Made by a program: the position numbers and the translations under genes
The notes under the pieces: model-generated
Told to the model about the DNA's origin: nothing
Databases searched by the model: none
Seen by the model: the letters and a program-made list of their open reading frames with translations, nothing else
In this document: positions 1-32,808 of the stretch, piece by piece
Numbering within the stretch: the first letter of the stretch is position 1
How the letters are laid out: each line of letters opens with the position of its first letter
Assembly: GCF_001436215.1 (NCBI RefSeq)
Contig: NZ_AYYP01000029.1
Location: 1-32,808, forward strand
DNA: 32,808 nucleotides
Reading direction: 5' to 3'
Source of the DNA: Ligilactobacillus agilis DSM 20509
Lineage (GTDB): Bacteria; Bacillota; Bacilli; Lactobacillales; Lactobacillaceae

Positions 1-45
1 AGGGCTATCCCTCCAGTGGTTAAAACCACTGGTATCCCGCCCTAA
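1..45 (+). mobile_element. Possible right-end hairpin of an IS200/IS605-type element
   Basis: A perfect 9-bp inverted repeat (13-21 CCAGTGGTT, 24-32 AACCACTGG) with a 2-base loop is enclosed by a second pair, AGGGC (1-5) and GCCCT (39-43). The tract TATCCC occurs on both arms (6-11 and 33-38). Imperfect subterminal hairpins of this form are known at the ends of IS200/IS605 and TnpB-type elements. The transposase would lie to the left of the window, so this rests on structure and on the coding break just after it. It could instead be a terminator or a REP-like hairpin, but no T-run follows. Confidence 0.35.
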
Positions 46-228
46 ATTAATGAAAACGACGGTAGCTGGTCACTTCCAGGTGGGTGGGTAGAAGTAAATC
101 TGTCCCTTAAGGAAAATACACTTAAAGAAATCAAGGAGGAGACTGGCCTAGATGCCAGCTATAGACGATATAATTATTCCAATTTTCTTTATTATCGGTT
201 TTATTACCTTTATTGGCGGTATATTTAA
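46..228 (+). pseudogene. Nudix hydrolase fragment, 5' and 3' truncated
   Basis: Frame 1 from base 46 encodes INENDGSWSLPGGWVEVN followed by a Nudix-box-like stretch (KENTLKEIKEETGL, about bases 109-150). This is the form seen in Nudix enzymes of the ADP-ribose or nucleotide pyrophosphatase type. The frame is closed by a stop at 43-45 directly upstream, exactly where the preceding hairpin ends. After about base 156 the translation (SYRRYNYSNFLYY...) no longer resembles a Nudix fold and stops at 228. Only the catalytic-box segment survives, so the fragment cannot be functional. The simplest reading is a gene cut by an insertion at its 5' side and rearranged at its 3' side. Confidence 0.6.
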
Positions 229-247
229 ATGGGTATTTAGATTATAA
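152..247 (+). CDS. Possible 31-residue hydrophobic peptide
   Basis: An ATG at 152 opens a 31-codon frame, MPAIDDIIIPIFFIIGFI followed by TFIGGIFKWVFRL, ending TAA at 245-247. It would form a single membrane helix with a basic C-terminus. The sequence AAGGAGG (133-139) lies 12 bases upstream, but it also encodes part of the Nudix box, so the apparent ribosome binding site may be coincidental. A terminator-like hairpin follows. I do not recognise a family. It could be a small membrane or toxin-like peptide, the tail of another gene fused here, or a chance frame. Confidence 0.25.
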   Translation: MPAIDDIIIPIFFIIGFITFIGGIFKWVFRL

Positions 248-251
248 GGAT

Positions 252-279
252 GAAAGTGAGTCTGCAAGGGCTCTTTTTT
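252..279 (+). terminator. Weak terminator-like hairpin
   Basis: GAGTC and GGCTC form a 5-bp stem (with one G-U pair) around TGCAAG, directly followed by seven Ts. It would end transcription through the upstream debris. Confidence 0.4.
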
Positions 280-291
280 TATGTCTACTTT

Positions 292-365
292 TAAGGATGA
301 AAAGATAGTCTGAACACTATGGAAACATAGTGAAGTACGGGATAAAGAGCCCGTACGGTAACATA
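292..365 (+). ncRNA. Possible 3' remnant of a group I intron
   Basis: AAAAGATAGTCTGAAC (299-314) resembles the conserved 3' strand of P7 in group I introns. It is followed at once by a hairpin with a GAAA tetraloop (CACTATG/CATAGTG, 315-332) and a second hairpin (GTACGGG/CCCGTAC, about 334-355). This order matches the P7'-P9-P9.x end of such introns. No convincing P3, P4-P6 or P7 5' strand is present upstream, so only a truncated remnant is proposed. The sequence after it reads as phage tape-measure coding sequence, a structural gene type in which such introns are plausible. Another structured RNA is possible. Confidence 0.35.
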
Positions 366-533
366 TTGGGTACAGGTCTGCGGAAAGTTATTAATTCGTT
401 AGTATCTGCGGTGAAAAATATCGATAGCAAAAACTCAGTACTTAATAAGTTAGGAATTAAGGAAGATGAGATTGTTGATGCCAACGGCAACTTATGGTCT
501 CTGACAGAGATTATGGGTATGGATTCTATTTAA
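330..533 (+). pseudogene. Fragment resembling a phage tail tape-measure protein
   Basis: The frame from 330 to the stop at 531-533 gives 67 residues. The part from about base 362, ILGTGLRKVINSLVSA then NSVLNKLGIKEDEIVDANGN and LWSLTEIMG, has the pattern of TP901-type tail tape-measure proteins (GT-x-LR...L..LGI...D..G....L.EI). That protein is normally many hundreds of residues, so this is a small internal piece. The GTG at 330 lies inside the hairpins described for the intron-like RNA and has no good ribosome binding site, so it is probably not a true start. The piece ends in a stop after MGMDSI and no further phage sequence is visible. Confidence 0.45.
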
Positions 534-589
534 CTTAAGAGGAATGTAAATAGGGCTCTATTCAAAACGCTGGGTGTATTATTTTCAAT

Positions 590-634
590 GGATTCTAAGA
601 AAACAACTGATTTTCTTAGGATCCCCTTTTTTCA
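590..634 (+). terminator. Strong hairpin terminator
   Basis: GGATTCTAAGAAAA pairs with TTTTCTTAGGATCC (14 bp, one G-U) around a 7-base loop and is followed by CCTTTTTTC. It closes the phage-like debris before the minus-strand gene. Confidence 0.7.
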
Positions 635-678
635 AGCTTTAATTCAGAAGCCTATCTGTTGTTTTTTTAAATTTAACT

Positions 679-719
679 AAAAAAGGTGCTAACTTAGATT
701 TCAGAAGTTAGCACCTTAA
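679..719 (-). terminator. Terminator of the DUF2929-like gene
   Basis: AAGGTGCTAACTT (683-695) and AAGTTAGCACCTT (705-717) form a perfect 13-bp stem with a 9-base loop. Read on the minus strand it is followed by a T-run (complement of the A-run ending at 684), directly downstream of the gene stop at 727. Confidence 0.8.
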
Positions 720-726
720 ATAAGTT

Positions 727-909
727 CTATTTTTCTTGGGAATCTTTGACGAAGTAAGATAAGCAGTTAATAACGATAAAACCGCCAATCATTGGAATTA
801 AGCCGGAAAGCTTGGCGTCAAAGGTGTAGCCACTTAAAGCGGAAACGATGTAGCCTAAGACTTCACCGTAGATGAATCCCCAAAATAAAATTGTTAATTG
901 TTTTCCCAT
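727..909 (-). CDS. DUF2929 (YjzD-like) small membrane protein
   Basis: A 60-residue protein with two predicted membrane helices: the first starts MGKQLTILFWGFIYGEVLGY, the second is about GLIPMIGGFIVINCLSYFV, with a charged C-terminus (KDSQEK). The FW.FI.GEV.GYI.SAL pattern is typical of the DUF2929/YjzD family, whose function is unknown. An upstream GTG (918) overlaps the GAGGTG ribosome binding site. The ATG at 909 has better spacing (7 bases) than the ATG at 912, so I chose 909. It is divergent from dnaE, with its own promoter and a strong terminator. Confidence 0.75.
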   Translation of the reverse strand: MGKQLTILFWGFIYGEVLGYIVSALSGYTFDAKLSGLIPMIGGFIVINCLSYFVKDSQEK

Positions 910-925
910 CATGAGCACCTCACAA

Positions 926-953
926 TATATAAGTAGTTTAACACATTTGTCCT
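926..953 (-). promoter_or_regulatory. Promoter of the DUF2929-like gene
   Basis: On the minus strand AGGACA (948-953) and TATATA (926-931) are separated by 16 bases, just upstream of the ribosome binding site. Confidence 0.45.
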
Positions 954-985
954 AAAAAAGCATAAGAAAATTTTTACGAGAAATT

Positions 986-994
986 TGTTATAAT
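986..994 (+). promoter_or_regulatory. Extended -10 promoter of dnaE
   Basis: TGTTATAAT is a perfect -10 box with the TGN extension, 45 bases before the dnaE start. No good -35 box is present at 17 bases, as is common for extended -10 promoters. Confidence 0.6.
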
Positions 995-1038
995 AACCTT
1001 AGTAGTTAAATGAGTAAAGGGCAAAGGAAGGTGAGAGA

Positions 1039-4000
1039 ATGTTTTCACCCTTACAGGTAATTAGTTCTTATAGTTTGTTGCAATCTGGTTTGAGAATCGA
1101 AGATTATGTTCAAGCGGCTAAAAAATTAGGTTATCAGGCGCTAGCATTAACCGACTACAACGTAATGTATGGGGCGTTGACTTTTTATCAAGCGTGTCTA
1201 CGGGCCAATATTAAACCGTTGGTGGGGATAACACTTCAGCTTACCAGTAGTCAAAGTGATTTAATAACCAGTGATATTGTGTTGCTTGCTAAGAATGCAG
1301 CTGGCTATCAAAATTTGATGAAGCTATCTTCCTTGAAGTTAGCTAAACCTGAAGGAGTCAGTCTAACTTTAGAGCAAGTTGATGCTAATTTAAGTGATTT
1401 GATAGTAATCCTGCCCCCAAACTTGACTTATCTTATCGCTAGCAATCCTGCTGCTAATTTAACCTGGCTTACAGCTTTAAAGGCACGAGTGGCGTCTAAT
1501 TTGTACTTTGGAATTGAAGCCAATTTTGATGAATTTAGCAAGCAAACGCTTATCAAATTGGCCGAACAGCTAGACTGCAAATTAGTGGCAAGTTTGCGAG
1601 TTGAATACCTTGAACCTAAAGATATTTTACAGCAGGAAGTCTTGGCGGCACTAAAGAGCGGGCGTACCTTAAAAGAAGCAGATTTACAAGGCAAGCAAAG
1701 GGGTAAACATTACTTGAAGAGTCCTACCCAGGTTGAAGCAGAGTATGAGCAAGCAGGGCTTACAGAAGCTTATGCTAATGTTGCCGAGCTTTGCCAGCAA
1801 GTTGATTTGCAGCTAGAATTTACTAAAACAAAATTGCCCCATTTTAAGACGCCAAGTGGCTTAGATTCGGAAAGTTACTTACGTAAGCTGTGTGTAGAGG
1901 GATTGGACGTTAAGCTTAGAAAAGCGGCTGTTAGTGCAACTAAACCTTACTTTGACCGGCTGGAATCTGAGTTGGCTGTTATTAATAAGATGGGGTTTGA
2001 TGATTATTTCTTGATTGTGGCCGATATTACTAACTTTGCTCGGAGTCAAAAAATTATGCTAGATCCCGGGCGGGGGTCGGCAGCTGGTTCGTTAGTGGCA
2101 TACAGTTTAGGGATTACGGACGTTGACCCGTTAAAGTACCAGTTGCTATTTGAACGCTTTTTAAATGAGAAGCGGGCGCAGATGCCAGATATTGATATCG
2201 ATTTGCCGGATAATCGTCGGGATGAAGTCATCAGTCATTTAAAAAAACAGTATGGTCAAAACCACCTGGCACAAATTATTACCTTCGATACGTTTGGGGC
2301 GCGGCAGGCGCTCCGGGATGTTGGCCGGGTGTTAGAACTTAATAGCTTTGAGTTAGAAAAATGGAGCCAAGCGATTCCGCGGGTCTTTAAAATTAGCTTA
2401 AAAGAGGCTTATGAACAGTCTCAAAGCTTGCGCAACTTAGTAAATGATAGCCCGAAAAATAAATTGTTGTTTCGTCTAGCTTTAAGTTTAGAAGGGCTAC
2501 CAAGACATTACTCCAAACACGCTGCGGGAATAATTTTAAGCGATACAGACTTAGTTGAAACAGTTCCGTTGCACATGGGAAATGACGGAATCTGGCTTAG
2601 TCAGTATGCTAAAAAGCAGGTAGAAGCGGTTGGACTTTTGAAAATTGACTTACTTGGGTTGCGAAACCTTAGTCTATTGGAACAGGCTTTAAGCTTAGTT
2701 AAGCGGGGATATCAAACGGAGCTTGACGTTAGGCAGATTGATTTAAATGATGAGCTGACCTTACAATTATTTGCTCGTGGTGATACGGCCGGAGTTTTTC
2801 AATTTGAATCGAGTGGAATTCGCAATGTGTTACGGAAACTAAGACCTACTTCTTTTGAAGATATTGCCGCAGTTAATGCTTTGTACCGTCCGGGTCCGTT
2901 AGCTAATATTGACGAGTTTATTGCTAGAAAGCATGGTCTCAAGCAGGTTACTTATCCTAACGATAATTTGAAGTCAATCTTGGGCTTGACTTACGGAATC
3001 ATTGTTTACCAAGAACAGGTTATGCAAGTGGCTTCGACAATGGCAGGCTTTACTCTAGGAGAAGCCGATATTTTGCGCCGAGCAATTAGTAGCAAGAATG
3101 ATCACCTAATTTTAGAGTTGAAAGACCAGTTTATCAAAGGTGCTAAAAAGTTAGGCTATGAGGTTTCCGTAGCTAAGCAGGTTTACGATTACATTGAACG
3201 GTTTGCTAACTACGGTTTTAACAGGTCGCACGCTGTTGCTTACTCTAAGTTTGCCTTTCAGCTGGCTTACATTAAGGCGCACTACCCAGCTGCTTTTTAC
3301 ACGGCCTTATTCAATTCACTACTAGCTAGTCCGAAAATAAGAGAGTATGTGATAGAAGCTAAGAAATACCAAGTTAAGGTTAAGGGCCCAAATATTAATT
3401 TGAGTCAAAAAGGTTTTACCTTGCGCCAAGGCCAAATTTACTTTGGATTAGCAAGTATTAAAAAAATTCGCCGGGATTTTTGTGACGCCATCCTGTTGGA
3501 AAGACGACAAGCTGGTAATTACAAGGGCTTTCAAGATTTCTTAGAAAGGATTCCTGAAAAATACCGGCAAGCGGCTTTGATTGAACCACTAATCTATGTG
3601 GGAGCCTTTGACGAGTTTGAGCCTAATCGTAAGCAGTTACTGACTAACCTAGAAAGTCAGTTAAAGACCATTGAGCTGACCGATAGTCCAGTATTGCAAT
3701 CCTTGCTAGAAACGGTCGACCGTCCAGTAGAGCCCTTTAGCCTAGAAGAACAACTAGATAAAGAAAGTGAGTATTTGGGGCTAGTTATCTCGGGGCACCT
3801 GCTTCAAAAATATAGTTGGATAAAAACCTTTTATCCAGTAACAGCCGTTGGCGATTTACAAGTAAACATGAAAACACGCCTATTAGTTTACATCCGGAAA
3901 ATAAAGGTAATTAGAACCAAAAATAATGAAGAAATGGCCTTCTTGACCGGAAGCGACGAAAGTGGTGAAGTAGACTTGACCCTTTTTCCCACCGAATTTA

Positions 4001-4344
4001 GACGCTACGGCTTACGTTTAAAGAAAGGCCAGTCACTTTTAGTTAGTGGGGAAGTGCAAGAACATAACGGACTATCGTTTATAGTTAAGCAAATTAAGTT
4101 TGCAGACTTAATGAAAAAAACTTGTTGGTATCTAAGGCTGACACCGGAAAATAATACCTTAGCCAAGTTAAAATTAACCAGTACGCTCCGAGCTAATCAC
4201 GGCGAAACACCGGTGATTATTTATGATGAAAGTGCAGGGACTAAACGCCTTTTACATGAGCGTTACTGGCTAAGCACGGATGCTAGGTTAGAAGCCGAGC
4301 TTATCAATTTATTAGGTCAAGAAAATGTAGTTTTGAAAAAATGA
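1039..4344 (+). CDS. dnaE: DNA polymerase III subunit alpha, DnaE type
   Basis: This 1101-residue protein is the DnaE replicative polymerase of Gram-positive bacteria, which cooperates with PolC, notably in extending RNA primers. Residues 1-200 are a PHP domain. The Gly-Ser polymerase motif (DPGRGSAAGS) begins at D342. The catalytic aspartates lie in PDIDID (D384, D386), and the third in KIDLLGL (D537). A fingers region, a tandem helix-hairpin-helix region and a C-terminal OB fold (about 935-1020, TGSDESGEVDLTLFP) follow. Length is normal for the family, and no intein or 3'-5' exonuclease insert is present. The PHP metal-binding histidines near the N-terminus are missing (SPLQVISSYS where related proteins have HLQVHS), so PHP phosphoesterase activity is unlikely. 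A GGAAGGTGAG ribosome binding site precedes the ATG. The gap to pfkA is 128 bases. Confidence 0.97.
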   Translation: MFSPLQVISSYSLLQSGLRIEDYVQAAKKLGYQALALTDYNVMYGALTFYQACLRANIKPLVGITLQLTSSQSDLITSDIVLLAKNAAGYQNLMKLSSLKLAKPEGVSLTLEQVDANLSDLIVILPPNLTYLIASNPAANLTWLTALKARVASNLYFGIEANFDEFSKQTLIKLAEQLDCKLVASLRVEYLEPKDILQQEVLAALKSGRTLKEADLQGKQRGKHYLKSPTQVEAEYEQAGLTEAYANVAELCQQVDLQLEFTKTKLPHFKTPSGLDSESYLRKLCVEGLDVKLRKAAVSATKPYFDRLESELAVINKMGFDDYFLIVADITNFARSQKIMLDPGRGSAAGSLVAYSLGITDVDPLKYQLLFERFLNEKRAQMPDIDIDLPDNRRDEVISHLKKQYGQNHLAQIITFDTFGARQALRDVGRVLELNSFELEKWSQAIPRVFKISLKEAYEQSQSLRNLVNDSPKNKLLFRLALSLEGLPRHYSKHAAGIILSDTDLVETVPLHMGNDGIWLSQYAKKQVEAVGLLKIDLLGLRNLSLLEQALSLVKRGYQTELDVRQIDLNDELTLQLFARGDTAGVFQFESSGIRNVLRKLRPTSFEDIAAVNALYRPGPLANIDEFIARKHGLKQVTYPNDNLKSILGLTYGIIVYQEQVMQVASTMAGFTLGEADILRRAISSKNDHLILELKDQFIKGAKKLGYEVSVAKQVYDYIERFANYGFNRSHAVAYSKFAFQLAYIKAHYPAAFYTALFNSLLASPKIREYVIEAKKYQVKVKGPNINLSQKGFTLRQGQIYFGLASIKKIRRDFCDAILLERRQAGNYKGFQDFLERIPEKYRQAALIEPLIYVGAFDEFEPNRKQLLTNLESQLKTIELTDSPVLQSLLETVDRPVEPFSLEEQLDKESEYLGLVISGHLLQKYSWIKTFYPVTAVGDLQVNMKTRLLVYIRKIKVIRTKNNEEMAFLTGSDESGEVDLTLFPTEFRRYGLRLKKGQSLLVSGEVQEHNGLSFIVKQIKFADLMKKTCWYLRLTPENNTLAKLKLTSTLRANHGETPVIIYDESAGTKRLLHERYWLSTDARLEAELINLLGQENVVLKK

Positions 4345-4395
4345 AAAAGAGTATGAAAACAATTTGTAAATAATCTGAGAAATTTCTTTTTTTAC

Positions 4396-4424
4396 AAGAC
4401 AAGCTTAAGTAAAAGTGGTAAGAT
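4396..4424 (+). promoter_or_regulatory. Probable promoter of pfkA-pyk
   Basis: AAGACA (4396-4401) and TAAGAT (4419-4424) have the ideal 17-base spacing and lie 49 bases before the pfkA start. I see no convincing cre (CcpA) site. Confidence 0.5.
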
Positions 4425-4463
4425 AACTTGTGGAGAAAGTAGTACTACAGAATTTTTACTTGA

Positions 4464-5438
<975 letters not shown>

Positions 5439-5536
5439 ACATTGCTTGTTAAAAGCGTAATTATTATTTATCACTGGTAATAACAGACATAAACGTCAGT
5501 TTTACATGTACTATTTTTAAAGGAGAGACTTTACTC

Positions 5537-7297
5537 ATGAAAAAGACCAAGATTGTAAGTACACTTGGACCAGCTAGTTCAGACTTAGACACAATCGTTA
5601 AATTGATTGAAGCAGGTGCTAACGTATTCCGCTTCAACTTCTCACACGGTGACCATGAAGAACACCTTGGCCGGATGAACTTAGTTCGTCAAGCTGAAAA
5701 AGTTACTGGTAAGATGGTAGGTATCATGCTTGATACTAAGGGTGCCGAAATTCGGACAACTGTTCAAAAAGAAGGTAAGATTCACTTCAACATTGGTGAC
5801 GAAGTGCGGATTTCAATGGATGCTTCTATTGAAGGTACAAAGGAAAAGATTGCTGTTACTTACCCAGGTTTATACGATGATGTTCACGAAGGTGGCCACG
5901 TATTATTCGATGATGGTTTGATCGACATGCAAATCGAAAAGAAAGATGAAGCTACTAAGGAATTAGTATGTAAAGTCTTGAATGAAGGTACACTTGGTTC
6001 ACGTAAAGGTGTTAACGCTCCTGGCGTTTCTATCAACTTGCCTGGTATTACTGAAAAAGACTCAGATGACATTCGTTTCGGTTTAGACAACGAAATCAAC
6101 TTCATCGCTGCTTCTTTCGTTCGTAAGCCACAAGACGTTTTAGATATTCGTGAACTTTTAGAAGAAAAGCACATGGAACACGTGCAAATCTTCCCTAAGA
6201 TTGAATCACAAGAAGGTATCGACAACTTTGATGAAATCATCAAGGTTTCTGATGGTTTGATGATTGCCCGTGGTGACATGGGGGTTGAAATCCCAGCAGA
6301 AAACGTGCCTTTGGTACAAAAGAGCTTAATCAAGAAGTGTAACGCACTTGGTAAGCCAGTTATCACTGCTACTCAAATGCTTGACTCAATGCAAGAAAAC
6401 CCACGTCCTACACGTGCCGAAGCTTCTGACGTTGCTAACGCTGTGTTTGACGGTACAGATGCAACTATGTTATCTGGTGAATCTGCAAACGGTGACTACC
6501 CTGTAGAAGCTGTTGCAACTATGGCTCGGATTAATGTTAAGGCTGAAAATGCTTTACGTCAACACCGTGAATTCTCATTAAACCGTTTCGACAAGACTGA
6601 TGTTACTGAAGCTATCGGTCGTGCCGTTGCTGAAGCAGCTAACAACTTGAACATCAAAGTTATCGTTGCTGCTACTAAGTCTGGTCACACAGCTCGTATG
6701 ATTTCTAAGTACCGTCCAGATGCTGATATCTTAGCTGTGACATTTGATGACCGTACTCGTCGCGGTTTAGCTATCAACTGGGGTGTTTACCCTGTGATGG
6801 CTGAAGCTCCTGCTTCAACTGATGAAATGTTTGCCTTAGCAACTGAAGAAGCTAAGAAGGCTGGCTTTGCTAAGGAAGGTGACTTAATCTTGATCACTGC
6901 TGGTGTACCAGTTGGTGAAAAGGGTACAACTAACGTTATGAAGATTCAATTGATTGGTTCTAAGTTAGTTGAAGGTCAAGGTGTTGGTGACGAAACAGTT
7001 ATCGGTAAGGCTGTTGTTGCTACATCTGCTAAGGAAGCTGTTGAAAAGGCTGAAGAAGGTGGCGTTTTAGTTGTGAAGACAACTGATAAGGACTACTTAC
7101 CAGCTATCGAAAAATCAGCTGCTTTAGTTGTTGAAAACGGTGGTTTAACATCACACGCTGCTGTTGTTGGTATCTCAATGGGTATCCCTGTTGTTGTTGG
7201 TGCCGCTAACGCAACTGAATTAGTAGCTGACGGTGAAGTTATCACAGTTGACTCACGTCGTGGGATTGTTTACCACGGTGCATCTAACGCACTTTAA
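5537..7297 (+). CDS. pyk: Pyruvate kinase with C-terminal PEP-utiliser domain
   Basis: Pyruvate kinase converts PEP and ADP to pyruvate and ATP, the last step of glycolysis. The N-terminal barrel opens with KKTKIVSTLGPASS, contains DTKGAEIRT, the active-site IARGDMGVEIP segment and the TQMLDSM segment. At 586 residues it is longer than the E. coli enzymes because of the extra C-terminal domain found in bacilli and lactobacilli, ending with NGGLTSHAAVVG and GIPVVVGA (about 532-558), which resembles the PEP-synthase mobile domain. Codons are strongly biased (GGT, GAA, AAC), as expected for a highly expressed gene. AAAGGAGAG precedes the ATG. A strong terminator follows, closing the pfkA-pyk unit. 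Confidence 0.97.
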   Translation: MKKTKIVSTLGPASSDLDTIVKLIEAGANVFRFNFSHGDHEEHLGRMNLVRQAEKVTGKMVGIMLDTKGAEIRTTVQKEGKIHFNIGDEVRISMDASIEGTKEKIAVTYPGLYDDVHEGGHVLFDDGLIDMQIEKKDEATKELVCKVLNEGTLGSRKGVNAPGVSINLPGITEKDSDDIRFGLDNEINFIAASFVRKPQDVLDIRELLEEKHMEHVQIFPKIESQEGIDNFDEIIKVSDGLMIARGDMGVEIPAENVPLVQKSLIKKCNALGKPVITATQMLDSMQENPRPTRAEASDVANAVFDGTDATMLSGESANGDYPVEAVATMARINVKAENALRQHREFSLNRFDKTDVTEAIGRAVAEAANNLNIKVIVAATKSGHTARMISKYRPDADILAVTFDDRTRRGLAINWGVYPVMAEAPASTDEMFALATEEAKKAGFAKEGDLILITAGVPVGEKGTTNVMKIQLIGSKLVEGQGVGDETVIGKAVVATSAKEAVEKAEEGGVLVVKTTDKDYLPAIEKSAALVVENGGLTSHAAVVGISMGIPVVVGAANATELVADGEVITVDSRRGIVYHGASNAL

Positions 7298-7334
7298 TTC
7301 CCAGGTATTAGGAAAGACTAACAATCGTTAGGTT

Positions 7335-7366
7335 AAGCCCTCCGCTTATGGTGGAGGGCTTTTTTA
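7335..7366 (+). terminator. Terminator of pyk
   Basis: AAGCCCTCC pairs with GGAGGGCTT around GCTTATGGT and is followed by a T-run. Confidence 0.85.
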
Positions 7367-7475
7367 TCGTAATTTGAGTAAGAAAGGTACGGCGATAAGC
7401 ATATTGAAAGGCGGAGTGCTAAAGGGATAGGGTAATAAAAAAGAAAAAATTCATCGTTTGAAAACCTTTACCTAC

Positions 7476-7504
7476 TTGACAGCTGGTCAAAAAACGATTA
7501 TCCT
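7476..7504 (+). promoter_or_regulatory. Promoter of the glyQS T-box leader
   Basis: A perfect TTGACA (7476-7481) and TATCCT (7499-7504) are separated by 17 bases, just upstream of the T-box leader. Confidence 0.75.
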
Positions 7505-7511
7505 ATCTTTG

Positions 7512-7724
7512 TTTAATAAATGAAGCGTTGATGAAAGAGGGCTATCTTTCAAAAAGGTAAGCGAGCCTGGGATGGTGAAAGCAGGTACTTTTAAAAGGTA
7601 GTTGGCGCTTTTGGAGCTTTACGTAATGAAGTTGCTAGGCAAAACTAGAAGTAGGGTGGAACCGCGATTTGGAAAAGTCGTCCCTATGTGACCATTATTG
7701 GCGTCACATGGGGACGACTTTTTG
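7512..7724 (+). promoter_or_regulatory. Glycine T-box leader with terminator
   Basis: The leader senses uncharged tRNA-Gly and controls read-through into glyQS. The near-consensus T-box AGGGTGGAACCGCG is at 7653-7666. The stem I distal loop is suggested by GGGATGGTGAAAGC (7569-7582). The likely specifier codon is GGC (7604-7606) in TTGGCGCTTTTGGAGC, which fits glycine and the downstream gene. The terminator is a long hairpin (AAGTCGTCCC...GTGAC with GTCAC...GGGACGACTT, about 7674-7720) followed by Ts. Its 5' side can compete with T-box antiterminator pairing. Exact helix borders need folding, but identity is secure. Confidence 0.92.
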
Positions 7725-7770
7725 TGATGCTAAGAGGTTTTTTCCGAATAAAGACAAAGGAGTTTTTTGC

Positions 7771-8688
7771 ATGACGAAGAAATTAGCAATGCAAGATATT
7801 ATTTTGACCTTGCAACAATTTTGGGCTAAGCAAGGTTGCATGTTAATGCAGGCATACGATACAGAAAAAGGTGCCGGCACAATGAGCCCTTATACATTTT
7901 TACGGGCAGTGGGACCAGAACCATGGAACGTGGCTTACGTTGAACCATCTCGCCGTCCTGCCGATGGCCGTTACGGTGACAACCCTAACCGTTTGTTCCA
8001 ACACCACCAATTCCAAGTAATCATGAAGCCATCCCCAAGCAATATTCAAGAATTATACCTTGATAGTTTGCGGGCCTTAGGGATTGTTCCAGAAGAACAC
8101 GATATCCGTTTTGTGGAAGATAACTGGGAAAACCCATCAATGGGTTGTGCCGGTGTTGGTTGGGAAATTTGGTTAGACGGGATGGAAATTACCCAGTTTA
8201 CTTATTTCCAACAAGTTGGGGGGCTGGAAGTTAAGCCAGTTGCCGCCGAAGTTACCTACGGGTTAGAACGGCTATCATCTTACATTCAAGACGTCAATTC
8301 CGTCTTTGACCTGGAATGGGCTGATGGGGTTAAATATGGCGATATCTTCAAAGAACCTGAATACGAACACTCTAAGTATGCTTTTGAAGAAAGTAACCAA
8401 GAAATGCTCTTTAAGGCATTTGATGTTTACGAAACTGAGGCTAAGAAGCAAATCACTAACGGTTTGGTTCACCCAGCATACGATTACATTTTGAAGTGTA
8501 GCCATACCTTTAACTTATTAGATGCACGGGGGGCTGTTTCCGTTACTGAACGGGCAGGTTATTTAGCCCGGATTAGAAACATGGCTAAGGCAGTGGCTAA
8601 AGTGTTTGTGGCTGAACGTAAGAAATTAGGTTATCCATTGATTAAGGATGAAAAATTACGCCAAGAACTTTTAAAGGAGGACAAGTAA
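7771..8688 (+). CDS. glyQ: Glycyl-tRNA synthetase alpha subunit
   Basis: GlyQ is the catalytic subunit of the tetrameric (alpha2beta2) bacterial glycyl-tRNA synthetase, which charges tRNA-Gly. The protein has 305 residues, normal for the family, beginning [20 protein letters not shown]. Class II core segments are clear: [18 protein letters not shown] and the [18 protein letters not shown] motif. The same frame is open upstream into the T-box terminator, but the true start is the ATG at 7771 behind AAAGGAG (7756-7762); any upstream start would lie inside the terminator hairpin. glyS follows after one base, so the subunits are made in equal amounts from one regulated transcript. Confidence 0.97.
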
Positions 8689-8689
8689 G

Positions 8690-10768
8690 ATGGCACATAC
8701 TTTTCTTTTAGAAATTGGTTTAGAAGAGATTCCTGCCCATGTAGTGACTCCTAGTGTAGAACAGTTAGTAACTAAGGTTAAGAATTTCTTGAAGGAAGAA
8801 CGATTGGAGTTTGAAGCAGTTAAGGCCTACTCGACTCCAAGACGGTTAGCCGTTAAAGTTCTAGGTTTAGCAGATAAGCAAGCAGATATCAAGGAAGAAG
8901 CAAAGGGACCTGCTAAAAAAATTGCTTTAGATGCTGATGGCAACTGGACTAAGGCCGCCCAAGGATTTGTCCGGGGGCAAGGAATGACAACTGATGATAT
9001 CTTCTTCAAGGAAATCAAAGGAGTTGAATATGTTCACGTTGAAAAGTTCATTGCAGGTAAGCAAGCCGCTGAGATTTTGCCTAAGCTTAAAGAAGTAGCA
9101 ATGTCACTTAAGTTCCCAACTATGATGCGTTGGGGTAGCAATGATTTTGAATACGTTCGGCCAATTAAGTGGTTAGTGGCTTTGTTAGACCAAGAGGTTG
9201 TTCCATTCGCAATCTTGGATGTGAAAACTGACCGCCTTAGCCAAGGGCACCGCTTCTTAGGCAAGCCGGTTAGCTTTGCTAGCGCTGATGACTATCCTGA
9301 AGCGTTGGTTAAAGAGATGGTTATCGCTGATGCAGCTGAACGTAAGAATATGATTCGCAACCAAATTGCTACTTTAGCTAAGGAAAATGACTGGGTAGTC
9401 GATGTTGATGAAGATTTACTAGAAGAAGTTAATAACTTGGTTGAATATCCAACTGTTTTTGCAGGTAAATTCGCTGACAAGTATCTAGAAGTACCTGACG
9501 TGGTATTGATTACCTCAATGAAGGATAACCAACGCTATTTCTACGTTAGAAATCAAGCTGGTAAATTATTACCATTCTTTATTGCTGTTAGAAACGGGAA
9601 TAAAGCTTACCTTGAAAATGTCGTGGCAGGGAATGAAAAAGTTTTAACTGCCCGGCTAGAAGATGCCAAGTTCTTCTATCAAGAAGATCAAAAGCAAACA
9701 ATTGCTCAATACGTTGAACGTTTGAAGACGGTCATGTTTCACGATAAGATTGGGACGATTTACCAAAAGATGCAACGGGTTCAACTTCTAGCTGCTAACC
9801 TGGGTCAAAAACTAGGCTTTACCGAAGAACAATTAGCCGACTTGAAGCGAGCAGCAATGATTTACAAGTTTGACTTGGTAACCGGAATGGTCGGTGAATT
9901 TTCTGAATTGCAAGGAATTATGGGGGAAATCTATGCCCGCATGCAAGGCGAAAAAGAAACTGTTGCTAAGGCTATGAGTGAAGAGTATATGCCAACTAGC
10001 GCCGAAGGTAAATTGCCAGCCAGTCCGGTTGGGGCCTTGCTTTCAATTGCCGATAAGTTAGACAGTATCTATGCTTTCTTTGCTGCGGGGATGATTCCAT
10101 CTGGTTCCAATGATCCTTACGCCTTAAGACGGCAAGCTTTAGGAATTGTTCGGATTGCTTTGGATCAAAACTGGAATCTAGCGGTAACAGATTTAAGTCA
10201 AGCAATCAAGGCTGCTTATAAGGCTGATGCTAGTTTGTTTGAAAAGATTGTCCCAACTGACAGTCAAGCTGAAATGGAAAGCTTTATCTTAGATCGCTTG
10301 CACCAAGTTTTAGCTGCAGACAAATACAGCCACGACACATTAGATACAGTAGTTGCTGTTAAGGCTAATAGCTTTGTAACGAGTCAAAAGGCTGCGGCTG
10401 TTTTAACGAAGCACCGGGCAGATGCTGACTTTAAGGAAACAATCGAAGCCTTAACCCGGGTAGTTCGCTTGGCTAAGAAGGCTCCTGACTTCGCAGCTGA
10501 TGCCAAGGTAGACGCTAGCTTGTTTGAAAATGAGTCGGAAGTTGCCTTACAAGCAGCGGTAGCCCAAGTTAAGGAGCAATTCTCTGCTGATGTAGCTGCG
10601 GATTATGAACTCTTACGTAAGTTACGGCAACCAATTTCCACTTACTTTGACCAAACGATGGTAATGGCTAAAGACGAAGCAATTAAGAACAACCGCTTAT
10701 TACAACTAAGTCAATTAGCTGACCTAACTACAATCTTTGGTCAACTAGATAAACTTAACGTTAAGTAG
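8690..10768 (+). CDS. glyS: Glycyl-tRNA synthetase beta subunit
   Basis: GlyS (692 residues, normal length) is the tRNA-recognition subunit of the alpha2beta2 enzyme. The N-terminus MAHTFLLEIGLEEIPAHVV is characteristic, as is the internal TMRWGSNDFEYVRPIKWLVAL-type segment. A C-terminal helical region corresponds to the anticodon-binding DALR-type domain. AAAGGAGG lies inside the end of glyQ and positions the ATG one base after the glyQ stop. A perfect hairpin terminator follows 19 bases after the stop, ending the T-box-controlled operon. Confidence 0.97.
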   Translation: MAHTFLLEIGLEEIPAHVVTPSVEQLVTKVKNFLKEERLEFEAVKAYSTPRRLAVKVLGLADKQADIKEEAKGPAKKIALDADGNWTKAAQGFVRGQGMTTDDIFFKEIKGVEYVHVEKFIAGKQAAEILPKLKEVAMSLKFPTMMRWGSNDFEYVRPIKWLVALLDQEVVPFAILDVKTDRLSQGHRFLGKPVSFASADDYPEALVKEMVIADAAERKNMIRNQIATLAKENDWVVDVDEDLLEEVNNLVEYPTVFAGKFADKYLEVPDVVLITSMKDNQRYFYVRNQAGKLLPFFIAVRNGNKAYLENVVAGNEKVLTARLEDAKFFYQEDQKQTIAQYVERLKTVMFHDKIGTIYQKMQRVQLLAANLGQKLGFTEEQLADLKRAAMIYKFDLVTGMVGEFSELQGIMGEIYARMQGEKETVAKAMSEEYMPTSAEGKLPASPVGALLSIADKLDSIYAFFAAGMIPSGSNDPYALRRQALGIVRIALDQNWNLAVTDLSQAIKAAYKADASLFEKIVPTDSQAEMESFILDRLHQVLAADKYSHDTLDTVVAVKANSFVTSQKAAAVLTKHRADADFKETIEALTRVVRLAKKAPDFAADAKVDASLFENESEVALQAAVAQVKEQFSADVAADYELLRKLRQPISTYFDQTMVMAKDEAIKNNRLLQLSQLADLTTIFGQLDKLNVK

Positions 10769-10787
10769 TAAAAATAGCTTATTAGTG

Positions 10788-10822
10788 ATGGTGTTAATCC
10801 CACGGATTAACACCATTTTTTT
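10788..10822 (+). terminator. Terminator of glyQS
   Basis: ATGGTGTTAATCC and GGATTAACACCAT form a perfect 13-bp stem with a 3-base loop, followed by a T-run. Confidence 0.88.
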
Positions 10823-10837
10823 GTCTAAGTTAAATGC

Positions 10838-10866
10838 TTGCTAATAAGGTGAAATTAAGCTAAAAT
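10838..10866 (+). promoter_or_regulatory. Promoter of dnaG-rpoD
   Basis: TTGCTA (10838-10843) and TAAAAT (10861-10866) are separated by exactly 17 bases, 72 bases before the dnaG start. Confidence 0.65.
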
Positions 10867-10938
10867 AGATTATGATTATTCAAAATGGGTGTAGCAGGCA
10901 TTTGTGTCTGTTAAGTTCATTTGAGGGGGGATTCACAG

Positions 10939-12768
10939 TTGAGTTTAATTCCCGCGGAAGTTATTGACCGGGTGAGAACGTCAGTCAATATCTTAGATGT
11001 GGTTGGTCAATCGGTTCAAATGCATAAGTCTGGTAAGAACTGGTTTGGCTTATGTCCCTTCCATCCCGAGAAGACGCCCTCATTTTCGGTTAACGAGGAA
11101 AAGCAAATTTTTACCTGTTTTTCCTGTCACCGGGGGGGAAATGTCTTCAAGTTTTTAATGGAACTAAACGGGGTTACTTTTCCTGAAGCGGTTAAGCAAG
11201 TTGCCCAGATAGCGGGAATCGAAATTGCAACCGATGTAGGTCAAACGGCCGCTGAAAAAAACTCCCCTAGGCAAAAGTTGTACCAACTGTATAACCGGGC
11301 AGCAGATTTATACCACCATGTCTTAATCAATACTAAGCTGGGCCAAGAGGCTTTTGCTTACCTGCAAGACCGCGGGCTAAGTTTAGAGTTGATTAAGGAG
11401 TTTCGGATTGGATTTGCGCCTGAACAACCGTTGTTAGAGGAGTTATTTAAAAAAGAAGAGGCTAGCGATTATCAGTTGGTACGGAAGTCAGGGCTGTTTT
11501 TAGAATGGCAAGACGGGAGTTTGCACGAACGGTTTGTAGATCGGATTATGTTTCCCATTAACAATCAAGCCGGGCAGGTAGTGGCTTTTTCGGGCCGCTT
11601 GCTACATGTTAACCCACAAGCGCCCAAGTACCTCAATTCGCCGGAAACAGCAATTTTCAATAAAAGCAAGGTGCTTTTTAACTTCGACAAAGCCAAGGGT
11701 GAAATTCGCTTAAAGCAACGTGTTATCCTCTTTGAAGGGTTTATGGATGTTTTGGCAGCTTACCGGTCGGGGGTAAAAAATGGGGTTGCTTCGATGGGGA
11801 CAAGCCTAACTGATGAACAAGTTTACCAGTTAAAGCGCCTAACTAATCAGGTTTGTATCTGTTATGATGGTGATGACCCAGGGCAGCTGGCAACCAAGCG
11901 GGCCTTGGAATTATTTGAAAGCCAGGGAAGTTTTAATTTAAGTGTTATTAATTTACCGGAAAACTTGGATCCTGATGAATACGTAAAGAAATACGGTGAA
12001 GAGAAATTTGCGCAGGCGGTAGCTGCTAATCAGGTGGGGGCGCTAGACTTTTACCTACAATATTTTGAGCGGGGAAAGAATTTAGCGACCGAAAACGACC
12101 AGTTGCTTTACTTAAGACAAGTCTTAGAGGTACTAGCACCTTTAAAGGACAAAATTCAACAAGACTTGTACTTAAATCGTCTGAGTAAACGGTTCAAGCT
12201 TGAAAAACTTAACTTAGAAGCGCAGTTGCGGGATTTACAGACTAAGTTAAAGGTACAAACTAAGCCACTGACTGATTTAAAGACAAGTGCGGTTGTACCA
12301 CCAGCTGAAAAACAAGTAAAGGTTTCGCAAGTAATCACGGCTCAAAGACTACTACTTTATCGACTCTTACATGAGCAAGGGGTCTTTTTGAGGTTAATGG
12401 CCGACGCACAGTTTCATTTTTTTACCGAAATTTATCAACGAGGTTACTTGGTTGCGCAAGCTTACTTTGCCCAACATGAAGATTATAATAGTGCTGAATT
12501 TTTGGATTTTATTAAGGAAGAGCCGATAAGACAGTTAGTGGTTTCCTTGGAAATGACCGAGTTTCCACCCCAGGCTCAGCCTGAAGAGATTGATGATTGT
12601 ATCATCATTATTACTAAATTAGCGCCGCTGTTGGCTAAATTAGACCAAAACGACCAGGAGTTTGAGCGGGCAATGTCTTTAGGAAACACAGAGGAAGCCC
12701 AACGGCTATTGGTTGAAAAGATTAAGCTAAAACAGCAAATAGCACAAGTTAAACAAGCATTACATTAA
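10939..12768 (+). CDS. dnaG: DNA primase
   Basis: DnaG makes RNA primers at the replication fork and binds the replicative helicase. With the start chosen here the protein has 609 residues. The CHC2 zinc motif is C39, H42, C60, C63 ([11 protein letters not shown]...CFSCHRGG). The Toprim core has E266 in FEGFMD and the aspartates of YDGDDPG (D310, D312, D313). The C-terminal third (about 430-609) is the less conserved helicase-binding region. The start is a TTG at 10939 behind GAGGGGGG (10923-10930). A TTG 18 bases upstream overlaps that binding site and is unlikely. rpoD follows after 13 bases, as in the macromolecular synthesis operon; rpsU is not in front. Confidence 0.96.
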
Positions 12769-12781
12769 GGAGGCCTTCACT

Positions 12782-13921
12782 TTGGCAGAAGAGAAGAAGA
12801 ACAATAATTTTGATGAAGTTGCATACAACAAACGACTCCGGGAAGTAATTCGGGCCTATAAGCCTAAAAAGGAGATTTCTTATACAGAATTGACCAATCA
12901 ATTAGTTAAGCCATTCGGTCTTGACGCTGACCAAATGGATAAATTGATTGGCCGGATTGAGGATGCCGGTATTTCTGTTGTAGACGAAAATGGTAATCCA
13001 AGTGAAGCTAGTTTGATGGCTGCTGATAAAGAGGCTAAGGAAGCTAAAGAGGATGCCGAAAAAGAAGAGGAAGAAACTGCTTCAACTGTTAAGATTAATG
13101 ACCCAGTTCGGATGTATTTAAAAGAAATTGGGCGGGTTAACTTGTTAACCGCTGATGAAGAGGTTCAATTAGCCTTACGAATTGAAGAAGGCGATGAGGA
13201 AGCTAAGCAACGCTTGGCTGAAGCCAACTTGCGGTTAGTAGTTTCGATTGCTAAACGCTATGTAGGCCGGGGCATGTCATTTCTTGATTTAATTCAAGAA
13301 GGAAACATGGGCTTGATGAAGGCGGTCGAGAAGTTTGACTACCGGAAAGGGTTTAAATTCTCAACTTATGCTACTTGGTGGATTAGACAAGCGATTACCC
13401 GTGCGATTGCTGATCAAGCACGGACAATCCGGATTCCAGTTCACATGGTAGAAACAATTAACAAGTTAATTAGGATTCAACGCCAAATGCTACAAGACTT
13501 AGGCCGGGAACCAACGCCTGAAGAAATTGGGGCAGAAATGGATATGCCGACAGAAAAAGTTCGTGAGATTCTTAAAATTGCGCAAGAACCCGTTTCCTTG
13601 GAAACACCAATTGGTGAAGAAGACGATTCCCACTTAGGCGATTTTATCGAAGATCAAGATGCGACTAGTCCAGCTGAACATGCTGCTTATGAGTTGTTAA
13701 AAGAACAATTAGAAAGTGTCTTGGATACTTTAACCGACCGGGAAGAAAACGTCTTACGTCTCCGCTTTGGGTTGGATGATGGTGGCCGGACCCGGACCCT
13801 TGAAGAGGTTGGTAAGGTCTTTGGGGTTACGCGTGAACGAATTCGCCAGATTGAAGCTAAGGCTTTAAGAAAGTTACGGCATCCATCACGTTCTAAGCAA
13901 TTAAAGGACTTTTTAGAGTAA
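12782..13921 (+). CDS. rpoD: Principal RNA polymerase sigma factor (SigA/RpoD)
   Basis: This 379-residue housekeeping sigma factor directs RNA polymerase to -35/-10 promoters. Region 1.1 covers about 1-65, followed by an acidic linker (80-100). Region 1.2 begins [16 protein letters not shown]. Region 2 holds the core-binding and -10 recognition helices ([18 protein letters not shown], then [13 protein letters not shown]). Region 4 ends with the helix-turn-helix [20 protein letters not shown], which reads the -35 box. The start is TTG behind AAGGAGG. A terminator follows. The strong -35/-10 boxes with 17-base spacing seen elsewhere in this window are the type of promoter it would recognise. 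Confidence 0.98.
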
Positions 13922-13930
13922 AAATACTAG

Positions 13931-13962
13931 GCGGGTTATCAGCTTCGGTGACCCGCTTTTTT
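13931..13962 (+). terminator. Terminator of dnaG-rpoD
   Basis: GCGGGTTA pairs with TGACCCGC (8 bp, one G-U) and is followed by six Ts, 9 bases after the rpoD stop. Confidence 0.8.
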
Positions 13963-13991
13963 AGTAAGTTTGTATCAAGTGAGAGGTTTTT

Positions 13992-14696
13992 ATGGACGCA
14001 AGAAAGTTATCTAACCGCTTATTAACTGCGGCAAAATATGTTAAAGCAGGGGCGGTCTTAGCAGATATCGGCTCAGACCACGCTTATTTACCTGCTTACC
14101 TGGCTTTAAACAAGCAAATTAAGTTTGGAATAGCTGGTGAAGTGGTGAAAGGGCCGTTTGAAAATGCCCAACATGAAATTAAAAAAGAGGGTTTGGTTGG
14201 TAAGGTGGAGGCCCGCCTAGCAGATGGTTTAGCTGCTATCGAACTAACCGACCAAGTTGACACCATTACCATTTGTGGGATGGGCGGACCTTTAATTGCT
14301 TCAATTCTTGAAAAAGGTAAAGCTAAGCTAGCTAACCACCCACGTTTAATCTTACAACCTAACGTAGGTGAAAAAGAAGTGCGAAAATGGTTAATGCAGG
14401 CAGGGTATGCCATTGTGGCTGAAGAAATTTTAGCAGAAGATGGTCACACCTATGAGTTAATCGTGGCCGACTATGCACCTACTGAGGCTCACTTAGATGA
14501 ACAGGCGTTAATGTTTGGCCCACTTTTAATGCAGACAAAAAATCCTGTCTTTATATCTAAGTGGCGCCAAGAGATTCTTAAGCAAGAAGAGATTTTGACT
14601 CACTTAGAACAAGCTAAGGTGGTGCCACTTGCCAAAAAGGCCCAAATCTTAGCGACAATTAAGGAAATTGAAGGTGTTTTAAATGGTATTAGTTAA
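13992..14696 (+). CDS. trmK: tRNA (adenine(22)-N(1))-methyltransferase
   Basis: TrmK methylates N1 of A22 in the D-loop region of tRNA using SAM. The 234-residue protein has the SAM-binding motif VLADIGSDHAYLPAYLA (about 22-38), a second core motif TICGMGGPLIASIL, and the family-typical LQPNVGEKEVRKWL and EDGHTYELIVAD segments. GTGAGAGG precedes the ATG. Its last 14 bases overlap the start of the Nif3-like gene, and the trmK - Nif3-like pairing after rpoD is the usual arrangement in bacilli (yqfN-yqfO). Confidence 0.94.
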   Translation: MDARKLSNRLLTAAKYVKAGAVLADIGSDHAYLPAYLALNKQIKFGIAGEVVKGPFENAQHEIKKEGLVGKVEARLADGLAAIELTDQVDTITICGMGGPLIASILEKGKAKLANHPRLILQPNVGEKEVRKWLMQAGYAIVAEEILAEDGHTYELIVADYAPTEAHLDEQALMFGPLLMQTKNPVFISKWRQEILKQEEILTHLEQAKVVPLAKKAQILATIKEIEGVLNGIS

Positions 14697-15465
14697 AGAA
14701 TTGGTGACTGAATTTGAACGCTTTGCGCCTAAGGAATTGGCAATGCCTAAAGATCCGGTTGGCTTACAACTGGGTTTTCTTGAACAAGAGGTTACAAAAA
14801 TGATGGTCACCCTAGATGTTCGGCCAGAAACGGTTGCCGAAGCAATTGCTAATGGTTGTGATTTCATCTTCGCCCACCATCCGGCTGTTTTTCGGCCAAT
14901 TCAACCCTTTGATTTGGCTCAGCCTCAAAATCAAATGTACGCAGAGATACTTAAGCATAATATTACCGTCTACGCAGCGCATACTAACTTAGATTGCGCC
15001 GCGGGTGGAATGAATGATTGGCTAGCAATGGCTTTGGACTTACAGGCGGTTAAGCCTTTAAGAGAAGATGGCTTGGGCCGGATTGGAAATCTAGCCACTG
15101 AAATGACGGTAGCAGACTTTGCGGCTTACTGTAAGCAAGTTTTTAAGCTACAGGGGTTACGGGTGATTAGCGCCGATTTAAATGCTAAGGTTAAGCGGGT
15201 AGCTGTTTTAGGTGGAGCTGGTGGAAGCTTTTACGAAGCAGCCCTAGCTCAAGGAGCCGAGGCCTATGTGACCGGAGATATTTCTTACCATACGGGCCAT
15301 GACGTCTTGGCGGCTGGGTTGAATGTCTTTGATGTGGGGCACCACGTTGAAAGTATTTGTAAGCCGCACTTAAAATCGCTCTTTGAACAAATTATTAGGC
15401 AAAAAGGCTGGAATTTACCTGTAATTGAGTCTAAACTAAATACAGATCCATTTATCTTTTGTTAA
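14683..15465 (+). CDS. Nif3-like dinuclear metal centre protein (YqfO family)
   Basis: A 260-residue member of the Nif3/GTP cyclohydrolase I type 2 superfamily, whose members assemble as toroidal hexamers with a two-metal site; the physiological role is not settled. Metal ligands are visible: FIFAHHPAVF (H65, H66), AAHTNLDCAAGG (H100, D104) and DVGHHVES (H220, E223). It lacks the PII-like insert of about 100 residues present in longer YqfO proteins, so it is the short form. Translation is probably coupled to trmK through the 14-base overlap. Confidence 0.9.
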   Translation: MVLVKELVTEFERFAPKELAMPKDPVGLQLGFLEQEVTKMMVTLDVRPETVAEAIANGCDFIFAHHPAVFRPIQPFDLAQPQNQMYAEILKHNITVYAAHTNLDCAAGGMNDWLAMALDLQAVKPLREDGLGRIGNLATEMTVADFAAYCKQVFKLQGLRVISADLNAKVKRVAVLGGAGGSFYEAALAQGAEAYVTGDISYHTGHDVLAAGLNVFDVGHHVESICKPHLKSLFEQIIRQKGWNLPVIESKLNTDPFIFC

Positions 15466-15477
15466 GGAGTGATTTTT

Positions 15478-16719
15478 GTGTCTAATTATCCAGGATTAAC
15501 CGACCGCTTTTTAAAGTATGTTAAGGTTGAAACTCGTTCGGATGAAAACTCAACCACAATTCCATCTACTGAAAGTCAGGTTGAATTTGCCAAGCAGTTA
15601 GCGGCAGAACTTAAGGAACTTGGATTAAGTAACGTCCGCATCCACCCAACTAACGGCTACGTGTTAGCAACTTTACCAAGTAACTTAGAAGCAGGTAAGA
15701 GTGCTAAGAAGGTGGGCTTTATCTCTCATATGGATACTGCTGACTTCAACGCTAAAAATGTTAACCCCCAAATTGTAGATAATTATGATGGTCAAAGCGT
15801 GATTAAGTTAGATGAAGCTGGGGAATATGTTTTGGATCCAGCTGAATTTCCAAACTTAAAGAACTATCAAGGCCACACCCTAATTACAACTGACGGGACG
15901 ACTTTATTAGGGGCCGATGATAAGGCGGGGGTAGCCGAAATCATTACTGCCTTTGCTTACTTGCTCAAGCATCCAGAAATTAAGCATGGCACCTTACAAT
16001 TAGGAATCGGACCGGATGAAGAAATCGGGACCGGTGCTGACCACTTTGACGTGGCTGACTTCGATGCTGATTTAGCTTACACGGTTGATGGTGGTCCTTT
16101 AGGTGAACTAGAATATGAAACCTTTAACGCTGCCCAAGCAGAGATTAGCTTTACCGGTAAAAATGTTCACCCTGGTACGGCTAAGGGCGTGATGGTTAAC
16201 GCTAGTCTGTTAGCAATGGACTTCCAAAGTCGCTTGCCGCAAGATCAAGTACCTGAATTAACTGCTGGTCGGGAAGGTTTCTTCTTGTTACTAAGCGTTG
16301 AAGGAAATGTAGAAGAGGCCAAGTTAACTTACATTATCCGTGATCACGACCGGCAAAAGTTTGAGGCTAAGAAGGCGTTGCTTAACGAAATTGTGGCCAA
16401 AATGAACCAAGAACTAGGCCAAAAACGGGTAAAAGCAGAAGTTAAGGACCAATATTACAATATGCGCGAAGTAATTGAAAAGGATATGACGGTGGTAGAT
16501 TTAGCTAAAGAAGCAATGGAAAATCTAGATATTAAGCCACTAATCTTCCCAGTTCGGGGTGGGACTGATGGCTCCAAGATTTCCTTTATGGGTTTACCTA
16601 CTCCTAACTTATTTGCTGGGGGCGAAAACATGCACGGACGTTACGAGTATGTTTCAGTTCAAGTTATGGAAAAGGCCGTCGATTTAATCATTGAAATTGC
16701 TAAGCTAGCAGCTAAGTAA
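15478..16719 (+). CDS. pepT: Peptidase T (tripeptide aminopeptidase)
   Basis: PepT is a cytosolic zinc aminopeptidase of the M20 family that cleaves tripeptides, part of the lactic acid bacterial peptide-use pathway. The 413-residue protein shows the metal ligands in order: SHMDTADF (H84, D86), [38 protein letters not shown] and a C-terminal ENMHGRYEY histidine. The GTG at 15478 is preferred because AAGGAG (15464-15469) sits 8 bases before it. An in-frame GTG at 15469 overlaps that site. It follows the Nif3-like stop by 12 bases and ends at a bidirectional terminator. Confidence 0.96.
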
Positions 16720-16725
16720 AGACTA

Positions 16726-16755
16726 AAAAAGCAGGGCGAGTTGGTCCTGCTTTTT
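16726..16755. terminator. Bidirectional terminator between pepT and the RNase H-like gene
   Basis: AAAAAGCAGG and CCTGCTTTTT form a perfect 10-bp stem with a 10-base loop. It serves both convergent genes, and its right arm overlaps the stop codon of the minus-strand gene. Confidence 0.85.
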
Positions 16756-17140
16756 ACTTGGTCAATTTTTTAAGTCCTTGTAAAGCCAGTTGGTGAGCGC
16801 CCTTATTGTCTTTTTCAGGGACCCACTGCCAAACGACTAGCTTGAAGGAGTCAATCAAACTGTTTAACTCTGCTAACAATTCTTGATAATGCTTACTGTA
16901 ATTTTTATTAAGACTGTCGATTACGAGCTGGCTATCACTGTAAAAAAAGACGGTTTCCTCATTGGCAAACTGACTTAGTGCTTGTTTAAAACCAGCGATT
17001 GCCGCTTGAAATTCTGCTTGGTGATTATCACCGGCAGCCAGGGGTTGGCTTAGCTGAATTTGTTTTTTATCATGCACCAGTAAGATTCCGGCACTACTTA
17101 GGTTGTTTTTACTAGCTGCATCAGTATAAAGTTTAATCAT
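16754..17140 (-). CDS. RNase HI-like protein
   Basis: A 128-residue RNase H fold protein of the short family often labelled reverse transcriptase-like. Expected activity is cutting RNA in RNA-DNA hybrids. Acidic residues are visible at D7 (LYTDAAS), E43 (HQAEFQAAI) and D69 (FYSDSQLVID). The fourth position, an aspartate in classical enzymes (N..AD.LA), reads NKGAHQLAL, with His at 116. This alters a metal ligand and may change activity, although short RNase H relatives with this variant probably exist. CGGAGG precedes the ATG. Its 3' end overlaps a terminator shared with pepT. Confidence 0.85.
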   Translation of the reverse strand: MIKLYTDAASKNNLSSAGILLVHDKKQIQLSQPLAAGDNHQAEFQAAIAGFKQALSQFANEETVFFYSDSQLVIDSLNKNYSKHYQELLAELNSLIDSFKLVVWQWVPEKDNKGAHQLALQGLKKLTK

Positions 17141-17241
17141 AAAGGCCTCCGAAGATTTTCTTAAGCTAATTATAACTTAGGCTAAGCTAAAATTTAAGGG
17201 GGCTTATGTTATAATAAATGGGCAAGTGAGGTGCAGTAGTA

Positions 17242-17616
17242 GTGAAATTTTTTTATCAACCTGAGTGGACAACCAGCATAACAAGTTGGTCTTACACACT
17301 AATTATTTTGCTGAGTGCAATCATTACCTGGTTAGAATTTACTTACTTTCAGATTTGGTCGGCACTCTTATTTGGCCTTTTCTTCTTAACGGCCTTCCTG
17401 CAAGTTTTTAGACGGCAGGTGTTTTTAAAGGCGGATGGGTTAGTTTTACGGGCGGTAGTTCCCTTTAATAATAAAAAGCTATCCTACCAAGAGATTATAG
17501 GGGTGCGTAAGTTTAAAAATGGGTTGGAAATAAAGACTAAGTTTCGGACTTACCAGGTGTTGATGCCGCTAGCAAGGAGGGAACTTTGCTATCAAAAACT
17601 TAATTCTTTATTATAA
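17242..17616 (+). CDS. EbsA-family membrane protein
   Basis: A 124-residue protein with two membrane helices (about 15-32 and 36-55) followed by a basic cytosolic domain (VFLKADGLVLRAVVPFNNKKL...). Shape and location beside pepT and an RNase H-like gene match the EbsA family first described in Enterococcus, whose role is not firmly known. The start is GTG behind GAGGTG. It ends at its own terminator before the fhs promoter. Confidence 0.65.
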   Translation: MKFFYQPEWTTSITSWSYTLIILLSAIITWLEFTYFQIWSALLFGLFFLTAFLQVFRRQVFLKADGLVLRAVVPFNNKKLSYQEIIGVRKFKNGLEIKTKFRTYQVLMPLARRELCYQKLNSLL

Positions 17617-17620
17617 AGTT

Positions 17621-17650
17621 CGTTTTTAACGTTTGTAAAAACGCTTTTTT
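17621..17650 (+). terminator. Terminator of the EbsA-like gene
   Basis: CGTTTTTA and TAAAAACG form an 8-bp stem around ACGTTTG, followed by CTTTTTT. Confidence 0.75.
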
Positions 17651-17671
17651 GAAATATTTAGCGAATTAACG

Positions 17672-17700
17672 CTGACAAAAGCGAAAATTAAGGTTATACT
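17672..17700 (+). promoter_or_regulatory. Promoter of fhs
   Basis: CTGACA (17672-17677) and TATACT (17695-17700) have 17-base spacing, 30 bases before the GTG start. Confidence 0.75.
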
Positions 17701-17730
17701 AAGCTTAACTTAACAGGGAGGGATTTTTCC

Positions 17731-19389
17731 GTGAAAGATATTGAAATTGCACAACAAAGTGAGATGGAACCAATTGTTAAGGTGGCAAAAAGAGCGGGGC
17801 TAAGTGAAGATGAGATTGAACAATATGGTAACTACAAGGCTAAGATTAAGTTACCTCTAGCAGCCCGTCCCCAAACCAAGGGTAAATTGATTTTAGTAAC
17901 GGCTATTAACCCTACTCCAGCCGGAGAAGGGAAATCAACCGTAACAGTTGGGTTGGGTGATGCCTTAAACCTTCTAGATAAGAAAGTAATGATTGCTTTA
18001 CGTGAACCTTCATTAGGTCCAGTGATGGGGATGAAGGGTGGTGCCACTGGTGGTGGTTACTCACAGGTGGTACCGATGGAAGACATCAACCTCCACTTTA
18101 CAGGGGATATGCATGCCTTAACAGCCGCTAATAACACTTTAGCTGCCTTAATTGATAATCATATCTATCAAGGAAATAAACTCAATTTAGACCCTCGTCG
18201 GGTTATTTGGAAGCGGGTCTTAGATATCAATGACCGGGCTTTGCGCCACGTTGTTGTTGGGCTTGGTGGCCTGACGCAAGGAGTACCACGTGAGGACGGT
18301 TTTGATATCACGGTTGCTTCTGAAATGATGGCGGTACTTTGCTTAGCTAAGGATATCGCCGATTTAAAGAAACGTTTAGGCCAAATTGTAGTGGGCTACA
18401 CTTACGACAAGGAACCAGTGACCGTCAACGATTTAGGGGTGACCGGGGCCCTTGCCTTGCTCTTGAAGGATGCAATTAAGCCCAACTTGGTGCAAACTTT
18501 GGCCCACACACCTGCAATCGTTCACGGGGGCCCATTTGCAAACATTGCCCACGGCTGTAACAGTGTCTTAGCTACGCAAACTGCTTTGAAATTGGCCGAT
18601 TATACAATTACTGAAGCGGGTTTTGGGGCTGACCTAGGAGCAGAAAAATTCCTCGATATTAAAACACCGGTTTTAGGTAAGACACCAGATACCATCGTGA
18701 TTGTGGCTACTGCCCGGGCATTGAAGATGAACGGGGGCGTCTTGAAGACCGACTTAGATCAAGAAAACGTGACAGCTGTGGCTGAAGGGTATAAGAACTT
18801 ACAAAAACACATTAAGAATATGCAATCTTATAACGTGCCGGTAGTCGTGGCTATTAACCGCTTTACTGCCGATACGGATGCAGAGTTGGCTAAGATTCAA
18901 GAACTTTGCCAAGCAGATGGCGTGAAGGCAATTATTGCAAACGTTTGGGCTGAAGGTGGCAAAGGGGCAGTCGAATTAGCTACTGAAGTGTTAGCCCGGG
19001 TAGAAGAAGAACACGAATTCAGTCCCCTTTACGCTAGTGATGATGAATTAACCGTTAAGATTGATAAAATTGTCAAAAATATTTATGGTGGCGCTAAGGT
19101 TGAATATGGTCCTAAGGCTAAGCGGCAACTGAAAGAATTTGCTAAGTACGGTTGGGATAAGTTGCCTGTATGTATGGCTAAGACCCAATATTCGCTTTCT
19201 GATAACGCTAAGTTGTTGGGGGCACCACAAGGTTTTACGATTCATGTGCGTGAATTTGTCCCTAAGCTAGGGTCGCAATTTGTGGTGGCTTTAACTGGAA
19301 ATGTAATGACAATGCCTGGTCTGCCTAAGGTGCCAGCCGCCGATGGGATGGATTTGGCCGATGATGGCACCATTTCAGGTCTTTACTAA
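17731..19389 (+). CDS. fhs: Formate-tetrahydrofolate ligase
   Basis: This enzyme joins formate to tetrahydrofolate using ATP, supplying 10-formyl-THF for purine synthesis and initiator tRNA formylation. The 552-residue length is normal. The N-terminal nucleotide loop is [19 protein letters not shown] (PAGEGKST at 63-70). [38 protein letters not shown] and the C-terminal [11 protein letters not shown] segment are family hallmarks. The start is GTG behind GGGAGGG. It stands alone between its own promoter and a strong terminator. Confidence 0.97.
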
Positions 19390-19406
19390 GTAGCTGCTTA
19401 AGCTAA

Positions 19407-19455
19407 AAATAAGTCCAAACTTCTTAGTCTGTAAGAAGTCTGGGCTTATTTTTTT
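19407..19455 (+). terminator. Terminator of fhs
   Basis: AATAAGTCCAAACTTCTTA pairs with TAAGAAGTCTGGGCTTATT with few mismatches and is followed by a T-run. Confidence 0.85.
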
Positions 19456-19502
19456 GGTTTAGCTTGAAATTTTGTAAAATATTCTTGAAGGAAGTGAGAT
19501 TT

Positions 19503-19739
19503 TTGCAAAACGCAGCTTATTTAATCAGAAGCCAACGTGCCTATGAACGCGTGCTTAATCAATTAGCGGCCCAAGGCTATCGTTATGCTGACGGGCAGCC
19601 TCTAGAAACTAAGCCTGTTTTTACTAACCGGATCGTTTTAGTAACCGAAAATGGCTTAGTTACCAAACGGAGCATTGAAAAATACAATGGCGATGCAATG
19701 TATCGCCTCACCAGCCATCACTTATACGTTGTGGACTAG
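19503..19739 (+). CDS. Unknown small protein, 78 residues
   Basis: Start chosen at the TTG at 19503 behind AAGGAAGTGAG; earlier in-frame starts lack a binding site. The protein begins MQNAAYLIRSQRAYERVLNQ and is followed by LAAQGYRYADGQPL, then a beta-rich stretch (FTNRIVLVTENGLVTKRSI) and an aromatic C-terminus. It is soluble, basic and without visible cysteine or nuclease motifs. I do not recognise the family. It lies 53 bases before the DUF441 gene and may share its transcript. Confidence 0.65.
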   Translation: MQNAAYLIRSQRAYERVLNQLAAQGYRYADGQPLETKPVFTNRIVLVTENGLVTKRSIEKYNGDAMYRLTSHHLYVVD

Positions 19740-19792
19740 TCTAAAATAGAGTACAATTAAATAATTGGAAAAAATTAGGTGAGGTGTGAATA

Positions 19793-20248
19793 GTGCAAAC
19801 TTGGCTCTTTTTAGCTTTAATTATGTTGATAGCGTACCTAGGTAAAAATATGTCCCTTATGATTGCAACTGGCTTTGTGATGTTGGTGAAACTTTTACCT
19901 TTTGCCGATAAGCTCTTTGATTTTATCCACGCTAAGGAAATTAACTGGGGGGTTATCATTATTACAATCGCCGTCTTGGTGCCAATTGCTACGGGTGAGA
20001 TTGGATTTAAGGACTTGCTAGCTGCCTTTAGAAGCCCAGCTGGTTGGATTGCGGTTTTATGCGGGGTGCTGGTCGCTGTCTTATCGCGTAACGGGGTTAA
20101 CCTGTTAGCGAGCTCACCGCAGGTTACCGTTGCCTTGGTACTCGGAACTATTATGGGGGTAGTCTTCTTAAAAGGGGTCGCTGCTGGACCGGTGATTGCC
20201 GCTGGGATTACCTATTGTATTATTAGTGCCTTTAATTTGAATTTTTAA
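19793..20248 (+). CDS. DUF441 (UPF0756/YtwI) membrane protein
   Basis: A 151-residue protein with four or five hydrophobic helices, beginning [19 protein letters not shown]. The central [20 protein letters not shown] segment and the Gly-rich [21 protein letters not shown] end match the DUF441 family, of unknown function. The start is GTG behind GAGGTG. cvfB follows 14 bases after the stop. In lactobacilli this type of gene is commonly found between pyk and xerD. Confidence 0.85.
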
Positions 20249-20262
20249 GAAATGAGGAAAAA

Positions 20263-21144
20263 ATGTTAGCAGATTTAATTGGAAAGCAAATTTCCGCTCA
20301 AGTAATCGATGAAAACGAACACTATGTCTTTGCCCAAACGGAAGGGTTGACCTTTCGCTTAGCAAAGGCTGAGTTGAAGAAGTTGCCAAAAATGGGGGCA
20401 ACTATCTCTGGCTTTGCCTATGAAAACGAAGAACATGAGTTACAGTTGACAAAAATACTCCCTAAGAGTGGCATAGGACGTTATGCCTGGGGCAAGGTGG
20501 TCAAGGTCAATAAGAGCCTCGGAGTCTTCGTTGATGTTGGCTTGCCTAACAAGGATGTTGTTTTATCCTTAGATGAATTGCCAACTTTAACCCAGTTATG
20601 GCCTAAAGTTGGTGACGAATTAATGGTTGCTTTAAAGGTAGATGTTAAGGGGCGTTTATGGGCAACCTTAGCAACCGAAGAAATGTTTAAGCAGATTAGT
20701 CTTAGGGCGACTAAGAAGTTACAGAATCGGGATGTTTCTGCCCGGGTTTACCGCTTAAAATTAGTGGGAACTTATGTAATCACGACTGATTATCAGCTAG
20801 GTTTTATCCACCCAAGCGAGCGGGTTGACGAGCCACGCTTAGGCCAAGTGCTCTCTGCAAGGGTGATTGGAGTTAGAGACGATGGCAGTTTAAATCTGTC
20901 CCTACGCCCTAGAGCTTATGAGGCAATTTCTGACGACGCCCAAATGATTTTAGCCGCCTTAAGTCATTCACTAGATAATAGCTTGCCGTTTACAGATAAG
21001 TCGAGCCCCGCAGAAATTAAGGCTTACTTTGGGATTAGCAAGGGCCAATTTAAGCGGGCCGTCGGTCATTTGATGAAGGCGGGCTTAGTTAAACAAAGTG
21101 AGGGTAAGCTACTTTTAAATCAGACTGAAGGTGACATCCATTAA
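20263..21144 (+). CDS. cvfB: S1-domain RNA-binding protein, CvfB type
   Basis: A 293-residue protein with tandem S1-like OB domains and a C-terminal winged-helix region. The clearest S1 repeat is GRYAWGKVVKVNKSLGVFVDV (shown here up to 20 residues: RYAWGKVVKVNKSLGVFVDV), about 68-88. A second is around 145-210 (GFIHPSER, SLNLSLRP). The C-terminus (GISKGQFKRAVGHLMKAGLV) is the winged helix. CvfB-type proteins bind RNA and affect virulence-factor expression in staphylococci; the role here is inferred only. The last 14 bases overlap xerD. Confidence 0.88.
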   Translation: MLADLIGKQISAQVIDENEHYVFAQTEGLTFRLAKAELKKLPKMGATISGFAYENEEHELQLTKILPKSGIGRYAWGKVVKVNKSLGVFVDVGLPNKDVVLSLDELPTLTQLWPKVGDELMVALKVDVKGRLWATLATEEMFKQISLRATKKLQNRDVSARVYRLKLVGTYVITTDYQLGFIHPSERVDEPRLGQVLSARVIGVRDDGSLNLSLRPRAYEAISDDAQMILAALSHSLDNSLPFTDKSSPAEIKAYFGISKGQFKRAVGHLMKAGLVKQSEGKLLLNQTEGDIH

Positions 21145-22024
21145 CAATTTAGTCGCTGATTATTTGCATTACCTAGTTGTTGAACGGGGGTTAGCGGCTA
21201 ACAGTGTTGCTAGTTATCAAAATGACCTTAAGAAGTTTAGTGCTTTTTTAGCTGAGCAAAAGGTGGAGTTAACCGCAATCGATAAGAAGGTGGTTTTAGA
21301 CTTCTTAGAAGCGCAGACTAAGGCGAAACTAGCTAATGCTAGCATCTTACGCCTAGTGACGAGTTTGCGCAAATTTTTCCAGTATCTGGTTGAAGAAGGT
21401 AAAGTAGAGGTTGATCCGATGCTATTAATTGACACCCCTAAGAAAAAGGTAAGCTTACCGGAGGTTTTATCGCCTAAAGAAGTAGAAGCCCTCTTAAAGA
21501 CACCCAAGACTGGGGAGGCTTTAGGGTTACGTGACCGGGCTATTTTAGAGGTAATGTACGCAACTGGCTTACGGGTTAGCGAGCTGGTTAATTTAAAATT
21601 GGCTGATTTACACCTAGAATTAGGGATTATTCAGACGATTGGTAAGGGCCAAAAGGAGCGCTTAGTTCCTATCGGTGACGTGGCTTCTAAGTGGGTCAAG
21701 TTATATTTAAAGCAGAGTCGGCCTAAATTAGTTAAGCAAAAACGCAATCCCTATCTATTTGTTAACTTCCATGGTAACCAATTAACCCGCCAAGGGATTT
21801 GGAAAAACCTTAAGGCCCTGGTTAAGCAGGCTGGAATTGAAAAAAACGTGACGCCGCATACCTTACGCCACTCCTTTGCAACCCACATCTTAGAAAATGG
21901 GGCTGACCTCCGGATTGTTCAAGAGCTTTTGGGTCATGCTGATATTTCTACCACCCAACTTTACACGCACTTGTCTAAAAAACGACTTAGTGCAGTTTAC
22001 AAGCAGAATCATCCCCGGGCTTAA
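21131..22024 (+). CDS. xerD: Tyrosine recombinase XerD
   Basis: XerD acts with a partner recombinase at the dif site near the terminus to resolve chromosome dimers before division. The 297-residue protein has the N-terminal SAM-like core-binding domain (1-95) and the catalytic domain with all expected residues: R148 (TGLRVSEL), K172 (GKGQKERLVP), H243 and R246 (HTLRHSF), H269 (LLGHADIST) and the nucleophile Y278 (QLYTHLS). The GTG start overlaps the end of cvfB. Position next to scpAB is a conserved chromosomal arrangement, so this is a housekeeping recombinase rather than a phage integrase. Confidence 0.94.
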   Translation: MTSINNLVADYLHYLVVERGLAANSVASYQNDLKKFSAFLAEQKVELTAIDKKVVLDFLEAQTKAKLANASILRLVTSLRKFFQYLVEEGKVEVDPMLLIDTPKKKVSLPEVLSPKEVEALLKTPKTGEALGLRDRAILEVMYATGLRVSELVNLKLADLHLELGIIQTIGKGQKERLVPIGDVASKWVKLYLKQSRPKLVKQKRNPYLFVNFHGNQLTRQGIWKNLKALVKQAGIEKNVTPHTLRHSFATHILENGADLRIVQELLGHADISTTQLYTHLSKKRLSAVYKQNHPRA

Positions 22025-22089
22025 GTTGTGCTTCAAGTTAAAGTGTGTTATCTTTTAGAAGAATGTAAATTATTTTTAGGGGGGCTTTT

Positions 22090-22452
22090 ATGCTCTATAA
22101 ATATAAAGATAGTTATAAAAAAATTGCAATGGGACTGCTGTCATTCATCCCTGATTTAAAGGACATCTCTCACCTGCAAACAGAGTTAGATTGGTATCAA
22201 AAAGATGCTAGTCGCTTTTTATACCTCTGGAAAAATGAAAATGGTGATTTTTCGGGCGTGGTCGGCTTTGAATTAGTCAATAAGCAAGTCATCGTCCGCC
22301 ATATTGCCCTTTCGCCGGCTGAACGTAATGAAGGGGTTACTTATAAAATCCTAGACGAGTTGGCGACCCTTTACCCTGAAGCTAAGATGATGGGCAGCTT
22401 GGAGATTGCCGCAATTATTACGAAGTGGGAACAAAGAAAAGATGGCGAATGA
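22090..22452 (+). CDS. ribT: RibT-type acetyltransferase-like protein
   Basis: A 120-residue small GNAT-like protein resembling RibT, found at the end of the B. subtilis riboflavin operon. The segment VRHIALSPAERNEGVTYKILDEL (about 75-97) corresponds to the beta-4/alpha-3 acetyl-CoA region, though the canonical R/Q-x-x-G-x-G/A loop reads AERNEG. The substrate is unknown. The riboflavin synthesis genes are absent here, but ribT lies upstream of scpA as in many lactobacilli. A GGGGGG-type binding site precedes the ATG. The last 11 bases overlap scpA. Confidence 0.8.
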   Translation: MLYKYKDSYKKIAMGLLSFIPDLKDISHLQTELDWYQKDASRFLYLWKNENGDFSGVVGFELVNKQVIVRHIALSPAERNEGVTYKILDELATLYPEAKMMGSLEIAAIITKWEQRKDGE

Positions 22453-23197
22453 AAGTGAACAAACGAAGTTAACCTTCAAATTAGCTAGCTTTGAAGGGCC
22501 ACTGGACTTATTGCTTCATTTGATCAAGCAAAACGAGATGGATATTTATGACATTCCGATGGTGACTATTACCTCGCAATACCTAGCGTACCTGCACCAA
22601 ATGCAAACCCTGGAGCTAGACATTGCCGGTGAGTATTTAGTAATGGCTGCTACCTTATTAAACATCAAAAGTAAGATGCTCTTGCCTAACCAACCAGTTG
22701 AGGTGGAAGCAGATTACGAGGATCCACGGGAAGATTTAGTCCAGCAATTAGTTTTACACCAAACCTTCCAGTTAGCAGCTGAAAAGCTAAAGGACTTTGC
22801 GACCGAACGGCAAAAAAGTGTTGGCCGTGAGCAAGCTCAGGTTCCGTCAGATGCTAAGTTAGGGCAATTAAAGGCGGGGGCGACTACAGTTGCAAACTTG
22901 CAACAGGCCTTTGCCCGCCTCTTGGCTAAGAAGCAATTAGTTAAACCAGTTAAGCGTCAAGTCTACCAGGAACGCTATAACCTTAAGGATACCTTGGTGG
23001 TCTTAAAGCAAAAAATTCGGCAGGCTAAGGCCCCAATCTACTTCGACAGTCTATTTGCGGACCAAACTGATTTAGAGCAAGTGGTGACGACTTTTTTAGC
23101 CCTCTTAGAGTTAGTTAAGCAAGGAACAGTCGTTGCTAAGCAAGAAGTAACTTTGGGGCCAATCTTAATGATAAGTGGGGAAAAAGATGCTTTCTAA
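22442..23197 (+). CDS. scpA: Segregation and condensation protein A (kleisin)
   Basis: ScpA is the kleisin that bridges the SMC heads and recruits ScpB in the bacterial condensin. The 251-residue protein has the typical N-terminal domain ([21 protein letters not shown], here [20 protein letters not shown]), then [17 protein letters not shown], an acidic/charged linker, and the C-terminal winged-helix segment that contacts the SMC head. I chose the ATG at 22442, which overlaps the ribT stop. An upstream in-frame start would read through most of the ribT C-terminus without a binding site. Confidence 0.95.
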
Positions 23198-23780
23198 TCA
23201 AGCTAAAATTGAAAGTTTACTCTTTGTCAGTGGGACAGAGGGGATTAGTTTAAGTGAGTTATCCCAGTTGACGGGACTATTAAAGCCAGCAATCGTGGAA
23301 CAGTTAGGTAAACTACAAGCCAAGTATCAGGCAGATAAAACTTGTAGTTTTGAATTACTTAAGGCAGACGAGCGCTACCGCTTGGCGACTAAGAAGGGCT
23401 TTGCTAGTTTAGTGAAACGTTACTTTGAATCGCCAACCATGACCGAGTTATCGGGGGCGGCCTTAGAGACCTTGGCAATCATCGCCTACAAGCAACCGGT
23501 AACGCGGTTAGACATTGATGAAATCCGGGGGGTTCAGTCCAGCGGGATGCTGCAAAAACTCCTCTTATTAGGGTTGATTGAAGAGGGGGGTCGCTTAGAG
23601 CTTCCGGGGCGGCCGATTGTTTATAAAACAACCGAGGCCTTTTTAGACTACTTTGGGTTAGAATCACTGGCCGCTCTGCCAGCCCTTCCTAAGGTAGAAG
23701 ATGAGGAGACCCGCACAGATGGAACTGACTTTTTAGAATTATTCCAACAAACTTTAAATAAGGATGAAGGTGAACAGTAG
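23187..23780 (+). CDS. scpB: Segregation and condensation protein B
   Basis: ScpB dimers bind the ScpA linker in SMC-ScpAB. The 197-residue protein shows two winged-helix domains and the family signature [20 protein letters not shown] followed by [19 protein letters not shown]. Start is the ATG at 23187; a GTG 12 bases upstream is part of the GTGGGG binding region. The start overlaps the scpA end by 11 bases, indicating coupled translation of the two partners. Confidence 0.95.
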
Positions 23781-24502
23781 TGGCAGAACGGTTACAAAAA
23801 GTAATGGCTAACGCCGGGGTAGCTTCACGCCGGGCCAGTGAGAAATTAATCTTGGCTGGTAAGGTAATGGTCAACGGCCAGGTAGTTACTGAGTTAGGTA
23901 CCAAGGTAACAGGAGCCGACGTTATTTTAGTCAACGGTCAAGCGATTGATCAAGAAAAAAAGGCTTACTATCTCTTTTATAAACCCCGCGGAGTCATTTC
24001 CGCAGTGAGTGATGATAAGGGGCGGAAAGTAGTTACTGATTATTTTGAAGAGATTCCTGAGCGCTTATATCCAGTGGGCCGCTTAGATTATGATACTTCC
24101 GGCTTACTGCTTATGACCAATGACGGTCAGTTAGCTAACGCCTTGATGCACCCGCGCTTTAAGGTGGATAAGGTCTATGTGGCTAAAGTTAAGGGCTTGG
24201 TTCAATCTGAAGATTTAAAGCGCCTGCGGCAAGGGCTAGTAGTAGATGGTAAAAAGACGGCTAAAGCTAAGGCCAAGCTCTTAAAACAGGATAAAGCTAA
24301 GGAAATTTCCTTAGTGCAATTAACTATCCACGAAGGTCGTTATCACCAGGTTAAAAAAATGTTTGAAGCCCTAGGCTACAGGGTTAACAAGTTAAAGCGG
24401 GAACGTTACGCTTTCTTGGATTTAAGCGGGCTAACTTCAGGGGACTACCGCAAGCTGACGGCTGCAGAGGTCAAAGGATTAAAGCAGTTAGTGCAAGGAT
24501 AA
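23780..24502 (+). CDS. rluB: 23S rRNA pseudouridine synthase, RluB family
   Basis: A 240-residue RsuA/RluB-type pseudouridine synthase, predicted to modify 23S rRNA helix 80 region (U2605 in E. coli numbering). The N-terminal S4 RNA-binding domain starts MAERLQKVMANAGVASRRAS. The catalytic motif is GRLDYDTSGLLLMTNDG with nucleophile D103. The KPRGVISAVSD and HEGRYHQVKKMF segments are standard. The GTG start shares one base with the scpB TAG stop. This closes the cvfB-rluB cluster of overlapping genes. Confidence 0.93.
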   Translation: MAERLQKVMANAGVASRRASEKLILAGKVMVNGQVVTELGTKVTGADVILVNGQAIDQEKKAYYLFYKPRGVISAVSDDKGRKVVTDYFEEIPERLYPVGRLDYDTSGLLLMTNDGQLANALMHPRFKVDKVYVAKVKGLVQSEDLKRLRQGLVVDGKKTAKAKAKLLKQDKAKEISLVQLTIHEGRYHQVKKMFEALGYRVNKLKRERYAFLDLSGLTSGDYRKLTAAEVKGLKQLVQG

Positions 24503-24529
24503 TTACTTATCAAAAGTTAGTAAAAATAC

Positions 24530-24558
24530 TTGCGGTTCATAACTAGCTATGCTAGAAT
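24530..24558 (+). promoter_or_regulatory. Promoter of the ribU leader
   Basis: TTGCGG (24530-24535) and TAGAAT (24553-24558) are 17 bases apart, and TGC before the -10 supplies the extended element. The box lies 24 bases before the FMN riboswitch. Confidence 0.65.
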
Positions 24559-24581
24559 ATAGGTGTTAAAAATTAATGGTT

Positions 24582-24695
24582 TATCTTCAGGGCAGGGTGA
24601 AAATCCCGACCGGCGGTAAAAGTCCGCGACCCTTGTTTAAGGTTGATTCGGTGCAATTCCGAAACCGACAGTGATAGTCTGGATGGAAGAAGATA
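24582..24695 (+). promoter_or_regulatory. FMN riboswitch (RFN element)
   Basis: The conserved core is easy to read: AGGGCAGGGTGAAAATCCCG, ACCGGCGGT, AGTCCGCGACCC, GATTCGGTGCAATTCCGAAACCGACAGT and GGATGGAAGAAGATA (all short stretches within 24589-24695). P1 is TATCTTC (24582-24588) with GAAGATA (24689-24695). FMN binding should favour the downstream terminator and shut off ribU when flavin is plentiful. Confidence 0.95.
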
Positions 24696-24703
24696 GTATT
24701 TTA

Positions 24704-24766
24704 TTTAAGTAAAGACTAGCTGAAACCACTTGCCCTAACTAGGTGTAAGTGGTTTCTTCTTTTACT
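24704..24766 (+). terminator. Riboswitch-controlled attenuator of ribU
   Basis: GAAACCACTT (24722-24731) and AAGTGGTTTC (24747-24756) form a perfect 10-bp stem followed by TTCTTTT. AAGTAAAG before it can extend pairing with CTTTTACTT after it. The ribU binding site lies beyond this hairpin, so control is by transcription termination rather than by hiding the binding site. Confidence 0.8.
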
Positions 24767-24815
24767 TAGGTGAAAACTGGAAGCATGAAGATAATCCGCT
24801 AGGGAGGATTCTTTT

Positions 24816-25394
24816 ATGAACCATTTTTCAACGAAAAAGTATGTCTTAGTTGCATGCTTAGCCGCAATTTCTTATTTGTTAATGTTCTTTTCCTTTGCCA
24901 TTATTCCAATGGTACCGTGGATGAAGATTGATTTTGCCGACGTGCCAATCTTAGTAGGTTTCTTCACCTTAGGACCAGCCGGTGGTAGCCTGGTAGCCGT
25001 TGTGCGCTCCTTACTTTACCTTTTAGTAGAAGGAGTTTCTGTGGCAAGTCTTATCGGGGTTTCCACTAACCTCTTAGCTAGCTTTGCTTTTTGCTTACCG
25101 CTTTACTTTACCCTAAGAAAGCAAGAGACTAAGTTTGTTGCTTACGTCAAAGCAATTAGTTTAGCTACGGTCAGTTTGACTTTCTTCTTATCACTAGCTA
25201 ATTGGTTAGTTATTACCCCGCTATACATTGCGGTCTTAGGTCTTAAAATAAATGTGCCACTAGCAACTATGGTCTTGGCTGGGGTCGTACCTTTCAACCT
25301 AATTAAGGGGGCCTTAGTGGGTACCATCTTTTCGTTAGTCTATGCTAAGCTTCACGCTTGGTTAGGTCAAAAAGCTAGTCAGTTAAGTCATTAA
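24816..25394 (+). CDS. ribU: Riboflavin ECF transporter S component
   Basis: RibU is the membrane substrate-binding part of an energy-coupling-factor transporter and imports riboflavin with the shared EcfT-EcfA module, which is not in this window. The 192-residue protein has about six membrane helices. The family region WMKIDFADVPILVGFFTLGP is followed by AGGSLVAVVRSLLYLLVEG. AGGGAGGA precedes the ATG. The FMN riboswitch upstream supports the substrate. No riboflavin synthesis genes are seen beside it. Confidence 0.94.
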   Translation: MNHFSTKKYVLVACLAAISYLLMFFSFAIIPMVPWMKIDFADVPILVGFFTLGPAGGSLVAVVRSLLYLLVEGVSVASLIGVSTNLLASFAFCLPLYFTLRKQETKFVAYVKAISLATVSLTFFLSLANWLVITPLYIAVLGLKINVPLATMVLAGVVPFNLIKGALVGTIFSLVYAKLHAWLGQKASQLSH

Positions 25395-25403
25395 AATCAA
25401 AGC

Positions 25404-25432
25404 AGTGCTTGCCTTTAGGCGGGCACTTTTTT
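25404..25432 (+). terminator. Terminator of ribU
   Basis: AGTGCTTGCC pairs with GGCGGGCACT (10 bp, two G-U) around TTTA and is followed by a T-run. Confidence 0.8.
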
Positions 25433-25488
25433 AATGGGTAAATTTTGGTTGAGAATCTGAGCAAAAGCTAAAAAATTTGGTTAGGATT

Positions 25489-25560
25489 TTTTGATTATAG
25501 ACAAATCCTGTCTAGCTTTTGATTTATCTTTTAGTCAGGAAGTAAAATTTATAATCAAAA
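25489..25560. repeat. Long imperfect inverted repeat before the four-gene operon
   Basis: TTTTGATTATA (25489-25499) and TATAATCAAAA (25550-25560) are exact inverted copies. Nested inside are CCTGTCTA (25507-25514) and TAGTCAGG (25532-25539), complementary at 7 of 8 positions. A TATAAT sequence lies in the right outer arm, so the structure may overlap a promoter and act as an operator or leader hairpin. It is not followed by a T-run and is not a terminator. It ends 76 bases before the first gene. Confidence 0.6.
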
Positions 25561-25636
25561 CTAATAAAAATGCAAAGACTAATTATGGTGGATAATCTTT
25601 AGCTAAATTGTGTAAAATATCCTTGGAGGTGGTTAT

Positions 25637-27277
25637 ATGGCTTCGTTTGTTGCTGAAGTAAACAATGATTTCTCACCAGATATTGACAAAAATGAAAACG
25701 TGCTCAAGGACGTTTGGGAGCAGTACGAAAATGTAATCGTCCAGAGTCTAATTACATCTTTTGGCTTGGATTTTATTCAAGACCAACATGGGGGAGATGT
25801 TGATACTATCCATAATGTTAGACAAATAGGCAAAGACCCCAAGATGCACTACAAAAATGCTCAAAATGCAGCGGATTATGCTAATCGGGGGGCGTACGAT
25901 TCAAGAAAGTATCACCAAGATCCACGTTATATCACTATCAATAGAAAGATGAGTGAAAACAAGAAGAACGGCACCCTAACAGATGCGTATACAGGTAAGG
26001 GGGTGGCCCGTAATGCCAAGATGGATTTAGACCATGTTATTTCTGCTAAAGAGATTCATGACGATCCAGGGCGCATCTTAGCTGGAGCAAAGGGAACGGA
26101 CCTTGCAAATACTAAAGATAACCTCAAGCCTACGGATAGGAGCATCAATCGCTCCATGCAAGCTAAGGATAAAGAAGAATACTTGCAAACTTGGGCGGAG
26201 AAAGGTCCCCAAAGGCAGGCTAGGATTAATGAATTACAAGCCAAATCTTCTCTATCCGATAAAGAACGCAAGGAATTGAATAAACTAGAGAAGCAAGAAG
26301 AAATTAATCCGAATAAGGTGCGGGCTGAAGAACAACACGCAAGAAAAGCCTATGATAGACAAGTTGCATTGGATTATTATACGAGTTCAAAATTTTTAAC
26401 GGCTACAGTTAAAGGTGCCGGTAGTCTCGGTGCAAAAATGGGGCTGCGTCAGGCAGCAGGATTGGTACTTTATGAAGTATGGGCTGCGGCTAAAGCAGAA
26501 CTGCAATCGCTGGCACCTGGCAAAAACTTAAAAGAGATGTTGGAAGCAGTTGCTAATGGAATTAAAAAGGGGGTTACAAACGCCAAGGAAAAGTACCGGG
26601 AAATCCTGGCTAAATTTGGCGAAGGTTTCTTAGCGGGGGCCTTGTCAAGCCTGACAACCACTATCTGTAATATCTTTTTTACCACGGCCAAAAATGTTGT
26701 TAAGTCGATTCGGCAAATTTATGCATCGGTTGTGCAAGCAGGAAAGGTCTTATTATTCAATCCCGATAACCTTGAGCTAGGAGAGCGGATAAAAACTGCG
26801 ACAGTAATTTTAGCTACGGGGGCGAGTGTCCTTGTCGGGTCAGCCGTTGGTGAATTAATTGCTACGACGCCTATAGCTGCTACTCCAATAGGACCAACTG
26901 TGATTACATTTTGTTCATCATTAGTAAGTGGACTGCTTTCCTGCACGCTACTTATTTTCTTGGACAGGAGCGATTTTATCAATAAACTGATAGATAAATT
27001 TTACCTGGGGCTTCAAGGAGTAGTAGCTGATTATAAAGTAGCTGCCGATGCCTTTGAAGAATTGGCCGCCAAATTGAGCCAGATTGATATTGCCAGCTTC
27101 CGGGCTGAGACGGCAAAATACCAGCAACTAGCTTTAAAGATTGAAACTGCCAAGTCAGAAGCAGAACTTAACACAATCTTGCTTGCTGCTTACGAGACCT
27201 TTGACATTAAAATTCCTTGGAAAGGTGATTTTGACAGCTTTATGGGCGATCGGTCAAATCATTTGGTATTTGAATGA
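25637..27277 (+). CDS. HNH-nuclease-like protein with C-terminal membrane segments
   Basis: A 546-residue protein of no family I can name. The N-terminal half has an HNH-like motif: DAYTGKGVARNAKMDLDHVI (117-136), with D130, D132 and H133, then DNLKPTDRSINRSM with N162 and N171, the D-H...N...N pattern of the beta-beta-alpha metal finger. No paired cysteines are present. Residues 175-245 are charged and helical. The C-terminal half has hydrophobic stretches at about 328-350, 388-412 and 419-442, likely membrane-inserting, then a helical tail. A nuclease motif joined to membrane segments suggests a DNA-cutting effector held at or acting with the membrane. GGAGGTGG gives a strong binding site. 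Its stop overlaps the next start (ATGA). It is richer in AGG, AGA and ATA codons than the housekeeping genes, consistent with transfer. Confidence 0.7.
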   Translation: MASFVAEVNNDFSPDIDKNENVLKDVWEQYENVIVQSLITSFGLDFIQDQHGGDVDTIHNVRQIGKDPKMHYKNAQNAADYANRGAYDSRKYHQDPRYITINRKMSENKKNGTLTDAYTGKGVARNAKMDLDHVISAKEIHDDPGRILAGAKGTDLANTKDNLKPTDRSINRSMQAKDKEEYLQTWAEKGPQRQARINELQAKSSLSDKERKELNKLEKQEEINPNKVRAEEQHARKAYDRQVALDYYTSSKFLTATVKGAGSLGAKMGLRQAAGLVLYEVWAAAKAELQSLAPGKNLKEMLEAVANGIKKGVTNAKEKYREILAKFGEGFLAGALSSLTTTICNIFFTTAKNVVKSIRQIYASVVQAGKVLLFNPDNLELGERIKTATVILATGASVLVGSAVGELIATTPIAATPIGPTVITFCSSLVSGLLSCTLLIFLDRSDFINKLIDKFYLGLQGVVADYKVAADAFEELAAKLSQIDIASFRAETAKYQQLALKIETAKSEAELNTILLAAYETFDIKIPWKGDFDSFMGDRSNHLVFE

Positions 27278-27552
27278 TGTTTAAATGTAGTTCTTGTGGC
27301 GAGTGTTGTCGCAATCTTGATAAATCGCCCTTATATAAGGATTTAGATAGAGGGGATGGCACTTGTAAATATCTGGTAGGAAATAAGTGTTCCATTTATG
27401 ATGAACGTCCCTTGTTTTGCAGGGTTGACAAGTGTTATGAGCTTTTTTTTAAGGATCTTTACACCAAAGAAGAATATTATGAGATGAATTATAAGGTATG
27501 TAGGCAATTACAAGCCAAGGCATTAAAAAATAAAAAACAGGGAGGAAATTAA
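27274..27552 (+). CDS. YkgJ-type cysteine-cluster protein
   Basis: A 92-residue protein with nine cysteines: C5, C8, C11, C12 in FKCSSCGECCRNLD, then C31, C39, C49, C54 and C76. The CxxCGxCC opening and the later NKCSIYDERPLFCR segment are the YkgJ/UPF0153 pattern, proposed to bind zinc or an iron-sulfur cluster. The biochemical role of the family is unknown. The start lies in the stop of the HNH-like gene (ATGA overlap), so the two are translationally coupled and probably made together. It could be a redox or metal sensor, or a maturation factor for a partner. Confidence 0.8.
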   Translation: MMFKCSSCGECCRNLDKSPLYKDLDRGDGTCKYLVGNKCSIYDERPLFCRVDKCYELFFKDLYTKEEYYEMNYKVCRQLQAKALKNKKQGGN

Positions 27553-27553
27553 G

Positions 27554-28420
27554 ATGCCATTACCACTTATTATTGGCGGGTTAGCCGCCGTTGCGGGTGT
27601 TGCTAGAATTCGTTCAGGGGGGATTACGGCAGGATTAGCCCCTGGAATTTATGGTGGTATTAAAATGAAGGAAGCAAATGACACCATGAATCTTGCTAAG
27701 CAAAAGCATGAACAAGCCATTAACCGCTGTGAAGAACAGAACAAGGAAACAACAGCCTTGATGGACTCCATTGTTAAACGTGAATTGAAAATAAGGGCTA
27801 GCTTTGAAACTTTTTCGAATATAATTGAACAGATTCAAGACCGGCCTGATTTTAAGAATATGAAATTTGGGCGGATAGATCTCCCACAATTTCAAGCCGA
27901 TGAGTTAAGGGAAATCTCGAGTGGAGTAGCTATGGTATGTAGTGGGATAGCACTTGAATCTATCCTTTTAGGAGGTACTGGTCTAGCTGTCGGAAGCGTT
28001 ATTTTAAGCATAACCGGTTCAAGGTTATCCAAACAAGCTGATGAAGCTTATAGGCAGGCTTTAAGGACTGAAGAAAAGGTCGAAGAAATCGTTGGTTATC
28101 TTAAAGAGTTAACTACTGTGGCCAAAAACTTTGAGCGAGCCTTAATGGAAGTTGAAACTCAATATAGAAGACGGTTGGATAGGTTGGATGAAATTGTTAA
28201 TTATTATGGAAAGAAAAATTGGAACGATTTCACTAGAGATGAGAAGGAAACGATAGAAAATACCGTTTTGCTTGTAGGAATACTGTATAAAATGCTTAAG
28301 ACTAAGTTAAAGATTGAAAATCATGCTGAGGATGGTATCGATATTGTAAATAAATACGAAGTACGTTCCGTTGTTTTAAAAGCAGATCAAGTTTTGGACA
28401 AAGTTCGGGCTGAGTTCTAG
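27554..28420 (+). CDS. Coiled-coil protein with central hydrophobic hairpin
   Basis: A 288-residue protein I do not recognise. The N-terminus (PLPLIIGGLAAVAGVARI, 3-20) and a Gly-rich stretch to about 36 are hydrophobic. Residues 38-98 are a predicted coiled coil. Residues 123-155 (SGVAMVCSGIALESILLGGT and onward) form a long hydrophobic, small-residue-rich segment. Residues 158-215 form a second coiled coil. The plan of long amphipathic helices around a hydrophobic hairpin resembles helical pore-forming or membrane-remodelling proteins, but that is inference from shape. CAGGGAGG gives a strong binding site one base after the YkgJ-type stop. AGG and ATA codons are frequent. Confidence 0.65.
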   Translation: MPLPLIIGGLAAVAGVARIRSGGITAGLAPGIYGGIKMKEANDTMNLAKQKHEQAINRCEEQNKETTALMDSIVKRELKIRASFETFSNIIEQIQDRPDFKNMKFGRIDLPQFQADELREISSGVAMVCSGIALESILLGGTGLAVGSVILSITGSRLSKQADEAYRQALRTEEKVEEIVGYLKELTTVAKNFERALMEVETQYRRRLDRLDEIVNYYGKKNWNDFTRDEKETIENTVLLVGILYKMLKTKLKIENHAEDGIDIVNKYEVRSVVLKADQVLDKVRAEF

Positions 28421-28450
28421 TAAAAGTTAAGTATCTAGGAGGAATGGTTA

Positions 28451-28849
28451 ATGTTTTTAGGAAAGTTATCTGGAAAAGAAAAAGAAGCTTTTATTAGTTT
28501 AAGTGTTCATGCGTCAAAGTCAAATGATGTCTTTGCCCAAGAAGAAAAAATGATGATTCATGAATACTGTAAGGAAATGGACATTCCTACTTGGAATGAA
28601 GAAGACATCCTTTCAATTGATGAAATTGTTGCGGTGTTTAAGAGCTCGGAGCTACCTATTAAAAAGATTGTTCTATTAGAAACACTCGGGCTACTATATT
28701 CAGATGGGACTGTTGATGGAACCGAAAAGGAATTTATCAAGGAATACGCAGAAAAAATTGGCTTAACGGAAGATATTATTGAAAAACAAACAGTTGCAAT
28801 CAAAGAATATCTAGATGCTCTAAAGAAAGTTACTGAAGCTATCGCATAG
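28451..28849 (+). CDS. TerB-like protein
   Basis: A 132-residue soluble, acidic, helical protein. The second half reads LLETLGLLYSDGTVDGTEKE followed by FIKEYAEKIGL, matching the TerB fold core (A..DG.vd..E...i), and the first half (LSVHASKSNDVFAQEEKMMI) is a weaker copy. TerB-like domains bind metal in tellurite-resistance proteins and occur in several phage-defence and stress operons linked to membranes. AGGAGG precedes the ATG, 30 bases after the previous stop. It ends the operon before a bidirectional terminator. Confidence 0.7.
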   Translation: MFLGKLSGKEKEAFISLSVHASKSNDVFAQEEKMMIHEYCKEMDIPTWNEEDILSIDEIVAVFKSSELPIKKIVLLETLGLLYSDGTVDGTEKEFIKEYAEKIGLTEDIIEKQTVAIKEYLDALKKVTEAIA

Positions 28850-28863
28850 TTTAAAAGCTAAAT

Positions 28864-28904
28864 AAAAAACGAGGTTGGAAAAATTTTTTCCAGCCTCGTT
28901 TTTT
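28864..28904. terminator. Bidirectional terminator after the four-gene operon
   Basis: AAAAAACGAGGTTGGAAAAA and TTTTTCCAGCCTCGTTTTTT pair along nearly their whole length. It separates the operon from the convergent regulator remnant. Confidence 0.88.
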
Positions 28905-28905
28905 G

Positions 28906-29896
28906 CTAGTCTTCATAATTAGCCAGCATCCTTTGAATGGTGGCTTTCATCTTGTCACGAAACTCAGGTGGACTAACGATGGTCACCATGTCTTTTTGAC
29001 TCAAAAACCACATTAAGGCCCCAGTATCATAAGTGGTTACTTCCAGTAAGAAGGTTTGCTCGTCAATTTTTTTAATGGTTTTTGAGATGGGAAACTTGTC
29101 CAAAGCAGCTTCCACAATCCCGGTGTATTTAAATTGGACAGTAATTGGTGTACCGGGATACATGAGCTGAATCTTCTTTTTTTCGTCCCCTAAGTCAAAA
29201 GGAATTCGCTGATCGTCAGGAATCTTTTGGTCAGAATACTTCCAATTTAAAATTCGGTCTAACCGGTAGATGATGTTCTTTTTAAATTGGGGGTTGTAGG
29301 ACACGATATAAAAATAATAATCCGAAAAGGTCAAGGCCACCGGGGCGATGGTGCGAGTAATATACTTATGCCTTTGGGTGAGGTATTCAATTGTGATAGT
29401 TTCTTTTTGCAAGATTAACTTGGAAAAAAGTATAGATTGCCGCCAAAAGTTGCTTGTCCTTAAGGTGTTTTTGTTCAACGTAGCTAGCCAGTTCACTGCG
29501 GATGATGGGTTTGATGTCTTTTTGGTCTTGGGGGGTAAGTAAGGCCACTAAGGAAGCGACTAAAGGTTCTAACTCCTTTTTCGCTAGGCTGCGGCTTGCT
29601 AGTAAGACCTTGATTAAGACCAAGCACTGGGCCTTACTTAAGCCAAGGCCATTGCTATTTAGGTAATAGTTATGTTCTTTGGCGTCATATTCTAGGTTAT
29701 ACTTATTAAAATAGTCGCTTAAAAAATTTCGGATACTAGCAAAGTCTCGTTGGGCGGTGCGGGCGTCAATTTTAAACTTATCTTGGTGGTCCTTTTTAGC
29801 CAGGCGCTCCCCCGAAGCTAAAAGCCGGTAGAGATAAAGCTGTCTAGTAGCAGCGTTTGCTTTTTCGATAGTTATCAGTCCTTTCAATAAAGTCAC
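28906..29896 (-). pseudogene. WYL-domain regulator, frameshifted
   Basis: Two overlapping minus-strand frames form one HTH-WYL transcription regulator of about 329 residues. The N-terminal frame (from 29896) has the winged HTH (RQLYLYRLLASGERLAKKDH, then FKIDARTAQRDFASIRNFL). The C-terminal frame (to 28906) has the WYL core, ITIEYLTQRHKYITRTIAPV and YYFYIVSYN...IIYRLDRI, and the C-terminal extension. The break is at a run of six As at 29424-29429: dropping one restores TFSKLILQKETITIEY. The total length, 330 codons plus one base, fits a single inserted base. WYL proteins sense ligands and often control defence or stress genes. A sequencing error in the homopolymer is possible. The exact start is uncertain, as the GTG at 29896 lacks a clear binding site. 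Confidence 0.8.
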
Positions 29897-29945
29897 TTTT
29901 ATTTTAAGGACTCTAGTTAGCTGTGTCCACTAAATTAAGCAGAAA

Positions 29946-29984
29946 AGTTGCTAACAGGTCAAATAATGTCTAATCTTAGCAACT
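29946..29984. repeat. Inverted repeat in the WYL-glycosyltransferase gap
   Basis: AGTTGCTAA (29946-29954) and TTAGCAACT (29976-29984) are exact inverted copies 21 bases apart, between divergent genes. A second, smaller one is TTGTCT/AGACAA (30046-30063). They may be operators for the WYL-type regulator. Confidence 0.5.
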
Positions 29985-30086
29985 ACTTGCATAGTTACTG
30001 GGTAAATGCAATGAAAATGATCATAGATAAACACCTAGCTTTAGATTGTCTTGGTATAGACAACTACCTGAAAGTGAGGTTTTTTT

Positions 30087-31171
30087 ATGAAAACACTAGT
30101 AGCCCTCTGTCCATACGTGGCTTATAGAAACGAACAACTTTTAAAAGACTGTGTCTTAATCTCCTATAGCTTCACCAACCTGGGTTACCAAGTTAAACTA
30201 GTCACAGCTAAAAAAGAGGAGCTCACCTACTTAAAATACCTCCCCAAACTTGAGGTTGACTACGCTCCCTTGTTACCACGTGAGCAATGGGCTGACTACC
30301 TGGTCGATTATCTTAAAAATTATCAAGGCAAAATTGACCGGCTCTTTTGCTTTGGGCTTTATCCCGACTATGGGAAGGCGATTAACTATTTTAAACAACA
30401 CTTTGATGGTCAGGTAATTTTAAAACTTGATGCTAATCCATACTGGATGGATATTATTAACTACCAAGAGTCACCTCAACAAGATATGATTAAGGCTTGT
30501 GACCTAATTAGCTGTGAGGGGCGGACGATGCAAAGTTATCTGGCTAAGAAGTGGAAGCGGCCGATTGACTTGATTAGAAATGGTTTTCCAATTAAAACAT
30601 TTAACCTGGAGCTTAGCTTTGACATAAAAGAAAATATCATCTTAAACGTGGTCCGCCAAGATGAAAATAAAAATACGAAGGTATTAGTTTCAACCTTTGC
30701 TAAACTAGCAGCTAGTTTTAGTCGGTAGCTATGATTCTAACTTTGAGTTCTTGGTAAAGTCTTACCAGCACAAAAATCCCCACTTAAAAAACAAATCCAG
30801 TTAGTCGGTCCAGTTGCCGATAAAGCTAAACTAGAAAACTACTATGCTAGAGCCAAAGTTTTTGCGCTGAGTTCTTATTCAGAAGGCAGTCCCAATGTCA
30901 TCGGCGAAGCGTTACGCAATGGTTGTTACATCATCACGTCTAAAATTTCTGTTTGCAAGATACTTTTGCTAAGGGTGCAGGGGCTAGTTTTGATCACGGC
31001 GATTTGGCAGCCTTCGAAGCTAACATGCGTCAGGTAATGTCAGAGCCCCAATTAAGTCAGTGTGCCTTTGAGTTAAACCGAGCCTACGCCTTAGCCGAAC
31101 TCCCTTACGAAAAACAAGTCTTACACCTAGAAAGTTTATTGAAAGTTAGGGGGCAAATCAATGGAAAATAA
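30087..31171 (+). pseudogene. Family 4-type glycosyltransferase, several frameshifts
   Basis: Three reading frames together give one GT-B fold glycosyltransferase. The first (30087-30728, 213 residues) is the N-terminal Rossmann domain, from MKTLVALCPYVAYRNEQLL to the interdomain NIILNVVRQDENKNTK strand. The next pieces carry VGSYDSNFEFLVKSYQ, then QIQLVGPVADKAKLENYYAR, AKVFALSSYSEGSPNVIGEA (the E-x7-E donor-sugar motif) and LRNGCYIITSK. The last (30953-31171) holds AKGAGASFDHGDLAAFEANM and the C-terminal helix. At least three frame changes (near 30720, 30790 and 30950) make it non-functional. GTGAGG precedes the ATG. It overlaps the next decayed gene, so the pair was once an operon, probably for surface glycosylation. 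Confidence 0.85.
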
Positions 31172-31922
31172 TTTAGACATTTATCGCTTTGAATATTTTA
31201 GCAAATCTTACTCCCCCTTGGGACGGATAGGACAAGAGAAGTTGAGAAAACAAGTCATGCATAACCTAGTCATTCAGCTAAGTAATCCAGCCGAGCTATC
31301 CTTTGCTAAGAAGCTCATCGACCAATATTTTAGCTACCTGCGTTTATCGGCTCAACCGCAAATCATTGTTTCAAATAGCACTAAGTATGATGAGCTTTTA
31401 AGCCAAATCGCCCATATTTTTAATAAACGCAACCTCTTTTTCCACCTGGCTGCTGATTCCACCCAAGTCATTTCTACTAATGACGACAAGACCCACAACC
31501 TCTTACCCGAGCAGTTTGTCATTCTAGGCGATTTACCTTACATTTCTTGTGTAATTTTCGGGCCGGCATTTACTGTCAGCGACCAAGACTTAACTAGCCT
31601 GTTGACCAAACTTAACCGGGATGGGCACTTTTTTAGCATCGCAGAAAACACTTTGTCAATTAAGCGTTTAGGCTAAGCAAAAAGTATCCTGGGTAGCAGT
31701 GAACAAGCTCAAGCGCTTGAGGCTGATTTTAAGGCCGGACTAAGTGAGCTAGCCAGCTTGGAGCCAGAAGCTAAGCTAGCAGCCATTCTGACCTTAGAAG
31801 CTGATTATTTCCGCCAAAGCGACTACCTCAATAAGGCCGAACATGATTTGATTGTCGAAATTAACCAGGTGAAAAACCAGACTCTTAGCGACCTAACTCA
31901 AGAAGTTGGGCTTGACGTCTAG
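31161..31922 (+). pseudogene. Unknown gene, frameshifted, partner of the glycosyltransferase
   Basis: The first frame (31161-31676, 171 residues) begins MENNLDIYRFEYFSKSYSPL and ends at ...SIKRLG. Coding then continues in another frame from about 31682 (SILGSSEQAQALEADFKAGL onward) to TAG at 31920-31922, giving an original protein of roughly 253 residues. The C-terminal part is acidic and helical. TTAGGGGG precedes the start, which overlaps the end of the glycosyltransferase. I do not recognise the family; the context suggests a glycosylation or export partner. The break lies close to a run of As near 31679-31683. Confidence 0.6.
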
Positions 31923-31976
31923 GGTAGCAAAGTTAGGAATGTTAAAATTCAAATTTAAAACAAAGGCGGTGGTTTG

Positions 31977-32462
31977 ATGGACCCAGAAGTTATTGGAGCA
32001 ATAATTGGTGCATTTGCTACATTAGGTGGAGTCATACTGGCCTTTTATTTGACAAATAGATTAACATTAAATGACAGCATGGATTCTAAGTCTGGTTGGC
32101 GTAAGGAACTCATGGATATTGCTTCTAAAGATGAAATCACTCTAGCAGATATTTACAGGATTAGAGCATCTGTGAGGTACTATCCTTACGAATATTGTGA
32201 AACAAATAAGCTCTCATTTCGTTGGATGAGTAGTCTAATAATTAATTTGTGTGATAGGTATTTTGTTGAGGTTTATAAGGATAAAAAAGCTGGCACTAAT
32301 AACGGTGGACAGAATATTATAATTATTCAATCTGCTATAAATAGCAGTAGGCAATTTCGTCGACGTCTGACAAATTCTACAGTAGCTGTCTTACCGGAAA
32401 ACGATGAAATCGTCCGCATTATTTGCCGTTACCTTCTGAAATATCACTGGGAAGCTCGGTAG
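31977..32462 (+). CDS. Unknown membrane-anchored protein, 161 residues
   Basis: The N-terminus MDPEVIGAIIGAFATLGGVI followed by LAFYLTNRL is a single membrane helix, with the rest (from about 35) cytosolic and rich in charged residues. No catalytic motif is visible. An ATG at 31977 is preferred to a TTG three bases earlier; AAAGGCGG lies upstream. AGG, AGA and ATA codons are more frequent than in the core genes. The next gene follows closely, so the two probably form a pair. A single-helix anchor plus a soluble domain is common among small defence and signalling proteins, but no family is assigned. Confidence 0.6.
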   Translation: MDPEVIGAIIGAFATLGGVILAFYLTNRLTLNDSMDSKSGWRKELMDIASKDEITLADIYRIRASVRYYPYEYCETNKLSFRWMSSLIINLCDRYFVEVYKDKKAGTNNGGQNIIIIQSAINSSRQFRRRLTNSTVAVLPENDEIVRIICRYLLKYHWEAR

Positions 32463-32495
32463 AAAATGAGAATTTTCAGAAGGGAACGCGACCTA

Positions 32496-32768
32496 ATGAA
32501 CATTGATGATGAGCCTAGTGAGGAAGTAGCGCGAACAATTCAATTAATATTAGAGCAGGTGGATAAAATTAACAGCAGTAGTCCCCAAAATATTTTTCAA
32601 ATATCCGCTGCCAATCAACTTAAGGATATTTTGAATACAGCTTTCAAAAAAGCTAACAATTATAACAAGAAGATATCTTTCAAAATGATAATTAAAGCAA
32701 TAACTAGTTTTAAGGGTTTAATTGATGTCCCTACCTTATTGGTGCTATTTTTGTTAACTGAAACTTGA
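32496..32768 (+). CDS. Unknown small protein with C-terminal membrane segment
   Basis: With the start at 32496 (behind AGAAGGGA, spacing 10) the protein has 90 residues beginning MNIDDEPSEEVARTIQLILE. An in-frame ATG at 32466 lies just after the previous stop but has no clear binding site and would give 100 residues. The N-terminal half is acidic and helical. The C-terminus, about IDVPTLLVLFLLTET, is hydrophobic. I do not recognise a family. It is followed directly by a hairpin terminator and probably shares a transcript with the preceding gene. Confidence 0.55.
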   Translation: MNIDDEPSEEVARTIQLILEQVDKINSSSPQNIFQISAANQLKDILNTAFKKANNYNKKISFKMIIKAITSFKGLIDVPTLLVLFLLTET

Positions 32769-32808
32769 AAGCATGAAATAGTGGATACTTCCCGCTACTT
32801 CATGCTTT
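32768..32808 (+). terminator. Terminator at the window edge
   Basis: AAAGCATGAA and TTCATGCTTT form the base of a long stem with TAGTGG and CCGCTA extending it. Only the start of the T-run lies inside the window. Confidence 0.75.

Follow-up and report, generated by a model that had tools for sequence, protein, structure and literature searches.

Among described systems, Zorya type II consists of the ZorAB membrane motor and the HNH protein ZorE, and a unit with a membrane part and an HNH-like effector, such as the one described here in a window (the whole stretch of DNA analysed, 32,808 nucleotides) from Ligilactobacillus agilis DSM 20509, would work similarly; no Zor match (ZorA/ZorB) was found among the four proteins of this unit. 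A TerB-like component is shared with Shango and other TerB-containing systems, while no Sng match was obtained among the four proteins, and the ATPase and helicase of Shango, whose absence an earlier note on this DNA had pointed out, are indeed missing from the unit. Ter stress-response systems likewise have a TerB domain and membrane partners, and they have been proposed to act against phages and toxic compounds (PMC7824862); a Pfam search confined to the four-gene unit found no other Ter proteins. Two further relatives, PDC-M40 and PDC-M09, are unpublished PADLOC candidates whose names were not found in the literature searched, where no description of this gene composition was recognised either. 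The earlier statement that no named defence system has this composition stands for named, published systems only, because P1 and P3 of the unit are already in the PADLOC candidate list, where their labels are candidate labels. We read the locus as a chromosomally inserted, modular, membrane-tethered effector system, for which we infer nuclease activity and a defensive, most likely anti-phage, role (probability about 0.53).

The genes P1-P4 are real and tightly linked, their open reading frames being confirmed, with a 4-base overlap between P1 and P2 and gaps of 1 base (P2/P3) and 30 bases (P3/P4), just as the earlier note had described a compact unit of genes overlapping or lying 1-30 bases apart. 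Its count of four genes missed a WYL regulator gene on the opposite strand (28906-29896), which is convergent to the operon. The features of the locus are listed below.

25404..25427, forward strand: ribU terminator, the upstream boundary (terminator scan).
25637..27277, forward strand: P1, 546 aa, with an HNH-like effector head, a middle of hydrophobic helices and a C-terminal tail (PADLOC PDC-M40B family).
25955..26188, forward strand: putative HNH-like core of P1, residues 107-184, with D116, D132-H133, N162 and N171 (invariant columns; predicted strands and helix).
26999..27274, forward strand: C-terminal tail of P1, residues 455-546, proposed P3-docking module (cross-class match, tail HMM).
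27274..27552, forward strand: P2, 92 aa, CxxCxxCC (YkgJ-type) protein, putatively metal-binding (PF03692).
27554..28420, forward strand: P3, 288 aa, a PDC-M09A-family coiled-coil protein whose hydrophobic hairpin is of the short form (PDC-M09A match).
28451..28849, forward strand: P4, 132 aa, TerB-like (TerB match).
28864..28904, no strand: palindromic terminator between P4 and the WYL gene (inverted repeat I2, 20-nt palindrome).
28906..29496, reverse strand: C-terminal part of the WYL regulator (WYL and WCX) in one frame (Pfam and WYL family matches).
29387..29896, reverse strand: N-terminal part of the WYL regulator in another frame, overlapping the C-terminal piece (WYL family match).

The palindrome at 28864-28904 is probably a fair bidirectional terminator, absent from the terminator scan output because its loop is too short for that scan; the proposed delimitation by an inverted repeat held no further, as none of the 8 inverted-repeat pairs found clearly bounds the unit except this one. 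The strong ribosome binding site ascribed to every gene likewise fails for P2, for which no clear Shine-Dalgarno sequence was found. The insertion site is variable, as the earlier note had it, with P1-P4 or the WYL gene at the corresponding site in 0 of the 15 same-genus genomes read there. Codon use unlike the core genes, also claimed, applies to P1 and P2, which score lower than each of the window's 17 core genes, and not to P3 and P4, which lie within the core range. A glycosyltransferase-like gene downstream of the unit appears broken on a reading of the ORF list.

P1 fits PDC-M40B along nearly its whole length (4.9e-36 over residues 19-511, PADLOC models), and one relative locus, L044, carries PDC-M40's own B gene (4e-281); the M40A and M40C models matched 1 and 2 proteins, respectively, among the scanned neighbours. 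The window unit differs from PDC-M40 in having P2, P3, P4 and WYL instead of M40A and M40C: PDC-M40A (model PDLC04629) had no matches in the unit's own genome, and PDC-M40C (coiled-coil TM) had none at E ≤ 1 among the four proteins. The motif reported earlier in P1 (D132-H133, N162, N171) exists, and so do the hydrophobic segments (residues 330-444). It corresponds to the DH...N...N/H motif of the HNH superfamily and is conserved in the P1 family, an alignment of 39 rows that counts the window copy too, with D132 in 37 rows (E in 2), H133 in 38 (E in 1), and N162 and N171 in all 39. In the structure model (mean pLDDT 73.7), the core is predicted to form strands at 129-133 and 163-167 and a helix at 168-174, with a block pLDDT of 79-94. 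Motif, invariance and predicted strand-strand-helix order together support a putative HNH fold, and homology searches gave no confirmation: the head had no Pfam, PDB-sequence or significant Foldseek match, PDB sequence profiles searched with P1 and the HNH region did not support HNH membership, Pfam on P1, P3 and relatives gave weak below-cut-off matches only, and NCBIfam and PHROGs gave weak matches only. Foldseek returned 0 hits at E ≤ 0.001 for the P1 model and for a P3 model, the latter made from the L018 relative. When the 39-row profile was compared by hhalign with 21 real HNH domains, it scored 9.0 (probability 0.4%) in the right register, against a maximum of 5.1 in 60 column shuffles; a smaller 10-row profile scored 6.7 against the same domains on 14 columns, out of register. 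The annotation 'cobalamin adenosyltransferase' borne by P1 relatives was rejected, there being no such Pfam match among 25 of 35 weak families listed.

P3 has hydrophobic segments at residues 1-21 and 121-156, in agreement with the coiled-coil protein with a hydrophobic hairpin described earlier, and belongs to the PDC-M09A family (5.5e-7, PADLOC models), the profile being matched over positions 1-124 and 179-339 separately, with a gap of 54 columns between them, whereas six relatives match at 1.9e-92 to 6.1e-18. Its best PDB sequence-profile hits (0.004 to 0.02), a designed filament and viral fusion proteins, were taken as coiled-coil noise. Relatives of P3 are weakly similar, to 1.7e-7, to the LeoBC model of the LeoABC bacterial dynamins (PMC4159319), with the window P3 at 0.003, but no GTPase domain was found in P3 with Pfam and the match is confined to the hydrophobic/coiled-coil part. 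The unit departs from PDC-M09 in its effector, the head of PDC-M09B being of the D..QxK type and the head here HNH-like; the window P1 does not reach the PDC-M09B model, PDC-M09B (PDLC04409) had no match in G000, and the PDC-M09B C-terminus was matched by 2 of 8 P1 proteins scanned (L108 2.1e-13, L023 1.7e-7); P1 is tied to PDC-M09B only via the tail of its relatives.

The profile and structure comparisons that the earlier note had proposed left HNH without a profile match and succeeded for P2, which exceeds the CxxCxxCC (PF03692) cut-off (1.1e-5, 26.5 bits vs 23). The TerB-like label of P4 holds through its family: the window copy falls below the TerB (PF05099) cut-off (2.4e-4, 21.8 bits vs 24.4), while its relative in L018 exceeds it (2e-7, 31.7 bits), and three kinds of TerB protein near P1 or P3 pass this cut-off, namely the P4 family (L018, L186), a 139-aa protein in L022 and a hairpin fusion in L021. 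The fifth part of the locus is, by its matches, a WYL regulator of the kind adjoining P1 elsewhere. Its C-terminal piece exceeds the Pfam cut-offs for both WYL (6.7e-8, 32.9 vs 21.8 bits) and WCX (1.5e-6), and the C- and N-terminal pieces match, at 1e-58 and 5e-56, a WYL family derived from P1's neighbour in L031; the N-terminal piece alone has no Pfam match. The two overlapping frames form no single open frame.

This split bears on whether the window copy works at all, and the copy could be inactive because its P3 is without the glycine-rich block and its WYL gene is frame-split. The split regulator, the missing P3 columns and the broken-looking glycosyltransferase-like gene would suggest that such a system is decaying here and no longer functions, a reading that seems to us unlikely. 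All four operon ORFs are open, and P1 retains D116, D132, H133, N162 and N171. The break in the WYL frame may stem from an error in the 72-contig draft, and short-hairpin P3 forms also without the block occur in L107 and L186, which weakens the missing block as proof of decay; L108, whose P3 was missed by the block pattern, holds a diverged block on reading and was not counted as a short form.

The genes recur together far beyond their own genome, so the refutation offered with the earlier proposal, that homologues never co-occur, fails. WYL-P1-YkgJ-P3 stand in order on a C. difficile (Clostridioides) plasmid; in Proteobacteria, P3-P1-YkgJ occur on plasmids of Duffyella, Klebsiella, Acetobacter and Photobacterium, the Klebsiella copy being preceded by WYL; an E. 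coli plasmid copy has WYL upstream and a YkgJ gene cut by the record end; and the P3-P1 pair is found in Aeromonas jumbo phages. P1 and P3 are a recurrent pair across phyla, 21 of the 43 distinct P1 loci having P3 as partner, and P2, the TerB protein and the WYL regulator are recurrent accessories; P2 is present in 10 of the 21 P3-type loci and in 0 of the 22 others, some of which are short stretches. Among the neighbours are BnzA, PD-T4-1, a type II restriction enzyme, PDC-S11 and PDC-S14. With P1 relatives in 70 of 72,556 plasmid records and 7 of 50,697 phage records, the system may instead serve plasmid or inter-phage competition. The latter count and the one IMG/VR locus, the only relative among 74 pattern matches in a scan with P1, led us to reject phage cargo as its principal habitat.

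What is new here is modularity, one P3 family with different heads. P3 also partners two other head types, class II (D..QxK, PD-(D/E)XK-like) and class III (a third type), and L186, a genome of the same class, combines the P4-P2-P3 chassis with another head, a D..QxK effector standing beside it instead of P1 (P4-family TerB 1.6e-17, YkgJ 2.1e-28, P3 2.8e-16; TerB and CxxCxxCC both over Pfam cut-offs). Pfam on eight class II and III effectors gave a single match over cut-off, a glycine zipper in the L186 effector. Residues 455-545 of P1 match an otherwise unrelated class III partner in G006 (7.2e-12). A tail HMM built from 19 HNH-type tails, with L022 P1 left out, recovered that protein (2.3e-11) and detected 8 of 10 class II effectors (2e-7 to 7e-3) and 2 of 7 class III effectors (L167 1.5e-11, L182 3.7e-4). 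It missed the other 5 class III effectors (0.16 or worse), gave L178 (0.12) no clear margin over unrelated frames (from 0.14 on), and did not return the L186 effector, and for all of these no shared tail is therefore claimed; none of 10 AAA-type P1 proteins was among its best 70 hits, which reach E 3.6. Tail similarity followed P3 similarity across head types (rho 0.734, 393 cross-class pairs, 0 of 2000 shuffles, host relatedness ignored), a correlation that a linked tail-P3 pair inherited together would also give. The near-zero P3-head correlation carries no weight, since heads are unrelated from one class to another and scoring them yields noise.

A constant partner with varying heads would also fit a toxin-immunity or addiction module, in which the head is the toxin, P3 (or a coiled-coil partner) neutralises it, and a plasmid or island is stabilised with defence secondary; the plasmid-borne relatives agree with this, as does an SMI1/KNR4 gene, of a family known for immunity proteins, directly upstream of the PDC-M40 form in L044. 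Against it, contigs of chromosome size carry some of the loci (for instance L106, 4.6 Mb, and L107, 2.9 Mb), P3 is a hydrophobic hairpin protein and no small soluble antitoxin, and WYL, YkgJ and TerB accessories would, to our knowledge, be unusual in addiction modules, which makes this reading quite unlikely. A Ter-like module for envelope or metal stress, with TerB and the Cys-cluster protein as sensors of metal or oxidant stress and P1 and P3 as remodellers of the membrane, would suit the TerB forms and CxxCxxCC proteins near P1 or P3 and the proposed role of Ter systems, but is improbable given near-invariant catalytic-like residues, a nuclease-like head and P3 that form a more constant pair than the optional TerB and YkgJ, and a unit in which no other Ter protein was found.

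A membrane-linked nuclease defence, the leading hypothesis of the earlier note, is still the best reading, although homology searches did not confirm its HNH fold; for the contact-dependent delivery that the earlier note also considered, no sign emerged from these analyses. In such an effector system, P3, embedded in the membrane or lying on it by its long helices and hydrophobic hairpin, would grip the effector's tail. A phage would then release or activate the head, either by disturbing the membrane as it enters or by altering a ligand or metal that TerB, the Cys-cluster protein and WYL detect, and the HNH-like head could cut nucleic acid near the membrane. The target could be the nucleic acid of the phage coming in or, in an abortive infection, the cell's own. 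More tentatively, the locus may belong to a polymorphic membrane-anchored immune family, in which a constant P3 docks interchangeable heads (HNH-like, PD-(D/E)XK-like and a third) via a shared C-terminal tail, the tail specifies the partner class, and triggering is governed by optional TerB, Cys-cluster and WYL modules, with PDC-M40, PDC-M09 and AAA-linked P1 systems as branches.

The recurrence of a nuclease-like P1 and its helpers across distant bacteria, beside differing enzyme-like proteins in relatives, suggests a candidate mix-and-match antiviral weapon. If this is true, two unpublished defence candidates would merge into one modular family with a testable rule, the membrane partner being chosen by the tail and the damage by the head. 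The scattered annotations as 'cobalamin adenosyltransferase', 'chemotaxis protein' and YkgJ that stand side by side on plasmids and jumbo phages would also be explained, and TerB and CxxCxxCC proteins would gain a concrete context.

The four-gene unit (P1-P4) is followed by a WYL gene on the opposite strand, which forms a fifth part. The features of the region, forward strand taken as plus, are as follows.

25404-25427: ribU terminator, upstream of the P1-P4 unit
25637-27277, plus: open reading frame of P1, 546 aa, putative HNH-like membrane effector
27274-27552, plus: open reading frame of P2, 92 aa, CxxCxxCC (YkgJ-type) protein
27554-28420, plus: open reading frame of P3, 288 aa, coiled-coil hairpin protein
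28451-28849, plus: open reading frame of P4, 132 aa, TerB-like protein
28864-28904: 20-nt palindrome at the end of the P1-P4 unit
28906-29496 and 29387-29896, minus: two overlapping frames of one WYL gene

P1-P4 and the WYL gene (represented by its longer piece) were absent after rluB/ribU in all 15 same-genus genomes read there, some of which carry relatives at other sites. It follows that the unit was inserted at a variable site; the earlier note had likewise described the locus as variable. The names ribU, rluB and similar core-gene names of the window were read from translations, not from a family search. The claim of unusual codon use held for P1 and P2, which scored below all 17 core genes, but not for P3 and P4, which fell inside their range. 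Likewise, strong ribosome-binding sites had been ascribed to every gene; good sequences were seen for P1, P3 and P4, whereas P2 had no clear one, and since its start overlaps the P1 stop, P2 is probably translationally coupled to P1. The WYL piece at 28906-29496 matched WYL (6.7e-8) and WCX (1.5e-6), both over cut-offs, and both pieces fell into one family with the WYL gene that adjoins P1 on a C. difficile plasmid (1e-58 and 5e-56); the frame split may be a real break or an error of the 72-contig draft. Past the WYL gene, a glycosyltransferase-like gene (30087-31171, translations read only) also looks split, into frames 30087-30728 and 30953-31171.

P1 matched PDC-M40B, a PADLOC phage-defence candidate, over nearly its full length (4.9e-36), and P3 matched PDC-M09A (5.5e-7), as did six P3 relatives (1.9e-92 to 6.1e-18), and both families were on PADLOC's candidate list beforehand. 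According to PMC11811056, the PDC systems are candidates put forward by Payne et al. and are unpublished; no naming of PDC-M40 or PDC-M09 was found in the literature searched. P2 scored over the CxxCxxCC cut-off; the TerB assignment of P4 fell below cut-off for the window copy but was over it for the relative in L. hayakitensis (L018). With the window's own genome counted each time, P1 was matched in 4/100 near relatives (G006 by the tail only), 11/395 genomes of the order (PADLOC model), 13/398 of the class and 4/398 of the phylum (own profile; in the phylum, matches beyond the own genome were partial). Relatives were also present in 70/72,556 plasmid records, at one IMG/VR locus and in 7/50,697 phage records, all of them Aeromonas phages of ~260 kb. 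The distribution is rare and patchy. A P3-P1 pair in such phages (L034 and L035, positions 4949-7545) places the family on the phage side as well, where it may putatively serve inter-phage competition or as a counter-measure.

The HNH-like motif reported for P1 (D132-H133, N162, N171) proved near-invariant across 39 P1 sequences, with N162, N171 and also D116 in 39/39, D132 in 37/39 (E in two) and H133 in 38/39 (E in L119, a sister-form P1 in which glutamate thus replaces the catalytic-like histidine). The AlphaFold2 model was confident over the head, with block means of 79-94 across residues 61-250, and placed a strand at 129-133, a strand at 163-167 and a helix at 168-174, the order expected for a predicted beta-beta-alpha site. 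Profile and structure searches, by which the fold was to be checked, did not bear it out: HNH was unconfirmed by Pfam, PDB-sequence and Foldseek searches, with a Cas9 at Foldseek rank 23 (E 2.3) not meaningful. In hhalign comparisons with 21 genuine HNH domains (retrieved with PF01844), the larger profile set the motif residues on HNH positions (score 9.0, probability 0.4%; 60 column shuffles ≤5.1, three other profiles 1.1 to 4.5), and the 10-row profile aligned out of register over 14 columns (6.7), a result against HNH. The head is accordingly called HNH-like, not HNH.

P1 was present in 48/49 stretches, which left 43 distinct loci after removal of five duplicates (L035, L114, L115, L120, L124). 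P3 adjoined P1 or lay one gene off in 21/43, an AAA ATPase with a coiled-coil TM protein accompanied it in 10/43, an upstream hairpin protein of one family in 5/43 (L021, L040, L041, L042, L045) and another downstream coiled-coil protein, of PDC-M40C type, in 2/43 (L043, L044); none of these partner types occurred in 5/43 (L028, L029, L030, L112, L123). Three of these last (L028-L030) are shorter actinobacterial proteins of 362-479 aa whose match to P1 lies mainly in the HNH-like head and which have none of the partner genes sought. The AAA-type loci (L024, L025, L027, L113, L116-L119, L121, L122) carry a sister P1 form with a different tail, followed by the coiled-coil TM protein and the ATPase, the latter being AAA plus AAA_lid_6 in L025 and weakly IetA-like in L010. 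On a Klebsiella plasmid (L044:6451-9863), PDC-M40B stands with an SMI1/KNR4 gene and a coiled-coil gene in what is apparently the prototype PDC-M40; a TIR-domain gene lies in the same stretch.

P2 accompanied 10/21 P3-type loci and was seen in 0/22 others, some of them short stretches; WYL genes lay near P1 in 7/21 P3-type loci, window counted. The gene sets thus recur in other genomes, as had been asked of them, for example as WYL-P1-YkgJ-P3 on the C. difficile plasmid. Plasmids of Duffyella, Klebsiella, Acetobacter and Photobacterium had the order P3-P1-YkgJ; WYL stood ahead of this set in Klebsiella and on an E. coli plasmid, whose YkgJ gene is cut at the record end. TerB was over cut-off in P4 of L018, in the hairpin protein of L021 and in an L022 protein that P1 and P3 flank; at least three forms of TerB have therefore become part of the system. 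The L021 protein (2863-3555) is a natural fusion of TerB (1.6e-5) to a hydrophobic hairpin upstream of P1; its two scanned relatives, in L041 and L042, had no Pfam match.

The C-terminal 80 residues of 2/8 P1 proteins scanned matched the PDC-M09B C-terminus (L108 2.1e-13, L023 1.7e-7), and the window P1 matched, over residues 455-545, an otherwise unrelated protein of a same-genus genome (7.2e-12); P3 was therefore searched alone. It was found in 19/266 genomes of the order, where its neighbour was the HNH-like P1 in 2 (G000, G157), a D..QxK protein of the PDC-M09B kind in 7 (G092, G093, G196, G312, G225, G252, G036), a third head type in 5 (G006, G039, G296, G139, G226), a 185-aa protein in 2 (G138, G107) and a masked frame in 1 (G131); G141 and G155 were weak P3 matches. 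All 10 D..QxK effectors gathered carried a D-x(n)-Q-x-K motif (a pattern written after seeing them) that resembles that of PD-(D/E)XK nucleases, with no Pfam nuclease match in the five scanned. At L186, a D..QxK effector is adjoined by TerB (2.3e-8), YkgJ (CxxCxxCC, 1.4e-6; both over cut-offs) and P3 genes, so that the chassis seen in the window carries a different head here. The P3-paired third type (L167, L170, L172, L175, L177, L182, L183) has a conserved NHH..SL.H.P..LGLFFSILDQF-like region, and none of the three members scanned (L167, L172, L182) gave a Pfam match over cut-off.

Run against 1663 frames, a profile built from 19 HNH-type tails recovered the left-out L022 P1 (2.3e-11), 8/10 D..QxK proteins (2e-7 to 7e-3) and two third-type proteins (L167 1.5e-11, L182 3.7e-4). 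L178 scored 0.12, barely better than unrelated frames (from 0.14), L186 lay outside the 70 best matches, and the five remaining third-type proteins were at noise level (0.16 to 3.4). L043 scored 1.7, and 0/10 AAA-type and 0/5 hairpin-type P1 proteins were among the 70 best (down to E 3.6). Most D..QxK effectors and two third-type proteins are therefore shown to share the tail; for the rest there is only a likeness by eye. Across 36 systems (393 cross-class pairs, host relatedness uncorrected), P3 similarity correlated with tail similarity (rho 0.734), a value reached by 0/2000 within-class shuffles (mean 0.073, sd 0.120). The simplest reading of these sequence comparisons is an exchange of heads in which the match between tail and P3 is kept. 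In a model of the L018 P3 relative, long helices (20-84 and 205-273) flank a hydrophobic stretch (121-209) of very low confidence, and Foldseek gave nothing significant (best, a chemoreceptor, 0.027). A glycine-rich block is missing in 3/38 P3 proteins (window, L107, L186) and diverged, still present, in L108.

At a threshold of 1e-10, 117 neighbours of P1 loci matched 41 PADLOC families; the 25 listed include PDC-M40A, PDC-M40C, BnzA (2.3e-182), TmtA, PDC-S11, PDC-S14, PDC-S04, PDC-M41A, a type II restriction enzyme, mad2, mad3, type IV DinG and PD-T4-1 (6.6e-16, the gene upstream of P1 in L018). As a control, 109 core-region proteins, from core DNA of one genus, matched 26 families, the 25 listed comprising DpdF, other helicase-type models and PsyrT (8 proteins), Leo models (8), BrxH (6) and single matches to mad3, mad8, AriA, SngC and DinG; we take the groups of 8 to be housekeeping helicases and GTPases. 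The comparison is supportive of a defence context, though it is not a per-locus statistic.

The literature searched gave no account of the union of both candidate lists, of swapped heads, of a shared tail or of the TerB/YkgJ/WYL accessories; the available portions of PMC11514479, PMC11811056, PMC9035990, PMC13092281, PMC7824862 and PMC4012209 yielded no description of that modular set, and YkgJ, TerB and WYL had 0 occurrences in the available main text of DefensePredictor (PMC13092281). In PMC4012209, WYL domains are predicted to act in defence systems as regulators that bind ligands. The pairings and the modular exchange are shown; membrane tethering, tail docking, a trigger and nucleic-acid cleavage are inferred. 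In the most likely sequence, WYL would keep expression low, and P3 would sit in the membrane, holding the effector by its tail. Infection would then disturb the membrane, or change a metal or ligand that TerB and the Cys-cluster protein detect, upon which the effector head would be released or activated and DNA would be cut at the membrane or the cell killed.
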